NCBI RefSeq assembly: GCF_026319305.1
Contig: NZ_JAPDMV010000001.1
Location: 1-64,000 of the forward strand
DNA length: 64,000 nt
Direction of reading: 5' to 3'
From: Methylophaga sp. OBS4
GTDB taxonomy: Bacteria > Pseudomonadota > Gammaproteobacteria > Nitrosococcales > Methylophagaceae
The notes beneath the pieces are model-generated. The model worked only from the letters and a program-made list of their open reading frames with translations, had not been told where the DNA came from and did not search any database. Of the stretch, positions 1-64,000 are shown piece after piece (positions within the stretch are counted from its first letter, which is position 1; each line of letters starts with the position of its first letter). Both the position numbers and the translations under genes were made by a program.

Positions 1-551
1 TTTTCTAATGCGTGTGAACACTGCAGATCAATCTCAACATGGCTGACAAACCCACACCTTAACATCATCACCTGTATATCGTTTTTCGGGTTGTAGTTTC
101 TGAGGCAAAAATCTATTCCTTTATCAAAAAGCCGAGCAGCGTTCAAAACAGATTTATGGCAAACGCGTGTTGCCATTTTTTTTGTCGGTTGAATGCTGAG
201 TATTATTTTGAGACCGCATTTTTTCAGTCGGCCGGCAAGTATAATCAAGTCGGTGATGTTCATATCAAGCGCGAGCATGGAATCAAGCAGGTTGAAAATA
301 ACTAACTTGTCAGATTGCGTTGAATAAGATTTGTTTATGTTGATTTCCATCAATGAAGCATGATGAATGAAGTCATTAGCTTCAAACTCCAAATTCGGCT
401 CCACTAAATCCGGCTGGCAAATTGCTTGAGACAGTTCGGAATGTAAACTGGGGAAGTAGCTCCAGACATGTCCGGCCATATCACGATTTCGGTCGAAAAG
501 CTCTTCACTCATGAGGATCATGTTGTTGATATTGTCGTGCTCTATACCCAT
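1..551 (-). CDS. Degenerate EAL-domain protein, 3' part outside window
   Basis: An open frame of 183 codons starts at ATG 551-549 and runs off the left edge without a stop. An AAGGA ribosome binding site lies about 8 bases upstream of the start. The middle of the product (around residues 85-125) resembles the part of EAL phosphodiesterases that precedes the catalytic glutamate. The end has the spacing of the DDFG-to-KID segment, finishing in a VEID that matches the usual KID. The acidic residues expected for metal binding are missing: DDFG is replaced by RNYN, and the ExxE strand reads LSIQPT. A catalytically dead c-di-GMP sensor or a protein-interaction domain is therefore more likely than an active phosphodiesterase. 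The gene is divergent from the GGDEF gene at 717. The family call is from pattern reading only and is moderately uncertain. Confidence 0.5.
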   Translation of the reverse strand, partial: MGIEHDNINNMILMSEELFDRNRDMAGHVWSYFPSLHSELSQAICQPDLVEPNLEFEANDFIHHASLMEININKSYSTQSDKLVIFNLLDSMLALDMNITDLIILAGRLKKCGLKIILSIQPTKKMATRVCHKSVLNAARLFDKGIDFCLRNYNPKNDIQVMMLRCGFVSHVEIDLQCSHALE

Positions 552-716
552 GGCAATGGTCCTTATAATCCAAGATCTGGGATATTTCAGAAACAACATT
601 ATCAATCCTGATGAACTTATATCTTACATAGGCTTACATAACACAACATAACCGCTACTAATCAACTAGGTGAGCCAATTCGGCATATTATGTATTCATC
701 CGGGAAGGTGAATAAT

Positions 717-2423
717 ATGCACAGACTGAATATTGAAGAAAAGCTGAATGTCCTGCATCGATGTGTCGATGCCAGTATTAATGGCGTCATCATTACCAAA
801 ACTACCGAAGAAGACTTTGAGATTATTTTTGCAAACAAACGCTTTTTAGCCATAACCGGTTATAGCATGGACGAAGTATTAGGAAGGAACGGTAAATTTC
901 TTAATGGGAAGATGACCTCCAGAAAATCCTTAAAACAGCTCAAGCAGTCGATACTTGATGAAAAAGATATCGAGATAAGACTTATTAGTTATCGTAAAAA
1001 CGGTGAACAATTCTGGAATAGTCTGTATGTGTCACCGGTATATGACTCTCATCAAGAACTGATTAATTACATTGGTATTATCAACGACATTACAGAAGAT
1101 GTTGCGCTCCAGAATCGGCTTGAATTCAACGCAAAGTTCGATAGTCTGACCGAACTTGTCAACAGGCAGACACTCGAAGAAGAAATAGCTCAAACTCATA
1201 AGCAGGCTTTGAGTGAGAAATCGGCCTATTACATCATTTTTATTGATCTCGATGAGTTCAAATCTATCAATGATACGATGGGGCATTCTGTGGGCGATGC
1301 GGTTTTAAAGTCAGTTTCGGGCAGGTTAAAAAGCATAAGCCGGAACTTGGACATGATAGCGAGAATCGGCGGTGATGAGTTTGTCATGCTGCTCAAGAAT
1401 GTATCCGAGAAGGCTGATGTTACGAAAATTGCAGAAAGAATTATAGAGAAGATTTCCGAGCCGATTAAAGTTAACAACCATACCCTACAGATTTCGGCAA
1501 GTTTAGGCATTGCCTCCAATCATCATGCTACTTATGATCCCGACGAAGTTCTGCGCAATGCTGATATGGCAATGTATAAAGCTAAGAACTCAGGCAGAAA
1601 TCAGTATTGCTATTTCAATGATGAACTCAGTGACAATCTGAGACAGCGCCAACATGCAAAAAGCCTGATTTCCCTGTCACTCCTGGGCGACCACTTTCAC
1701 CTTATATATCAACCGATTATTGAATGTGAAGAGCAGACCATTTTTGCCGCTGAGGCGAAACTTGGGCTGCAGGTAAACAATCAGACCTTGGCACATGGAG
1801 AAATATTCAAAGTTTCTGATACATCGGGACAACTATTTCGCGTCAATGAGATTCTGGTCAGCAAAGCTGTTCGCAGCTACTTCATTAACAGCAAAAATAG
1901 CCATGTTCCAATTCCGCTACTGATACCCATATACAAAAATTATTTCAAACATCATGATTTTTCAAAAAATGTCGGGCAAATTTTTGCGGATTATGCCAGT
2001 CAGGATCACCTGATTTATTTTGTACTGCCGGATGGGCTGCTCACTGACGATGAACTGGAAACCAGGTCGAAGATAAATACACTTCTCGACTTGGGTGTTA
2101 AAATCTGCCTCTGTAATTTAAGCAATTCTTTCGCAATTCTTCGAAACATGGATGAAAAGATCATTTCTGCAATTACTGTAACCAAAGCACTTACGAAGAA
2201 TACGAGGGATAGCCTTATCGACCGGACAATTATGGAATCGCTGATAAAAATTGGCCGCCAGTTGTCGATCGATATTATTTTTAGTGGTGTTGATAAAAAT
2301 CAGCAGCTGTCAGCGTTAAGAGATATCGGTGCTGAGCTGATTACCGGCAGAGTGTTCAAAGCCAGTACTAGTCTGGCAGTCCTGAAGGAGCACTATTCTC
2401 AACATTGTCAAAATGCCATATGA
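717..2423 (+). CDS. LOV-like PAS - GGDEF - degenerate EAL protein
   Basis: A 568-residue soluble signalling protein. Residues about 10-115 form a PAS/PAC domain with strong LOV character (ITGY, GRNGKFLNG, YRKNGEQFWN), but the adduct-forming Cys of NCRFLQG is Gly59. A GGDEF domain follows at about 140-300 with an intact GGDEF signature (218-222) and an upstream RNLD inhibitory I-site at the correct 5-residue spacing, so diguanylate cyclase activity with product inhibition is plausible. The C-terminal third aligns with EAL domains but has AEAKL in place of EAL, CNLS in place of DDFG and SGVD in place of EGVE, so it should be inactive as a phosphodiesterase. I chose ATG 717 over ATG 690 because GGGAAGG at 702-708 is a good ribosome binding site for it. 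It is divergent from another degenerate EAL gene. Confidence 0.85.
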   Translation: MHRLNIEEKLNVLHRCVDASINGVIITKTTEEDFEIIFANKRFLAITGYSMDEVLGRNGKFLNGKMTSRKSLKQLKQSILDEKDIEIRLISYRKNGEQFWNSLYVSPVYDSHQELINYIGIINDITEDVALQNRLEFNAKFDSLTELVNRQTLEEEIAQTHKQALSEKSAYYIIFIDLDEFKSINDTMGHSVGDAVLKSVSGRLKSISRNLDMIARIGGDEFVMLLKNVSEKADVTKIAERIIEKISEPIKVNNHTLQISASLGIASNHHATYDPDEVLRNADMAMYKAKNSGRNQYCYFNDELSDNLRQRQHAKSLISLSLLGDHFHLIYQPIIECEEQTIFAAEAKLGLQVNNQTLAHGEIFKVSDTSGQLFRVNEILVSKAVRSYFINSKNSHVPIPLLIPIYKNYFKHHDFSKNVGQIFADYASQDHLIYFVLPDGLLTDDELETRSKINTLLDLGVKICLCNLSNSFAILRNMDEKIISAITVTKALTKNTRDSLIDRTIMESLIKIGRQLSIDIIFSGVDKNQQLSALRDIGAELITGRVFKASTSLAVLKEHYSQHCQNAI

Positions 2424-2619
2424 ACAATGACGCCAGTTTGAAAATCCCGAGGTTATCCTCTGAGCGGTTGCTTTTGTTTATGTTAGATCGTGACCAAACC
2501 AAGTCGACGCCCCGGCTTTTGGGGAGCGGTGTGTAAAACTCGCTTATTGAGGCATACAATGGGATTGATCGTGCTGACCAGATGAGCGTTGGGTAGGCCG
2601 ACAGCCAAGGGTGAAAGTT

Positions 2620-3129
2620 ATGCGAGCTATCATGCTGAGTGAGGAAGCGTTCGAAGACAGCGAGTTGCAGCAACCATACGAGCGGCTGAAAGCGGCTGGC
2701 GTTGAAGTCGATATTGCCGCAACGCAGCGAGGTATCTTCCGGGGTAAGCATGGCTTGGAGGTCTCTGCCAATCTGACACTTGATGAAGTGAAGCCGGACG
2801 ATTATGGTCTGTTGTTACTTCCGGGGGGTAAGGCGCCAGCCCGATTGCGTCAGGAACCGGCCGCAATTGAGATTGCCAGGCACTTCTTTTCAGCTGATAA
2901 ACCGGTCGCGGCAATTTGCCATGGTCCGCAGATCCTCATTTCCGCGGGCTTGCTGACAGACAGGACCGCCACATGCTATCGCGAAGTTGCATCAGAATTA
3001 CGTGAGGCAGGAGCGCATTATCTGGATCAGGCGGTGGTGGTTGATGGCAATTTGATTACATCAAGACACCCTGGCGATCTGGATGCTTTTATCAACGAAA
3101 TATTGAAAACAATTAAAGTAGCTGGCTGA
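2620..3129 (+). CDS. DJ-1/PfpI family protein
   Basis: This 169-residue protein belongs to the class I glutamine amidotransferase-like DJ-1/PfpI superfamily, whose members act as cytoplasmic amidases, deglycases or chaperones. The N-terminus carries the usual strand followed by AFEDSEL, and the nucleophile elbow is AAICHGPQ, with the Cys followed by His, as in PfpI proteins. Length matches the single-domain family (about 170-190). Start: ATG 2620 is preferred because AAGGGTG lies at a suitable distance upstream; a GTG at 2611 in the same frame would sit directly on that site. The gene appears monocistronic, about 190 bases after the GGDEF gene, with a small exported protein 50 bases downstream. 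The exact substrate cannot be told from sequence. Confidence 0.88.
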   Translation: MRAIMLSEEAFEDSELQQPYERLKAAGVEVDIAATQRGIFRGKHGLEVSANLTLDEVKPDDYGLLLLPGGKAPARLRQEPAAIEIARHFFSADKPVAAICHGPQILISAGLLTDRTATCYREVASELREAGAHYLDQAVVVDGNLITSRHPGDLDAFINEILKTIKVAG

Positions 3130-3179
3130 GGTTTGATTATGCGGTACAAGTCAGATTATCCAATACAGGAGATATAGCT

Positions 3180-3509
3180 ATGAACAAGTACATTCTGACC
3201 TTGTTGTTTGTCCTCGCTACTGCTTTGTCATTTAACAGTTATGCTGAGCCGGGCAAGGGTGGTGGAAAAGACAAGGCCCAAGCCGAACAGGGCGAAATGA
3301 GCGGGCAAATGCGTGAAGAAAAAATGGAAAAAGGCGAGCAGATGAAGGAACAGATGCGAGAACATCAGGACGATGCCCAAGGAATGGAAAGACAACGAGA
3401 ACTGAAAAGCGAGCAAGAACAGAAAGAATTGGGTAAAGGTTCGGAACAAGGACAGGAGTCACGCGAACAACGCAAAAAATGGTGGCAGTTCTGGAATGAT
3501 GAAGAATAA
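3180..3509 (+). CDS. Small exported Glu/Gln/Met/Lys-rich protein, unknown
   Basis: This is a 109-residue product that I do not recognise. Residues 1-22 form a signal peptide ending in SYA. The mature part is almost entirely charged and polar (Glu, Gln, Lys, Arg, Met, Gly) with no cysteine and low complexity; it would be a single helix or disordered. It ends in a basic-aromatic-acidic tail, KKWWQFWNDEE. An AGGAGA ribosome binding site precedes the ATG, and a strong intrinsic terminator follows within 35 bases, so this is a real single-gene unit. A Met-rich periplasmic protein could bind metal ions or act as a small stress chaperone, but that is speculation. Confidence 0.8.
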   Translation: MNKYILTLLFVLATALSFNSYAEPGKGGGKDKAQAEQGEMSGQMREEKMEKGEQMKEQMREHQDDAQGMERQRELKSEQEQKELGKGSEQGQESREQRKKWWQFWNDEE

Positions 3510-3540
3510 GTCATTGGTTTTGTTATGATGATATCGGATA

Positions 3541-3578
3541 AACAGCCAGTCACGAGCAATGTGGCTGGCTGTTTTTTT
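3541..3578 (+). terminator. Rho-independent terminator of the small exported gene
   Basis: Bases 3542-3553 pair with 3561-3572 in a 12-bp stem (one G.U pair), with a 7-base loop and a run of seven T from 3572. It sits 31 bases after the stop of the exported protein gene. It also argues against translation of the downstream trkH gene beginning as early as ATG 3559, which lies inside the hairpin. Confidence 0.92.
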
Positions 3579-3639
3579 GTGGCAGGGGTGCAGACTTTTT
3601 GATTCATGCCAGTATGACGGCATTACTGATGATGAGGAA

Positions 3640-5103
3640 ATGGAAGCCAAGCTATCTACACTGACTTATGCGGTGCGACTGCCGGTTATCGCCAAGTACA
3701 CCGGACAGCTGCTTTTTCTGCTCGCCATATTGAGTTTACCGCCAATGCTAGTCGGCGTGGTTTTTGGCGAATATGGCATTGCCTTACGCTATGCACTGGT
3801 CTGTTTGGTTTTGGTGCTTGTAACCATTCCGCTTTCGCGGCTTGCGGTTCCTACCCATATCCAGACAAATGAGGCTTTGGTGATTACCAGTCTGGCTTTT
3901 CTGTTTTCACCATTGATCATGACCTATCCACTGATGGCCAGTGGGCTGCCATATATCGATGTTTTGTTCGAGGCCGTTTCGGCTATCACCACTACAGGCC
4001 TGACCACCGTGACCGAATTACAGGCTCGTCCGGCGACATTCCTGTTTGCCCGTGCCTGGATGCAGTGGTATGGCGGTCTCGGAATTGTGGTGTTATCGAT
4101 CGCCTTGTTGATGGGGCATCACCTGGCTGCACGGCAGTTGGCCGAGCCGCTCAGAAGTGAAACGATGGCAACTACAGCAAGCTATCATGCACGGCGCATG
4201 CTGGTGATATATCTGATTATGACGGTATTCGGCCTGGGACTGTTATGGGCCTTGATGGGAGATGGGTTCCACGCGTTGCTGCACGTATTAAGCGCGGTTT
4301 CCACTGGCGGTTTTGCCCCTCACGATGCCAGTCTGGCTGTATTCGATAGTCAAACCGTTCGTTTTGCAATTATCATGCTGGCGCTGCTGGGAGCGGTGCC
4401 GTTGCCGCTGTATTATTTCGGCTGGCGCAAAGGCTTCAGTGCTTTCGTTACCGATATCGAGTTGCGCGGTCTGCTGCTTATGACCATCATCATTTGTTTG
4501 CTGCTAGTGCTGCTGATGTATTTCAAGTCGGGCTTCAGTTGGCAGCAAAGCATTTCTCATGGCCTGTTACTGGGCATTTCTGCGCAGACGACCAGTGGTT
4601 TCAGTTCTATGGCTATCAACAACTTAGGCGATAGCGAAAAGCTGGTCATTGTGCTTGCGATGCTGACAGGCGGCGGGCTGGGCTCGACGGCCGGCGGCTT
4701 CAAAATCATCAGATTGTTGATTCTGATAAGACTGGTTCATCTTTTGATAATCCGGACTAGCATACCGAGCCATGCCATGGTGAAATCGAGTCTTGGCGGC
4801 CGAACGCTGGATAATGAGGATTGCCAGCGTGCCATGCTGCTGGTTTTCCTGTTTATCGTCACCGTTCTGTTATCCTGGCTTATATTTTTATGGTTCGGTT
4901 ATCCGCCATTGAATGCTCTGTTTGAAGTGGTTTCGGCTACCGGTACTGTTGGTCTTAGCACTGGTATTACACAGCACGAACTACCTGCGTTGCTCAAGAT
5001 GGTGTTGTGTTTCGATATGCTGTTCGGGCGTCTCGAGATTGTGGCGCTTCTGATCTCGCTGTATCCTCGTACCTGGATTGGAAAAAGGGCGAATTTAACA
5101 TGA
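3640..5103 (+). CDS. trkH: TrkH-family potassium transporter subunit
   Basis: A 487-residue inner membrane protein of the TrkH/KtrB superfamily that moves K+ (or Na+) into the cell. Four pore repeats can be seen, each with a filter-like segment: AITTTGLTTV, AVSTGGFAPH, SAQTTSGFSS and SATGTVGLST. The typical QWYGGLGIVVLSIAL and GGGLGSTAGGFKIIRL stretches are present. The start is uncertain: ATG 3640 gives the usual N-terminal length, but its GAGGA is very close to it; the upstream ATG 3559 lies within a terminator hairpin. The stop overlaps the start of the RCK gene by 4 bases (ATGA), so the two are translationally coupled and should form one K+ uptake complex. Confidence 0.93.
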   Translation: MEAKLSTLTYAVRLPVIAKYTGQLLFLLAILSLPPMLVGVVFGEYGIALRYALVCLVLVLVTIPLSRLAVPTHIQTNEALVITSLAFLFSPLIMTYPLMASGLPYIDVLFEAVSAITTTGLTTVTELQARPATFLFARAWMQWYGGLGIVVLSIALLMGHHLAARQLAEPLRSETMATTASYHARRMLVIYLIMTVFGLGLLWALMGDGFHALLHVLSAVSTGGFAPHDASLAVFDSQTVRFAIIMLALLGAVPLPLYYFGWRKGFSAFVTDIELRGLLLMTIIICLLLVLLMYFKSGFSWQQSISHGLLLGISAQTTSGFSSMAINNLGDSEKLVIVLAMLTGGGLGSTAGGFKIIRLLILIRLVHLLIIRTSIPSHAMVKSSLGGRTLDNEDCQRAMLLVFLFIVTVLLSWLIFLWFGYPPLNALFEVVSATGTVGLSTGITQHELPALLKMVLCFDMLFGRLEIVALLISLYPRTWIGKRANLT

Positions 5104-5744
5104 GAGCAGTGTTTATCGGAGGTTCCGCCCTCAGTGTCATGACAGCAAGCATCCTAACAAACCGCGGACATGAAGTAGTGATAATCGAACACGACAAGGA
5201 GCGTATTGATGCCCTGTCCGAAGATATGTCCTGCGGCTTCCTGCTTGGTGACGGTACTCGTCCCGCTTTGCTTAAGGAGGCCGATCCGTCCCAAACCGAC
5301 ATCTTATTCTGCCTGACCAGTAATGATCAGACCAATATCATTGCCAGCCTGGTCGGCTTGTCTCTGGGCTTCAAGCGAGTAGTGACCGGTATCGAAAATC
5401 CCGAATATGAACATATCTGTATCGAGCTTGGGCTTGAAGATACTATTATTCCGGCCCGTACCATAGGCAGTTATCTAGCCGACATGTTAGAAGGGCAGGA
5501 TCCACTGGTATTGTCGACAATGATCCGTGATGAGGCGCGGGTATTTTCCTTTGTGATTCGTAAAGAGGATGCCGGTGCTATCAGTGAACTCGAATTGCCC
5601 TCGGAAAGCCGCGTGGTATGCCTGTATCGCAAAAACAAGTTTATCGTTCCCGAGGAAGACACCGAGCTCAAGGCGGAGGACGAAGTGGTGATCGTTACTC
5701 ACAGGCGCAACCTGGCTGAACTCTCCCGGCGTTGGGGACTGTGA
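5100..5744 (+). CDS. TrkA/KtrA-type RCK regulatory subunit
   Basis: A 214-residue cytoplasmic protein with one RCK_N domain (about 1-120) and one RCK_C domain (about 135-214), the layout of KtrA/CeoB single-RCK gating subunits rather than the double-length E. coli TrkA. Visible features include GHEVVIIEHDKERI (adenine-ribose binding acid after the second strand), a GDGT loop, and NDQTN. The nucleotide-binding glycine loop is unusual: the expected GxGxxG reads GGSALS. The start ATG 5100 overlaps the trkH stop (ATGA). Its partner is the adjacent TrkH. Altered glycines leave nucleotide preference open. Confidence 0.9.
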   Translation: MRAVFIGGSALSVMTASILTNRGHEVVIIEHDKERIDALSEDMSCGFLLGDGTRPALLKEADPSQTDILFCLTSNDQTNIIASLVGLSLGFKRVVTGIENPEYEHICIELGLEDTIIPARTIGSYLADMLEGQDPLVLSTMIRDEARVFSFVIRKEDAGAISELELPSESRVVCLYRKNKFIVPEEDTELKAEDEVVIVTHRRNLAELSRRWGL

Positions 5745-5895
5745 GTCAGGTATGAAGCACTTGCCTAATGTCCGACGCTGAACATTCCGGATCCAGAGCG
5801 GCACAAAACGAAGTCTGGATATAAACAGTTTGCAAACAATTTAGTTACTTGTTTCCCCAAAAGACTATGAGTGATTTGCCCTTGCCTGCCTTAGC

Positions 5896-6070
5896 CTTCA
5901 AGGTCGACAATATAACTGTAAGCAAGTCGGTTGCCTTGTCTGCTAAGACAAGTTCTCTTAACCACCCTCAGGCATATCAGTATTCTGCCTGTGAGTTTTA
6001 TTGTCAGAGGGGGAGAGCCAATGTCTTTTAGTCTGAAATCATCCACCTTTACTCACGAAGCTCAAATGCC
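5896..6070 (+). repeat. Direct repeat copy 1, leader and 5' end of ybhB-like gene
   Basis: About 175 bases, covering about 125 bases upstream of the YbhB-family gene and its first 16-17 codons, are repeated in the same orientation at 9542-9718 with an estimated 80-85 percent identity by eye. The two copies bracket the formate dehydrogenase gene. Both retain the ribosome binding site and start codon. Confidence 0.85.
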
Positions 6071-6497
6071 AGCGCTCTACACTTGTGAGGGAAAAGACAT
6101 TTCACCACCGTTGTCATGGCAAGATGTGCCGGAAGGCACACGCAGTCTGGTTCTTATCGTCGATGACCCGGATGCGCCCGATCCCCGGGCACCCAAGATG
6201 ACCTGGGTACACTGGGTTATCTATAACCTGCCAGTTGATATCGCAGAGCTTGCCGAGGGGGCAAGCCCGGATAATCTGCCTCCCGGTACACAGGAAGGCA
6301 TCAATGACTGGAAAAGAACGGGTTACGGCGGTCCATGCCCGCCTGTGGGCAATCACCGTTATTTTCACAAGCTGTATGCGCTGGATATGCTATTGAATTT
6401 TAGAGGCTCGCCGGACAAACCTGCTGTCGAAGCGGCGATGGACGGCCACATTCTCGAGCAGGCCACCCTCATTGGCTATTATCAGAAATCCGGCTAA
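6021..6497 (+). CDS. YbhB/YbcL family (PEBP-like) protein
   Basis: A 158-residue protein of the phosphatidylethanolamine-binding / Raf kinase inhibitor-like family. The bacterial signature segments are clear: SPPLSW near residue 35, VDDPDAP, WVHWVIYNLP, and GYGGPCPPVGNHRYFHKLYALD. Length matches E. coli YbhB. There is no signal peptide, so it is probably cytoplasmic. Start: ATG 6021 follows an AGGGGGA site; longer in-frame openings upstream lack family similarity. Its molecular function is not established in bacteria. The 5' end and leader of this gene recur as a truncated copy at 9665. Confidence 0.93.
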   Translation: MSFSLKSSTFTHEAQMPALYTCEGKDISPPLSWQDVPEGTRSLVLIVDDPDAPDPRAPKMTWVHWVIYNLPVDIAELAEGASPDNLPPGTQEGINDWKRTGYGGPCPPVGNHRYFHKLYALDMLLNFRGSPDKPAVEAAMDGHILEQATLIGYYQKSG

Positions 6498-6547
6498 TGA
6501 TGATGCGCATTCTGCGCGCGAGGAAAGCTTGTAATTGAAGACGTTTT

Positions 6548-6577
6548 AGGCTGCTTGTAAGCCTTCATGAGCAGCCT
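6548..6577. other. Hairpin between ybhB-like gene and formate dehydrogenase
   Basis: Bases 6548-6555 are an exact inverted repeat of 6570-6577 (8-bp stem, 14-base loop). No T run follows, so it may be a weak or factor-assisted terminator or an mRNA-stabilising stem. Confidence 0.45.
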
Positions 6578-6633
6578 GTTGCGATTTATTAGCGGCTGTT
6601 TTCATAGCCTTGTTGACGGGATGAGTTTGCTTT

Positions 6634-9441
6634 ATGAGCGATAAATCTACTAGAAATAATCAGATCTTTATCAATGATCGGCCAGTTTCGGTGAAGGATG
6701 GAGAACTATTGATCGATGTGCTATATCGGGAAGGTATAAAAACACCGTCATTATGTTACAGCCCCGGTCTTAGCAAACCGGGATCATGCCGGGCTTGTCT
6801 GGTGGGAATCGAAGGAAGGCGTGGCTTTACCCCTGCCTGTGAAGTCAATGTTGAGAGAAATATGCGGGTCACAGCGCAGTCTGCGGAATTGGAGCAGGAA
6901 CATAAAGCTGTTCTCTCCCTGTTGCTCGAGCATTATGTGGATGATGACTTTAATGCTGCTGGATGTGTCGATGAAACTGAGTTTGATTACTGGCTGCGAC
7001 GTTATGAGCTGACACCAGCGACTTCCGCTAATCATGAGCCCTTGTTCAAAGCTGATAGCGATCCACATCCTGCCATACGTGTGGATATGAACAAATGCAT
7101 TTTATGCACATGCTGTATTCGTGCCTGTGACGAAGTGCAAGGTCGCTTTGTATGGGGATTGGCTGACCGCTCTCGGGCCACACGGATAATTGCCGGAATA
7201 GATGAATCCATGCTGGAAGCAAGGTGTGAGTCATGCGGTGCCTGCGTTGCTTATTGTCCCACCGGCGCTTTGTCCGACCGTAACAGGCCGATTGGTTTTG
7301 TTGCAGATGAAAAAGTCATGACCACCTGTGCTTACTGTGGTGTCGGTTGTAACTTTGATATGCATATTAAAGATGGCAAATTGCATCATGTCACCTCCAA
7401 TCCGCATGCGCCGGTGAACGGCATGCATCTGTGTGTGAAAGGACGCTACGGCTTTGATTTTGTCCATCACCCGGATCGTTTGACCCAACCTTTGGTAAGA
7501 GAATGGTTGTTAAATGACCGTGAAAGGCCTGGAGGCGGATCGCGCGGTGGCTGGGTGGCAGTCAGCTGGGAACAGGCGCTGGATATTGTTGTGCAACGCT
7601 TCAGCAGTATTATTGACGAGTCCGGGGCGGATGCGCTTTCCGTGTTTTCTTCCGCTAAATGCACCAATGAAGAAAACTATCTGATGCAGAAGTTCGCCCG
7701 CCAGGTTCTAGGCACGCATAATGTTGATCACTGTGCACGCTTGTGTCATTCATCCACAGTGGCTGGCCTTGCAGCGGCATTTGGTTCCGGTGCCATGTCC
7801 AATACGATGGCTGATGTGGCAGAGCAGGCCGAGGCACTGTTTGTTATTGGTTCCAACACGACCGAGCAGCATCCTGTTTTCGGCTCCATGTTGCGACAGG
7901 CTATTTATCAACGTGGGGTAAAACTGGTGGTCGCCGATCCACGCCGAATCGACCTCACTGAATTCGCAATACTGCATTTGCGCCATAAACCCGGGACCGA
8001 TATCGCGCTGGTCAATGGCATCATGCACCTTATCGTGGAAAATGGCTGGCAGGATCATGAGTTCATTAACCAGCGTACGGAAGCCTATGCCTTGCTGCTT
8101 GAATCACTGAAAAAATACACCCCTGAGTATGTCAGTAACGTTACCGGGGTGACAGTCAAGCAACTTGTGGAAGCGGCCTCTATACTCGGTACCAGCAAAC
8201 CGATGGCTGTGATCTGGGCCATGGGCATAACTCAGCATACTGTCGGCGTGCAGAATGTGTTCAGTCTTGCCAACCTGCAAATGCTGACCGGCAATATGGG
8301 CATAGCCGGTGGCGGCGTCAATCCGTTGCGAGGTCAGAACAATGTGCAGGGTGCCTGTGATATGGGCGGGCTGCCGAATGTCTTCCCTGGTTATCAGCAA
8401 GTGACAAATGCGGAGAGCCGTAACAAGTTTATGGAAGCCTGGGCACTGTCCCATCGCGTTCAAATGTACGGAAATACACCAGGACTCACGATTACCGAAA
8501 TGGTCGATGCTGCTCTGGTTGGTAGCGTTCGTGGCTTTTATATCATGGGGGAAAACATGATGATGTCCGATCCCGACATCAACCACGTACGACAAGCAAT
8601 GTCTAATGCCGAATTCACCGTTCTGCAGGAAATCTTCCCGTCAGAAACTGCTGACTATGCCGATGTATTACTACCCGGTGTGAGCTTTGCGGAGAAAGAC
8701 GGTACTTTTACCAATACCGAGCGTCGCGTCCAATTGATTCATAATGCGGTTACCTCTCCGGGACAAGCCAGGAAAGACTGGGAAATCATTGCTGATCTCG
8801 CAAGGCGTATGCTTTCATACCGTTGTCAATCTCCCCAAGGCCCATATGCCGGCTGGGATTATGAAACAGCTGCCCAGATAATGGATGAGATTGCGGCATT
8901 AACACCTTCCTATGCTGGTGTTTCCCACGAACGATTGCATAATGGCGAGCAATTACACTGGCCGGTCAAGGACAAACAACATGCCGGTACTCCCATTCTG
9001 CATAAAGGGCAATTTACACGAGGCAAGGGCGTGTTTCATGTAGCTGAACACATGCCGCCCGAAGAGCTTCCTGACGCAGATTTTCCATTATGCCTGACGA
9101 CGGGACGCGTACTTTATCATTGGCATGGCGCTGAGATGACTCGACGTTCGCAGCCACTGGCTGCGCTGTATCCGCAGACCTTGGTGGAAATTTCCCGGGA
9201 AGATGCCGTTCGGCTGGGTATAAAAGATTCGCAAGTCATTCGTGTCGTATCAAGGCGAGGCGAAATGATTGCAATGGCGGATATCAGCGAACGCGTCCCG
9301 CCAGGACTGATCTTTGGCAATTTCCACTTTCCCGATGAGGCCAACGTCAACAACCTTACGATTGGGGCCGTTGACCCTGTCGCCAAGATTCCCGAGTACA
9401 AGGTTTGTGCCGTCAGAATTGAAACTCAAACCGATAGCTAG
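6634..9441 (+). CDS. Formate dehydrogenase alpha subunit (Mo-bis-MGD, Cys type)
   Basis: A 935-residue cytoplasmic molybdoenzyme that would oxidise formate to CO2. Order of domains: a plant-type [2Fe-2S] ferredoxin (Cys41, 52, 55, 69), two [4Fe-4S] clusters (Cys155/158/161/165 and 198/201/204/208), then the molybdopterin part with its own [4Fe-4S] (Cys232, 235, 239, 267). The active site is Cys371-His372 in HCARLCHSSTV, so cysteine stands where E. coli FdhH has selenocysteine. The NuoG-type His-Cys cluster motif is not recognisable around residues 100-111. No NuoE/NuoF-like or FdsD-like partner gene adjoins, so the electron acceptor (NAD+, ferredoxin or another carrier) is unknown. The likely accessory genes moaA and fdhD are at 50.9-52.7 kb. 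The gene is bracketed by direct repeats. Confidence 0.93.
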   Translation: MSDKSTRNNQIFINDRPVSVKDGELLIDVLYREGIKTPSLCYSPGLSKPGSCRACLVGIEGRRGFTPACEVNVERNMRVTAQSAELEQEHKAVLSLLLEHYVDDDFNAAGCVDETEFDYWLRRYELTPATSANHEPLFKADSDPHPAIRVDMNKCILCTCCIRACDEVQGRFVWGLADRSRATRIIAGIDESMLEARCESCGACVAYCPTGALSDRNRPIGFVADEKVMTTCAYCGVGCNFDMHIKDGKLHHVTSNPHAPVNGMHLCVKGRYGFDFVHHPDRLTQPLVREWLLNDRERPGGGSRGGWVAVSWEQALDIVVQRFSSIIDESGADALSVFSSAKCTNEENYLMQKFARQVLGTHNVDHCARLCHSSTVAGLAAAFGSGAMSNTMADVAEQAEALFVIGSNTTEQHPVFGSMLRQAIYQRGVKLVVADPRRIDLTEFAILHLRHKPGTDIALVNGIMHLIVENGWQDHEFINQRTEAYALLLESLKKYTPEYVSNVTGVTVKQLVEAASILGTSKPMAVIWAMGITQHTVGVQNVFSLANLQMLTGNMGIAGGGVNPLRGQNNVQGACDMGGLPNVFPGYQQVTNAESRNKFMEAWALSHRVQMYGNTPGLTITEMVDAALVGSVRGFYIMGENMMMSDPDINHVRQAMSNAEFTVLQEIFPSETADYADVLLPGVSFAEKDGTFTNTERRVQLIHNAVTSPGQARKDWEIIADLARRMLSYRCQSPQGPYAGWDYETAAQIMDEIAALTPSYAGVSHERLHNGEQLHWPVKDKQHAGTPILHKGQFTRGKGVFHVAEHMPPEELPDADFPLCLTTGRVLYHWHGAEMTRRSQPLAALYPQTLVEISREDAVRLGIKDSQVIRVVSRRGEMIAMADISERVPPGLIFGNFHFPDEANVNNLTIGAVDPVAKIPEYKVCAVRIETQTDS

Positions 9442-9541
9442 CATGTTCCAAAAGAAGCAACTATCTCAGGGTCAGTAAGTTTGAGCGAAAAGGGGAACCG
9501 GTCACATACGGCTAGTGATTTTGCTACGTGCCCAGTCTGGT

Positions 9542-9718
9542 CTTCAGGTCGACACTATAATTGTAGAAAGTCATTTGCCTTGTCTGCCAACATAAGTTTT
9601 CTTAACTACCCTCAGGCATGGCAGCATTCTGCCTGTGAGTCTTATTGTCAGAGGGGGTGAGCCAATGTCTTTTAGTTTGAAATCATCCGCTTTTAGCCAC
9701 GGAGACCAAATACCGGCA
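9542..9718 (+). repeat. Direct repeat copy 2
   Basis: This matches 5896-6070 in the same orientation, including the palindrome-rich leader, the GAGGGGG ribosome binding site and the first 16-17 codons of the YbhB-family gene. It diverges by scattered substitutions, so the duplication is not recent. Similarity stops abruptly near 9718. Confidence 0.85.
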
Positions 9719-9781
9719 ATCAATCCACAAAAATGTCGGGAGTTATGCTTCACTCCCGAACTACAACTTCCTACTCTATAA
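9665..9781 (+). pseudogene. Truncated ybhB-like 5' fragment
   Basis: ATG 9665 opens a 38-codon frame whose first 18 residues (MSFSLKSSAFSHGDQIPA) match the N-terminus of the YbhB-family protein at 6021; the remainder is unrelated and ends at TAA 9779. The ribosome binding site is retained. It is a gene remnant left by a partial duplication or deletion. A short hairpin (9737-9743 with 9752-9758) lies just after the breakpoint. Confidence 0.85.
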
Positions 9782-9825
9782 ATAGCCTTTGGCCGTCAGG
9801 TTTCGTGATGATTTTATCGTTGCTA

Positions 9826-9897
9826 AAAAGAAGGGCTGCCTGTTGTTGGTTTCGATGTCGGATTCTGACACCTTCACAACACAGGCAACCCTCTCTT
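9826..9897. terminator. Bidirectional terminator-like hairpin
   Basis: Bases 9832-9843 pair with 9881-9892 over 12 positions with one mismatch, enclosing a smaller inner stem. On the minus strand the stem is followed by TTCTTTTT, which suits the end of the BON lipoprotein gene transcript (stop at 9951). On the plus strand it is followed by CTCTTTTC. Confidence 0.65.
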
Positions 9898-9950
9898 TTC
9901 CAATGGCAGTGTCAGATAGGTTCTGAGCGCATCCAGATAAACCGGCCAAG

Positions 9951-10262
9951 TCACTTCAGATGCATATCAGACTTGACGGCTCGCACACCTTCTACATTGC
10001 GAGCAATTTCTACTGCCGTGTCAATATTTGCCTGAGAACTGACGAAACCACTCAATTGAACGACACCTTTGAAGGTCTCGACGTTTATTTCTGATGCTTT
10101 TAACGAAGGTTCGTTGAATATAGCTGTCTTCACTTTTGTAGTAATAACTGTATCGTCAACATATTCGCCAGTACTCTCTTGTGTGGGCGTTGAGCCACAG
10201 CCCAATAGTGAGACAAATAAAATAGTGACTAAGAAACTAATGAAATATCTAGAGTTGGTCAT
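9951..10262 (-). CDS. BON-domain lipoprotein
   Basis: A 103-residue envelope protein. Residues 1-22 form a lipoprotein signal peptide with lipobox LLGC (Cys22). Residues about 36-103 form one BON domain (DDTVITTKVKTA, VVQLSGFV, EIARNVEGVRAV), as in OsmY and related periplasmic stress proteins, which are thought to bind membranes. Start ATG 10262 has AAGGAG upstream; an in-frame GTG at 10328 would add 22 residues before the signal peptide and is unlikely. It sits beside a remnant of another stress-type gene (GlsB/YeaQ-like), both on the minus strand. Confidence 0.9.
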   Translation of the reverse strand: MTNSRYFISFLVTILFVSLLGCGSTPTQESTGEYVDDTVITTKVKTAIFNEPSLKASEINVETFKGVVQLSGFVSSQANIDTAVEIARNVEGVRAVKSDMHLK

Positions 10263-10333
10263 GATGATGCTCCTTGTGTCTAAGGAATCGAACATCCCGC
10301 CTGTATAAACAAAGCGGGGCATAACCACTTGAT

Positions 10334-10432
10334 TTAGCGAAAGGTCAGGCTGTCGCCTTGATCTTTAAGCAAGCGCAACAGAAATAACAAGCCGATGGCA
10401 CCGATTATTGCGACGATCAAGGCATCGAGACC
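10334..10432 (-). pseudogene. C-terminal remnant of a GlsB/YeaQ/YmgE-family gene
   Basis: A 32-codon stretch on the minus strand reads GLDALIVAIIGAIGLLFLLR and then LLKDQGDSLTFR and stop. This resembles the last transmembrane helix of the small transglycosylase-associated (GlsB/YeaQ/YmgE) stress proteins. A TAA stop stands directly before it in frame and no start codon or N-terminal part can be found, so it is a fragment. Family assignment rests on one helix and is tentative. Confidence 0.5.
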
Positions 10433-10791
10433 TTATTTGTCAGTGCATGATTTATGCTATTCCCTAAGTTGTTAATTGTAAATAGATTTTACCGATGCGC
10501 TCCCTGTGCTGGTCTACTGGCAATCTAAAGTTGCGTAAAACGGTAAGCGGGGCATATATTCCAGTGTAGTGGTCGGTGTTTCCTAACGGCCTGGCCGCCA
10601 TGACCACATGAGTTGAGCAGTGATTATGATTCGACTCATTGAAGGCCTGATGTTCGTATAGATTCAACGGGGCTACTCAGCTGCGTAATGAGAACAGACA
10701 TCGTGTTGTTCTATTTATATGATGATGCAGCGGTGAGAGTGGATGTTCGAGTCAGGTGCTTGCAGCAACAGCACCTCACAGGAGCAGCATC
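10433..10791 (+). promoter_or_regulatory. AsmA gene leader with hairpin before the ribosome binding site
   Basis: No gene is visible in this 359-base gap. Just before the AsmA-family start, bases 10754-10760 pair with 10770-10776 (7-bp stem, 9-base loop), ending 3 bases before the AGGAG ribosome binding site at 10780-10784. The position could affect translation initiation. The rest shows no clear promoter or repeat. Confidence 0.4.
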
Positions 10792-12228
10792 ATGACCAAG
10801 CCAATTAAAATTATGCTCTTCTCCATCAGCGGCTTCTTGGGGCTACTCATTATCTGCACGCTGCTACTGATTTCTATTGTGGACATCAATAGCTACAAAT
10901 CTGAGTTGGAAACAACCGCATCGAGAGCTTTAGGGATGGGGGTCAGCATTAACGGCGGAGTGGAAATTGGCTTGTTTCAGGGTTTGCTCATCACACTTGC
11001 TGACGTGCATATTCGCAATAATGAGGATCGGGATATTGCGTCTGTCAGTAAGATCAAGCTTGGAATTGACCTTTTACCTTTGTTGAAAAAAGAAATCAGG
11101 ATCGTTTCAATCACGCTTAAGCAGCCCAGCATATCTCTGGAGACGGACTCGGAGGGCAATTTCAACTTCCGGCGCCAGCAAACAGCGGCAGCCAGATTGC
11201 CAGTGTTGAACCTGAAAGACATTTCCTTTTCAGACGGAACGTTTTACTACGCTAACAAGCAATCCGGGGATAAGTTTGAAGCCAGCGAGTGCAGCATGGA
11301 CATGAGCCAGTTGCAGTTTGCGGGTGGGCAGTGGGCCGACCTGATGAAAAACCTTTACCTCACGGCAGAACTCGACTGCGAGGTGGCGCGAAGAAATGAT
11401 TTTGCAATGTCCGATTTTAAGCTTAAGGCCGACGGCAATAACGGCATGTTCGATGTTGAGCCCATCACGATGCAGCTTTTCGGGGCGCAGGGGACGGGAA
11501 GTATTCAGGCGAATTTTTCAGATGCTGTACCTCGTTACGAGGTCAGCTTCTCACTGCCTAAGTTTCGCATTGAAGAGTTTTTCAAAACGCTGTCGCCTAA
11601 TAAAAAAAAGGTTGCTGAAGGAGAAGTGGATTTCTCCGCAAACCTGTCGATGCAAGGTAAGGCAGTCGACCAGATGAAACAGACTATGGGAGGCCAGTTT
11701 TCATTACGGGGTGATAATCTGACCCTGTTTGGCAAAGATATTGACCAAAGCCTCTCACAGTTCGAGGCCAGTCAGTCATTCAATCTCGTTGATATGGGCG
11801 CCTTTTTCTTCGCTGGTCCCCTCGGCACGGTAGTCACCAAAGGTTACAGATTTGCCAGTATCTTTCAGGGAGATGGGGGCCGTAGTGACATCCGGACACT
11901 GATCTCCGATTGGAAAATGGAGCATGGCGTAGCGCAGGCCCAGGACGTCGCCTTGGCGACAAACGAGAATCGAATCGCGCTTCGAGGAGGACTCGATTTC
12001 ATCAATCAGCAATACGATGACATGACTGTGGCGGTGATTGATGAAAAGGGGTGCGCTAAGGCTCAGCAAAAAATACGGGGCAGTTTCCAGCAGCCAGTGG
12101 TAGAGAAGCCGAGCATCCTTGAATCCCTCTCTGCACCACTAATCGACTTGTTGGAAAGAGGGCGGGATCTCTTTTCTGATGGGGAGTGCGAAGTGTTCTA
12201 CGCCGGCTCGATAACCGTGCCGAAATGA
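10792..12228 (+). CDS. AsmA-family protein
   Basis: A 478-residue protein with one N-terminal membrane helix (about residues 8-30) followed by the AsmA N-terminal pattern (VDINSYKSELETTASRALGMGVSINGGVEIGLF, broken over several strands), repeated beta-rich segments, and a C-terminal AsmA-like part near 300-460. It should be anchored in the inner membrane with a large periplasmic domain. AsmA-like proteins are linked to phospholipid transport and outer membrane assembly. ATG 10792 is chosen because AGGAG lies 8 bases upstream; 12 further in-frame codons upstream lack such a site. It is shorter than E. coli AsmA (about 617). It stands alone. Confidence 0.85.
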   Translation: MTKPIKIMLFSISGFLGLLIICTLLLISIVDINSYKSELETTASRALGMGVSINGGVEIGLFQGLLITLADVHIRNNEDRDIASVSKIKLGIDLLPLLKKEIRIVSITLKQPSISLETDSEGNFNFRRQQTAAARLPVLNLKDISFSDGTFYYANKQSGDKFEASECSMDMSQLQFAGGQWADLMKNLYLTAELDCEVARRNDFAMSDFKLKADGNNGMFDVEPITMQLFGAQGTGSIQANFSDAVPRYEVSFSLPKFRIEEFFKTLSPNKKKVAEGEVDFSANLSMQGKAVDQMKQTMGGQFSLRGDNLTLFGKDIDQSLSQFEASQSFNLVDMGAFFFAGPLGTVVTKGYRFASIFQGDGGRSDIRTLISDWKMEHGVAQAQDVALATNENRIALRGGLDFINQQYDDMTVAVIDEKGCAKAQQKIRGSFQQPVVEKPSILESLSAPLIDLLERGRDLFSDGECEVFYAGSITVPK

Positions 12229-12425
12229 GAATCCTGCAGCACAACCCCTACATCAGTAAAAGGTAAATGCTGCAGAGTGGGAATAACAGATTGGTTACAC
12301 AACAGAGGCTAATCTGAGTTAAGCGACGTAAGACACGTTCGGCATTATCCACCAATCACTTTTCTTAGTGCATCAAATGGCGGAAATGGGAACTTAGGGT
12401 TCTCATGCGATGAGGCAATCGTCGA

Positions 12426-12710
12426 TCAACAGTTGCCTTTTTTCGCTTGACCAGGCGGGCAGTGATAACCGTTAACTCTTCTCGGTCCGGAGTCATGATC
12501 ATGGTGGTCATCAGTCGTAACGGCAGCCCCGACGGCTCCACCGAGCGCCCCGCCAACAATGGCACCATCACGACCGGCAACTTCATTACCAACGGCAGCA
12601 CCGACCGCACCACCAATGCCACCGCCAATTGCGGCATCAAGTGTTGAACTGTCAGCATTCGCCTCAACAGCTAACAAAGCAGCCGCCAAAAAAAGATAGT
12701 GCATCTTCAT
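12426..12710 (-). CDS. Exported glycine-zipper protein
   Basis: A 94-residue product with a signal peptide (about 1-19, cleaved after ANA) and a glycine-zipper segment made of two GGxxGAxxG-type stretches (GGGIGGAVGAAVG and GGALGGAVGAAV), a pattern seen in small outer-membrane-associated proteins. The end is His/Asp-rich (DDHHDHD) and carries two Cys (CPPGQAKKGNC). It may insert in or bind the outer membrane, and the His/Asp/Cys tail could bind metal. The function is unknown. It is convergent with the AsmA gene and transcribed from its own promoter region. Confidence 0.8.
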   Translation of the reverse strand: MKMHYLFLAAALLAVEANADSSTLDAAIGGGIGGAVGAAVGNEVAGRDGAIVGGALGGAVGAAVTTDDHHDHDSGPRRVNGYHCPPGQAKKGNC

Positions 12711-12948
12711 AATATTTAAACTCCAGTAGGGGTTAATTAAACGCTCATATTATCGTTACTTACGCCGGTTAATATCGTGATGGTCATCACACCTGGATGT
12801 TAAATATCTGAGACCGGCTGGGAAGCTTTAAGGGATGGCATAAAGCAGTGGGAGCAGATCAAATAACCAACACTATGTTTCAATAAAGTTTTAGTAATGG
12901 CAGTATTTAAGCAACAAGATGTCAACCCTTTACCGAGGATGAATCATA

Positions 12949-13092
12949 ATGAAAGTCTTGGGATTCTACAGTCTTGGCTTGACACAGCAATCACCGGACT
13001 TTGTTGAGACAGATGTAGTTGTTTTCCTTGCCCCTACAAGTATAAATAACCTCGACTCCATGGGGATTATCAAATCAGGAACAGGCTTATGA
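12949..13092 (+). CDS. Possible small protein or gene remnant (47 aa)
   Basis: ATG 12949 follows GAGGA at a suitable spacing and opens 47 codons to TGA 13090. The residues DVVVFLAPTSINNL faintly recall the uroporphyrinogen-III synthase fold (DVVVFTSPSAV), which would make this a decayed fragment, but the match is too short to be trusted. It lies in a 437-base gap upstream of the hydrolase gene. I rate it as uncertain coding. Confidence 0.25.
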   Translation: MKVLGFYSLGLTQQSPDFVETDVVVFLAPTSINNLDSMGIIKSGTGL

Positions 13093-13147
13093 GTGGTAGT
13101 CCGGGCGTTAAAAACAGATAAGAAAATATCCCCTGAGATAGCTGCCT

Positions 13148-14017
13148 ATGTCAGAGAAAGAGTATCGAATAAACCTGGATGATGGGCGTATGCTTGCCTG
13201 CCTGGAACTGGGTAATGCCAGTGGTGAGGCGGTCATTTATTGTCATGGTTACCCGGGCTCTCGTCTGGAAGCCAGGCTGGCCGAGCAGGCCGTCAAGCGC
13301 CTTGGACTGAGATTGATTGCGCCTGACCGTCCCGGCTTTGGCGAATCCAGCTTTCAAGCGGGGCGGACGATTGGCGCCTGGGCAAATGATATTAAGCAGC
13401 TGGCTGATCAGCTGGGGTTGGAGCGTTTCTCCATTCTTGGTGTTTCAGGCGGCGGGCCTTATACCCTTGCCTGTGCTGCAGGCATTCCCGAACGTATAAA
13501 TCAAATCGCCCTAGTCGGTGCGCTTGCACCGTTGTCCGGGATGCACTCCACCCGGGATATGGTGGCATTTAATCGTATGGTGCTGACCCTCGGCACTTGG
13601 TATCCCGCTTTGGCGCGGCGTGTCGTTGGCTTGATGGCGCGATGGTTTCGCAGACAGCCGGAAAGTCTGTTTAAGTTTATGCTAGCCGGTGCACCAGAGG
13701 CCGATAAAAAGGTGATTGACGATCCGGGTTTTAAGGTGATTTGGCTTGCAAGCGTGAAAGCGGCTCTGCTTCAGGGAGGGCAAGGTGTCGCCTGGGAGCT
13801 GCCGTTGCTGGCTCAGCCTTGGGATTTCAATCTGGAGCAGGTGCTTGTCCCGGTTCAGATTTGGCACGGCTTGAGCGATACCGTGGTGCCGGCGACGATG
13901 GCTCGTTATCTGGTCGAGACATTACCACACAACAAGGTCCATTATCTTCAAGGCGAGGGGCACTTCTCACTGATGGTCCGTCACCTTGATACTGTGCTTG
14001 AAGACCTGTGTCGATAG
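13148..14017 (+). CDS. Alpha/beta hydrolase
   Basis: A 289-residue single-domain alpha/beta-fold hydrolase, cytoplasmic. The oxyanion strand (YCHGYPGSR), the nucleophile elbow GVSGGG (Ser about residue 101), the acid in GLSDTVVP and the His in GEGHFSL are all in place, so it should be active. The RPGFGES segment is typical of the epoxide-hydrolase/haloalkane-dehalogenase-like branch, but the substrate is not predictable. The ATG has only a weak upstream site. It stands alone at the edge of an AT-rich stretch. Confidence 0.88.
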   Translation: MSEKEYRINLDDGRMLACLELGNASGEAVIYCHGYPGSRLEARLAEQAVKRLGLRLIAPDRPGFGESSFQAGRTIGAWANDIKQLADQLGLERFSILGVSGGGPYTLACAAGIPERINQIALVGALAPLSGMHSTRDMVAFNRMVLTLGTWYPALARRVVGLMARWFRRQPESLFKFMLAGAPEADKKVIDDPGFKVIWLASVKAALLQGGQGVAWELPLLAQPWDFNLEQVLVPVQIWHGLSDTVVPATMARYLVETLPHNKVHYLQGEGHFSLMVRHLDTVLEDLCR

Positions 14018-14250
14018 TGAGAACTTTTTGTCCTTTTTTTGCGTGCGCGGTAAGGTTATAACCATCAGCCTCCTGGATCGTGGTTTGCACTGAAAATGAT
14101 GAGTATTTTAATTAAAACAATTAGTTATGTGTGCGGAAAAATTATTTTTAGCCTACCAAGGATGATTTCTAATCCTATTGAACAATAGGTTGGTTATATA
14201 TGGCTACATAAACTAAACTGCTAATATTCATTATTTTTGGAAGCTTGGAA

Positions 14251-14985
14251 ATGGAATTTCTATTTATCATAATTTTTGTGGCTGCAATTGCAGTTTTTTT
14301 CATAAAGTCATTTCATGGCACATCAAAAGACTCAACTGAAGAACCTCAATACCCCTATTTCAAAAACTCATCACTTCTGACGCCAGCAGAAATATCCTTC
14401 AAACACGCTTTGAAAATAGCTGTTGCTGATCAGTATGAGATCAATATAAAAGTCCGGTTGGCCGATTTGATTTCTGTTCATAAATCACAATCAAAGTCTG
14501 AGTGGCAAAAATCATTCAATAAAATACAGTCGAAGCATGTTGATTTTGTCCTGACCGACAAAGACACCTCAGAAATTTTATGTGCAATTGAGTTAGATGA
14601 TTCGTCGCACTCTAGAGCTTCCAGACAAAAGCGCGACAAGTTTCTTGATAATGCATTTAAATCAGCAAAGCTACCTCTGATCAGGTTTCCTGCTAATCGG
14701 GCTTATCAATCACAAACGATCGTCGACAACATCAAGGAGATGCTAGAACCTGTTACTATCATTGATGAGCAAAAGGCTGACTCAGATGCAATCAAAGTTT
14801 ATCTGGAGCCACAGACTGAGTTTTTTGAAGCTGTTCAAGAAACGATCTCGGATAAATGCCCGAAATGTGGTTCCCTGTTAGTCGAGAGAGCTGCAACTAA
14901 AGGAAAATATGCCGGTATCAGGTTTCTAGGATGTTCAAATTTTCCTCAATGTCGTTATAGATCAGTTTCTGGTGAGAGTACCTAA
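14251..14985 (+). CDS. Membrane-anchored DUF2726 protein with zinc finger
   Basis: A 244-residue protein with one N-terminal membrane helix (residues 2-20). The middle (about 45-160) is a DUF2726 domain: it starts with LLTPAEISFKHALK and contains KHVDFVLTDKD and AIELDDSSH, spaced like the acidic and lysine positions of PD-(D/E)XK nuclease folds. The C-terminus (about 205-240) is a topoisomerase-type four-Cys zinc finger (CPKCGSLL, then CSNFPQC). This combination suggests a membrane-tethered DNA- or RNA-binding nuclease-like protein of unknown role. ATG 14251 is preferred over TTG 14245 because TTGGAAG lies at good distance. It lies in AT-rich DNA with its orphan neighbour, so recent acquisition is possible. 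Confidence 0.8.
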   Translation: MEFLFIIIFVAAIAVFFIKSFHGTSKDSTEEPQYPYFKNSSLLTPAEISFKHALKIAVADQYEINIKVRLADLISVHKSQSKSEWQKSFNKIQSKHVDFVLTDKDTSEILCAIELDDSSHSRASRQKRDKFLDNAFKSAKLPLIRFPANRAYQSQTIVDNIKEMLEPVTIIDEQKADSDAIKVYLEPQTEFFEAVQETISDKCPKCGSLLVERAATKGKYAGIRFLGCSNFPQCRYRSVSGEST

Positions 14986-15298
14986 TTTGTAGCTTGCCAT
15001 GAAACGGGGTGAATTTGTAATTAAAACAATTGCTTGTGGATACAACTTAAAATTCAAACCTTGCTACGGTTATAGATAAATTAGTGCTGTTTAGTTACGA
15101 ATTCTCAATATGCCTCATGTAGTGGTTCATGCCTCCTCAAGGAGGGAGCTGATATTTACCGCAGCAATATAGGAAGGTGTCATGCAATGGCTTGGATATT
15201 CCTCCTTAGTAAAGACTTATCTATGTATATAGAAGAAAACTCGGGGTGATAACATCGTCTTGTCCGGGAAGGGCTGTAGAAATTAAAAGGAGTGAGGA
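14986..15298 (+). promoter_or_regulatory. Leader with short ORF and alternative pairings
   Basis: This 313-base AT-rich gap precedes the orphan membrane gene. AAGGAGG (15139-15145) can pair with CCTCC at 15132-15136 (tight hairpin) or with CCTCCTT at 15201-15207. A 16-codon frame, ATG 15182 to TAG 15230, with AGGAAGG upstream, overlaps the second partner. The arrangement looks like a translational attenuator, but it could be coincidence. No other gene is seen. Confidence 0.3.
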
Positions 15299-15718
15299 AT
15301 GAACATCAATATGGATGAGGACATCAGACAGGCCCATGCCAGAATCCCTGAAAGCAAGCCTTCGATATCATTATCGCAGTTACTTTTTATCATTGTTTTA
15401 GGGGTATTCATAGCCAATATGCTCTCGTGGGGGACTCAAAGAGGTATAGAGTTTGTAGTCGCCAAAGAAATGTTAAAACGAGCTACTAATGAGCTTGCAG
15501 AATTCAATGCTAAAAATAAGGCTAAATCAGATGAGACGAGAAGACTAAATGCCGCTATTGCAAAACAAAGACAACTAGAAAATGAAAAAAGGGAAGCTGG
15601 CCTAAGACAGGCTCTGGAAACGTGTAATTTTTGGCGTGATCAATATAGAAAAGGGAGTACCAGCCAGAACAAATTTCAGCGTGATCAGTCGTGTAATTTT
15701 GTGAATGAATTTAGATAA
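15299..15718 (+). CDS. Orphan single-pass membrane protein with coiled coil
   Basis: A 139-residue protein that I do not recognise. A transmembrane helix spans about residues 25-43 (LLFIIVLGVFIANMLSW). It is followed by a charged helical region (about 55-105, rich in Ala, Glu, Lys, Arg) likely to form a coiled coil. The last 35 residues contain two Cys (ETCNFW and QSCNFVNEF) in similar settings, which may form a disulfide if periplasmic. An AAGGAG ribosome binding site supports ATG 15299. It lies between the AT-rich DUF2726 gene and the tRNA pair. Confidence 0.75.
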   Translation: MNINMDEDIRQAHARIPESKPSISLSQLLFIIVLGVFIANMLSWGTQRGIEFVVAKEMLKRATNELAEFNAKNKAKSDETRRLNAAIAKQRQLENEKREAGLRQALETCNFWRDQYRKGSTSQNKFQRDQSCNFVNEFR

Positions 15719-15761
15719 AAAGCGGATCTATGGGACAGTGGGGAGTCTACAGGGCAATACA

Positions 15762-15797
15762 TAAAAAAAGCAGTTACCAAATTAATGATAACTGCTT
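15762..15797 (-). terminator. Rho-independent terminator of the csrA-tRNA region
   Basis: On the minus strand, downstream of tRNA-Arg, 15797-15789 pairs perfectly with 15776-15768 (9-bp stem AAGCAGTTA/TAACTGCTT, 12-base loop) and is followed by seven T. It would end the tRNA-Ser/tRNA-Arg transcript. Read on the plus strand it is a weaker terminator for the orphan membrane gene. Confidence 0.92.
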
Positions 15798-15814
15798 GAT
15801 TTATATGCTTTAAA

Positions 15815-15891
15815 TGGCGCGCCCGGTACGATTCGAACGTACGACCGCCTGGTTCGTAGCCAGGTACTCTATCCAGCTGAGCTACGGGCGC
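15815..15891 (-). tRNA. tRNA-Arg (anticodon ACG)
   Basis: A 77-base cloverleaf on the minus strand including an encoded CCA. The acceptor stem GCGCCCG pairs with CGGGCGC, the anticodon loop is CTACGAA, and the T-loop is GTTCGAATC. ACG (deaminated to ICG) reads CGU, CGC and CGA. The position after csrA and tRNA-Ser matches the enterobacterial serV-argV arrangement. Confidence 0.97.
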
Positions 15892-15938
15892 TAAAACCGT
15901 GAATTATACTGACATTCAATGATGTCTGCAATAATTAT

Positions 15939-16028
15939 TGGCGGAGAGCGAGGGATTCGAACCCTCGATAGGGGTAAACCTATACGCCCTTAGCAGGGGC
16001 GCGCCTTCAGCCTCTCGGCCAGCTCTCC
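15939..16028 (-). tRNA. tRNA-Ser (anticodon GCT)
   Basis: A 90-base class II tRNA on the minus strand with encoded CCA and a long variable arm. The anticodon loop contains CTGCTAA, giving anticodon GCT for AGC/AGU. It lies 55 bases after the csrA stop and 47 bases before tRNA-Arg, probably in one transcript. Confidence 0.97.
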
Positions 16029-16083
16029 ATCAAAGCCGCCTATTATATCAGCTGATATTTATTTGGCTAGTGATATATAGCAA

Positions 16084-16269
16084 TTAACCGGCATTCGGAT
16101 GATCTTTTTCCGCTTGAATGCGGTCATAGATTTCTTCACGGTGGACGGAGACATCTTTAGGCGCATCGACACCAATTCTGACTTGGTTGCCTTTGACTCC
16201 GAGAACGTTGACTACGACGTTATCACCAATGATGAGTGATTCGCCGACTCGGCGTGTAAGTATTAACAT
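16084..16269 (-). CDS. csrA: Carbon storage regulator CsrA
   Basis: A 61-residue global post-transcriptional regulator that binds GGA-containing hairpins near ribosome binding sites of target mRNAs. The whole canonical sequence is present: [10 protein letters not shown] at the N-terminus (Arg6/Arg7 region) and the [13 protein letters not shown]-contact segment (Arg44). A strong AAGGGG site precedes the ATG. It is in the conserved place downstream of alaS-lysC and upstream of tRNA-Ser/tRNA-Arg. A perfect 14-base palindrome (16045-16058) lies after the stop. The 229-base gap before it suggests its own promoter. Confidence 0.98.
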
Positions 16270-16498
16270 TGTTTTTCCCCTTTACTCTCAAAATAAGGCT
16301 CGAGGATTGGTAGGAGAAAAGTGACTCCCTTCATGCGTGTAGGCCTCGTGCCTTTCCTGTTTTAATTCCTGTCAGAGCTCTTGTCGTCTCTTTGATCATG
16401 GACTATCGAAATGGATAGATCTATCCTCAGACCTCGATTTATTTTATCAGGAAGTTTAGTTGTCCGCGACAGTAATTGTTACAGCTTGGTAACAGGGC

Positions 16499-17725
16499 TT
16501 ATATTGTCGGGCTTTGTTCCAGATGAAAGGCTTTGTGCAACGCCCTGACGCCGAGCTCAAGATATTTTTCATCCACGACCACGGAAATTTTGATTTCAGA
16601 AGTGGAGATCATGCTGATATTAATATTTTCCTGGGCCAGTGTAGCGAACATATTGCTGGCAATGCCTGCATGCGAGCGCATGCCTACACCCACAACTGAA
16701 ATTTTGGCAATGTGTTCATCACCGTTGACTTCACGTGCCCCCAGTTTTTCAGCAATCTGCTGCAGAATTTTCAGCGCGGTTTGATAGTCATTACGATGAA
16801 CGGTAAAAGTGAAATCTGTGGTAGCGTCATGACCGGTGTTTTGAATAATCATGTCGACTTCAATATTTTCAGCGGCGATCGGGCCAAGAATTTGCGAGGC
16901 CACACCCGGATGATCCGGAACACCCAGAATAGTGAGTTTGGCTTCGTCACGATTAAATGCAATACCTGAAATAAGAGCTTGTTCCATTGAGGGGTCCTCA
17001 GCCGCGATTAATGTGCCACCGCCTTTGGTAAAGGAGGAGAGCACACGTAACGGGACGTTATACTTACTGGCAAATTCAACAGAGCGAATTTGTAATACTT
17101 TTGCACCGAGGCTGGCCATTTCCAGCATTTCTTCGAAAGTGATATGGTCGAGGCGGCGTGCTTCCGGCACCACACGTGGATCGGTGGTATAAACACCATC
17201 AACATCGGTGTAGATCTGACATTCATCTGCTTTCAAGGCCGCGGCAAGTGCCACTGCGGTGGTATCGCTGCCGCCACGACCGAGCGTGGTGATATTACCG
17301 CTTTCATCACAGCCCTGAAAACCCGCGACCACAACCACTTTACCCTGGCTTAAATCATTATGGATTTTGTTATCGTCAATTTGCATGATACGCGCTTTGT
17401 TATGCGCGTTATCGGTAAGAATGCGAACCTGAGTCCCCGTATAAGAATTCGCAGGCATGCCCATTTGTTCCAGCGCCATACAGAGCAGGGCGATGGTGAC
17501 TTGTTCACCGGTAGACAGCAACACGTCCAGTTCACGACCGCGAGGGTGGTCATTCAAGTCTTTCGCCAAAGCAATAAGACGGTTGGTCTCACCACTCATG
17601 GCAGAAACCACAATCACCATGTCATGGCCCTGATTACGGTGAGCGATGACTTTTTTGGCGACTTCTCTGATGCGCTCTACAGAGCCTACGGAAGTGCCGC
17701 CGTATTTTTGTACGATAAGTGACAT
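16499..17725 (-). CDS. lysC: Aspartate kinase
   Basis: A 408-residue monofunctional aspartokinase, catalysing the first step from aspartate to lysine, threonine and methionine. The kinase domain starts with QKYGGTSVGS (about 6-15) and contains GFQGCDESGNITTLGRGGSD. Two ACT regulatory domains occupy about 265-400, so allosteric feedback inhibition is expected. Length fits the alpha-type enzymes of Pseudomonas and relatives, where lysC also lies between alaS and csrA. Its start is 2 bases after the alaS stop, so the two are cotranscribed. No lysine riboswitch is seen, as expected for an internal operon gene. Confidence 0.97.
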   Translation of the reverse strand: MSLIVQKYGGTSVGSVERIREVAKKVIAHRNQGHDMVIVVSAMSGETNRLIALAKDLNDHPRGRELDVLLSTGEQVTIALLCMALEQMGMPANSYTGTQVRILTDNAHNKARIMQIDDNKIHNDLSQGKVVVVAGFQGCDESGNITTLGRGGSDTTAVALAAALKADECQIYTDVDGVYTTDPRVVPEARRLDHITFEEMLEMASLGAKVLQIRSVEFASKYNVPLRVLSSFTKGGGTLIAAEDPSMEQALISGIAFNRDEAKLTILGVPDHPGVASQILGPIAAENIEVDMIIQNTGHDATTDFTFTVHRNDYQTALKILQQIAEKLGAREVNGDEHIAKISVVGVGMRSHAGIASNMFATLAQENINISMISTSEIKISVVVDEKYLELGVRALHKAFHLEQSPTI

Positions 17726-17727
17726 GC

Positions 17728-20331
17728 TTACTTTTCCAGCTTAGATCCTACCCAGTCTGAAACAGAAGCAAGTGCTGCTGCCAGGTTCTGAGGTTCATTA
17801 CCGCCGCCCTGAGCCATATCGGGACGACCGCCACCTTTACCACCGACCTGACTGGCCACATGGCCAACCAAATCACCGGCGCGGATTTTATCGGTAATGT
17901 CCTTAGTTACGCCAGCAATAATTGTAATTTTTTCGTCTTTAACCGAAGTCAGAACCACGGCAGCGCTTCCCAGTTTGTTTTTCAGTTGATCAACGGCTTC
18001 CCGCAAAGCTTTACCGTCAGCGCCTTCCAGGGTTGAAGCGAGTACCTTGATGCCGTTAATGTCTTTTGCTGAGTTTGCCAGGTCGTCGCCGGCACTGCTG
18101 GCCAGTTTGGCTTTCAGGCTTTCCAGTTCTTTTTCCAGTTCACGGCTGCGTTGAACCAGTTGTGATGCCTTGTCCTGAACATTTTCGGGTTTTGCCTTGA
18201 GTAACTCTGATACTTCCAGCAGGCGGGATTCGATGTTGTTGATGTAGTCGAGCGCAACATTACCGGTGACGGCTTCAATACGCCGTACACCTGAAGCAAT
18301 ACCTGTTTCCGAAATAATTTTAAATACGCCGATATCACCGGTATAGCTAACGTGAGTGCCGCCACATAATTCCACCGAAAAGTCGCTCATGCGTAAAACA
18401 CGCACTTCTTCATCATATTTCTCACCGAACAGGGCGATGGCACCACTGCGTTTGGCTTCTTCAATCGCCATCAGTTTGGTTTCGACGGGATGATTAAGTC
18501 GGATTTGTTGATTGACCAGGCGCTCGATCTCGCGCAGTTGCGTTGGCGTCACGGGTTCAAAATGTGAGAAATCAAAACGTAACCGTTGCGGATTGACCAG
18601 CGAGCCTTTCTGGGTGACATGCTCACCGAGGATTTTTCTTAATGCGGCATGCAGCAAGTGGGTAGCTGAGTGATTGAGCGCAGTGGCCTGACGACTGTTT
18701 TCATCAATTTGAGCGGTGATTTGCTGATCGACCTGGAAACGGCCATGTTCACACACGCCGATATGCATGAAAGCCTTGCCTTGTTTGCGAGTGTCTTTGA
18801 CGGTGAAGCTGGCTGAGTCGCTGGTGATTTCACCCTGATCCCCGACCTGGCCGCCTGATTCGGCGTAGAAAGGGGTGTGATCCAGCACAATAATGCCTTC
18901 CTGGCCTTCGGTCAGACTGTCAACGTGTTCACCGTCGACGATGATAGCGTTGATGGTGGCATCATCCTGAGTCAAGTCATAACCGCAGAACTTTGTTTGC
19001 GCATCAATCGTAATTTGTTCTGCCGGGCCGCCAGCAAACTGGCTGGCACTGCGGGCACGGGTGCGCTGCGCTTCCATGGCACGCTCAAAGCCGGCGATAT
19101 CAATGGTTAGACCCCGTTCACGTGCTATGTCTGCTGTCAGATCAATCGGGAAGCCGTAGGTGTCGTAGAGCAGAAATACGGTTTCGCCCGGAATTTCCTT
19201 GTCAGACATTTCTTCAATGGCCTGATCAAGGATACGGAGCCCGTTATCCAGCGTATCAGCGAAGCGGTTTTCTTCCTGCAATAAAGCACGTTCAACCAGT
19301 GGCTGAGCTTGTGCCAGCTCCGGAAAGGCTTCGCCCATTTCTTCTACCAGTGGCGCGACCAGTTTATGGAAAAATGCGTCTTTTAGGCCAAGTTTATGAC
19401 CGTGACGGATGGCGCGGCGGATAATACGGCGCAGTACATAACCGCGGCCTTCGTTGGATGGTTGTACGCCATCAGCAATCATAAACGAACAGGAACGAAT
19501 GTGATCGGCGATAACACGCAGTGAAAAGTTGGCGGAATCTTGGGTACCTGATAGTTGCTGAATTGATTTAATCAGATGCTGGAACAGGTCAATTTCGTAA
19601 TTATTGTGAACGTTTTGCAACACGGCTGCGAGACGCTCCAGCCCCATGCCGGTATCGACAGAAGGTTTGGGCAGGGGCGTTAAAGTACCGTCTGCTGCCC
19701 GGTTATATTGCATGAATACCAGGTTCCAGATTTCGATGTAACGATCTCCGTCTTCCTCCGGTGTGCCGGGCGGACCGCCGGCAATATCAGGACCGTGATC
19801 ATAAAAAATCTCGGAGCAGGGACCGCAAGGGCCGGTATCGCCCATCGACCAGAAGTTGTCTTTGGCACCGATACGGGAAAAGCGCGAGGCATCGACACCG
19901 ATTTCGTTCAACCAGATAGCGGCTGCTTCATCGTCTTCTTCAAATACGGTGATCCAGAGTTTGTCGGCGGGCAAACCCAGTGTTTCAGTCAAAAACTCCC
20001 AGGCATACTGAATGGCTTCACGTTTGAAATAATCACCGAAGCTGAAATTACCGAGCATTTCGAAGAAGGTATGGTGGCGTGCAGTGTAGCCGACATTTTC
20101 CAGATCATTGTGTTTACCACCGGCGCGGACACAACGTTGTGTGGTCACGGCACGCGTGTATTTGCGTGTTTCCTGACCCAGAAAAACTTCCTTGAATTGC
20201 ACCATGCCTGCATTGGTAAACAGCAGGGTAGGATCATTGGCAGGCACCAGCGGGCTGCTGGTAACAACTTCATGTCCTTTGCTTGCAAAAAAGTCGAGGA
20301 ACAAATTGCGAATATCAGCGCTACTTTTCAT
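17728..20331 (-). CDS. alaS: Alanine-tRNA ligase
   Basis: An 867-residue cytoplasmic class II synthetase charging tRNA-Ala. It has the N-terminal catalytic core (about 1-460, with [16 protein letters not shown] and [19 protein letters not shown]), the editing domain with HSATHLLHA (zinc-type HxxxH) and ELCGGTH, and the C-terminal DHHA1-like domain ending in [15 protein letters not shown]. Length matches E. coli AlaRS (876). recX ends 6 bases before its start and lysC begins 2 bases after its stop, giving one compact operon. Long open frames on the opposite strand are shadows of this GC-biased gene. Confidence 0.98.
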
Positions 20332-20337
20332 TGTCGG

Positions 20338-20769
20338 TTAATTAAAACTTTCCGTTATCTGTTCATGAGTAAAACCACGATATTGTAAAAACCGTTGCTG
20401 TTTTGCACGACTTTTATAATCTTCCGGGTTCTGCTCGCCAAAACGTTTGCATCGTACTTCAGCTGCAAGCGCAAACCAATCAATCTCTGCATTAAGCAGA
20501 CTGTCTGTAATGATGTCTGGATTCACACCACGTTCTTTCAACTCGCTTTTGATACGAACACTGCCGTAACCCCGGCCGGATCGTGAGCGAATAAAACTTT
20601 CTGCAAAGCGCTGGTCACTTTGCAATCCTGTCTTTTGGAGTTCAAGCAGGGTTTGTTCGATTTCTATCTCGTCAAAACCGGCATTGTGCAGTTTGCGAGT
20701 CAGCTCCAGCGCACTGTGTTCGCGATTAGCCAGTAGCGCTACAGCGCGTTCGCTGACTGAGCGCTTCAC
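20338..20769 (-). CDS. recX: Regulatory protein RecX
   Basis: A 143-residue inhibitor of RecA filament growth, made of tandem three-helix repeats. The family pattern is clear: [17 protein letters not shown] near residues 11-27, [26 protein letters not shown] in the middle and a third repeat to the C-terminus. The start is GTG 20769, overlapping the recA stop by 4 bases (GTGA), so its expression is coupled to recA as in many bacteria. A downstream ATG is not available without losing the first repeat. Confidence 0.95.
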
Positions 20770-21812
20770 GCCTGCAGATCGTCCTCAATGACATCGTCAT
20801 TTCCGGCTTCTGCTTTGATTTTTTTCGGCAGCATGACTTCGCGAATTTTAGCTTCTATTTCGCTCGCCATTTCAATATTTTCTTTCAGAAATACCCGGAC
20901 ATTGTCCTTTCCCTGGCCGATGCGGGTGCCATTGTAGCTGTACCATGCACCTGATTTTTCAACTACATTTTGCTGCACGCCCAGATCAATCAGTTCACCT
21001 TCACGGGAGATACCTTCACCGTAGAGAATATCGAATTCGACTTGTTTGAATGGCGGTGCCACTTTATTTTTGACCACTTTGACACGGGTTTCATTGCCCA
21101 GAATTTCATCACCTTTTTTGATGGCACCGATGCGACGGATATCAAGACGAACGGAGGCATAGAATTTGAGTGCGTTACCGCCGGTGGTTGTTTCAGGGTT
21201 ACCGAACATGACACCGATTTTCATACGGATTTGGTTAATGAAAATAACCAAAGTATTGGAGCGTTTGATGTTGGCGGTGAGCTTACGTAAAGCTTGTGAC
21301 ATCAGACGGGCTTGCAGCCCCATATGGCTGTCGCCCATATCGCCTTCGATTTCTGCTTTGGGGGTCAGCGCAGCGACTGAGTCGACGACAACAATATCCA
21401 CGGCACCGGAGCGCACCAGCATATCGGTTATTTCCAGTGCTTGCTCACCGGTATCAGGCTGTGAAACGAGCAGATCATCAATGTTAACGCCGAGCTTTTC
21501 GGCATAAGTCGGATCAAGCGCATGTTCAGCATCGACAAAAGCAGCAGTGCCGCCCATTTTCTGCATTTCAGCAATGGCGTGTAACGTCAGGGTGGTTTTA
21601 CCCGATGATTCAGGGCCGTAGATTTCAATCACCCTGCCACGGGGCAGGCCACCGATCCCCAATGCTACGTCGAGACCGATTGAACCGGTAGATATCGCAT
21701 CAATATCGCGTGTTGCAGCGGAATCTCCCAGTCGCATGACGGCACCTTTACCAAATTGTTTTTCTATTTGGCCAAGTGCTGCCCCGAGAGCTTTCTTCTT
21801 GTTGTCGTCCAT
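20766..21812 (-). CDS. recA: Recombinase RecA
   Basis: A 348-residue ATP-dependent recombinase for strand exchange and SOS induction. Walker A is GPESSGKTT (about 66-74), the catalytic Glu segment VDAEHALD follows, Walker B is VVVDSVAAL, and the L2 loop is [21 protein letters not shown] (broken by function at GNPETTTGG). The C-terminus is acidic as usual. I chose ATG 21812 ([10 protein letters not shown]), the family start, over an in-frame ATG 33 bases upstream. The upstream region holds a promoter with a dyad and then a row of hairpins (see separate entries). It is cotranscribed with recX. Confidence 0.98.
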
Positions 21813-21859
21813 TGCACCACCCCTGAACTTGATGAGTAAAGTCAAGGATTATCCCATAG

Positions 21860-21888
21860 ATAGCACTCAGTCTCTAGTGTTCTTTCAA
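21860..21888 (-). promoter_or_regulatory. Putative recA promoter with CACT-N8-AGTG dyad
   Basis: On the minus strand TTGAAA (21888-21883) and TGCTAT (21865-21860) are separated by 17 bases, a good sigma-70 promoter 48 bases before the recA start. The spacer holds CACT-N8-AGTG (21879-21864), overlapping the -10 box. The layout equals that of a LexA box (4-N8-4), but the half-sites differ from CTGT/ACAG. No canonical CTGT-N8-ACAG box is seen in the gap. Confidence 0.5.
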
Positions 21889-21889
21889 G

Positions 21890-22180
21890 GTGATATCGCC
21901 GGGTTCAGTTGGTCTGGCAGTGTTCAGGGCAAGGCGCCGCTCGCAGCTAATGATCCCTCCCTTTGCGAGAGCTGCAACACCGCCATGGACGCTGACAGGC
22001 CAACCCTTCGGGCGCCGCTGTGGTGTCCCGCCGCGGCGTTACGATGCTTGATAAGGGAGTGGCTCTTATCTGTGCACCGTGCCTTGCGGCACCAAACCTC
22101 CTGGAGAGGTTTTGGACGCGCTTCAGCGCGCCTGTAAGGGGAAAAACAGGGATGTTTTTCCTCCAAACACCACAGGGACG
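21890..22180. repeat. Structured intergenic element with tandem hairpins
   Basis: This gap between pncC and recA, both on the minus strand, is GC-rich and full of inverted repeats. Those visible in order are: GATAAG...CTTATC (about 22049-22069), GTGCC/GGCAC (about 22079-22092), AAACCTC/GAGGTTT (about 22096-22113), GCGC/GCGC with loop TTCA (about 22117-22130), and GGAAAAACA/TGTTTTTCC with loop GGGA (22139-22160). The left half has GCAGCT/AGCTGC pairings. It looks like a dispersed intergenic repeat family or a noncoding RNA with terminator-like end; neither can be told from one copy. Confidence 0.5.
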
Positions 22181-22195
22181 CTGAACACGGTAATA

Positions 22196-22705
22196 TCAGC
22201 CTGGTAGAGCACTAGCATTTTTGATGACTCCTTCCAACGCCGCTAAAACGGCCTGACGTCTGATACTTTCCCGGTTTCCTTTGAAGTGGTAGCAGATGCT
22301 ATGCACACTTTTATTTTTGCCGGCCCAGCCAATCCATACTGTGCCGACGGGTTTGCTCTCAGAGCCGCCGTCAGGTCCGGCGATACCGGTGATAGCGACA
22401 CTGATATCGGCATTGGAGCGAGAAAGGGCACCGAAAGCCATTTCTTCAACGGTAGCCAGGCTGACGGCACCGGTTTTAATCAGTGTGGCTTCAGCCACAC
22501 CGAGATCGGTTTGTTTGGCTTCATTGCTGTAGGTGACAAAACCACGCTCGAACCATGCCGAGCTGCCGGGGATATCGGTACAGCATTTTGCGACCCAACC
22601 GCCGGTACAAGATTCCGCTGTTACCAGTTTTAATTTTTTTTCTATTAACAGCTCAGCGAGCTTCAAGCTGATTTGCTGGAGTGATACGTCAGAAATCGTT
22701 TGCAT
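22196..22705 (-). CDS. pncC: Nicotinamide-nucleotide amidohydrolase (CinA C-terminal family)
   Basis: A 169-residue CinA C-terminal domain protein that deamidates NMN to nicotinate mononucleotide in pyridine nucleotide recycling. The catalytic Ser lies in TAESCTGGWV; YSNEAKQ and GIAGPDGGSESKPVGTVWIGW are characteristic. It lacks the N-terminal MoCF-like domain of full CinA, like E. coli PncC (YgaD), which also sits upstream of recA. Its start is only 16 bases from the divergent mutS start and neither has a visible Shine-Dalgarno site. Confidence 0.95.
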   Translation of the reverse strand: MQTISDVSLQQISLKLAELLIEKKLKLVTAESCTGGWVAKCCTDIPGSSAWFERGFVTYSNEAKQTDLGVAEATLIKTGAVSLATVEEMAFGALSRSNADISVAITGIAGPDGGSESKPVGTVWIGWAGKNKSVHSICYHFKGNRESIRRQAVLAALEGVIKNASALPG

Positions 22706-22721
22706 GATATAAACTACACCG

Positions 22722-25289
22722 ATGACTAAAAATCAAAATCATACTCCAATGATGCAGCAATATCTGCGTATTAAGGCCGAACACCCCGAATATCTGTTGT
22801 TCTACCGTATGGGCGACTTTTATGAGTTGTTTTTTGATGATGCCCATAAGGCCGCGGAGTTGCTGGATATTACTTTGACCGCCCGTGGTAATAGTGGCGG
22901 GGCGCCGATCCCGATGGCCGGTGTGCCATACCATGCTGCAGACAACTATCTGTCCAGATTGATCCGGATGGGTGAATCGGTCGCAATATGCGAACAGATT
23001 GGTGATCCGGCTACAAGCAAGGGTCCGGTGGAACGCAAGGTGGTGCGTGTGTTGACACCCGGGACCTTGACAGAAGAAGCCTTGCTCGACAGTCGAAATG
23101 AAAATCTGTTGGTGGCGGTTAGTCAGCAACATGAACGCTTTGGACTGGCAGCTGCCGAGATAAGCAGCGGCCGTTTTTTTGTGTCAGAACTGGACACCAT
23201 GGTTGAACTTCAGGCTGAACTGGCTCGCCTGCAACCCGCCGAGGTTCTGGTCAACGATAATGATTTGGATCAGTTTCAGTTTTTCAGCAAACGACTGCGG
23301 CCATTGCCCGAGTGGCATTTTGATAAAAAGGCTGCCAGAAGACGTTTGTGTGAACATTTCAACACTACCGATTTGAAAGGGTTTGGCTGCGATGATCTGG
23401 AACTCGCGATCAGTGCTGCCGGCTGTCTGGTGAATTATGCCAAGCAGACACACCGGACCGCATTACCTCATCTGCGTAAGCTCACTGTGGAATATACCCG
23501 TGACAGCATCCGGCTTGATCCGCAATCCAGACGCAATCTTGAACTGGAGCAAAATTTAGCGGGCGGCCAGGACAATACGCTGTTATCGGTGCTTGACAAA
23601 ACAGCCACCCCGATGGGTGCCAGGCTGCTCAGGCGCTGGCTGATGAGGCCTATCCGGGACCAGCGCATACTCACACAGCGTCAGCAAGCCATCCAACAAT
23701 TTATCGATCTGCAGAGTTATACAACTTGTCACGATCTGATGCGGCATCTTGGCGATATCGAGCGGATTCTGTCACGTATGGCATTACGCTCCGCCAGACC
23801 CCGGGATTTCATGCATTTGCGCCAAATGCTGATATTACTGCCCGAACTGCATCAGTTATTGCAGCTGATGCAATGCCGGCATTTGAAACAGTTGGATCGT
23901 GAACTGGGCACCTTTAGTGAATTGTTAACATTGTTGCAACAGGCGATTATTGAAGAGCCACCGGTTTTGATTCGCGATGGTGGGGTGATTGCCGCAGGTT
24001 ATGATCCTGATCTGGATCGTCTGCGTGATTTGCACAGTAACGCCAGCGGCTTTCTGGATCAGCTCGAACAACAGGAGCGGGCGCGGACCGGTGTCAGCAG
24101 CCTTAAAGTCGGTTATAACAAAGTGCATGGTTATTATATTGAGCTCAGTCGTGCCCGTGATATAGATGTACCGATGGAATATGTGCGCCGGCAGACTCTG
24201 AAAAATGCCGAACGTTATATCACGCCGGAATTGAAAACGTTTGAAGAGCAGGTATTAAGTGCCAATGAGAAAGCGCTGGCCCTGGAAAAAGCCTTGTATG
24301 ACGGTTTATTTGACAAACTGGCACCTGAATTAACCGCATTGACGCATTCGGCTGCAGCACTGGCAGAACTGGATGTGCTGGCAAACCTGGCAGAGCGGGC
24401 CGAGACGCTGGATTATGTTGCTCCTGAATTTACCAATGATGCCGGTATTGCTATCGAAGCCGGACGCCATCCCGTGGTGGAGGTCTGTCATGATAGTCCG
24501 TTTTGTGCCAATGACTTGAGCCTGACAGAAAAGCAGCCGATGCTGATTATTACCGGCCCGAATATGGGCGGGAAATCGACTTATATGCGGCAGACTGCTT
24601 TGATCGTGCTAATGGCGCATATGGGCAGTTTTGTGCCGGCTGACAGAGCGGTAATCGGCCTGGTGGATCAAGTGTTCACGCGTATTGGTGCATCGGATGA
24701 TCTGGCCTCCGGCCGCTCTACCTTTATGGTGGAAATGAACGAAGCTGCCAATATCCTCAATAATGCCACCTGTCACAGTCTGGTACTGATGGACGAGATT
24801 GGGCGTGGCACCAGCACTTTTGACGGGCTGGCACTGGCCTGGTCTTGTGCTGAGAAACTGATCCGGGACATCGGCGCTTATACGTTGTTTGCCACCCATT
24901 ATTTTGAAATGACGCAACTGCCCGAATTGTTTGATAAAGCCAGAAATGTGCATCTTGATGCCATTGAACATGGCGACAAGATTGTATTTTTGCATCAGCT
25001 CAAAGAGGGCGCGGCCAACCAGAGTTACGGCTTGCAGGTTGCCCAGTTGGCGGGCGTGCCGACAGATGTGATCGTGGCGGCCAGACAGAAACTGATGCAA
25101 CTGGAACAGAGCCGTTATCAGCATGAAGACATCCAGAATCTGCCACAGCCGGATTTATTTGTGAGCCATGAAAAGTCCGAACTGGAAAAAAGGTTCGAAC
25201 AGCTAAACCCCGATGAGCTGAGCCCGAAACAGGCTTTAGATCTGTTGTATGAACTCAGCCTCTTATCGAAACGAACTCAGGTCCTCTAG
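22722..25289 (+). CDS. mutS: DNA mismatch repair protein MutS
   Basis: An 855-residue mismatch-recognition ATPase. The N-terminal mismatch domain has the Phe-x-Glu motif within [12 protein letters not shown], followed by connector, lever and clamp domains. The ATPase has Walker [14 protein letters not shown] (near 612-624) and Walker [17 protein letters not shown]. Length equals E. coli MutS (853). The start at ATG 22722 lacks a clear ribosome binding site; an ATG pair 9 codons further on has none either. Its promoter must lie inside the divergent pncC gene. The 3' end overlaps the convergent ycgL gene by 4 bases. Confidence 0.98.
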
Positions 25290-25567
25290 TGCAGATGCTG
25301 CTTTTTCGGGTCGATAAACTCGCCCAGTTTTTCCGGCCGTGGCGGCATTTGTACATGGAAACCACGGGTTTTCAGGTTGTTTATCACTAGATTGACATCT
25401 TCCCGCGCCAGACTCCGATCAGGGCTCAGATCCAGTTCCATTACAAACTGGGGCTCATTGCCCATTGAGTCATAAAGCGGTTGAGGGACTTCGGAAAAAT
25501 CATCTTTTTTCGCCAGATACAGGTAAAGGCCGTCTTTTTTGAGACTTTTATAGATATAGGTTTTCAT
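25286..25567 (-). CDS. YcgL domain protein
   Basis: A 93-residue protein of the YcgL family (DUF709), small cytoplasmic proteins of unknown function found mainly in gammaproteobacteria. The N-terminus [20 protein letters not shown] and the segment [17 protein letters not shown] are typical. The stop overlaps the mutS stop tail-to-tail by 4 bases, and its start overlaps the upstream VOC gene stop in TAATG, so it is the last gene of the DUF885-VOC-ycgL chain. Confidence 0.9.
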
Positions 25568-25959
25568 TATGAAATAGGTGGGTGGTAAATAATCTGCACC
25601 AGCGTGCCGCTGGGATCATAGCAGTAAAAACTGCGCGCGCCATCACGGTGAGTGCGGGGTGCATTACGCATTTTAACATCATGCTGCTGCAGGAATTCAA
25701 ACCAGACATTCACTTCATCGAGGGTCGGGATAATAAAGCCGATATGATCGAGTCGTTGCTGGCCTTCATTGGCCTTGAGGTTGTCCGCCCGGTGCAGGGC
25801 GAGGTTATCGTTGCCTGAGGTAAGGTAGACATTATTCTCATCCGGGCGCCATTCCACCTCCATGCCCAGCAGATCGACATAAAACTTTTCACAGGCAGCT
25901 AAATCATTGACGAACAAAGCGACATGGTGCAATCCACCTGTTTTGCCGGGACGTTGCAT
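25567..25959 (-). CDS. VOC/glyoxalase-fold metalloenzyme
   Basis: A 130-residue vicinal oxygen chelate protein. Two beta-alpha-beta modules are seen, starting GLHHVALFVNDLAACEKFY and LDHIGFIIPTLDEVNVWFEFL. Likely metal ligands are the His in HHVAL, the His in DHIGF and the Glu-equivalent region near the end (PSGTLVQIIYHP). It could be a lyase, dioxygenase or isomerase; no substrate can be named. I chose ATG 25959, which overlaps the DUF885 stop in TAATG; ten further upstream codons would lie inside that gene. Confidence 0.85.
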   Translation of the reverse strand: MQRPGKTGGLHHVALFVNDLAACEKFYVDLLGMEVEWRPDENNVYLTSGNDNLALHRADNLKANEGQQRLDHIGFIIPTLDEVNVWFEFLQQHDVKMRNAPRTHRDGARSFYCYDPSGTLVQIIYHPPIS

Positions 25960-27599
25960 TAATTTTCTCCAAAAACATGCTGACAGCATTGCTGCCAGAT
26001 TTGATAACCAAATTGATGTTCAATCACCAGTGGCAATGCCACAGAACCGCAACTGAGCAGTTTATCATGAAAGGTTTTGAGTTCTTGCCGGTTTGCAGGT
26101 TGAATAATATCCCTGAGTGCATTGATCAATGCCCAGCCAACAGCGTAACTCATTGGCACCGTAGGCGCCTGACTATACCAGTTGCATTCAGCCTGGGCTT
26201 GTTGCTGACTGAAGCCGAGTTTTGACACCATTTCCGCTATTGCCTGTTCCAGCGACCAGTCACCGGTATGGATTTTAACGTCGACGATAATACGTAATGC
26301 CCGCCACAGACGGTCACGTAACATCACCTCTTTCTGTCCGCGGTAACGTTCAAACCCCTGTTCCAGCATCATTTGTTCACAGTACAAAGCCCAACCCTCA
26401 TAGAGCGTCGCACAGGGGAACAATCTTCTGAGGAGGGCACTGCCCTGGCCGGACTGATTAGCGGTGACAAATTGCAAGTGATGGCCGGGCCAGGCTTCGT
26501 GCACACTGGTCTGGGCAATGGCGGCATAGTTATGTTCGGCTAATTCTTCCGGAGCAAGCACTGGCGTCACGTAATAAAGAGCGCTTTGGCTCAGATCAGC
26601 AATACTGGGGTCCAGATAGGCGGCAAAAGGGATTTGATGCCTGAGAAAAGCCGGGGTATCGACCACGTTCAAATGCTGTCTGCCGGGCAGGGTTACCAGC
26701 TGGTTTTCCTTGAGAAAATCTTTCGCGGCCTGCATTTCTGTCTGATAAGCACTGAGCAGTTGATCAGCGCTTGGGTGATATTGACGTATATCTTCTAATG
26801 ACAGTCCGGATTCAGCGATAGCCTCATCAAGTTGCTGCTGGGTGTCGGCAAACAATTTCTCGCCAAACTGCAGCAGCGCCTTGGCATTGACCGGCAGAAA
26901 GTGTCGCTGTTGCAACAGTCGCTCAAAATGCTCGCGGCCGCAGGCAAAGTCACCTTGAGTTGAGCCGGAAAGCCGTTGCAGAACATGTTGCAAACTTTCC
27001 AGTGATTTGGCCGCTTCCTGAATGGCCGGTTCGATATGTGCCTGATGAACAAGTGCCTGTTTGACTCGCGGGTGTTCTATTAAATGATGGCAGAAATGCA
27101 CACCTGCTTCACACTCCTGTAAGGTCATTTGCAACCAGACAGCAGGAATCAGCGCAGGAGCTGTGTTCAAATAGGTTTTGGCTTCACGGACCCGGTTGGG
27201 AATCTTTTCCAGTCGTGACAACAGTGCCTGATTAAAAGTCTCGAGTGGTCGTATCGTTAACTGATGCAAGGCATTGATTGGCAGAAAACGTGCCGGATCC
27301 CGATAACGCCAGTCGTGATCCATCAGCTGATGATGTTCGATTGAGGCCCAGCCGTGCAAAATACGGTAATGCATCAGGCGATCGGCATCCAATACCGATT
27401 CATCAATTTCATCGAGCGCAGCCAGGCATTTTTCGTTAAGCACCAGCTGTATACCCAAAGCGGTGTCATCACAAGGGGTGAGTTCGCCAGCGTAATCTTC
27501 CACACCGGCATCCAGCGCTGTCTCAGGATTGAAACGGCACCAACTGCTCAGGTAACTCTGTTCGATGCGATCGAAAGTCTGACTGTTGTCAGTCGACAT
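25959..27599 (-). CDS. DUF885 family metallopeptidase-like protein
   Basis: A 546-residue protein of the DUF885 family, whose members resemble zinc carboxypeptidases. The zinc motif reads SVHEAWPGHHLQ near residue 370, matching the family's HExxPGHH pattern, and a downstream Glu is available in LYEGWALYCEQMM. There is no signal peptide, so it is cytoplasmic. ATG 27599 is preferred; a TTG four codons earlier has no better site. It overlaps the osmC-like gene by 11 bases and is coupled to the VOC gene by TAATG, giving a chain osmC-DUF885-VOC-ycgL. Confidence 0.85.
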   Translation of the reverse strand: MSTDNSQTFDRIEQSYLSSWCRFNPETALDAGVEDYAGELTPCDDTALGIQLVLNEKCLAALDEIDESVLDADRLMHYRILHGWASIEHHQLMDHDWRYRDPARFLPINALHQLTIRPLETFNQALLSRLEKIPNRVREAKTYLNTAPALIPAVWLQMTLQECEAGVHFCHHLIEHPRVKQALVHQAHIEPAIQEAAKSLESLQHVLQRLSGSTQGDFACGREHFERLLQQRHFLPVNAKALLQFGEKLFADTQQQLDEAIAESGLSLEDIRQYHPSADQLLSAYQTEMQAAKDFLKENQLVTLPGRQHLNVVDTPAFLRHQIPFAAYLDPSIADLSQSALYYVTPVLAPEELAEHNYAAIAQTSVHEAWPGHHLQFVTANQSGQGSALLRRLFPCATLYEGWALYCEQMMLEQGFERYRGQKEVMLRDRLWRALRIIVDVKIHTGDWSLEQAIAEMVSKLGFSQQQAQAECNWYSQAPTVPMSYAVGWALINALRDIIQPANRQELKTFHDKLLSCGSVALPLVIEHQFGYQIWQQCCQHVFGEN

Positions 27600-28008
27600 T
27601 AATGATCTCAAAGTCGTGGGTGATGGTAGCGGTTTTACCCAGCATCAGCGTCGCTGAACAGTATTTCTCGGTAGACATTTTGATAGCCCGCTCAACAAAG
27701 TTGTCTTTAACGTCTTTGCCGGTGATTTTGTAGTGAACATGGATATTGGTATAGACCTTGGGGACTTCTTCACTGCGGTCACCATCTATTTCGACGATGC
27801 AGTCGCGAATGTCCTGACGTGATTTTTGCAGAATTTCGACCACATCATAGGCGGTACAACCGCCCAGACCGAGCAGCAGCAGTTCCATCGGACGCATGCC
27901 GGTGCCATGACCGCCGGCTTCTTTCGGACCGTCCATAACGATGGTATGCCCGGTTCCTGATTCACCCAGAAACAAGACATCCTCAACCCATTTCACTCGT
28001 GCTTTCAT
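27589..28008 (-). CDS. OsmC/YhfA family protein
   Basis: A 139-residue OsmC-fold protein. The two redox cysteines of the family are present (LGGCTAYDVVEIL near residue 52, and KYCSATLML near 115), so peroxide reduction is possible. The sequence pattern and the position divergent from crp match E. coli YhfA rather than OsmC itself. It is the first gene of a minus-strand chain with DUF885, VOC and ycgL. Confidence 0.9.
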   Translation of the reverse strand: MKARVKWVEDVLFLGESGTGHTIVMDGPKEAGGHGTGMRPMELLLLGLGGCTAYDVVEILQKSRQDIRDCIVEIDGDRSEEVPKVYTNIHVHYKITGKDVKDNFVERAIKMSTEKYCSATLMLGKTATITHDFEIINVD

Positions 28009-28127
28009 TAAAATGCTTCCTAAAGTTGATGAATAACTTTAATTTTGCCATATTTGTGAAACCAAAGACGAATTATACCGTTTTACGGCTGTATACTAGT
28101 ACTGGGGTTTCTTACTTGGAATACTGA
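28009..28127. promoter_or_regulatory. Divergent promoter region of osmC-like gene and crp
   Basis: This 119-base gap must hold promoters for both strands. On plus, TATACT at 28092-28097 is a good -10 box about 30 bases before the crp start, with no matching -35, which could mean an activated promoter. TGTGA at 28056-28060 is a CRP half-site without a second half, so autoregulation is only a possibility. Confidence 0.4.
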
Positions 28128-28814
28128 ATGGAATATCATAAACATAAAGCTATTGAAGAAGGTCTTGCTGACTTTTTTCACTCTTGCCACAGCAAGTTTT
28201 ATCCGGCTAAAAATATCATCATTCGTCCCGGTGATCCTGCTGATACCCTCTATTACCTTCGTGAAGGTTCTGTCACCGTCTGCATGGAAAATGAAGAAGG
28301 TGAAGAATTGATTGTGGCTTATCTCAATCAGGGCGATTTCATCGGCGAGATCGGATTGTTCTCAGAAGTTGGCGACCGCATGGTCACTGTGCGAGCCAAA
28401 ACTGACTGCCGCACAGAAGAGATCAGCTACCAGCAGATCCGTAATCTGGCCGATACCCAACTTAAAAACTGCTATGCAACCTTGCTCTATACCATTGCTG
28501 AGCAGATGGCAAAACGCCTGTTGACCACAACACGTAAGGCCAGCGATCTGGCATTTCTTGACGTGGCTGGTCGTGTTGAATCGGCACTTGAAGAGCTGGC
28601 CTCACAGCCGGATGCGATGCGTCACCCACAGGGCAGGCAGATTAAAATTACCCGCCAGGAAATCAGCCGTATGGTGGGTTGCTCACGTGAGATGGTAGGG
28701 CGGGTATTGAAAGAATTACAGGAGAGCGGCACAGTCTGGGCGCATGGTAAGACAGTCATTGTCTATGACGAAGCTCACCGTTACAAAAATCCCTTAGTAA
28801 AAAAGCTTTCCTAA
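28128..28814 (+). CDS. crp: CRP/Vfr-family transcription regulator
   Basis: A 228-residue regulator with a cyclic nucleotide-binding domain (about 20-125), dimerisation helix and a winged helix (about 150-215). The recognition helix [14 protein letters not shown] is nearly that of CRP/Vfr, so it should bind TGTGA-type sites. The phosphate-binding segment keeps GEIGLF and Arg84, but the Ser that follows this Arg in CRP is Met85, and Thr-Ser of the C-helix is Thr-Thr. Ligand specificity may therefore differ from cAMP. It is divergent from the osmC-like gene as in E. coli. Its 3' end overlaps trpC by 21 bases tail-to-tail. Confidence 0.9.
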
Positions 28815-29594
28815 CTGCAGACCGGGATCTTCGGCACGCATAAACGCCTCACCGACCAGAAATCCGTTAACCTGATTGGCACGCATTAATTTGACATCAT
28901 CGGGAGTGTGAATACCGCTCTCGGTGATGACAATGTGTCCGTTGGGTATGCGCGGCAACAAGGAGAGCGTGGTATCCAGTGACGTGTCAAAGGTACGTAG
29001 ATCACGATTGTTGATGCCAATCAAGGGCAGGTTCAACACTAACGCCCGTTCCAGTTCATCAAGATCGTGTACTTCTACCAGCACATCCATGCCCAATTGT
29101 AAGGCCAGTTGGCTGAGTTGTTCCAGCTGGTTGTCGTCAAGCGCAGCGACAATCAATAATATGCAGTCAGCACTGATAGCACGCGCCTCGAACACCTGAT
29201 AAGGATCGATAATGAAGTCCTTGCGAATCACCGGCAGCGAGCAGGCTTTGCGTGCCTGTTGCAGATATTCTTCGTGACCCTGAAAGAAATCGCGATCGGT
29301 TAATACCGACAGGCAGGCCGCGCCATGTTTTTCGTACGAAACAGCAATGTCTGCGGGCACAAAATTTTCTCTGAGCAAACCTTTGCTGGGTGACGCTTTT
29401 TTGATTTCTGCTATTACCCCCGGTTCACCGGCAGCGATTTTTCTGGCAATGGCATCAACAAATCCTCGCACCGGATCAGCCTGTTCCGCCAATTGTTGCA
29501 TGATGGCCAATGGAATTTTTGCCGAGCGCTCAGCAATCTCTTCCTGTTTGCGTTGCAGGATTTTAAGCAGAATATCGGGGGTGTTTTCAGTCAT
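28794..29594 (-). CDS. trpC: Indole-3-glycerol phosphate synthase
   Basis: A 266-residue TIM-barrel enzyme making indole-3-glycerol phosphate in tryptophan synthesis. Diagnostic segments are [67 protein letters not shown] and GFLVGEAFM. It is monofunctional, unlike the TrpC-TrpF fusion of E. coli. It is the last gene of the trp operon, 14 bases after trpD. Confidence 0.97.
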
Positions 29595-29608
29595 TATTTT
29601 GATTCATT

Positions 29609-30622
29609 CTATGAACGGCTACAAACAATCAGGGCATTGAGCTTTTGACCGGCTGCGCCAGAGTCGATAACTGACTGCGCCATTTCAATACCTTGGTTAA
29701 GAGAAGAGGCCAGATTGGCGGCGTAAATTGCTGCTCCGGCGTTAAGTACGACGATATCCCGAGCCGGACCGCGGCTGCCTGAAAAAATATCTTTGATAAT
29801 TTGCAGGCTGTCATTGGCATTTTTGACGGTCAGCTGACCGATATCGCTGCGAGCCATGCCAAAGTCTTCCGGCTTGATGGTGTAGCTGTGAATCTGACCG
29901 TCTTTCAGCTCGGCAATATAGGTTTCCGCGCCAATGCTGATTTCATCCAGACCATCTTCAGCATGCACTACCAGTACATGTTTACTGCCTAGTTTTTGCA
30001 GAACCTGGGCCATCGGTTCAACCCATTTTTTATCAAATACGCCCAGTACCTGATGGGCGGCCCTGGCCGGATTGGTAAGCGGCCCAAGCAGGTTGAAAAT
30101 GGTACGAACGCCCATCTCCCGACGCGGGCCAATCGCATATTTCATCGCTCCATGATGTTTTTGCGAAAACATAAAACCAACACCGACACTGTCGACACAA
30201 TGCTGGACTTTCTCCGGTGTCAGTTCCAGATTGACCCCTGCAGCTTCCAGTACATCAGCACTACCTGAGCTGCTGCTGATGGAGCGGTTACCATGTTTGG
30301 CTACTTTGGCTCCTGCCGCTGCGACCACAAAAGCACTGGCAGTGGATACATTGAATGTGCTGGCGCCATCACCGCCGGTACCACAGGTATCCACCACATG
30401 ATCACCCTTAATCGTGACCGGCGTGGCGAGGTTACGCATCACACTTGCGGCAGCGGCGATTTCAGTGACCGTTTCACCTTTCATATTCAAACCGACCAGA
30501 AACCCACCGATTTGGGCAGGCGTGGCGTCACCGGTCATGATTTGATTCATCACATCGGTCATCTGCTCTGCACTGAGATCCTGATGCTGAATAACAAGCT
30601 TGATGGCTGATTGAATATCCAT
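29609..30622 (-). CDS. trpD: Anthranilate phosphoribosyltransferase
   Basis: A 337-residue enzyme joining anthranilate to PRPP. The PRPP loop is [15 protein letters not shown] (about 80-94), followed by [19 protein letters not shown] and [21 protein letters not shown]. Length is standard for the stand-alone enzyme. It lies 12 bases after trpG and 14 before trpC in the operon. Confidence 0.97.
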
Positions 30623-30634
30623 TTTCGATGCGCC

Positions 30635-31213
30635 TTAACGTTGCAGGAAGTTTTTCAGCAATTCATGACCTTGCTGCGTCAGGATGGATTCCGGATGGAA
30701 CTGAACACCTTCGATGGGCAATGTTTTGTGTTCAATGCCCATGATCTCATCCAGTTCTCCCGCGTCGGTTTCAGTCCATGCCGTTATCTCAAGGCAGTCG
30801 GGCAGGGTGTTTTTATTGATCACCAGAGAATGATAGCGGGTGGCTTCGAGCGGATTGTTCAGACCTTTGAATACGCTGGTATTGTTATGGTAAACTAGCG
30901 AGGTTTTACCATGCATGATTTTCCGTGCGTGGACGATTTCACCGCCGAAGACCTGACCGATGGACTGATGTCCCAGACACACTCCCAGAATCGGTTTTTT
31001 GCCGGCAAAATGTTTGATGACTGCCATCGAAATGCCGGCTTCATTAGGTGTGCAGGGACCGGGTGATATCACGATCCGTTCCGGATCCATCGCTTCAATA
31101 TCAGCGATACTGATCTTATCATTACGATGTACTTGCACATCTTCACCCAGTTCGCCGAAATATTGCACCAGGTTGTAGGTGAACGAGTCGTAATTATCAA
31201 TCATTAACAGCAT
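30635..31213 (-). CDS. trpG: Anthranilate synthase glutamine amidotransferase subunit
   Basis: A 192-residue class I glutaminase providing ammonia to TrpE. The nucleophile is in GVCLGHQ (Cys about 79), and the His-Glu pair is in [19 protein letters not shown] is typical. The same protein may also serve p-aminobenzoate synthase (PabA), as in many bacteria with a single copy. It starts 2 bases after trpE ends. Confidence 0.96.
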
Positions 31214-31215
31214 AT

Positions 31216-32757
31216 CTATGTCTCTGTTTTGCGAGTCGTGTGCGCTAGCGCACCCGGTTCGTTACTGTCAGCATGAGGATTGGCTTCGAGCCCCGCTTCT
31301 GCCATTGCCACTGCACGGAATATTGCGCGGGCCTTGTTCATGGTTTCCTTCCATTCCAGTTCCGGTACCGAGTCATAAACAATGCCGGCTCCTGCCTGAA
31401 TATGCAGGGTTTCGTCTTTGATGACAGCTGTGCGAATGGCAATAGCGGTGTCCATATTGCCTGACCATGACAAATAACCGACGGCACCGGCATAAACACC
31501 GCGCTTGACAGGCTCCAGTTCGTCAATGATTTCCATCGCCCGTACTTTTGGCGCACCGCTGACCGTGCCGGCAGGGAAGGTGGCTCTTAAGGCATCAATT
31601 GCGGTCATATCCGGTAATACCTTACCGGTGACATTGGAGACGATGTGCATAACATGAGAATAACGTTCGATCACCATTTTATCGGTGAGTTCGACGGTGC
31701 CTGTCTGACTGACACGACCGATATCATTACGGCCCAGATCAATCAACATCAGGTGTTCTGCGAGTTCTTTAGGATCGGCGAGCAGATCCTGTTCAAAGGC
31801 CAGATCTTCTTCTTCAGTCCTGCCGCGGCGACGGGTGCCGGCAATCGGTCTGACCGTGACTTCACTGTCTTCCATACGCACCAGAATTTCCGGTGATGAA
31901 CCCACTACATAAAAATCTTTCAGGTTCAGATAATACATATAAGGAGAGGGGTTCAGCGTCCGTAAAGCCCGATACAAGTCCATCGCCTGTGCGGCAAACG
32001 GAATGGACAGGCGTTGCGACAGCACCACCTGCATGATATCGCCGTCAGTGATGTATTGTTTGGCTTTTTCCACTGCCTGGATAAAGCCGTCATGGGTAAA
32101 GCCGGAAACGAAATCCTGTTCCTGAACCTGTCTGCGAACAGCATGATTCTGAAATTCGGGAATGGTGGTTCTAAGCGTGACAGTCAAATCATCAAGACGC
32201 TGTTGTGCGTTTTGATATGCGTTGTCCTGCTTCGGATCGGCATGCACAATCAGATACAGGCGACCGCTGAGATTATCAAATACCACCAAGTCATCAGACA
32301 CCATTAACAAGATATCAGGGCACTGCAACGGATCTGAGGTCGGGCTGTTACCCAGACGGGGCTCAATGTAACGCACGGTATCGTAACCGAAATAACCGAC
32401 CAGACCGCCATTGAACTTGGGCAGGTGGTCAATTTCAGGCACCTTATAGCGCAGCTGAAATTTTTCAATCCAGGCCAGCGGGTCGTCACTGGAATCCGTT
32501 TCAACCGTTTCGCCCTGATGTTCGACTACTACATCCGTGCCGTGGATTTTAACGACCGTGTCACAAGGTAAACCGATAATCGAATAACGACCCCATTTCT
32601 CTCCACCATGAACTGATTCAAAGAGATAGGAATAGGGCGCATCTGCCAGTTTCAGGTACGTGCTGAGCGGGGTGTCCAGATCAGCTAATACTTCGCGGGC
32701 AAGCGGGATGCGGTTATAGCCTTCACTGGCCAGTTGTTCGAATTCTGCCTGTTTCAT
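31216..32757 (-). CDS. trpE: Anthranilate synthase component I
   Basis: A 513-residue chorismate-using enzyme of tryptophan synthesis. The C-terminal catalytic part shows [29 protein letters not shown] and [23 protein letters not shown]. The N-terminal feedback site region reads [19 protein letters not shown], keeping the Glu-Ser pair of the tryptophan-binding site, so inhibition by tryptophan is likely. It follows gph by 9 bases and has no attenuator of its own, so transcription must come from upstream of rpe or from inside gph. Confidence 0.97.
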
Positions 32758-32766
32758 CGCTTCTTT

Positions 32767-33435
32767 CTAAAATAAGCTTTCCAGCTCTGCAAATGTATCA
32801 ATCACGGCATCTGGTTCAGCAGTGCGGATATCAACACCGTGATTGTAGCCGTAGCTCATGCACACGATGCTGAATCCGGCCGCTCGCGATGCTTTTACAT
32901 CACTGATTGAGTCGCCGATCATCATCGCTTTATCCGGCGTGACGCCGAAAAATTCTGCACCGTGTAATAAAGGGGCAGGGTGGGGTTTCTTCAACGGCAA
33001 TGTGTCGCCACTGATGACTATTTCAAAAAAATCGGCTATGCCCAGATTCTGCAGGATGGGCAAGGTGAACTGCGCATCCTTGTTGGTCACGCAGCCTAGT
33101 CGAATGCCGTTGTCTTTCAGCCATTGCAAACCTTCTCTGACATGCGGATAAAGCTGGCTGCGTTCACTGGGGTTTTCAGCATAAAGCGCCATAAATATCG
33201 GAGCGGCTTTAGCATAAAGCACTTCGGCAGGTTCGCCTTCGAGCTGATCGAGCAACGCTCGTTTTATCAGACGCTCGACACCGTTTCCCACCCAGTTTCT
33301 GACTTTGGTTTCTCCCCGCACCGGCATACCCAGCGCTTTCATCATTTCGTCGGTACACCAAGCCAGATCAGGCACGCTGTCAACCAGCGTGCCATCCAGA
33401 TCGATAAGCGCGATCTCAGGTTTTTTGAGTGGCAT
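32767..33435 (-). CDS. gph: Phosphoglycolate phosphatase
   Basis: A 222-residue HAD hydrolase that dephosphorylates 2-phosphoglycolate. Motif I is DLDGTLVDS (about 12-20), motif II CVTNKD, motif III lies around KKPHPAPL and motif IV is MIGDSISDV. The rpe-gph-trp order is common in gammaproteobacteria. It lies 5 bases after rpe. Confidence 0.95.
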   Translation of the reverse strand: MPLKKPEIALIDLDGTLVDSVPDLAWCTDEMMKALGMPVRGETKVRNWVGNGVERLIKRALLDQLEGEPAEVLYAKAAPIFMALYAENPSERSQLYPHVREGLQWLKDNGIRLGCVTNKDAQFTLPILQNLGIADFFEIVISGDTLPLKKPHPAPLLHGAEFFGVTPDKAMMIGDSISDVKASRAAGFSIVCMSYGYNHGVDIRTAEPDAVIDTFAELESLF

Positions 33436-33440
33436 AAGGT

Positions 33441-34133
33441 TTAAACTTTAGCTTTAGCCAGTTCTTCACGCAGGGCAGATATAATGCTTTCATAGCGGTT
33501 TGGATCACTGTCTTTGGCGGCACCGAATACAGCGGAACCAGCCACGAAGGTGCGGGCACCCGCTTCGGCGATATCACGAATATTGTCGAGATTGACACCA
33601 CCATCAATTTCCAGATCGATGTCATAACCGCTTTCGTCAATCATTTTGCGGGCTTCACGCAGTTTGTCCAAAGTGTGCGGGATGAACTTCTGACCGCCGA
33701 AGCCGGGGTTGACTGACATCAGCAGGATGCGGTCGACTTTGTCCAGCACGTGCTGGGCCAGGGACAGCGGGGTTGCCGGATTAAAGACCAGACCGGTTTT
33801 ACAACCTTCAGCTTTAACCAATTGCAGACTGCGATCGATATGTTCAGAAGCTTCAGGGTGAAAAGTAATAAAAGTTGCGCCAGCTTTGGCAAAGTCAGGA
33901 ATAATACGATCAACAGGCTTGACCATGAGATGTACGTCAATTTCATGCGTTACACCGTGCTTGCGTAATGCGTCACAAACCAGTGGCCCGATGGTCAGGT
34001 TAGGCACATAGTGGTTGTCCATCACGTCGAAGTGAACAATATCCGCGCCTGAAGCCAGCACATTGTCGACTTCTTCACCCAGACGGGCAAAATCTGCGGA
34101 AAGAATAGACGGAGCAATTTTGAATTCAGCCAT
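33441..34133 (-). CDS. rpe: Ribulose-phosphate 3-epimerase
   Basis: A 230-residue TIM-barrel enzyme interconverting ribulose 5-phosphate and xylulose 5-phosphate. Metal and phosphate sites are visible in [51 protein letters not shown] and AGSAVFG. It opens the rpe-gph-trpEGDC operon. In a ribulose monophosphate methylotroph it would also feed formaldehyde fixation, but that depends on genes outside the window. Confidence 0.97.
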
Positions 34134-34258
34134 TTTAATCTCTCTTAAATCTGTTTATAAGTTCTGCGTAAACCCGATACTTTACCGTATCAGCAGCCAT
34201 TTTTCAGCTTTTGAAATCAATCTGCTGTGATTATACTTGAGCGAGCATTATCAAAGTA

Positions 34259-35173
34259 ATGGAGTGGCAATTGCTAAACAGATTCAATGGCCGGTCAAAT
34301 TGGTTGAGCCTGATCTTTCTGGTGTCACTGTCAACCAGTGCATTGGCAGAAGAAATAACCGAAACAAATGAACAAGCGCCTGCGAAGGGTGATGTGTTTT
34401 TGCAGCGACATGAAGGTTCAGTGGCAGGCTATTTGTCACTGCCGGTCGGGCAAACCTCGGTGGACGCGACATTTATGCCGGAGATGCTTGGCCGGAATCA
34501 TGGCAAAGTGCTGATTCTGCATGATGTGGATGGAGATATAGATGGCGCGGGAATAGTGCATAATTTACGTCATGCGTTAACAAAATCCGGCTGGTCAACC
34601 ATGACTGTCGCGCTGACTTACCCGTATCAGCCCAATCTGTTTCCTTCAGATGATGAACAGATGCAGCAAAAGCCGGATGCTTCACAGGCAGCGGCTATCG
34701 TGACCAATGAAGCAATGGAAAACAGCAGTGAGCCTGCCAAAGAGCAAACCGATACTGATGACGTGGATAATGCAGCACGAGTGGCAGCAGCGCTGACTTA
34801 TTTAAAAGCACAAGCGCCGGGTCCGCAGATTCTGCTGGCCGTAGGCAAGGGCGCTGAAGTGGCGGCAGCCGCTTTTAGCCGTGATTCACAAATTGCAGCG
34901 GGGCTTATTGTAATTGCAGCAGATGCCGACATTGAAACGTTTACCGAGTTGCCGTCAGCGTTGATGCTGCTGGATATTGTCGCAACTGAAAATGTTGATT
35001 CTCGCAAGCTGGCGCAATTCAGGCGAGTCGAAATGATTCGTGTCGGACAATCTGGCTACGCACAGCGTTCGGTTGCGGCCAGCAGTAATGATTTTTATGG
35101 CTTTACCGAACCGGTATTCAGCCTTGTCAGAGGCTGGTTGCACAAATATTTTGTTGATAAGGCGGATAGCTAA
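34259..35173 (+). CDS. Exported DUF3530 family protein
   Basis: A 304-residue protein with a long basic N-terminus and signal sequence (cleavage near SALA, residue 30). The rest resembles DUF3530, an alpha/beta-hydrolase-like periplasmic family: KVLILHDVDGDIDG, a strand with WSTMTVALTYPYQP, an acidic Gln/Glu-rich insert (about 120-170), and AVGKGAEVAAAAF, where the usual nucleophile Ser position appears to hold Lys-Gly-Ala. It is probably not an active hydrolase. No good ribosome binding site is seen. It opens a plus-strand chain of five genes, coupled to the next by a one-base overlap (TAATG). Confidence 0.7.
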   Translation: MEWQLLNRFNGRSNWLSLIFLVSLSTSALAEEITETNEQAPAKGDVFLQRHEGSVAGYLSLPVGQTSVDATFMPEMLGRNHGKVLILHDVDGDIDGAGIVHNLRHALTKSGWSTMTVALTYPYQPNLFPSDDEQMQQKPDASQAAAIVTNEAMENSSEPAKEQTDTDDVDNAARVAAALTYLKAQAPGPQILLAVGKGAEVAAAAFSRDSQIAAGLIVIAADADIETFTELPSALMLLDIVATENVDSRKLAQFRRVEMIRVGQSGYAQRSVAASSNDFYGFTEPVFSLVRGWLHKYFVDKADS

Positions 35174-35979
35174 TGCGTCTTTATGGTGATGGTCTGGTTG
35201 TTCATCAGGCTCAATCTGATGAAGGTGTTATTGAAGTTGTTGACTATGGCGACAGCCGTTCGCTGCATTTTGGCACCTACCCGCGCCAGAGTACGATGCG
35301 AATGAGTGCACCGCACAGACTGGAGCTTACTTATACACAGTCGATGATGGCTTGTCTGTTACTTAATCCTGCCCCCAAGCGCGCGCTGGTCGTCGGTCTG
35401 GGCGGCGGATCTTTGGTGAAGTTTCTTTTATATCATTTTCCTCAGTGTCAGGTAGATGTTGTCGAATATCGGCAGGATGTGGTTGATGTGGCACAGCGCT
35501 TTTTTGGTGTATCCACTGATAATCCCAATCTCAATATTCATCTGGGTGACGGTTACCTGCATGTCAAACGCTGTTTTTACGATAGTGATTTGAGTTATGA
35601 CTTGTTACTGGTTGATGCTTACGATCACAATGGCATGGCAGCCAGCGTCGGCGTGCAAGCTTTTTTTGATGCCTGTGCCGGAATTCTGACTGCTAACGGT
35701 GTGATGAGCATTAACCTTTGGGGCAGTGACCGGTCCACGTTCAACCTCACCATGCAACGTATCAATCAGAGTTTTGATAACCGTGCCATGATTCTGCCGG
35801 TTGAGAACAAGGGTAATGTTATTGCGCTCGCCACCAACTTCTATGTCAAACACAATGATTTGAAACAGTTACGGCCCCAGGTTGATGTGATGGAAATGCA
35901 ACTCAATATCAATCTGCCCAAGTCGTTGCAGAATTTGATCCGGCAAAATCGCAATTTTATCAGCCGGTTGTTTGCCTGA
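35173..35979 (+). CDS. Spermidine synthase-like methyltransferase-fold protein
   Basis: A 268-residue protein of the SpeE superfamily. The nucleotide-binding loop is VVGLGGGSLVKFL, followed by VDVVEYRQDVVDVA and a DGYLHV segment as in aminopropyltransferases, and LLLVDAYD in the active-site strand. It lacks the ordinary SpeE N-terminal strand domain length, and the GDG/DxxDP residues of polyamine synthases are only partly kept, so the substrate is open. The start overlaps the DUF3530 stop and the stop overlaps the antiporter start. Confidence 0.8.
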   Translation: MRLYGDGLVVHQAQSDEGVIEVVDYGDSRSLHFGTYPRQSTMRMSAPHRLELTYTQSMMACLLLNPAPKRALVVGLGGGSLVKFLLYHFPQCQVDVVEYRQDVVDVAQRFFGVSTDNPNLNIHLGDGYLHVKRCFYDSDLSYDLLLVDAYDHNGMAASVGVQAFFDACAGILTANGVMSINLWGSDRSTFNLTMQRINQSFDNRAMILPVENKGNVIALATNFYVKHNDLKQLRPQVDVMEMQLNINLPKSLQNLIRQNRNFISRLFA

Positions 35980-37169
35980 TGAATTCATCTGTACTGCTGG
36001 TGTTGGGCCTGTTATTGGTAACGGGCCTGCTGTTGAGTTTACTGGCGGCACGTACCAATACACCACGCATTGCAGCTTATGCTGTTGCCGGCTTGCTTTG
36101 GTCGCCGGATTTGCTGGGGGGGTGGTTGGGGCTGGATATGACCAGTTGGTCGGGCCCACTGACTGACAGTGCACTGGCGATTGTCGCTTATCTGATCGGC
36201 GGTTCGGTCACTGCAACACAACTACGTCGTCTTGGCAAAACCATTGTGTTTTGCACAGCGGGAGAAGTGATAGGAGCAGTTGTATTAGTGACAGTGTCGA
36301 TCTGGTGGTTGATGTCAGGTCAGACAACAGATGCACTGCTACTGGCCGTTGTGTTAGGTACGCTGGCTGCCAGTACTGCGCCAGCTGCGACGGTTGCGGT
36401 AATTTATCAATATCGGAGTAAAGGCCCTTTAACTACCACGTTGCTGGGGGTTGTTGCACTTGATGATGCGGTGGGCATTGTTTTGTTTTCATTGATGCTG
36501 GTGTGGGTCACCGGCAGCAGTTTGATGAATGCGGCTGTCAGTGCCGGTACCGAAATTCTGGGGGCTTTGATACTGGGTGCTTTGATGGGGTGGTTGCTGG
36601 CTTATTTAGGTCGCCGGGTGCGTAATCGCAACTTTTTCCTGCCCATGGTGCTGGCTTCCTTGTTATTGAGCCAGGGGTTGGCGCAACAATGGCATTGTTC
36701 ACCTTTACTGACGGCGATGGCCATGGGTTTTTTTGCGCGGGCCACATTCAAATCAGGTGGGGAACGCTTGTTTGCGCCGATAGAATATCTGGAAGAGCTG
36801 GTGTTTCTGACCTTTTTCACACTGGCTGGTGCCCATTTCAAATTGAGCGTGTTGATGCAAGGGATTGAACTGGTATCGATTTATGTGCTGGCGCGGGTTA
36901 TCGGCAAAGTGCTGGGGGCAAGACTGGCAGCCCAATTGTGTGCTGCGCCGGAGAGGGTTCGAAATTATATTGGCCTGGCTGTGGTGCCTCAAGCAGGGAT
37001 TGCTATCGGTTTAGCACTGTCATTGTTGCATCATCCTGTTTTTGCCGACACAGGGTTGTTGATTGTTAATGTTATTTTGGCCAGTACGCTTATCTATGAA
37101 TTGCTCGGCCCGCTGGCAACACGGTTTGCTTTATTCAGGGCGGGCGAAATAAAAAGTGGGGCGTCATAA
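35979..37169 (+). CDS. CPA-type cation:proton antiporter
   Basis: A 396-residue inner membrane protein with about 12 hydrophobic helices. The ion-binding ALDDAVGI (Asp-Asp pair near residue 165) and the preceding crossover-like TLAASTAPAATVAVI identify the CPA (NhaA/Kef-like) superfamily. It lacks the C-terminal RCK domain of Kef systems. It is directly followed (2 bases) by a CBS-domain gene that may regulate it. Ion specificity (Na+, K+) cannot be told. Confidence 0.85.
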   Translation: MNSSVLLVLGLLLVTGLLLSLLAARTNTPRIAAYAVAGLLWSPDLLGGWLGLDMTSWSGPLTDSALAIVAYLIGGSVTATQLRRLGKTIVFCTAGEVIGAVVLVTVSIWWLMSGQTTDALLLAVVLGTLAASTAPAATVAVIYQYRSKGPLTTTLLGVVALDDAVGIVLFSLMLVWVTGSSLMNAAVSAGTEILGALILGALMGWLLAYLGRRVRNRNFFLPMVLASLLLSQGLAQQWHCSPLLTAMAMGFFARATFKSGGERLFAPIEYLEELVFLTFFTLAGAHFKLSVLMQGIELVSIYVLARVIGKVLGARLAAQLCAAPERVRNYIGLAVVPQAGIAIGLALSLLHHPVFADTGLLIVNVILASTLIYELLGPLATRFALFRAGEIKSGAS

Positions 37170-37171
37170 AT

Positions 37172-37606
37172 ATGACCTGTCAGATTATTGATCTCACGGT
37201 AGGCGAGTGGCTGCAGTTGCACCAGGCTGAGCCGGTGCTGGTATCAGCAGATATGCCGCTGAAACAAGTCGCAGAGCAGATGTTGATACGAGGGCACCGT
37301 GATGCCTATGTCGCCCGTGAACAAACTATTCTGGGGCATCTTAATTTCAACAAGGTCATTAATCATCTGTTTGCTCATGAACGGCCCATCCATACGCACA
37401 GGCAGTTGTTCGCACGCGTTACAGAAGCTACCGCCTCCGAATTGATGGATCCGCATTATGCTTATTGCCGGGAAAATGAAGTATTGTGTGATGTGCTGCA
37501 CCGGCAACTGGAGAGCGATATTGATGATTTGATAGTATTAGGCTCTGATAATATGCTGTGCGGTGTGATAGTACTCAAGGAACTGGTGCGGGAAAGTCTT
37601 AAATGA
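37172..37606 (+). CDS. CBS-domain pair protein
   Basis: A 144-residue cytoplasmic protein built of two CBS motifs (about 10-65 and 85-143), each with the V..D.PL..V or EVL.DVL helix and a closing GHLNFNKVI or GVIVLKEL strand. Such modules bind adenine nucleotides and regulate partner proteins. Position between the antiporter (2 bases upstream) and the L,D-transpeptidase (4-base ATGA overlap) suggests control of the antiporter. Confidence 0.85.
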   Translation: MTCQIIDLTVGEWLQLHQAEPVLVSADMPLKQVAEQMLIRGHRDAYVAREQTILGHLNFNKVINHLFAHERPIHTHRQLFARVTEATASELMDPHYAYCRENEVLCDVLHRQLESDIDDLIVLGSDNMLCGVIVLKELVRESLK

Positions 37607-38166
37607 AAAAGCTGATAGCCGTTACATTAACGATGCTGGCCATGGTGAGCTGGCAGCAGCCAGTTATGGCTAAAGGTGATTATGAGCTGGTGATTAAACG
37701 CTCTGAGAAACGATTGGTTATCCAGAAAGATGGTGTGACTTTACGTTCATTCCATGTGGCGCTAGGCAGTGGTGGGCGTAAAGCCAAAATCGAAGCAGGG
37801 GACCGCAAAACGCCACTGGGTAAATATCATATTGTTCAGCTACGTGACAGTGATCGTTTTCATCTGTTCCTACAACTGGATTATCCCAGTGTTCGCGATG
37901 CAATAAGAGCTTTGAAGACGAATTTAATCAGTCGCGATGAGTACCGGGCTATTCTTGATGCCCATATTTATGGTGGCATCCCGCCGCAGGATACCGCCCT
38001 TGGTGGCGCCATTGGCATACATGGCATCGGTGCGGAAACTGAAAACAAACTTGAAATCCATCAATTTGCGAACTGGACGCAGGGGTGTATCGCCTTGCGT
38101 AATAACGAAATCGAACAGCTGATGCGTTATGTCGATGTCGGCACACAAGTGATTATTACCGACTAA
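37603..38166 (+). CDS. L,D-transpeptidase (YkuD family), exported
   Basis: A 187-residue periplasmic protein. Signal peptide about 1-23 (ends VMA). The YkuD catalytic part spans about 28-187: GIHGIG supplies the His and WTQGCIALRNNEIEQL contains the nucleophile Cys, with TQGCIAL in place of the usual SHGCIRL. It may crosslink peptidoglycan or attach proteins; proteins of this ErfK-like branch with PLGKYHIV are common. The start overlaps the CBS gene stop (ATGA), and it ends the chain. Confidence 0.88.
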   Translation: MKKLIAVTLTMLAMVSWQQPVMAKGDYELVIKRSEKRLVIQKDGVTLRSFHVALGSGGRKAKIEAGDRKTPLGKYHIVQLRDSDRFHLFLQLDYPSVRDAIRALKTNLISRDEYRAILDAHIYGGIPPQDTALGGAIGIHGIGAETENKLEIHQFANWTQGCIALRNNEIEQLMRYVDVGTQVIITD

Positions 38167-38297
38167 AATCCTGTTTATCATTTCACGATAATTGCGGTTT
38201 TCGTAAGGCCAGAGGCCGGGATCTGATTAAATTTCTCGGGTAGGCAGTTGAATTTGGTAGAATAATGCACGTTTCTGCCGAACCTTCCCGAGGACTT

Positions 38298-40481
38298 ATG
38301 CAAGCCGCGCCTGAACTCTTTTCTTATCGCAAATTCTGGGCACATCGTTTTGGTGTGGCGCCTGAGCTGCCGATGTCACGCGAGGAAATGGACGCGCTGG
38401 GCTGGGATGCCTGTGACATTATCATTGTGACTGGTGATGCCTATGTCGATCATCCCAGTTTCGGGATGGCGCTGATTGGCCGTTTGTTGGAAGCCCAGGG
38501 CTTTCGTGTCGGCATTATTTCACAGCCCGACTGGACCAGCGCTGAAGACTTCAAAAAACTGGGTAAACCCAATCTGTTTTTCGGGGTGACCGGCGGCAAT
38601 ATGGATTCTATGGTCAACCGCTATACCTCGGATAAGCGTGTGCGCAGTAATGATGCCTACACGGCGGGCGGTGAAGGGGGGAAACGGCCTGATCGCAGCG
38701 TGGTGGTGTACAGCCAACGCTGCCGGGAAGCATTCAAAGGTGTGCCGGTCATTATCGGTGGCATTGAGGCCAGCCTGCGCCGTATTGCCCATTACGACTA
38801 CTGGTCGGAAAAAGTGCGGCATAGCGTGATTATGGACTCAAAAGCAGATTTGCTGGTTTATGGTAATGGCGAGCGTCAGGTGGTGGAAATCGCCCATCGG
38901 CTGGCGGCCGGCGAGCCGATCAAAGCATTGACCGATATTCGCGGCACGGCATACACCACTAAACACGGACAACGCGAAGGCTGGTGGGAAAAAGACTCCA
39001 GCTCTGTCGATACGCCGGGCAAAATCAATCCGCCGGTCGATCCCTACCAGATGCAAACCGAGGAAAGCTGCGCGGAAGAAAAAGCCAAAACGCCGCAACA
39101 AACAGCGGATAAACCGGCACCCAATGTAATTCAGATTCACCGGGTATCGCCACGCCATGCAGCCCGTACCGTGATCAGGCTGCCTGCTTACAAGCAGGTC
39201 AAAGATGATCCGGTCATGTACGCACACACCTCGCGGATTTTGCATCTTGAAACTAATCCCGGCAATGCGTTGGCGCTGGTGCAGCAACATGAAGAGCAGG
39301 ATGTCTGGCTCAATCCGCCACCGATTCCGCTGACCACCGCCGAAATGGATGCGGTGTTTGACTTACCCTACAGCCGTTTGCCACATACCCGCTACGGGCA
39401 GATGAATATTCCTGCTTATGAAATGATTCGTTTCTCGGTCAATATCATGCGCGGCTGTTTTGGCGGCTGCACATTCTGCTCCATCACCGAACATGAAGGT
39501 CGTATCATTCAGAGCCGCTCTGAAGATTCGATTATCAAGGAAATTGAAGCGATTCGTGATACCACCCCGGGGTTTACCGGCATCATTTCCGATCTGGGCG
39601 GACCTACCGCCAATATGTATCGGCTGGCGTGCAAAAGTGAAGAAATTGAAGCCAGTTGTCGGCGCCTTTCCTGTGTCTATCCCGGTGTCTGTAAAAACCT
39701 CAATACTGACCATACACCGCTGATTGATCTGTATAAACGTGCTCGCTCTTTGCCGGGTATTAAAAAGATTCTGATCGCCTCCGGTCTGCGTTATGACCTG
39801 GCGGTGTTGTCACCTGAGTATGTGAAAGAGCTGGTTACCCATCATGTCGGCGGTTATCTGAAAATAGCACCGGAACATACCGAAGACGGACCGTTGTCAC
39901 AGATGATGAAACCGGGGATCGGCACTTACGATAAATTCAAGGCCATGTTCGACAAGTACTCGAAAGCGGCCGGTAAGGAGCAATATCTGATCCCTTACTT
40001 TATCGCTGCCCATCCGGGTACGACCGATGAAGACATGATGAACCTTGCTTTGTGGCTCAAACGTAATGGTTTCCGTGCCGATCAGGTGCAGGCTTATCTA
40101 CCGTCGCCCATGTCTGCTGCAGCGGCCATGTATCATTCCGGCAAGGACACTTTGCATAAGGTCAGACGTCAGGGCGGGGATATTTCGGTACCGAAAGGTC
40201 TGAAAGTACGCCGTCTGCACAAGGCCTTTTTGCGTTACCACGATCCGGAAAACTGGCCCATGCTGCGTGAAGCGCTGAAAAACATGGGGCGCGCCGACTT
40301 GATCGGCAACGGCAAAAAGCATTTGATTCCTAATTGGCAACCTGTGGGCACGGGCGCTAAGGGAGAGGGCAGTCGTGTCAGTCGCAAAGCGCATAAACCT
40401 GTTGAGGGTAAATCATTCCGCACCCAGCATACCCGACCTAAACCGGGCAAAAGCAAAGCCGGTAGACGTCGGCAGGGTTAG
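38298..40481 (+). CDS. YgiQ-family radical SAM protein
   Basis: A 727-residue protein of the YgiQ family. The N-terminal YgiQ domain ([31 protein letters not shown]) is followed by a radical SAM core with [12 protein letters not shown] (CxxxCxxC) around residue 395. The C-terminus (about 675-727) is a basic Lys/Arg/Gly tail, as usual, suited to nucleic acid binding. Its reaction is unknown. I prefer ATG 38298 because CCGAGGA precedes it; ATG 38265 would add 11 residues with no good site. It appears to be transcribed alone. Confidence 0.92.
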
Positions 40482-40604
40482 GGGCTGAAACGGCAACAGA
40501 TTCCTAAGCGAATAAAAAATATTCTGCCGGGCGCGAACATTTTTGACTGAACGTGGTCTTTGTCTTTGATTTGGACTTTAATCTGACTGGATATAAGGAT
40601 ATTG

Positions 40605-41150
40605 ATGCGTTCTCAACACCCGGCGACACGCTACGATTTGTTTTCCATCCTGTTGCACTGGCTGATTGCAGTTATCACCATCGGTTTGTTCGCCTCCGGC
40701 ATCTGGATGGTCGAGCTGGGCTATTATGATACCTGGTACTACCGCGCTCCCTGGTGGCATAAAAGCCTGGGCGTGGCCATCTTTATGCTGGTTGTTGTCC
40801 GCTGGCTGTGGGGCTTGTTTCGGGCCACGCCGCCGCCCATCCCCTCTATTTCACAATGGCAGCGCATCCTTGCCAAATCGGTTCACGGGATGATGAGTCT
40901 GTTCATCCTGTTGCTGGGGTTCAGCGGCTATCTGATAGTGACCGCCAAAGGCGACGGTCTCAGCGTGTTTGACTGGTTCAAGATTCCCGCTTTCTTTACT
41001 GGCAATGGTAGCCGGGTTGATCTGGCGGGCACAGTACATTTGTGGTTGGGCTATCTGATCATTGCTTGTGCCGTTTTTCACGCATTGGCGGCTTTGAAAC
41101 ATCATTTTATTGATAAGGACACCACGCTTAAACGCATGTTATACCCGTGA
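40605..41150 (+). CDS. Cytochrome b561
   Basis: A 181-residue di-heme inner membrane protein with four hydrophobic helices. Candidate heme ligands are His in LLHWLIA, HKSLGV, SVHGMMSL and the His near HALAALKHHF. It probably oxidises quinol or moves electrons across the membrane. ATG 40605 is preceded by AAGGA; a TTG one codon earlier is less likely. It is followed 52 bases later by yceI, matching the E. coli yceJ-yceI pair. Confidence 0.92.
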   Translation: MRSQHPATRYDLFSILLHWLIAVITIGLFASGIWMVELGYYDTWYYRAPWWHKSLGVAIFMLVVVRWLWGLFRATPPPIPSISQWQRILAKSVHGMMSLFILLLGFSGYLIVTAKGDGLSVFDWFKIPAFFTGNGSRVDLAGTVHLWLGYLIIACAVFHALAALKHHFIDKDTTLKRMLYP

Positions 41151-41202
41151 TAGACGTATTTCCGAGTATCACGGTATAGAACTTAAACCCAGGAGATAAT
41201 CT

Positions 41203-41778
41203 ATGAAAAAAACCTTTTTAGCCATGTCATTTCTCAGTTTGTCGGCTTTGGCGCCGGTTCATGCCGCTGACTATGTGATTGATACCGAGAAAGCACATGC
41301 ATTTATTGATTTTCGGATACAACATTTGGGTTTTAGCTGGATGAGTGGCCGCTTCAACGATTTTTCCGGCAACTTTAGCTATGATCCTGAGCAGCCAGAG
41401 GCATCTGCAATTGAAGTCAATATCGATGTTGCCAGCATCGATACCAACTTTGCCGAACGTGATAAACATTTACGTAGCGCCGAGTTTCTGAACACCGACA
41501 AGTTTCCCGAGGCCTCATTTAAATCAAAAAAATTCCAGCAAAGGGAAGACGGCAGTTTGGTGATGGTGGGTGACTTTACTTTGCATGGTGTGACCAGGGA
41601 AATGACCATACCTGTCAAAAAAATCGGTGAAGGCGATGATCCCTGGGGCGGTTACCGCGTCGGCTTTATGGGGGAAACCAAATTTACCATTGCCGACTAC
41701 GGTATTGATGTCAGTAAACTGGGTCCCAGTTCTCAGGAAGTCTATCTGACATTGTCTATTGAAGGTGTCAGACAGTAA
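41203..41778 (+). CDS. YceI family periplasmic lipid-binding protein
   Basis: A 191-residue protein with signal peptide (about 1-20, ending VHA) and a YceI lipocalin-like barrel (VIDTEKAHAFIDFRIQHLGFSWMSGRF, FTLHGVTREMTIPV). YceI-type proteins bind isoprenoid quinones or similar lipids and are induced by base in E. coli. A strong AGGAGA ribosome binding site is present. Pairing with cytochrome b561 fits a quinone-related role. Confidence 0.93.
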   Translation: MKKTFLAMSFLSLSALAPVHAADYVIDTEKAHAFIDFRIQHLGFSWMSGRFNDFSGNFSYDPEQPEASAIEVNIDVASIDTNFAERDKHLRSAEFLNTDKFPEASFKSKKFQQREDGSLVMVGDFTLHGVTREMTIPVKKIGEGDDPWGGYRVGFMGETKFTIADYGIDVSKLGPSSQEVYLTLSIEGVRQ

Positions 41779-42018
41779 TCATATCTGTTTGGCCAGTTCG
41801 TAGAGCCGGTCAAACTCATCAGGCAAGCTGTTTGCTGGTAATGTTTGCCCTGCGCGTTTGTACCAGTAAGCAGCATTGCTGGTATCTCCTTCTACTCGGT
41901 GCAGGTAGCCATGCACCAGACAAGACAACTCATCCTCATAAATCTGGATCAGACGGTGAGCGCCATCCCAATCGCCTTGTGCAGCGAGTTCCAATGATTG
42001 TAAGTGTTGTGTTGCCAT
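41779..42018 (-). CDS. Small conserved TPR/Sel1-like protein
   Basis: A 79-residue cytoplasmic helical protein. LELAAQGDWDGAHRLIQIYED and GDTSNAAYWYKRAGQTLP look like two helix-turn-helix repeat units of TPR/Sel1 style. Proteins of this sort, often annotated hypothetical, occur in many proteobacteria. Its stop directly abuts the yceI stop, tail-to-tail. It is probably cotranscribed after the 39-residue membrane protein gene 64 bases upstream. Confidence 0.7.
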   Translation of the reverse strand: MATQHLQSLELAAQGDWDGAHRLIQIYEDELSCLVHGYLHRVEGDTSNAAYWYKRAGQTLPANSLPDEFDRLYELAKQI

Positions 42019-42082
42019 CTCAATCTCTCCTGGTGTTGATATGACAACTTTATGTTATAACAGTTTGAATTTAATTAAAATT

Positions 42083-42202
42083 CTAATTTTGCCTTCCCAG
42101 TAGCAGTAAACTGCCAATCAGTGCAAAAGGTGAGGTCATCACTACAAAAAGCAGTTTGATCAACTCGCGGATGATATAAATCACATCGATGATAAAAGCC
42201 AT
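42083..42202 (-). CDS. 39-residue membrane protein
   Basis: A short frame with a near-perfect ribosome binding site (AAAGGAGG, 6 bases before ATG 42202). The product is 39 residues with hydrophobic stretches FIIDVIYIIREL and LLFVVMTSPFALIGSLLLLG, i.e. one transmembrane helix or an amphipathic plus a membrane helix, ending RQN. I do not recognise a family. It lies divergent from tsaB and upstream of the small TPR-like gene on the same strand. The strong site and hydrophobic content support it as real. Confidence 0.7.
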   Translation of the reverse strand: MAFIIDVIYIIRELIKLLFVVMTSPFALIGSLLLLGRQN

Positions 42203-42274
42203 GTTTTCCTCCTTTGAAACTGGCGCTTTGAATTATAATGAACGGTTATGACAGTCAAATGACCTAAAATACTA

Positions 42275-42961
42275 ATGAATATTCTTGCTTTAGATACCTG
42301 TACTGAAATGTGTTCCGCCGCGTTGCTGTTCAATGGCAAGCTGTATCAGCGTGCTGAGCTGACGCAGCGTGGTCATTCAGAAAAAATACTCGGCATGATG
42401 GATGCGTTACTGGCTGAAGTCGGCTGTACGGTGTCTGATATCGAATTGGTGGCTTTCGGTCGGGGGCCGGGTTCCTTTACCGGTGTCCGGATCGGGGTAG
42501 GGGTGGCGCAGGGTATTGCTTTTGCACGTGATTTGCCGGTTGCCGCAGTATCTTCGTTGGCTGCTGTCGCACAAACTGTAATGGATAAATATCAGGTCAG
42601 GCAGGTGGCGGTCGCCATGGATGCCCGTATGGGTGAAGTCTATTCAGCTTTTTTCAAAGCTGAAGCTGGTTTGGCTCAGCTTGTCGATAAGGAACAGGTT
42701 TGCACGCCGGACCAGTTCAAGCCGCTGGATGACACACACTGGTTTGCTGCCGGCACCGGCTGGCAGGCTTATGAAACAATGTTGATGGACCAGTTCAACG
42801 CTCATATCGATGGCGTGGAACCCGAAGCTTATCCGCAAGCAGCGGCCATCATCAAGCTGGCACAACATATGGCTGAGACGAATCAGCTGGTGGCTGCCGA
42901 CCAGGCCATTCCCGTTTATCTGCGTGACAATGTAGCCAAGAAAAAAGGTGCCCAGTCATGA
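42275..42961 (+). CDS. tsaB: tRNA t6A37 synthesis protein TsaB
   Basis: A 228-residue ASKHA-fold partner of TsaD/TsaE in making N6-threonylcarbamoyladenosine at position 37 of ANN-decoding tRNAs. The N-terminus MNILALDTCTEMCSAALL and FGRGPGSFTGVRIGVG are diagnostic. It opens an operon of tRNA modification genes: its stop overlaps the cmoA start (ATGA). Confidence 0.95.
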   Translation: MNILALDTCTEMCSAALLFNGKLYQRAELTQRGHSEKILGMMDALLAEVGCTVSDIELVAFGRGPGSFTGVRIGVGVAQGIAFARDLPVAAVSSLAAVAQTVMDKYQVRQVAVAMDARMGEVYSAFFKAEAGLAQLVDKEQVCTPDQFKPLDDTHWFAAGTGWQAYETMLMDQFNAHIDGVEPEAYPQAAAIIKLAQHMAETNQLVAADQAIPVYLRDNVAKKKGAQS

Positions 42962-43692
42962 GCGATGAACAGGACAAAATTTACGCATCGCCGCTGGATA
43001 AAATGGTGGACTTCCGGTTTGATGAGAAAGTCGTAAGTGTATTTCCGGATATGATTCAGCGGTCGGTGCCCGGCTATGCCACCTTAATTTCCAATATCGG
43101 CATTCTGGCGGCTCGTTATGCCCAGCCTGCCAGTTATTGTTACGATCTCGGCTGTTCGCTCGGTGCGGTGAGTTTGTCGATGCAGCAACGTATTACTGCA
43201 GCAAACTGCCACATCATTGCTGTAGATAATTCTCAGGCAATGATTGAAAAAGCCCGGCAGAATTTTCAGCAGGAGAAAACCGCATCGGTGCCGGTTGAAC
43301 TGGTTTGTGCGGATATTGCCGATGTGGCAATTGAAAATGCTTCCGTGGTGGTGATGAACTTTACCTTGCAGTTTATTCCCTTAGCTCAGCGTCAGGCGCT
43401 GATCAGTCGCATTTATCAGGGTATGGACCCGGGCGGAATATTGATTTTGTCTGAGAAGCTGACATTCCAGTACGCAGAACAAGAGCAGTTTCATATCGAA
43501 TCGCACCACGCTTTCAAACGTGATAACGGCTACAGTGATTTGGAAATCAGTCAGAAACGCTCGGCACTGGAACAGGTATTGATCCCGGAAACACTGCAAC
43601 AGCATGAAGCCCGTTTGCAGCAGGCCGGCTTTGGTTTCGTTGAAAAATGGTTTCAATGTTTTAACTTCGTGTCTCTGGTAGCGGTCAAATGA
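42958..43692 (+). CDS. cmoA: Carboxy-SAM synthase CmoA
   Basis: A 244-residue Rossmann-fold enzyme that converts SAM and prephenate to carboxy-SAM for cmo5U34 formation. The motif YDLGCSLGAVSLSMQ binds the cofactor; the family's FNLTLQFI-like segment appears as MNFTLQFIPL. It overlaps tsaB upstream and cmoB downstream by 4 bases each. Confidence 0.96.
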   Translation: MSDEQDKIYASPLDKMVDFRFDEKVVSVFPDMIQRSVPGYATLISNIGILAARYAQPASYCYDLGCSLGAVSLSMQQRITAANCHIIAVDNSQAMIEKARQNFQQEKTASVPVELVCADIADVAIENASVVVMNFTLQFIPLAQRQALISRIYQGMDPGGILILSEKLTFQYAEQEQFHIESHHAFKRDNGYSDLEISQKRSALEQVLIPETLQQHEARLQQAGFGFVEKWFQCFNFVSLVAVK

Positions 43693-44660
43693 GCGTTTAT
43701 CAGCCTTTTTATCAGCACCTGGATGCGATGGGGCTTGCCAGCTGGCGGCAAATTCTGGCGCAGCAGGTTGAGGAAAAGCTGGCTGTCGACAGGCACGGAA
43801 AAATGCCAATGTGGCAGGAAGCATTGAATGCTTTGCCACAGGTCAACCTGTCCAGGCTGGAGCTCAAAACAGCCGTAGAGGTCGGCACTGAGGCCGATTT
43901 GGCTGGGTTCAGCCGGGAAAGTCTTATTGAACTGTTAAAAGTCTTTCATCCGTGGCGTAAAGGCCCTTATAGGCTGTTTGATATCGAGATTGATACAGAA
44001 TGGCGTTCTGACTGGAAATGGGACAGGGTGTTGCCTCATATTCAATCTTTGCATGGCAGGCGTGTATTGGATGTCGGCGGCGGTAACGGTTACCACGGCT
44101 GGCGTATGTTAGGCGAAGGGGCGGAGCTGGTAGTGGGGATCGATCCCACTGTGGTATTTGCCATGCAATATCAGCTGATGCAGCATTTTATCCAGTCACC
44201 CCGGCATTTTGTGTTGCCTATAGGCATTGAGCAGATGCCCGATAATCTGGCCTGGTTTGATACGGTCTTGTCCATGGGGGTTTTGTATCACAGGCGCTCT
44301 CCGCTTAAACACTTGATGGAATTACGTTCCTGCCTGCGCCCCAAAGGTGAACTGGTGCTGGAAACATTAATTATCGATGGTGAACAAGGCATGAGCCTGA
44401 TGCCTGAAGGGCGTTACGCCAAGATGAAGAATGTCTGGTTTATTCCTTCAGCGGCAACCATGATGCTGTGGATGAGAAAGTGCGGATTCAGAGATGTGCG
44501 TTGCGTGGATATCAATGTGACATCTGTCGAAGAGCAGCGGCGTACTGAATGGATGACGTTTGAATCGTTACAAGACTATCTTGACCCGGCTGATATAACC
44601 AAGACTATTGAAGGTTATCCGGCGCCAAAACGGGGTGTTTTTATTGCTACGGCACCTTAG
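43689..44660 (+). CDS. cmoB: tRNA U34 carboxymethyltransferase CmoB
   Basis: A 323-residue enzyme transferring the carboxymethyl group from carboxy-SAM to ho5U34 of tRNAs. PWRKGPYRLFDIEIDTEWRSDWKWDR, VLDVGGGNGYHGWRMLG and SMGVLYHRRSPLKHL are characteristic. Length equals E. coli CmoB (323). It is the third gene of the tsaB-cmoA-cmoB chain. Confidence 0.97.
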   Translation: MSVYQPFYQHLDAMGLASWRQILAQQVEEKLAVDRHGKMPMWQEALNALPQVNLSRLELKTAVEVGTEADLAGFSRESLIELLKVFHPWRKGPYRLFDIEIDTEWRSDWKWDRVLPHIQSLHGRRVLDVGGGNGYHGWRMLGEGAELVVGIDPTVVFAMQYQLMQHFIQSPRHFVLPIGIEQMPDNLAWFDTVLSMGVLYHRRSPLKHLMELRSCLRPKGELVLETLIIDGEQGMSLMPEGRYAKMKNVWFIPSAATMMLWMRKCGFRDVRCVDINVTSVEEQRRTEWMTFESLQDYLDPADITKTIEGYPAPKRGVFIATAP

Positions 44661-44680
44661 GTGTTTAGTCCGACTGACTC

Positions 44681-45067
44681 CTAGAGCGCGGTGGCTCCGG
44701 AGGTAATGGAGATCCATTGGCCGCTGCTGTTTTTGCAGGCGTCCAGCGGCTTGGTTTCGATGATGTCATTCTTTTTGATAATGAGTTTGTAGGCCAGGCA
44801 GGGGTAATGACCGTAAGAATAATGATGATGGATCAGAATTTCGTATGAGGTTCCGGTTTCCTCATTAATCCAGAAATGGCGCGTACCGACAGCCTCTGTC
44901 GATAACACTTTTTGTGTTTGTTCCAGATCACTGGTGGTCATAGCGGTATCTGTTTCAATGCCGGCTTCAACGCCGGCAAGCAGATCCAGAGAAGCTTCGG
45001 TGCTCGTGATGATCGTGAATGAAGCTACTGAGGCTATGCCTAAACAAATTAGCTTTTTAAACAACAT
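44681..45067 (-). CDS. Exported protein, surface-antigen-like fold
   Basis: A 128-residue product with a signal peptide (about 1-26, ends STEA). The C-terminal half (WINEETGTSYEILI, CLAYKLIIKK, LDACKNSSGQWIS) resembles the C-terminal domain of 17-kDa surface antigens, with two Cys likely forming a disulfide, but the N-terminal glycine-zipper of that family is missing. It may be a periplasmic or outer membrane protein. ATG 45067 has GGATG close upstream; an ATG two codons earlier is possible. The function is unknown. It is convergent with cmoB. Confidence 0.7.
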   Translation of the reverse strand: MLFKKLICLGIASVASFTIITSTEASLDLLAGVEAGIETDTAMTTSDLEQTQKVLSTEAVGTRHFWINEETGTSYEILIHHHYSYGHYPCLAYKLIIKKNDIIETKPLDACKNSSGQWISITSGATAL

Positions 45068-45360
45068 ACACATCCATGATGAGATACAAGTGAACCATTA
45101 GAATACGGTTACGGGTTTCACGGATGAGCAAATCATCCCATAAAATCGGGAGTTTTTTCCCAATCCAAACAAGCGTATAGCTGAGAATGCCGATATATCG
45201 ATTATCTCTGGAGCGGTTTTTCACTGAACACGGCACCCCTCTCTCCCGATAAGCTCCTTGTTCAAGCCGCCTGTATGCAATCAGCTTATGTTCCTGTAAA
45301 AGTGCAGTTTTACGATAAAGGCCCCTGCGCTTGTCGCGATTTGATGGGATATGTCATTTA

Positions 45361-46128
45361 TCAGTCGATATGCGGCGGTGCTTGTCGGAAATAAGCTGTT
45401 AATTGCCGATACACATCAGGACAATACTGCTGCAAAACGGCAGGTGCGGTAAAAAAGTATTCGCAGATCACGGCAAAAAATTCAGCGGGGTCGGTGGCAG
45501 CATAGATATCGATATAAGCAGTCTGCTGCTGCGCTATACGGTTGTGCAAAGCGGTCCAGGCGAGACTCAAGGCATCGGTCCATTGTGACAACGGCATATC
45601 GGGGTGTAGGGGTGGCATACCGTTGGCGCGTCCTGATTGCATGTCCAGTTTATGGGCAAACTCGTGCAAAACCACATGATGGCCGGGATGCAATTGATAA
45701 CTGTCACGCTGTACATCCTGCCAGGAGAGGATCAACGGCCCTTGTGACCATGACTCACCACTGAGCCCGTGTGCTTCAGCATGGACGACACCGCTGGCAT
45801 CGGTCACATTTCTTCTGACCAGAAACGGGCCGGGATAAACAATGACTTCAACCCAGCCGTCAAATGAATCCAGCCCCAGATAGAGAATTTCGATACAGGC
45901 CTGGGCGGCGATAGTGATTTTCATCTCCAGCGTGATATTGAGTCCGTGCGTGCCACTGAACGACTTTTTATGGAGAAACAAGGTAGTGAGCAGGCGCAAG
46001 CGGGCACGTTCACGAACTGTTCTGGCCTGGATCAGGGGTAACTGTTTTGTGACTTGATGCCAGCTATGAAACGGGATGGCATGTCGTCGCAGTGTTCTTT
46101 GGGTCAGATAGCGTTGCAAACGATTCAT
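45361..46128 (-). CDS. mtfA: Zinc-dependent peptidase MtfA family
   Basis: A 255-residue cytoplasmic metallopeptidase of the MtfA family. The zinc motif is VVLHEFAHKLDM near residue 157, with a downstream Glu in PAEFFAVICEYFF. The N-terminal helical part is typical. In E. coli MtfA binds Mlc and affects glucose uptake; whether this protein does so is unknown, though a glucan phosphorylase lies divergent to it. Length is close to E. coli MtfA (265). Confidence 0.92.
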   Translation of the reverse strand: MNRLQRYLTQRTLRRHAIPFHSWHQVTKQLPLIQARTVRERARLRLLTTLFLHKKSFSGTHGLNITLEMKITIAAQACIEILYLGLDSFDGWVEVIVYPGPFLVRRNVTDASGVVHAEAHGLSGESWSQGPLILSWQDVQRDSYQLHPGHHVVLHEFAHKLDMQSGRANGMPPLHPDMPLSQWTDALSLAWTALHNRIAQQQTAYIDIYAATDPAEFFAVICEYFFTAPAVLQQYCPDVYRQLTAYFRQAPPHID

Positions 46129-46191
46129 ATTTATACAGATGATAACAAAACAATCAGATAACCAAGTTTAAGAATAGCAAACCGATAACGG

Positions 46192-46461
46192 CTATCGGGC
46201 AATATTGATTGGCTGCCTTGGTTCATCTGACCGCTGGTTTTTTAGGCAGATATACATGATTTGAGTGGAGTCCCGATTCAATATGCTGACCAGTAGTGGT
46301 TTTTGTAGGCGATAGCCTTGCCCGTTTGGACTCATAAAATTCAGCTTATAGCGGGCGGTGACAATCAGTTGACCATTATCACGGCCGCCATCGGCAAAGA
46401 GGTACGGAATAAATGCGGTTGCTGCTAACCTGATATATTTAAAGTTATGGTATCTTCGCCA
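46192..46461 (-). pseudogene. Open frame without start, possible gene remnant
   Basis: On the minus strand 89 sense codons run from just after a TGA (46464-46462) to TAG 46192. No ATG, GTG or TTG with a ribosome binding site is found near the beginning. The reading, for example LIVTARYKLNFMSPNGQGYRL and LLVSILNRDSTQIMYICLKN, has the residue balance of a folded protein. I cannot name a family. It fills most of the gap between mtfA and the glucan phosphorylase and may be the decayed end of a gene. Confidence 0.3.
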
Positions 46462-46535
46462 TCATTACTGCTGGTGCAATTGTTGTTGATTGGGTATAGA
46501 GCAGACGATCAGAATAAGAACAAGGATTGAAAGTT

Positions 46536-48224
46536 ATGAATAATGAATTCATGCATCCTGAGCGTATTGCCTATTTCACAATGGAGATCGCGTTGCGATC
46601 CGATATTCCCACCTACAGTGGTGGTCTGGGCATACTGGCCGGTGACACCGTACGCTCGTGTGCCGATCTTGAGCTGCCGCTGGTTACAGTGAGTCTCGTC
46701 AGCCGCGCCGGTTACTTTCGGCAGTATCTTAACGATAGCGGCCGTCAGAGTGAAGCGCCTGACTTCTGGGACCCGGCAACCTCGGCACGGCCGTTACAGG
46801 CTCGGGTTGCCGTACCGATTGAGGGCAGAAATGTCTGGGTGGGCGGTTGGCTTTATGTGCTGGAAGGTCATATGGGCGGGCGTCAGCCGGTGATTTTGCT
46901 TGATACCGATTTGCCGGAGAATACCCCGGCGGACCGTGAGCTTACTCATTATCTTTATGGCGGTGACGAAACTTACCGGCTCAAGCAGGAGATCGTGCTA
47001 GGTATCGGTGGCGCGCGCATGCTTCATGCTCTCGGTTTCCGGGTGCGTCAGTTTCATCTGAATGAAGGCCATGCTGCCTTGTTGTGTCTGGAATTGCTGA
47101 ACCGTCACGCATATCCCAGCCAAGATTTGCAGTTCGGCGACACCCCATACGATATTCCGCGCGTTCGTGAATTGTGTAACTTCACCACCCACACTCCTGT
47201 AGAGGCCGGTCATGACAAGTATTCCTATGACTTGGTTCAGCGGATACTGGATGATTTTGTGGATCTGGTAACGCTGAAACGGCTGGCTGGTGCAGATGAG
47301 CTTAATATGACTAGGCTGGCAATGAACAGCAGCGAGTATGTCAATGGCGTCGCAAAGCGTCATGCTGAGACATCACGTCGTCTGTTTCCTGGTTACCGTG
47401 TCAGAGCGGTAACCAATGGTGTGCATCCTTTTGGTTGGACACATCCGGCGTTTGCCAAGCTCTATGATGCTCAACTGCCGGGCTGGTGCCATGAACCTGA
47501 GTTGCTGGTTCGTACCGACTGTTGCATTGCTGATGACGATATCTGGCAGGCACATTTAAAGGCCAAACTAGCACTGCTCGAGCAAGTGGAGACCCTGACT
47601 GGCGTGCAGCTCGATCCAGATATATGTACTCTCGGATTTGCCCGACGCATGACGGCCTATAAACGCCCGGAGCTGTTATTCAGCGATATCAAACGTCTCA
47701 AGACCATTGCGAAGAAGCGGCCTTTTCAAATCATCATGGCTGGCAAGGCACATCCGCGTGACCAGGAAGGTAAGCGTGCCATTGAAGTGATCCATGCGCA
47801 TATCCGTGAACTGGCAGGAGATGTCCCCGTGGTTTTTCTGCCTGATTACAATATGGCGCTGGCCGCTGCCATGGTCGCAGGTGTCGATGTCTGGCTTAAC
47901 ACGCCCTTGCCGCCATGGGAAGCGTCTGGTACCAGCGGGATGAAAGCCGCGTTTAACGGTGTGCCCAACCTGAGTGTGTTGGATGGCTGGTGGTCCGAGG
48001 GCTGTATTGAGGGCGTGACTGGCTGGGCCATCGGCAATGGCGAACCGCGAGAGGATGATGCAGACTCTTTCTATCACAAGCTTGAGAAGGTGGTGTTACC
48101 GCTTTTTTATGACAATCGCAGCGGCTGGATCGCCGTTATGAAAAGCGCGATTGCCAAAAACGCTTCCTTTTTCAACAGCCACCGGATGATGCGCCGCTAT
48201 GCCAGCGATGCATACGTACGTTAA
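46536..48224 (+). CDS. Alpha-glucan phosphorylase (short GT35 type)
   Basis: A 562-residue GT35 enzyme that would release glucose 1-phosphate from alpha-1,4-glucans. Typical segments are AYFTMEIALRSDIPTYSGGLGILAGD, FHLNEGHAALLCLELL, TTHTPVEAGHDKY, FARRMTAYKRPELLF and the pyridoxal phosphate lysine region SGTSGMKAAFNGVPNLSVLDGWW (quoted by parts: ASGTSGMKAAFNG). It is shorter than glycogen phosphorylase, as in the archaeal/thermophile-type alpha-glucan phosphorylases, and lacks the allosteric N-terminus. ATG 46536 follows AAGGA; a TTG three codons earlier is less likely. An MBL/beta-CASP gene follows after 48 bases. Confidence 0.92.
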   Translation: MNNEFMHPERIAYFTMEIALRSDIPTYSGGLGILAGDTVRSCADLELPLVTVSLVSRAGYFRQYLNDSGRQSEAPDFWDPATSARPLQARVAVPIEGRNVWVGGWLYVLEGHMGGRQPVILLDTDLPENTPADRELTHYLYGGDETYRLKQEIVLGIGGARMLHALGFRVRQFHLNEGHAALLCLELLNRHAYPSQDLQFGDTPYDIPRVRELCNFTTHTPVEAGHDKYSYDLVQRILDDFVDLVTLKRLAGADELNMTRLAMNSSEYVNGVAKRHAETSRRLFPGYRVRAVTNGVHPFGWTHPAFAKLYDAQLPGWCHEPELLVRTDCCIADDDIWQAHLKAKLALLEQVETLTGVQLDPDICTLGFARRMTAYKRPELLFSDIKRLKTIAKKRPFQIIMAGKAHPRDQEGKRAIEVIHAHIRELAGDVPVVFLPDYNMALAAAMVAGVDVWLNTPLPPWEASGTSGMKAAFNGVPNLSVLDGWWSEGCIEGVTGWAIGNGEPREDDADSFYHKLEKVVLPLFYDNRSGWIAVMKSAIAKNASFFNSHRMMRRYASDAYVR

Positions 48225-48272
48225 GCTTGATGGCAGGTATCTGATACTTACTGGGTTGGCGGAGACTGGGAT

Positions 48273-49628
48273 ATGAGAATCACTTTCCTGGGGGGGACCG
48301 AAACCGTGACCGGCTCCAAGTTTTTAGTGGAGAGCGGGGAGACAAAAATCCTGGTCGATTGCGGTTTGTTTCAGGGTTACAAATGGCTGCGTGAACGCAA
48401 CTGGCAACCGTTGCCACTGGATATCGACAAGCTGGACGCTATCGTATTAACGCACGCCCATCTGGATCATTCCGGCTATATTCCCGTGATGTACCAACAT
48501 GGCTATCGCCACCCCGTTTTTACTCATTCGGCGAGCAAAGATCTGTGCAGTATTTTATTGCCGGACAGCGGCCATATTCAGGAGCAGGACGCTGAATTTT
48601 ATGCACGACATAAACTGAGCAAACACGCAAAACCGGAGCCATTGTATGACCGCGCTACTGCCGAACGTTCAATGGAGCTGTTTAAGACCGTCGAGTTTGG
48701 AGAAACATTTTCAATAGGTGATCTCACGTTGTACTTGCAGGGAGCGGGACATATTCTGGGAGCAGGCAGTCTTATTATTGAGGTTGAGGGCAAACGCATC
48801 GGGTTCTCAGGTGATGTCGGCAGGTCGAATGATATATTGATGAAGCCGCCTGAGCCGCTACCCGAGCTCGATTTATTATTGATGGAATCGACCTATGGTG
48901 ATCGTCGCCATTCAGATATCGACCCATTTGATCAGCTTACCGCAGTAGTTAATGAAACGGCTCAAAATGGCGGCATATTGTTGATACCGAGTTTTGCGGT
49001 GGGTCGTGCTCAGGCCTTGCAACATTTGTTGGCAGTGTTGAAAGCTTCAGGTCGTATCCCCGCCTTACCGGTTTACCTGGACAGCCCTATGGCTATCAGC
49101 GTGGCCGATATCTACTGTCATTATGCGCGTTATCACCGGCTGAGTTCTGCACAGTGTCACGATATGTGCGAAATAGCGACCTATACACGCAGCGTGGAGG
49201 AATCCAAGGCACTGGCTGATTTGCAGTATCCCCATATCATTATTGCAGGCAGTGGTATGGCGACAGGTGGTCGTATTCTGCATCATTTCAAACGACTGCT
49301 GCGCAACCATCGCACCACGGTATTGTTCACCGGATTTCAGGCGGGCGGTACCCGCGGCGCCAAAATGCTTGCCGGTGCCGAAACGGTCAAGATTCACGGT
49401 GACTGGATTCCTGTCAAAGCCAGGATTGAAGTTATTCACGGCTTATCGGGCCATGCCGACTATGTCGAAATGCAAGATTGGTTGCGTCGGTCAAAACTGA
49501 AAAAAAATACCGCCATCAAACTGGTCCATGGTGAACCCGATGCGCTGGAAGCCATGCGGGACCATCTGCGGCAAACAACAGCTTATGATGTTGAAATAGC
49601 TGATTACCGGAGTATTCTGAGATTATAG
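48273..49628 (+). CDS. MBL-fold/beta-CASP RNA nuclease
   Basis: A 451-residue metallo-beta-lactamase nuclease. The metal motif THAHLDHSG lies near residue 62; other ligands are in GAGHILGAGS, FSGDVGR and the C-terminal GLSGHADYVEM. The beta-CASP part includes PSFAVGRAQALQHLL. It resembles CPSF73/YsaA-like RNA processing exonucleases. It forms a two-gene unit with the glucan phosphorylase; a strong terminator follows 20 bases after its stop. Confidence 0.93.
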   Translation: MRITFLGGTETVTGSKFLVESGETKILVDCGLFQGYKWLRERNWQPLPLDIDKLDAIVLTHAHLDHSGYIPVMYQHGYRHPVFTHSASKDLCSILLPDSGHIQEQDAEFYARHKLSKHAKPEPLYDRATAERSMELFKTVEFGETFSIGDLTLYLQGAGHILGAGSLIIEVEGKRIGFSGDVGRSNDILMKPPEPLPELDLLLMESTYGDRRHSDIDPFDQLTAVVNETAQNGGILLIPSFAVGRAQALQHLLAVLKASGRIPALPVYLDSPMAISVADIYCHYARYHRLSSAQCHDMCEIATYTRSVEESKALADLQYPHIIIAGSGMATGGRILHHFKRLLRNHRTTVLFTGFQAGGTRGAKMLAGAETVKIHGDWIPVKARIEVIHGLSGHADYVEMQDWLRRSKLKKNTAIKLVHGEPDALEAMRDHLRQTTAYDVEIADYRSILRL

Positions 49629-49647
49629 GCGCTGGAGAAGGCGTAAT

Positions 49648-49699
49648 AAAAAGGCGTATTTCATCAGCTGTCTAGCCAGCAAACAAAATACGCCTTTTT
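49648..49699. terminator. Bidirectional rho-independent terminator
   Basis: Bases 49648-49661 pair perfectly with 49686-49699 (14 bp, 24-base loop), with A5 at the left and T5 at the right end. It ends the MBL gene transcript on plus and the tRNA-Ser transcript on minus. Confidence 0.93.
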
Positions 49700-49707
49700 G
49701 AGTGTGA

Positions 49708-49797
49708 TGGCGGAGGGTCAGGGATTCGAACCCTGGGTGGGCGTTAACCCACGCCGGTTTTCAAGACCGGTACATTCAACCGCTCTGTCAACCCTCC
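49708..49797 (-). tRNA. tRNA-Ser (anticodon TGA)
   Basis: A 90-base class II tRNA on the minus strand with encoded CCA. Acceptor GGAGGGT pairs with ACCCTCC, the anticodon loop holds CTTGAAA giving anticodon TGA for UCA/UCG/UCU codons, and the long variable arm is GC-rich. The cmoAB products in this window could modify its U34. The bidirectional terminator lies directly downstream. Confidence 0.97.
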
Positions 49798-49957
49798 AAG
49801 ACGCGAAATAATACAGATAATGCCCCTGTAACACAACCGTCAAAATAAACTTTATCGAATCAATCACCAGCGCTATTGCCATTTAGAACTTATAGAGTAG
49901 GATGTTGTCAGTTCAATAGACATTAATCATCAACATAACAGTAATGGAGACACTCTG

Positions 49958-50629
49958 ATGAATTACGATGCTCAATCGACCGTTGTACGTTCACAACAGT
50001 CAGTTATTCAGACCAACAAGTTGCTGCGTAACACATATAGCTTGCTGGCGATGACGCTGGTATTCAGTGCTATGACAGCGGGACTGTCGATGGCGTTTAA
50101 TCTGCCACATCCGGGCATAATCATTACCCTGGTAGGTTATTTTGGTCTGTTGTTCCTGACCGCGAAACTGCGTAACAGTGCCTGGGGCTTGGTATCTGTA
50201 TTCGCATTAACCGGTTTTATGGGATTGACGTTAGGGCCCGTTGTTAACGCCTATCTGGGACTGCCGAATGGTCATGAAATCGTGATGCAGGCCTTGGGTG
50301 GCACCGGTATCATTTTCTTTGGCTTGTCAGCTTACGCGGTGAAAAGTCAGAAAGATTTCAGCTTTATGGGCGGTTTCCTGTTTGTCGGTATTCTGGTTGC
50401 GTTCCTGGCCGGAATGGCTGCCATTTTCTTTGAAATGCCGGGCCTGTCTTTAGCTGTATCAGCGATGTTTGTTTTGCTGATGGCAGGTTTGATCCTGTTT
50501 GAAACCAGCCAGATCGTCAACGGCGGCGAAACCAACTACATCATGGCGACTGTGACTTTGTATGTCAGTATCTACAATCTGTTTATGAGCCTGCTGCATT
50601 TGTTGGGCGCATTTTCCGGTGATGACTGA
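49958..50629 (+). CDS. Bax inhibitor-1/YccA family membrane protein
   Basis: A 223-residue inner membrane protein with seven hydrophobic helices. It belongs to the BI-1/YccA family: NTYSLLAMTLVFSAMTAG, GFMGLTLGPVVNAYL and FETSQIVNGGETNYIMATVTLYVSIYNLF are typical. E. coli YccA modulates the FtsH protease; other members are pH-sensitive calcium leak channels. A TGGAGA site precedes the ATG. A hairpin follows the gene. Confidence 0.93.
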   Translation: MNYDAQSTVVRSQQSVIQTNKLLRNTYSLLAMTLVFSAMTAGLSMAFNLPHPGIIITLVGYFGLLFLTAKLRNSAWGLVSVFALTGFMGLTLGPVVNAYLGLPNGHEIVMQALGGTGIIFFGLSAYAVKSQKDFSFMGGFLFVGILVAFLAGMAAIFFEMPGLSLAVSAMFVLLMAGLILFETSQIVNGGETNYIMATVTLYVSIYNLFMSLLHLLGAFSGDD

Positions 50630-50660
50630 TTGAACTGAGTCAAGTTCATTTTTAATTAAA

Positions 50661-50687
50661 TAAGCCCTGCAATAGCGGGGCTTGTTT
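50661..50687 (+). terminator. Hairpin terminator after the YccA-like gene
   Basis: Bases 50662-50670 pair with 50675-50683 (9 bp, one G.U, loop AATA), followed by GTTTAT. The T-run is short, so termination may be partial and allow read-through to the DUF2892 gene. Confidence 0.7.
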
Positions 50688-50703
50688 ATATGGGGCGTGC
50701 ACA

Positions 50704-50919
50704 ATGAACAAGAACCTGGGCAATGTCGATCGTCTTTTACGGATTGCAGTGGGGACAGCTATAATAGTAGCTACCCTGTATTATCAGAGTTGGTGGGTGT
50801 TATTGGGCCTGGCGCTGCTGATAAACGGTCTGACCGGTCGTTGTGGTGCATACGCCTTGTTTGGGTTTTCAACAGCGAATAAAAGCTGTGATGTTCCCGA
50901 ACATAAAGATTCGGTCTGA
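50704..50919 (+). CDS. DUF2892 membrane protein
   Basis: A 71-residue inner membrane protein with two helices. MNKNLGNVDRLLRIAVGTAII and GLALLINGLTGRCGAYALFG are the DUF2892 pattern, including the conserved Gly-x-Cys. Such domains occur alone or fused to rhodanese domains (YgaP), so a role in sulfur transport or signalling is possible. It lies 15 bases before moaA, probably cotranscribed. Confidence 0.88.
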   Translation: MNKNLGNVDRLLRIAVGTAIIVATLYYQSWWVLLGLALLINGLTGRCGAYALFGFSTANKSCDVPEHKDSV

Positions 50920-50934
50920 ATTATAGAGAGACAG

Positions 50935-51945
50935 ATGGCTGACAAAACAAAAACACAATTGATTGATCGCTTCGAGCGGAAGGTGACATACGTGCGTATG
51001 TCCATCACCGATCGTTGTGATTTTCGTTGTGTTTACTGCATGGATGAAGAAATGACCTTTCTGCCGCGTCAGCAATTGTTGACCCTGGAGGAAATTGTCT
51101 TTCTGTTGCGTGCGTTTTGCGAGTTGGGTGTGGAAAAGGTGCGTATTACCGGGGGCGAGCCTTTGGTAAGACGTAATGTTGACTGGTTGTTTGAGCAGAT
51201 CGGCCAACTGAAACGGGATACAGCACTGAAAGAATTGACGCTGACCACCAATGGTTCACAACTGCCCAAACATGCACAATCGTTAGTTGCTGCCGGCGTG
51301 GATCGTATCAATATCAGCCTCGATTCGCTGCAGCCTGATCGGTTTAAAGCGCTGACTCGAACCGGTGAACTCGATACGGTGCTGGCGGGTATCGACGCGG
51401 CAAAACAGGCTGGTTTTAAACGGATCAAACTTAATGCGGTGATTATGAAAGGCCGCAATGATGATGAAATTACCGATTTGGCTAAATTTGCCATCGACAA
51501 TGAGATGGATATTTCCTATATCGAAGAAATGCCATTGGGCCATGTCGATCACGAGCGCGGTGAGAGTTACTGTTCCAGTGATGAAGTGTTGAGAACATTG
51601 CGGCAACACTTTGATTTGCAACCGAGTATTACTACTACTGGCGGTCCTTCTCGTTATTATCAGATGGCAGGTACTGATAGCCGTATCGGTTTTATTTCAC
51701 CACACAGCCATAATTTTTGTTCAAGCTGTAACCGGGTTCGTGTTACCACTGAAGGACGTTTGTTACTGTGCCTGGGACAAGAGCACTCAATGGATCTGCG
51801 TGATATTATCCGTCGTCATCCCGGCGACAGCGACAAGCTGAAACAGGCTATCATCAAGTCTATGGATATCAAACCGAAAGGCCATGAGTTTGATATTCAG
51901 GCGCAACCGATTATTTTCAGGCATATGAATGTTACAGGTGGCTAA
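50935..51945 (+). CDS. moaA: GTP 3',8-cyclase MoaA
   Basis: A 336-residue radical SAM enzyme starting molybdopterin synthesis from GTP. The N-terminal cluster motif is CDFRCVYC (near 23-30), the C-terminal cluster uses [18 protein letters not shown], and the protein ends in the double glycine needed for activity. A GAGAGA site precedes ATG. It overlaps fdhD by 17 bases, linking cofactor synthesis to formate dehydrogenase maturation. Confidence 0.97.
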
Positions 51946-52744
51946 TTACCGTCCCCAAATGACCGATGCCGGCATACATAGCCTGCATACCACCCAGGTA
52001 GTGGATGAAAATGGTCAATTCCGCGAGATGTCGCTGACCGGCGAGCGACCGTTAACCGTTTATCTGGACAGCCATGAAATTGTCACGTTGATGACTTTGG
52101 GCTCACAGCCAGAATTGTTGACTTTGGGCTATTTGCGTAATCAGGGGCTGGTAGATCGTCTGGAAGATATCGAGTCGATTCAGGTCGATTGGGATGTGGA
52201 AGCGGTGGCTGTCACTACCCACCGCCAGAAAGACAATATCAAAGAACTGACTTCAAGACGTACCGTAACCAGCGGCTGCGGTCAGGGCACCATGTTTGGC
52301 CATGTTATAGATTCATTGTCACAACTCAAACTCGATTGTCCGGTTTTCAGCGCGGAATCAATTTATGCGGTCTTAAAAGCGCTGACCGAATACAACGAAA
52401 TCTACAAACAGGCCGGGGCAGTACATGGCTGTGCCCTGTGCAACGGCGATAAAATCGAGATTTTTGTCGAGGATGTCGGTCGCCACAATGCGGTTGACGC
52501 GATATCCGGCTGGATGTGGCTGAACGGCATAGCAGGCCATGACAAGGTGTTTTATACCACTGGCCGCCTGACCTCGGAAATGGTAATCAAAGTAGCGCAG
52601 ATGCAAGTGCCTTTATTGTTGTCCCGCTCCGGGGTGACCGAGATGGGCCTGAAGCTGGCCCAACAAATGGGTATCGGCATGGTTGCCCGTGCCAAAGGCC
52701 GGCACTTTCTGGTTTATAACGGGTTGGAACAGTTTCAGCATTAA
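51929..52744 (+). CDS. fdhD: Formate dehydrogenase sulfurtransferase FdhD
   Basis: A 271-residue protein that carries sulfur from IscS to the molybdenum cofactor of formate dehydrogenases. [30 protein letters not shown] and [15 protein letters not shown] are family signatures. The CxxC loop of E. coli FdhD is reduced to one cysteine here (SGCGQGT, Cys117), while a different CxxC (Cys168, Cys171) occurs before EDVGRHN. It overlaps moaA by 17 bases; a GTG nine bases later could also start it. Its client is presumably the formate dehydrogenase at 6.6 kb. Confidence 0.94.
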
Positions 52745-52752
52745 ATGTTGTA

Positions 52753-52776
52753 GATGGCCAAACTTCTTTGACCATC
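52753..52776. other. Hairpin between convergent fdhD and copper ATPase genes
   Basis: Bases 52753-52762 pair with 52767-52776 (10 bp, one G.U, loop of 4). There is no T run, but the position in the 49-base gap between two convergent stops suggests it limits read-through on both strands. Confidence 0.55.
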
Positions 52777-52793
52777 AACCGATACCGACAGGA

Positions 52794-55247
52794 TTACAAC
52801 CTTGCCCGCCTTAATCTGAGTGCATTAGAGATAACCGAGACCGAACTTAAACTCATTGCCGCGGCAGCAATCATCGGTGACAGCAATAAGCCGAAGAAAG
52901 GATATAAAATCCCGGCTGCCACCGGCACCCCTAAAGAGTTATAAATAAAGGCGAAAAACAGGTTTTGCCTGATATTGACCATGGTGGCCCGACTTAGCCT
53001 TAACGCCTGATTAATCCCGCGTAAATCACCTTTAACCAGCGTGATGCCGGCACTTTCCATTGCGACATCGGTTCCACTACCCATCGCGATACCAATGGTG
53101 GCCTGGGCCAGTGCAGGGGCATCATTTATACCGTCACCGGCCATTGCGACAATTTTGCCCGCTGCCTGCAGATCTTTGACAACCTGGCTTTTTTGCTGAG
53201 GCAAGACATCAGCCTGAACTTGATCAATACCCAGTTTGTCGGCCACGGCTTTAGCCGTCACATGATTATCACCGGTCAGCATAACTATCGTGATACCTTC
53301 CTTGTGCAGGGCTTTGATGGCTTCTTCGGTGGTGGATTTTATCGGATCGGCTACGCCAATAAGGCCGGCAGCTTTGCCATCTACTGCAACCAGCATCACA
53401 GTCTGACCTTCAGATCGTAATTGCCGGGCCCGATCCTCCAATTGCTGCACGTCGATGCCCAGAGTCTGCATTAAGCTACTGTTGCCCAAGGCAACTTGCT
53501 GAGTGTCGATCTTGCCACTGATGCCCTGACCGGTATGGGATTTGAAGTCAGTGATTTTTGAGAGCTTTATCTGCTCAGATTTAGCGCCTTCTACTATCGC
53601 CGCTGCCAGCGGGTGTTCACTACCTTGTTCCAGGCTGGCAGCCAGTTGTAATAAGGTCGTTTCAGACAGCTTGTTCACGACTTCAACGCTGACCAGCTTG
53701 GGTTTACCCTCGGTGAGTGTGCCGGTTTTATCCACGACTAAGGTGTTGATTCGTTCCATGGCTTCCAAAGCTTCAGCGTTTTTAATCAACACGCCGGAAG
53801 ACGCACCGCGCCCGGTGCCGACCATGATCGACATAGGGGTGGCTAAACCCAAGGCACAGGGGCAAGCGATAATTAACACAGCCACTGCATTGATAATGGC
53901 ATGCGCCAGTTTCGGTTCGGGCCCCCAGAAAAACCAGACAATCAGTGTGATGATCGCTATCAACACTACAGCAGGCACAAAATAAGCCGCCACTTTATCC
54001 ACCAGTTTCTGAATAGGCGCGCGGGAGCGCTGGGCTTCAGCCACCATGGTGACAATCTGGGATAACAGGGTTTCCTTGCCAACCCGTTCGGCGCGCATCA
54101 GTAAAGTGCCGGTAGCGTTAACGGTGGCGCCGATCAATTTGTCATTGGCTGTTTTTGACACCGGTATCGGTTCGCCGGTGACCATGGATTCATCGACTGT
54201 ACTCTCACCTTCAACTACCACGCCATCCACCGGGATTTTCTCGCCGGGACGAATACGCAGTTTATCGCCGACTTGTACTTGTTCCAGCGGAATATCTTGC
54301 TCATGCCCCTCATCTGTGACAATACGGGCCGTTTTAGGGGCCAGCCCCAGCAACAGTTTGATAGCGGCATTGGTCTGGCTGCGTGCTCTTAGTTCTAAAA
54401 CCTGACCCAGTAATACCAAAACGGTAATCACCGCCGCGGCCTCAAAATACACGGCAACGGTTCCGTCTGCATGGCGCATGCTGTCAGGAAACACGCCGGG
54501 AAGGAGCAGGGCTATCACACTGTATAGCCAGGCGACACCGACCCCCAGACCTATCAGCGTGAACATATTCAGGTTCATTGTTTTTACTGATAGAACGGCG
54601 CGGACAAAAAACGGCCAGCCTGCCCATAGGACAACCGGGGTAGCAAGTAAAAACTCAAACCACTGAACCTGGTGCAGGTTGATTGTTTCTGGCAACCACT
54701 GTGGAGCCAGATCCATGACCATCGCTATCACAAATACCGGCAAAGCCAATACCGCCCCGATCCAGAAACGGCGTGACATATCTTTCAGTTCGGCATTATC
54801 TTCTTCCGCTTCAACGGTGCGTGCTTCCAAAGTCATGCCGCAGATAGGGCAGTTGCCGGGATGGTCCTGTACCACTTGCGGGTGCATGGGGCAGGTATAT
54901 TCAGTCTTGCCGGCGGCATGCAAGGGCGATTCGGGTTCCAAAGCCATGCCACACTTGGGGCAGGACCCCGGGCCTTTCTGCCGGACACCTTCACACATCG
55001 GACAGATATAATCACTGTCCTTGTCGGCTGATATCTCGTGAGCATGAGAGTGAGAATGAGGTGCATGGCCATGGCCGCCGCAGCAGGATTTTTCCCTTTT
55101 GTTATCATGCAGATAATAAGCCGGATTCGCTTTGAAATTGTTCATGCAATGCTGTGAGCAGAACACGTAATCCTGATTGTTATGTCTGGCGTGATAGAGT
55201 GCGGTTTCCGCGTCTACCTGCATACCGCACACCGGATCTGTGGCCAT
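52794..55247 (-). CDS. copA: Cu(I)/Ag(I) P-type ATPase, CopA type
   Basis: An 817-residue inner membrane P1B-1 ATPase exporting monovalent copper or silver. Instead of HMA domains the N-terminus carries a YHS domain (DPVCGMQV, residues 4-11), a Cys/His-rich linker ([16 protein letters not shown]) and two heavy-metal-binding repeats (YICPMC...CPKCGM and YTCPMHP...CPICGM). The core follows: TGEP actuator, [21 protein letters not shown] and GDGINDAPA, and the Cu-type end with [11 protein letters not shown] and [12 protein letters not shown]. It is the last gene of the copper cluster, 34 bases after the DUF2231 gene. Confidence 0.95.
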
Positions 55248-55281
55248 ATGGGATACTCCCGTTGCTTAGGCTGTAAATGGT

Positions 55282-55860
55282 TTAATGAGTGTGATCATGC
55301 TTATGTTCGGGCTCGGCTGCAACCGCTTCTTTATCGTGATTGTGTTGTTGTTGATCTGTCTCATGATCTGAATGGTTATGATTGTGATGGGCCGAATCGG
55401 CTTCGACATCAGGCAGCGACATCACGCCGATACCATGACGGTAAACGACTTCGGCACCAAGGTAAGCGGTAATCAGCAACATGATTGCTGCGACAGCTGA
55501 AAATGAAAGAAACCGCCAACCCGGTTTTTGTTGTTTCCGAACCAGCATGATCGCAGCAATACCCAAGACAATAAACAAAGCCGCGGTCGGCAAGGCCCAG
55601 TTGCGATGTAATGACATGGCGGTATGGGAAGTACTGTCATGGTCGACGGTGTTAAAGGCAATAATGCCGGCCAAAACCGTGGCTACCGTAAACAGACAAC
55701 CGGACCACAAACTCCAGTTGGCCATCTGAAGCCACTGCTGCCGCCAGGGATGTTGCTCAGCAAGCAAATTGCGGGCTAAATAAAACAACACGGCGGTGAA
55801 CAACAGCCCGACGGTAAAGTGCACCAGAATAGGGTGCCAGTTGGGAATAATTTCAATCAT
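55282..55860 (-). CDS. DUF2231 membrane protein with His-rich tail
   Basis: A 192-residue membrane protein with four helices (within 1-145) of the DUF2231 family, beginning WHPILVHFTVGLLF. The last 40 residues are a His/Asp/Glu-rich tail (HHNHNHSDH, QQHNHDKE, EHKHDHTH) that should bind metal ions. The start overlaps the cusA stop by 8 bases. The family's function is unknown; here it may be a metal-sensing or storage component or a redox partner of the copper efflux system. Confidence 0.88.
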   Translation of the reverse strand: MIEIIPNWHPILVHFTVGLLFTAVLFYLARNLLAEQHPWRQQWLQMANWSLWSGCLFTVATVLAGIIAFNTVDHDSTSHTAMSLHRNWALPTAALFIVLGIAAIMLVRKQQKPGWRFLSFSAVAAIMLLITAYLGAEVVYRHGIGVMSLPDVEADSAHHNHNHSDHETDQQQHNHDKEAVAAEPEHKHDHTH

Positions 55861-58800
55861 GATTCTTCCTTAGTTCTTTTATTTGCAATACCAAAGCATA
55901 AACAACCGGTAACACGAGCAAACTCAGTATGGTGACACTGATCATACCGCCGACCATCGGCGCCGCTATGCGTTGCATGACATCGGAACCGGTACCGCCG
56001 CCCCACATAATCGGCAACAGACCTGCGGTAATCGCCGTGGCGGTCATCACTACCGGCCTGACCCGTTCTGAAGTGCCAGCCAATGCCGCCTGCATGATTT
56101 CCTGTTTGCTGAGCCTTTGCTCAGTATCGGTTTTTTGTTGGCGGAAATGGGCGATTTTCTGATCAATAAAGGTCAAAACCAGCACCCCTATTTCAGCGGC
56201 AACGCCCGCCAAAGCAATAAAACCAACGGCAACGGCGACGGATAGATTGAAACCGAGCAGATAAACTAGCCACACACCGCCTGCGCAGGCAAACGGAATC
56301 GACAACATCACTACCAGCGGTGCGCTGATATTGCGGAAGTTCATATACAACAGTAAGAAAATCAACAGTAAAGTGACCGGAATCACAATACGCAGTCGCT
56401 GCGCAGCACGTTGCAGATATTCAAACTGACCTGACCATGACAAGGTATAACCGGCGGGTAACGAGATCTGTTCATCAACAAGTTGTTTGGCATGGTTGAC
56501 ATAACCGCCGATGTCGTCGGTCCTGATATCCACATACACCCAGGCATTGGGGCGGGAATCTTCTGTTTTTATCACCGGTGCACCGCGGCGTAATTTCAAT
56601 TCGGCCACCTGGGTTAATGGAATTTGGGCGCCGGTTGGGGTGGCGATCAAAATCCGTTGCAATTCATTCAGGTTGTCACGCAAATCGCGCGGATAACGTA
56701 GGTTAACAGGATAACGTTCCAGTCCTTCGACAGTGTGTGTGATATTCATGCCACCGATTGCGGTCTGAATCACATCCTGCACATCGGCAATATGCAGTCC
56801 GTAACGAGCGAGTTGTTCGCGATTGATATCAATATCAACGTAATAACCGCCTGCTGCTTTGTCGCCGAAGGCTGACAAGGTATCCGGTAATTGCTTCATA
56901 AGCCGTTCCACTTCTCCTGCCAGTCGCTCCAGTTCATTGATGTCGGGTCCGCTGATTTTGATGCCGACCGGTGTTTTAATACCGGTCGACAGCATATCGA
57001 TACGGGTTTTGATCGGCATGGTCCAACTGTTATTCAGGCCCGGAAACTGAATTGCTTTATCCATTTCGTTCATCAGCTCACGTGTGCTTTTATCGGGATT
57101 GGGCCATTGGCGACGATCTTTGAGCTTCACCGTAGTTTCAAACATCGACAGGGGGGCTGGATCGGTCGCTGTTTCAGCGCGACCGGCTTTACCGAACACC
57201 TGATCGACTTCTGGAAAAGTACGCAGAATTTTATCGGTCTGTTGTAATAATTCGCGTGCTTTGCTGATCGACAGCCCCGGGTTAGTGATCGGCATATATA
57301 AAATATCACCTTCATCCAGCGGCGGCATAAATTCGCTGCCCAGTTTGGTAAACGGTGTAATGGTGACAGCCAAGATCGCGATGGCCAGCAGCAATGTAAG
57401 CCAGCGCCAGCGGATGGCCAGTCGTAGTATCGGGGTATGAACAAAATGCAAGAGCCGGTTGATCGGGTTCTTGCTTTCGGCGAGGATTTTGCCGCGAATA
57501 AAAAGCCCCATCAGCACCGGTATTAAAGTAATGGCCAATAGCGCCGCCGCCGCCATCGAATAGGTTTTGGTAAATGCCAATGGACCGAACAAGCGGCCTT
57601 CCTGGGCCTGTAAGGTAAATACCGGCAGGAAAGACACGGTAATAATCATCAGCGAGAAAAACAGGGCCGGGCCGACTTCCATGGCAGCATGACTGATGTT
57701 CAGCCAGCGTTCGGGTTCGGTCAATGGCTGTTTCTTTTCCCTGGTTGCGGCTTCCAGATGTTTATGGGCATTTTCTATCATGACAATCGCACCATCGACC
57801 ATCGCCCCGATTGCAATAGCAATGCCGCCCAGCGACATGATGTTGGCGTTGATTCCTTGCCATTTCATGATCATAAAGGCGAGCAGAATGCCTATCGGCA
57901 AGGTGATGATTGCGACAAATGCAGAGCGGGCATGTAACAGGAAAATGATGCAGATCAGACTTACAATCAGTGATTCTTCAATCAGTTTCTCTTTCAGGTT
58001 ATCCACCGCCCGGTGAATCAGTGTGCTGCGGTCATACACCGGCACAATCTCAACCCCGGCGGGCAGACCTTTTTCCAGTTCGCGTAATTTGCTTTTGACA
58101 TTGTCGATGGTGGTCAACGCATTTTCGCCGTAACGCATGACGATGACGCCACCGGCGACTTCACCTTCCCCATTTAATTCGGCCAGGCCCCGGCGCAACT
58201 CCGGGCCAAGCTGAACCTGGGCGATATCTTCAAGCCGAATCGGTGTGCCGTCTTCCGTCACGCTGATGGCAATGGAACGGATATCCTCCAGTGACTGGAT
58301 ATAACCCAAACCGCGCACCATATATTCGGTTTCGGCCATTTCTATCAGCTTGCCGCCAACATCCATATTGGAGCGCTGAATTGCCTGTTTTACCTTGGAC
58401 AATGGAATGTTGTAGTTGAGCAGGGCATTAGGATCGACTTCTACCTGATACTGTTTAACAAATCCGCCGATAGCGGCGACTTCTGCGACACCATCCACGG
58501 TCTGTAAAGGATAGCGAAAATACCAGTCCTGAATCGAACGCAGTTGTGACAGATCATGGCGACCTGTTTTATCAATCAAGGCATATTCATAAACCCAACC
58601 GACCCCGGTGGCATCCGGCCCCAGTGTGGGCGTGACTTCCTTGGGCAGTCGGCCGCTGACATAGTTAAGGTATTCCAAAACCCGTGATCGCGCCCAGTAC
58701 ATATCGGTACCGTCTTCGAAAATAATATAAACAAAGGACAAGCCGAACAGGGAATAACCCCGTACCGATTTGGTTTTAGGCACTGCCAGCATCGCCGTGG

Positions 58801-59008
58801 TCAGTGGGTAAGTGACTTGATCTTCCACTACCTGCGGTGCCTGACCGGGATATTCGGTCAATACAATAACCTGAATATCGGATAAATCCGGTATTGCATC
58901 CAGCGCGATATTTTTGACGGCCCAGACACCTCCGATTATCAGTAATATCGTGGTGAGTAAAACCAGGAATTTTTCCCGTATTGAAGCTGCAATAATCTGT
59001 TTAATCAT
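55853..59008 (-). CDS. cusA: CusA-type heavy-metal RND efflux pump
   Basis: A 1051-residue inner membrane RND transporter with 12 transmembrane helices and two large periplasmic loops. Proton relay residues are in GAMVDGAIVMIEN. The Cu/Ag subfamily is indicated by GKAGRAETATDPAPLSMFETT and MLSTGIKTPVGIKISG, as in CusA rather than CzcA. With CusB and CusC it would expel Cu(I)/Ag(I) from periplasm and cytoplasm. It lies 4 bases after cusB and overlaps DUF2231 by 8. Confidence 0.96.
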   Translation of the reverse strand: MIKQIIAASIREKFLVLLTTILLIIGGVWAVKNIALDAIPDLSDIQVIVLTEYPGQAPQVVEDQVTYPLTTAMLAVPKTKSVRGYSLFGLSFVYIIFEDGTDMYWARSRVLEYLNYVSGRLPKEVTPTLGPDATGVGWVYEYALIDKTGRHDLSQLRSIQDWYFRYPLQTVDGVAEVAAIGGFVKQYQVEVDPNALLNYNIPLSKVKQAIQRSNMDVGGKLIEMAETEYMVRGLGYIQSLEDIRSIAISVTEDGTPIRLEDIAQVQLGPELRRGLAELNGEGEVAGGVIVMRYGENALTTIDNVKSKLRELEKGLPAGVEIVPVYDRSTLIHRAVDNLKEKLIEESLIVSLICIIFLLHARSAFVAIITLPIGILLAFMIMKWQGINANIMSLGGIAIAIGAMVDGAIVMIENAHKHLEAATREKKQPLTEPERWLNISHAAMEVGPALFFSLMIITVSFLPVFTLQAQEGRLFGPLAFTKTYSMAAAALLAITLIPVLMGLFIRGKILAESKNPINRLLHFVHTPILRLAIRWRWLTLLLAIAILAVTITPFTKLGSEFMPPLDEGDILYMPITNPGLSISKARELLQQTDKILRTFPEVDQVFGKAGRAETATDPAPLSMFETTVKLKDRRQWPNPDKSTRELMNEMDKAIQFPGLNNSWTMPIKTRIDMLSTGIKTPVGIKISGPDINELERLAGEVERLMKQLPDTLSAFGDKAAGGYYVDIDINREQLARYGLHIADVQDVIQTAIGGMNITHTVEGLERYPVNLRYPRDLRDNLNELQRILIATPTGAQIPLTQVAELKLRRGAPVIKTEDSRPNAWVYVDIRTDDIGGYVNHAKQLVDEQISLPAGYTLSWSGQFEYLQRAAQRLRIVIPVTLLLIFLLLYMNFRNISAPLVVMLSIPFACAGGVWLVYLLGFNLSVAVAVGFIALAGVAAEIGVLVLTFIDQKIAHFRQQKTDTEQRLSKQEIMQAALAGTSERVRPVVMTATAITAGLLPIMWGGGTGSDVMQRIAAPMVGGMISVTILSLLVLPVVYALVLQIKELRKNHD

Positions 59009-59012
59009 CTTA

Positions 59013-60509
59013 TCACTGCTCCTTGCCAGGTTGTTGTTCTTTCATATCCATCGCTGGCTGGGTATCCGGCATGGTCATGGCGTCGTCAATATCCGCCTTT
59101 TCAGCTTGCATCGCTTCCAGCATCTTGGCGGTGGATTCGCGCAGTTTGGATTCGGAGTCGATCAGGAACTGGCTAGAGGTGACGACTTGTTCACCTGCCT
59201 TAACGCCTTCCAGGACCTGTGTCATGCCATCAGCCGCCAGCCCGGTTTGTACCGGTCTCGGCTCATATTTTCCCGGCCCGCGTACCACGAACACCTGCTC
59301 TTGTTCTCCGGAGCGGATAATCGCTTCTGATGGCACCGTCACCGCATCCATTTGTTGCTGTGTTTTGATGGTCACATTGGCAAGGGTATCGGGTTTCAGC
59401 AGCAAATCAGGGTTATCAAATACCAGTCTGACCTTGATAGTACGGGTTTTGGATTCGGCATAAGGGTAGATATAGGATAAAAATCCTTTAAAAACTTTAC
59501 CGGGAAAGGCGGTGAGGCGCATCTCCACCGGATCATTTACCTGCACCCAGGGCAGATCAGATTCGTAAACCTGGGCAATCACCCAGACTTTGCTTAAATC
59601 AGCCAGCATGAAGAGTTCGGTTTGGGGGGTAACATATTGACCTTCACGGGCACCGATATGAATAACCGTGCCATTGAAAGGCGAATGAATATGCAGATCC
59701 TTTTGAATATTGCCGGTTTGTTCCAAATCACGAATCTGATGTTCAGGCACATCAAGCAGCTCCAGTCTTTCACGAGCTGAACTCGCCATTTGCTCAGCAC
59801 TGAGACGAATGTCCTTAAACGGACTTTCTTTCAGGGTCTCAGCGCTTTTCAGTGCCAAAAGGTATTCCTGGCTACTGGTCACCAATTGCGGGGAATAAAT
59901 ACTCAGTAGCATGGTGTTTTTCTTCACTGTCATACCGGTTTTGTCGACAAATAGTTTCTGGATCCAGCCTTCCGTTTTTGGATGCAGGCGAGTGATACGT
60001 TCTTCGTTATAGCTCACCTTGCCGACGGTACGAATATTGTGCGACAAAGCTTGAACTTTGGCTTCAGCGGTACGGACGCCGATATTTTGTACAGTGACCG
60101 GATCGATTCTGACGGTGCCGATCGCTTCGTTTGGCGGTATCGAATCATCGTCGGCATAAACCGGAATATAATCCATGCCCATATCATCTTTCATCGGTAC
60201 CGCTGAGGTGATGTCCGGGTTCATCGGGTGACGGTAAAACAATATTTTCGGCTTTTTTGTCGTTTGTTTTTGTTTATCGTCGGCATAAACCGGAATGTAA
60301 TTCATGCCCATATCATCTTTCATCGGTACCGCTGAGGTGATGTCCGGATTCATCGGGTTGCGATAGAACAGGGGGTTAGCTTCTTCAGCAGGCATCTGAT
60401 CCCGATCCGTCATGGGCGTGGACATGTGCTGGTTGTACCAAAACAACGCCCCCGCGCCGGTAGCAATACCGATAAGCAGAAACAGCAAGGCAGTGATAAT
60501 TTTATTCAT
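59013..60509 (-). CDS. cusB: CusB-type membrane fusion protein
   Basis: A 498-residue periplasmic adaptor. An N-terminal anchor helix (about 3-22) is followed by two nearly identical copies of a Cys-free, Met-rich heavy-metal-binding repeat (FYRNPMNPDITSAVPMKDD and FYRHPMNPDITSAVPMKDD, each ending MGM.YIPVYADD), then the barrel-sandwich/alpha-hairpin adaptor core (VRTAEAKVQALSHNIRTVGKVSYNEERI onward) and a C-terminal Met-rich tail (MTMPDTQPAMDM). E. coli CusB has a single Met site region. ATG 60509 (MNKIITALL) is the family-like start; it overlaps cusC by 8 bases. Confidence 0.94.
   Translation of the reverse strand: MNKIITALLFLLIGIATGAGALFWYNQHMSTPMTDRDQMPAEEANPLFYRNPMNPDITSAVPMKDDMGMNYIPVYADDKQKQTTKKPKILFYRHPMNPDITSAVPMKDDMGMDYIPVYADDDSIPPNEAIGTVRIDPVTVQNIGVRTAEAKVQALSHNIRTVGKVSYNEERITRLHPKTEGWIQKLFVDKTGMTVKKNTMLLSIYSPQLVTSSQEYLLALKSAETLKESPFKDIRLSAEQMASSARERLELLDVPEHQIRDLEQTGNIQKDLHIHSPFNGTVIHIGAREGQYVTPQTELFMLADLSKVWVIAQVYESDLPWVQVNDPVEMRLTAFPGKVFKGFLSYIYPYAESKTRTIKVRLVFDNPDLLLKPDTLANVTIKTQQQMDAVTVPSEAIIRSGEQEQVFVVRGPGKYEPRPVQTGLAADGMTQVLEGVKAGEQVVTSSQFLIDSESKLRESTAKMLEAMQAEKADIDDAMTMPDTQPAMDMKEQQPGKEQ
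60147..60369 (-). repeat. Tandem duplication inside cusB
   Basis: The DNA of 60147-60240 and 60276-60369 is almost identical, offset by 129 bases (43 codons). It encodes the two heavy-metal-binding repeats. High DNA identity indicates a recent in-frame duplication. Confidence 0.92.
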
Positions 60510-61857
60510 GGAGATCGTCCTCACCAACACTGGCAGTCAATTTGGCGAGCGTCGTTTTCGCTTCGCTGATCACCTGCCAGAGCGTGGTTTCGTAGTTATA
60601 GAGGGTAATTTGGGCGCGAACCAGGTTGAGAAAGTCGACCTTGTTCACCTGATAACCTGCCAGCATTGAGGCCACGGTTTGACGGGCCTGCGGGATAATG
60701 CCGGTTTGCAGTAATGCCTGCTGCTTTCTGGCCTGCTGATAGGCGGTTATTGATGTGCTGATGTCCGACTGCACTGACGTCCATTCATCCTGCAACGCAA
60801 ACTGTTGTCGTTTCACTTCGCTGTTACGCTGGGATATCGCCATTTTCTGCTTGCGCTCGGCAAACAAAGGCACACTGACACCGAGTTGCAATGACAGAAA
60901 ATCACTGCGGGATGAGCGATCAATATCATGGCCCCGACGCAGACCGTAGCCGGCAGACAGTTTGAAGTCCGGTAACAGATCTTTTTCAGCGAGTTGTTTG
61001 CGTGTTTGTGCGGCATCAACCAGCCGCCGTTGCTGTTCGAGAACGGGGCGGTTTTCTTTGGCCAGTTCAAAGATTTGGTGCCTGGGTTTCAATGCCGGCA
61101 GTGCCAGTTCGTTTTGTTCCTGCCGAGGTAATTCAATATGCGTGTCAGTGGGGCGGTTCAGCAAGGCATTAAGACGGGCAGCTTCCTGCTCACGCATGCT
61201 GAGCAGTTGAATATCACGGTCGATTAGCTTCGATAATTCCAGCTGAGCCAGTAACACGTCCTGCTGTAAACCCTGGCCGACGCGGTATTTTACCTGGGCG
61301 ATTTCAACAAATTGCCTGAGCAGGGTTTTATTCAGATCGACGATACCAATGGCTTTATCGAGATAGAAAAGCCGCCACCATAATGTTTTCACATCACGCA
61401 GCAGATGCTGACGAAATTCGGCTGTATCTTGAACAGCCGCATCAGCAAGCAGGCTGGCAGTTTTTTCCTGTAATGCCAGTTTGCCGGGATAAGGCAATTG
61501 CTGACTGATACCGAGCTGCCACTGGGTCATCGGTTCCTGACCGATATCGAAACTGTCTACCGGCATATTAGCCAGACCAAAACTGATAACGGGATCGGGC
61601 AGGGTGCCGGCCTGTGAAGGAACAGCTGCCATTGCCTCCGCCCGGGCCTGCATTTCAGCCAGCCCGGGATTATCCTGTTCAACCAGTCTTAACGCCTGTT
61701 CAAGACTCAGCGATTTTGTGGTGATTGACTGTTGTTCAGTCTGTTCGGTTTGTTCCGGCAGGGCCAGGTCCAATTCGTCTGCAAAAGAGGGCGTTACCAC
61801 TATAAATAGCAGAGACAGGCATAAAGCTTTAGTTAATAAATGATGTAAGTTACACAT
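60502..61857 (-). CDS. cusC: CusC/TolC-type outer membrane efflux protein
   Basis: A 451-residue outer membrane factor with a signal peptide (about 1-26, ends SFA) and two OEP repeats (LEQALRLVEQDNPGLAEMQARAEA first; second around 250-440 with long helices). It provides the channel for CusBA. No lipobox is seen. The stop overlaps the cusB start by 8 bases. 116 bases separate it from the small Cys/His-rich gene upstream, room for a separate promoter. Confidence 0.92.
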   Translation of the reverse strand: MCNLHHLLTKALCLSLLFIVVTPSFADELDLALPEQTEQTEQQSITTKSLSLEQALRLVEQDNPGLAEMQARAEAMAAVPSQAGTLPDPVISFGLANMPVDSFDIGQEPMTQWQLGISQQLPYPGKLALQEKTASLLADAAVQDTAEFRQHLLRDVKTLWWRLFYLDKAIGIVDLNKTLLRQFVEIAQVKYRVGQGLQQDVLLAQLELSKLIDRDIQLLSMREQEAARLNALLNRPTDTHIELPRQEQNELALPALKPRHQIFELAKENRPVLEQQRRLVDAAQTRKQLAEKDLLPDFKLSAGYGLRRGHDIDRSSRSDFLSLQLGVSVPLFAERKQKMAISQRNSEVKRQQFALQDEWTSVQSDISTSITAYQQARKQQALLQTGIIPQARQTVASMLAGYQVNKVDFLNLVRAQITLYNYETTLWQVISEAKTTLAKLTASVGEDDLHE

Positions 61858-61973
61858 GATCTTTTACCCTGAAATAAGGATAAATACAGCGTGATAAGCA
61901 CGCAGCGACTCAGCTTTCAGTCGGGCAGATAAAGCATGGGCTTTATCGACACCATTAAAAAAGCAGGATCAGA

Positions 61974-62330
61974 TCAGGCGGATATAGGGGGTCTGAATAA
62001 CAGGGAGATTACTTGCAGGGGATGTTTATCAGCCACTGTCAGGGGGGCAAGATACAGGCTCCGGACAACAGACAACTGATAAGTTTGGGTGGCTATGGCA
62101 GTGCTGGTGAAACAGCCGCTGTGAGAAGCGTTGCACTTATGCGTATCATCGCAATGACCGCATTTCTTGTTGTCTTGCTGGTGATGGCAGGCGTTCATAT
62201 CCATCTCGGCCATCATCGCTGCATTGTCGGCTTCAGCGGGCATATCAGGCATGGCATTGGCCATCAGCGGTGATAATGACAACACCATCGCCAGATAAAT
62301 CAACATCAAATTTTTAGCCAGTTTAGCCAA
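61974..62330 (-). CDS. Small exported Met/Cys/His-rich protein, likely copper-binding
   Basis: A 118-residue product with a signal peptide (about 1-26, ending ANA). The mature N-terminal half is rich in Met, His and Cys: MPDMPAEADNAAMMAEMDM, NACHHQQ, KKCGHCDDTHKC, ASHSGCF. Six or more Cys/His pairs in about 45 residues suggest metal binding in the periplasm. The C-terminal third is hydrophobic and may be membrane associated. Similar small proteins occur ahead of cus-type operons. It starts 11 bases after the next gene upstream, within the copper cluster. Confidence 0.75.
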   Translation of the reverse strand: MAKLAKNLMLIYLAMVLSLSPLMANAMPDMPAEADNAAMMAEMDMNACHHQQDNKKCGHCDDTHKCNASHSGCFTSTAIATQTYQLSVVRSLYLAPLTVADKHPLQVISLLFRPPISA

Positions 62331-62341
62331 ACTTGATTACC

Positions 62342-62737
62342 TTATTGTGCTCGCTGTTGTTTGAACTCTGCTTCGATGATTTCCAGCGTCGGCGGAATCG
62401 CATCACAACTTGTCACATCGCCTGTGCATTTGATGCATTCAAAAGCTTTCCAGCCGGTGGCGATATATTTTTCTTTATTCGGGCTATCCAGACGGTTAGC
62501 AATGCCTATTGTAGCCTTAGCTCGGGTAGAAATATAGCCAAATTCCGACTGACAGGCTTTCAACTGAGAAAGATCGTTATTAACATCATATTTTTCATGG
62601 ATTTCCTGACCAGCCTGATGAAGATAATGTAACTCTGAATAGAGTTTTTGCAGCGTATCATCACTATGACGATAGACATTACCCGCCTGGGCGGCGAATG
62701 AGATAAAAAGCAATGAAATGATAAGGCTGAATTTCAA
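62342..62737 (-). CDS. Exported protein of copper cluster, unknown
   Basis: A 131-residue periplasmic protein with signal peptide (about 1-18, ending AQA). I do not recognise it. The mature part is helical, with four Cys including ECIKCTGDVTSCDAI, which may form disulfides or bind metal. I place the start at TTG 62737, because AGGGAG lies 7 bases upstream and the signal peptide then has normal length; a GTG at 62773 lacks a site. It is the first gene of the minus-strand copper cluster, so its promoter should lie in the gap to the right. Confidence 0.65.
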   Translation of the reverse strand: MKFSLIISLLFISFAAQAGNVYRHSDDTLQKLYSELHYLHQAGQEIHEKYDVNNDLSQLKACQSEFGYISTRAKATIGIANRLDSPNKEKYIATGWKAFECIKCTGDVTSCDAIPPTLEIIEAEFKQQRAQ

Positions 62738-63144
62738 TGAACTGCTCCCTGTTAATAACTTGGATATAGGCACATCATAATCGAATAAGTTCTGTGCGGG
62801 CTATAAATGGTTTTCACGGTCCTGCATGGGAAGTCCTATGATTAACCTAGGGTGTCCCAGACAGCCCGTCATTTCAACCACGAGGTGACAAACCGCAGTG
62901 GGATGCAATCCAGTCCCACTGTGATAACCAGTAGATACTCTGTTTCGACTCCTGGGGCTTTTGCTTTTTACGTAGTTGCATAGGCTTAGTTATAAGGGCC
63001 CCAAATTATCGGCAGCATTGTGCTAGATACTTATTAATTAGTTGATGTTCACTTTCTTTCCAGTCTGCTTTTTAGGATCATGATTTTTCAACAATAACGA
63101 AGCTCTGTTTGTATGGTAAGCCTTTGGTTTACATGATCATCCTG
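62738..63144. other. Intergenic gap right of the copper cluster
   Basis: No gene is seen. An exact inverted repeat, 62896-62903 with 62914-62921 (8 bp, 10-base loop), stands near the middle. The minus-strand copper cluster must have its promoter here, but I see no dyad like the one at 63151. The region could include decayed mobile DNA; nothing diagnostic is visible. Confidence 0.35.
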
Positions 63145-63176
63145 TTCTATACCCTTTGGGCTGGCAAGGGTAATAT
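63145..63176 (+). promoter_or_regulatory. MerR/CueR-type promoter-operator
   Basis: ACCCTT-N9-AAGGGT (63151-63171) is a perfect 6-bp dyad that fills the spacer between TTCTAT (-35-like, 63145-63150) and TAATAT (-10, 63171-63176). The 20-base spacer is longer than the normal 17, which is the hallmark of promoters activated by MerR-family regulators such as CueR. It lies 30 bases before the DUF5676 start. No merR-family gene is in the window. Confidence 0.7.
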
Positions 63177-63206
63177 AGGACTTGGGATAAGGTAAAGGAG
63201 AGTGTT

Positions 63207-63461
63207 ATGAAACTGGATGCAATAAAGTTCGGTCTGGCATGGGCGGCTACCTTTGCGATTGGCTGGGTAATATGTAGTTTGTTAGTCATCGCCTTACCTG
63301 GCAGCATGATGCAAATGTCAGGACATATGCTGCATAGCGACTTATCAGGTATGCAATGGCATATCGGGCCACTTGTGTTGTTTTATGGCCTGATTGGCTG
63401 GACTATCGTTGCCGGGGTAACAGGCTGGTTGGTAGCGTTAATCTATAACAAACTGCTATAA
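63207..63461 (+). CDS. DUF5676-like small membrane protein
   Basis: An 84-residue membrane protein with two helices (about 8-30 and 52-80) joined by a Met/His-containing loop (SMMQMSGHMLHSDLSGMQWH). It resembles the DUF5676 family, often found in metal-resistance and mercury/copper loci. AAAGGAGAG precedes the ATG, and a MerR-type promoter lies upstream, so metal-inducible expression is likely. The Met/His loop could bind Cu(I)/Ag(I). Confidence 0.75.
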   Translation: MKLDAIKFGLAWAATFAIGWVICSLLVIALPGSMMQMSGHMLHSDLSGMQWHIGPLVLFYGLIGWTIVAGVTGWLVALIYNKLL

Positions 63462-63716
63462 CGTTCTGCTAAATACTATGAACGGCCGGCAACTGCTGGA
63501 GGCGTATCTTTTTGCCAGCTGATTTGCTCATAGAGACCGATTCAGTAATAACCGTAATTGGCTGCGGACAGTATTTCTTAATTCCAACCCTAAAATCACT
63601 ATGATATAGAAATAAAAAAAGGGCTTGACCGCCAGGACCACGACGGTGAACAGAATGACAACCGGTTTCTCGTGAAACCAGCGGCAGGAATCAATAGGGT
63701 CATTGATTTCAACATT

Positions 63717-64000
63717 CTACGGAACAGTTTTCCGAAATAAACAGTAGATAAAACTTTGCTCATTACCTGTTGGAGTCTGGTGCAACTCGCGCTCATGGCC
63801 GAGCAGAAGAAACGAGTCACCAACTTCTGCATGTAGTTCTTCAACGCTATAGCGCATAACGGGAAGACCGCTGCATGTGGTCGGGCCGTCTTCTGCAAAG
63901 GTCGCGATGATGATGAGCCCGCCTTGTTTGACCGAACGAAGCATGGTTCTGATATAGGTGTGCCGGTCCTCCGGACTGGTGAGAAAATGGAAGACAGCCC
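63717..64000 (-). CDS. SAM-dependent methyltransferase, 5' part outside window
   Basis: The C-terminal 93 codons of a class I methyltransferase; the 5' part lies beyond the right edge. VFHFLTSPEDRHTYIRTMLRS is the motif IV/V region, followed by GGLIIIATFAEDGPTTCSGLPVMRYSVEEL, which is common in a widespread small-molecule methyltransferase family of unknown substrate. The stop is TAG 63717. I see nothing convincing in the 255-base gap between it and the DUF5676 gene. Confidence 0.85.
   Translation of the reverse strand, partial: AVFHFLTSPEDRHTYIRTMLRSVKQGGLIIIATFAEDGPTTCSGLPVMRYSVEELHAEVGDSFLLLGHERELHQTPTGNEQSFIYCLFRKTVP

Follow-up and report, generated by a model that had tools for sequence, protein, structure and literature searches.

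The window analysed here is a stretch of 64,000 nucleotides from Methylophaga sp. OBS4 (contig NZ_JAPDMV010000001.1), in which the spacer between pncC and recA is filled with inverted repeats. A first-pass annotation had described at least five consecutive stem-loops in this spacer, and five non-overlapping perfect hairpins (stem of at least 5, loop of 3–9) were indeed found within 22050–22161, at 22050–22070, 22079–22092, 22094–22112, 22117–22130, and 22140–22161. Five or more such hairpins occurred in 7 of 500 mononucleotide shuffles, in which the mean was 1.7. Two of the five stems, at 5 bp, are slightly below the 6–9 bp that had been given. The GC-rich inverted repeats noted upstream of the row are also present, but they are not separate features and form the remainder of one structure with the hairpins. 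The hairpins therefore exist, but the true unit is larger than the row and is enclosed by TIR arms at 21874–21908 and 22181–22215 (inverted repeat I1, 77% complementary over 35 nt). Relative to dinucleotide shuffles, 21880–22215 folded far better as RNA, with z = −4.5 and −4.9 for the two strands, and 21876–22213 folded far better as DNA, with z = −6.5. The features of the locus are as follows.

21848..21876, reverse strand: promoter-like site upstream of recA (TAGAGA, 17-nt spacer, GATAAT)
21874..21877: left CTAG, with TA at 21875–21876 as the likely duplicated target
21877..22212: inserted element (336 bp, assuming duplication of TA); the site is empty in the same-genus locus L188
21877..21908, forward strand: left TIR and stem P1 (inverted repeat I1), with a TIR pattern common to the genome
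21916..21991, forward strand: first copy of the conserved hairpin H, arm P2 (covariance model R1, 50 bits, E 1.4e-10)
22004..22012: mini-hairpin CCCTTCGGG between the two arms, read in the sequence
22012..22026, forward strand: 5' arm of the P3 outer stem (inverted repeat I3 with 22167–22181, 87% complementary)
22025..22100, reverse strand: second copy of hairpin H, within arm P3 (covariance model R1, 49.3 bits, E 2.4e-10)
22094..22165: extra module inside P3, holding three more perfect hairpins (hairpin search; C49 match)
22167..22181, forward strand: 3' arm of the P3 outer stem (inverted repeat I3)
22181..22212, reverse strand: right TIR and stem P1 (inverted repeat I1)
22196..22198, reverse strand: stop codon of pncC (ORF 22196–22705), now provided by the element
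22212..22215: right CTAG, with TA at 22213–22214 as the likely duplicated target

The extra module of about 70 bp holds three of the five hairpins (22094–22161), and in a DNA search the stretch 22099–22171 was matched at one other place in the same genome, in C49. CCC/GGG junctions resembling the mini-hairpin were seen by eye in several relatives. Two ORFs of at least 60 amino acids run across the element, and neither had a match in Pfam or NCBIfam.

Comparison with relatives revealed an insertion. In the same-genus genome G002 (L188), the pncC–recA spacer is an empty site that reads AGTCTCTAGCGTTTTTGA, and the window's filled site reads AGTCTCTAG, followed by 334 bp and then CTAGCATTTTTGA. 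In two further loci (L200 and L202), the same CTAG is present and the element absent. The element is therefore an insertion that is missing at this site in same-genus relatives, and no fixed part of the pncC–recA locus. PncC ends in ...KNASALPG in the window versus ...KNARD in L188, its end having been rewritten by the insertion. Because CTAG is palindromic, the duplicated target could be TA or CTAG, and TA is the most likely. On the recA side, the promoter-like site is a consensus match only, of a kind expected 0.3 times by shuffling, and its first hexamer, TAGAGA, overlaps the duplicated CTAG. In two other same-genus genomes (L195 in G012 and L199 in G019), the same CTAG site reads CTAGGGTCTGTTAATCTTTC. 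This sequence is similar to an IS5-type end, and a different element may have inserted there independently.

Copies of the element and the conserved hairpin

A dispersed intergenic repeat was among the readings first offered for the hairpin row, with a DNA search of the same genome as a check; the search found many copies, and the reading was borne out. In this genome (2.55 Mb in 65 contigs), the stretch originally reported matched 14 pieces and the whole element 18, in each case at 12 separate places including the window. When 58 genomes, this one included, were searched in the same way, matches were found in this genome and in two of the same class; among 23 same-genus genomes, none had a match to the element. 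The TIR pattern, with up to two mismatches, had 78 matches in the genome versus 12 for the reversed control, and 11 of the 30 TIR loci fetched carried H at E 0.01 or better. The remaining TIR loci, without H, are deleted copies or chance matches, and several shorter copies in the genome have kept both TIRs and carry internal deletions. The window's element had no match in the plasmid and phage collections searched by DNA. With an element from Stutzerimonas (L054) as the query, plasmid copies were found, the four best of which had no annotated feature beneath them in a gene table that is incomplete, with flanks seen for two. In the genome G054, 5 of the 11 matches lay within approximately 30 bases of a contig end, so the element may break assemblies.

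Hairpin H, of which the element has two copies, is a conserved 76-nt hairpin. A pattern of its core was found in at least 118 stretches of the species-genome collection, mostly from Gammaproteobacteria by record title, and a scan of viral contigs with the same pattern gave one match, which had no 3' landmark. Together with the viral one, these stretches gave 120 core-pattern matches, 14 of them truncated at a stretch end; the other 106 consisted of 86 with the 3' landmark and 20 without it, several of which, in unrelated phyla, look like chance. In the 86 landmark matches, the pattern leaves five positions unconstrained, and these pair with the five that follow the landmark. The 56 distinct combinations of these bases were 91.8% paired versus a shuffle mean of 62.4% (maximum 70%), and this pairing is not imposed by the pattern search.

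Two alignments extended this result to the whole hairpin. The first (A1) was made from exact pattern hits, of which 84 had both landmarks, 50 were below 85% identity, and 41 were aligned. It has 23 pairs, 13 of them changed on both sides, with constant columns partly imposed by the pattern, variable stems not imposed by it, and nine omitted rows, including irregular or decayed ones (such as L069, L099, L100, and L144), whose omission favours pairing. The loci of these nine rows were included for the second alignment (A2) without that selection and gave hits there. In 87 sources chosen from loci already collected, the covariance model made 141 hits in 85. In A2, which was fitted to the covariance model, 93.9% of the pair cells were paired versus 70.2% in shuffles (0 of 500 reached the observed value), and at most 49.3% were paired when the partners were slid; 21 of the 23 pairs were changed on both sides. 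Unpaired conserved motifs lie between the variable stems, namely CAAGGC opposite AACRC and an apical GCRGG...CAAG. Covariation in relatives, which the first-pass annotation had proposed as the mark of an RNA, is thus present, and it appears to indicate a folded strand, not specifically RNA. An unreported small RNA, also offered in that annotation, may be encoded here but does not follow from the covariation.

The mismatched pairs of H are informative about the strand. G·T cells outnumbered A·C cells by 119 to 25 among 67 rows below 80% identity and by 62 to 8 in the variable pairs of A1, ratios that may be inflated because RNAalifold and the covariance model favour G·T over A·C; the alignment-free count in the landmark-based stem, 24 to 8, is independent of them. 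Mutation on either strand predicts equal counts, and the excess of G·T therefore suggests that H folds on one strand, apparently the one reading CAAGGCGC.

Family layout, distribution, and readings of the fold

The copies of H, usually two to an element, are arranged in a fixed layout. Neighbouring H hits within 320 nt of each other form 49 pairs, one of which (L092) consists of overlapping hits, that is, one hairpin read on both strands. All 48 non-overlapping pairs are inverted, with the first H on the forward strand and the second on the reverse strand, and the distance is 108–111 nt in 41 of them; 43 hits are unpaired. A TIR score of at least 19 was reached at 56 of the 83 evaluated hits versus 1 of 218 control points, and only this threshold is informative, a laxer threshold of 13 being reached by 64 of 83 hits versus 76 of 218 controls. 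The TIR sequences vary between genomes, many starting with CTAGTG or CTAGGG. The element span is 252–298 bp in 45 of 56 elements, and elements of 164–176 bp also occur, such as L046, in which one H is visible by eye. TA is present at both ends in 34 of the 56 elements, whereas no clean pair of terminal TAs was seen in the other 22. Ten of the 34 have unequal bases outside the TA (C at one end, T at the opposite one). This would speak weakly for a duplication of TA over one of CTAG, although the unequal bases may also have arisen by later mutation and some of the 34 TA ends are probably not true element ends.

Some individual copies depart from the common form. The copies L054 (Stutzerimonas) and L210 (Azotobacter) have one model hit for H each; the second arm of L054 is, by eye, a different hairpin, so the arms of the element may be exchangeable. 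In Stutzerimonas G413 (L241/L243; C1:361750–362314), two elements stand head to tail with a common or abutting TAG end, an arrangement that suggests repeated insertion at one target. At L136, L146, and L133, the flanks outside the TIRs are partly complementary by eye, as if the elements had been inserted into another palindrome or hairpin.

When the element was removed and its flanks were joined, an open frame spanned 21 of the 47 joined sites versus 161 of 191 random points (31 of 47 when any of three offsets was allowed). This is a moderate bias against gene interruption, in a test that rests on open frames, not gene calls. H was found at E 1e-4 or better in 105 of the 369 genomes of the class sample (84 of 271 genera) and in 64 of the 398 genomes of the phylum sample, 34 of the 64 being outside the class. 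The two samples have some genomes in common, and the model searches scored 12–13 candidates per genome, so the copy numbers are lower bounds and some absences may be misses. The family of hairpin-cored elements is large, and to judge from the alignments its folded core has been preserved in many bacteria through matched mutations. A strongly covarying folded element is thus widespread in the class and phylum samples, yet the window's copy matched no family in Rfam, the best score obtained being 18.6 bits versus a gathering threshold of 55.

Such conservation could also mean that H is a functional RNA, the element spreading a conserved hairpin into transcripts for protein binding or decay control and its mirror layout providing a working H in either orientation. 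In that case, one mobile element would have seeded many transcripts with the same hairpin. The strong covariation with conserved internal loops, the higher count of G·T than of A·C on the strand of H, and the moderate intergenic bias are in keeping with this reading. However, H has no Rfam family, and the opposite-strand pairing and the insertion history fit a DNA element, so that we consider a functional RNA unlikely, although worth bearing in mind.

The matched changes in the stems might instead be a by-product of quasi-palindrome correction, in which template switching during replication creates complementary changes in palindromes, and not of selection on the fold. This process is known, but it should also erase conserved mismatched loops, and the loop formed by CAAGGC and AACRC is still present in the alignment. 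Nor would it lead to more G·T than A·C on the strand of H. It is therefore an improbable source of the pattern.

Candidate transposases and mobility

A search of the same genome for an autonomous copy with the window's TIR found none: two TIR pairs, 1.7 and 2.2 kb apart (matches with two mismatches), enclose no transposase, as judged from their ORFs by eye. Among the matches listed for eight other genomes and two of Stutzerimonas, no TIR pair lay at transposon distance; the spacing there was typically about 240–315 bp and in some cases much smaller. The loci L144 and L100, where H pairs are more than 1 kb apart, were considered as autonomous copies and rejected, as no transposase was seen among their ORFs by eye. 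An IS630-type (DDE_3) transposase was also rejected as the partner, with a match in 8 of 22 carriers and none in 14.

The most promising partner came from Stutzerimonas, in which 23 of the 30 TIR loci have H at E 0.01 or better. With one base changed, the Stutzerimonas TIR CTAGGGTCTGTTGACGTTT lies at both ends of an IS5-family transposon carried by a plasmid of Aeromonas caviae, where each end has CTAG, and the changed-base variant also occurs in Stutzerimonas itself (G413:C91:31208). Given this one-base difference and the presence of the same variant, an IS5-type enzyme is likely to be the best candidate partner in the Stutzerimonas lineage. A TIR of the same type flanks an IS5 gene at both ends in one Paracoccus plasmid, with one mismatch at one of them, and is found at a single end in a second Paracoccus plasmid. 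The two Stutzerimonas genomes, with at least 113 and at least 57 TIR matches, had no match to the IS5 protein used as the query. The IS5-type TIR is not special to H elements, since it occurs about 310 bp apart on a Catenovulum plasmid with no H. The genome of the window has its own IS5 element (L295:1458–2345, in C28), with an open frame for an IS5 transposase of 59% identity, perfect 20-bp TIRs starting with CTAGGGCCTGTTGATC, and CTAG at both ends; after the CTAG, its TIR differs from that of the window's element.

The inverted hairpin pairs are similar to BIMEs, which raises the possibility of a REP/BIME-type repeat moved by a RAYT (REP-associated tyrosine transposase, Y1_Tnp), and Y1_Tnp is commoner in H-positive genomes (89 of 105 versus 152 of 264). 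We nevertheless regard this as very improbable. The element is bounded by long TIRs and greatly exceeds a REP in length; 16 of the 105 H-positive genomes, including a single-contig genome with 10 H matches, have no Y1_Tnp match; and none of 30 Y1_Tnp loci has H at E <0.001, with one weak match at E 0.013. On the last two counts, RAYT was rejected as a general partner. Separately, C15 of the window's genome (L217) has a RAYT-like Y1_Tnp gene that is flanked on either side by inverted GTCAGACACGA-type repeats, and the ORFs downstream of it resemble a toxin–antitoxin pair by eye. That the stable stems serve as a transcription terminator or attenuator of the pncC–recA locus is scarcely credible. 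The last stem (GGAAAAACA/TGTTTTTCC) had been called terminator-like, but no terminator-like site (a GC-rich stem followed by a T run) was found in 21700–22350, and the same-genus L188 has no element at the site.

The feature is probably a non-autonomous, TIR-bounded, MITE-like mobile element that was inserted at a CTAG between pncC and recA and would be moved in trans. Its mobile and non-autonomous nature appears well supported by the empty site, the TIRs, the dispersal in the genome, the fixed H-forward/H-reversed layout, and the covariation of H. A transposase supplied in trans would cut at the TIR termini, by analogy with other MITEs, and the form of H that is recognised would be a folded single strand, either ssDNA or RNA, with one H per strand, so that the mirrored arrangement would make the element look alike from both sides. 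Insertion of such an element would account for the rewritten C-terminus of pncC, and the −35 hexamer of the promoter-like site of recA would stay intact via the duplicated target. The effect on recA is expected to be small, beyond a highly structured stretch in any pncC–recA transcript.

Counting against the MITE reading is the conservation of H while the TIRs differ widely, a pattern that ordinary MITE descent leaves unexplained. Tentatively, H may be a dedicated single-strand recognition structure that outlasts the TIRs, transposases (TIR families) being swapped between lineages and the folded core kept, such that structure rather than sequence would be inherited; this is possible but rather doubtful. 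If true, a new folded ssDNA or RNA module would be required for the propagation of this mobile element, and if H is needed for movement, it would represent a transposition requirement unfamiliar from MITEs.

Comparison with known systems

No description of the element was recognised in the literature covered, in which subscription journals are sparsely represented. Among mobile elements, IS5-family transposons with CTAGGG..CTGTTGA termini (L292, L290, and L295) are close to it. L292 and L295 have CTAG at both ends, and the TIR of L292 is one base off that of the Stutzerimonas elements; these transposons differ from the H elements in encoding a transposase, the window's TIR differs from theirs after the CTAG, and a search of L289, L290, and L292 for H gave no hit.

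Among repeats, REP/BIME and CGTC repeats also occur as hairpins in inverted dimers and are mostly extragenic, but they carry a GTAG or CGTC tag and short stems, and no TIR-bounded unit is described for them in the available part of the source; GTAG-type REPs are tied to RAYT genes (PMC3733652). The CIR repeats of Caulobacter and Brucella resemble the H element in having two long inverted repeats that form two arms and a linker. Compared by description only, they differ in that no TIR is given for them in the portion of the source at hand, their conserved feature being the GANTC methylation motif (PMC2229807).

Pseudomonas fluorescens SBW25 has two MITEs, R0 (89 bp, with 24-bp IRs) and R2 (110 bp, with 43-bp IRs), that are likewise dispersed and intergenic, and their IRs are identical to those of resident IS elements; a conserved folded core is not described for them in the accessible text, in a comparison by description only (PMC2718517). 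ERIC/IRU, Correia/NEMIS, and RUP, of about 100–200 bp with a stem-loop formed by end pairing, share with the H elements their non-autonomous nature, TIRs, terminal TA, and stable transcript folds. As the available part of the source describes them, and by description only, the H elements stand apart in mostly spanning 252–298 bp, in carrying two inverted hairpins, and in having a core that is conserved across genera (PMC2229807).
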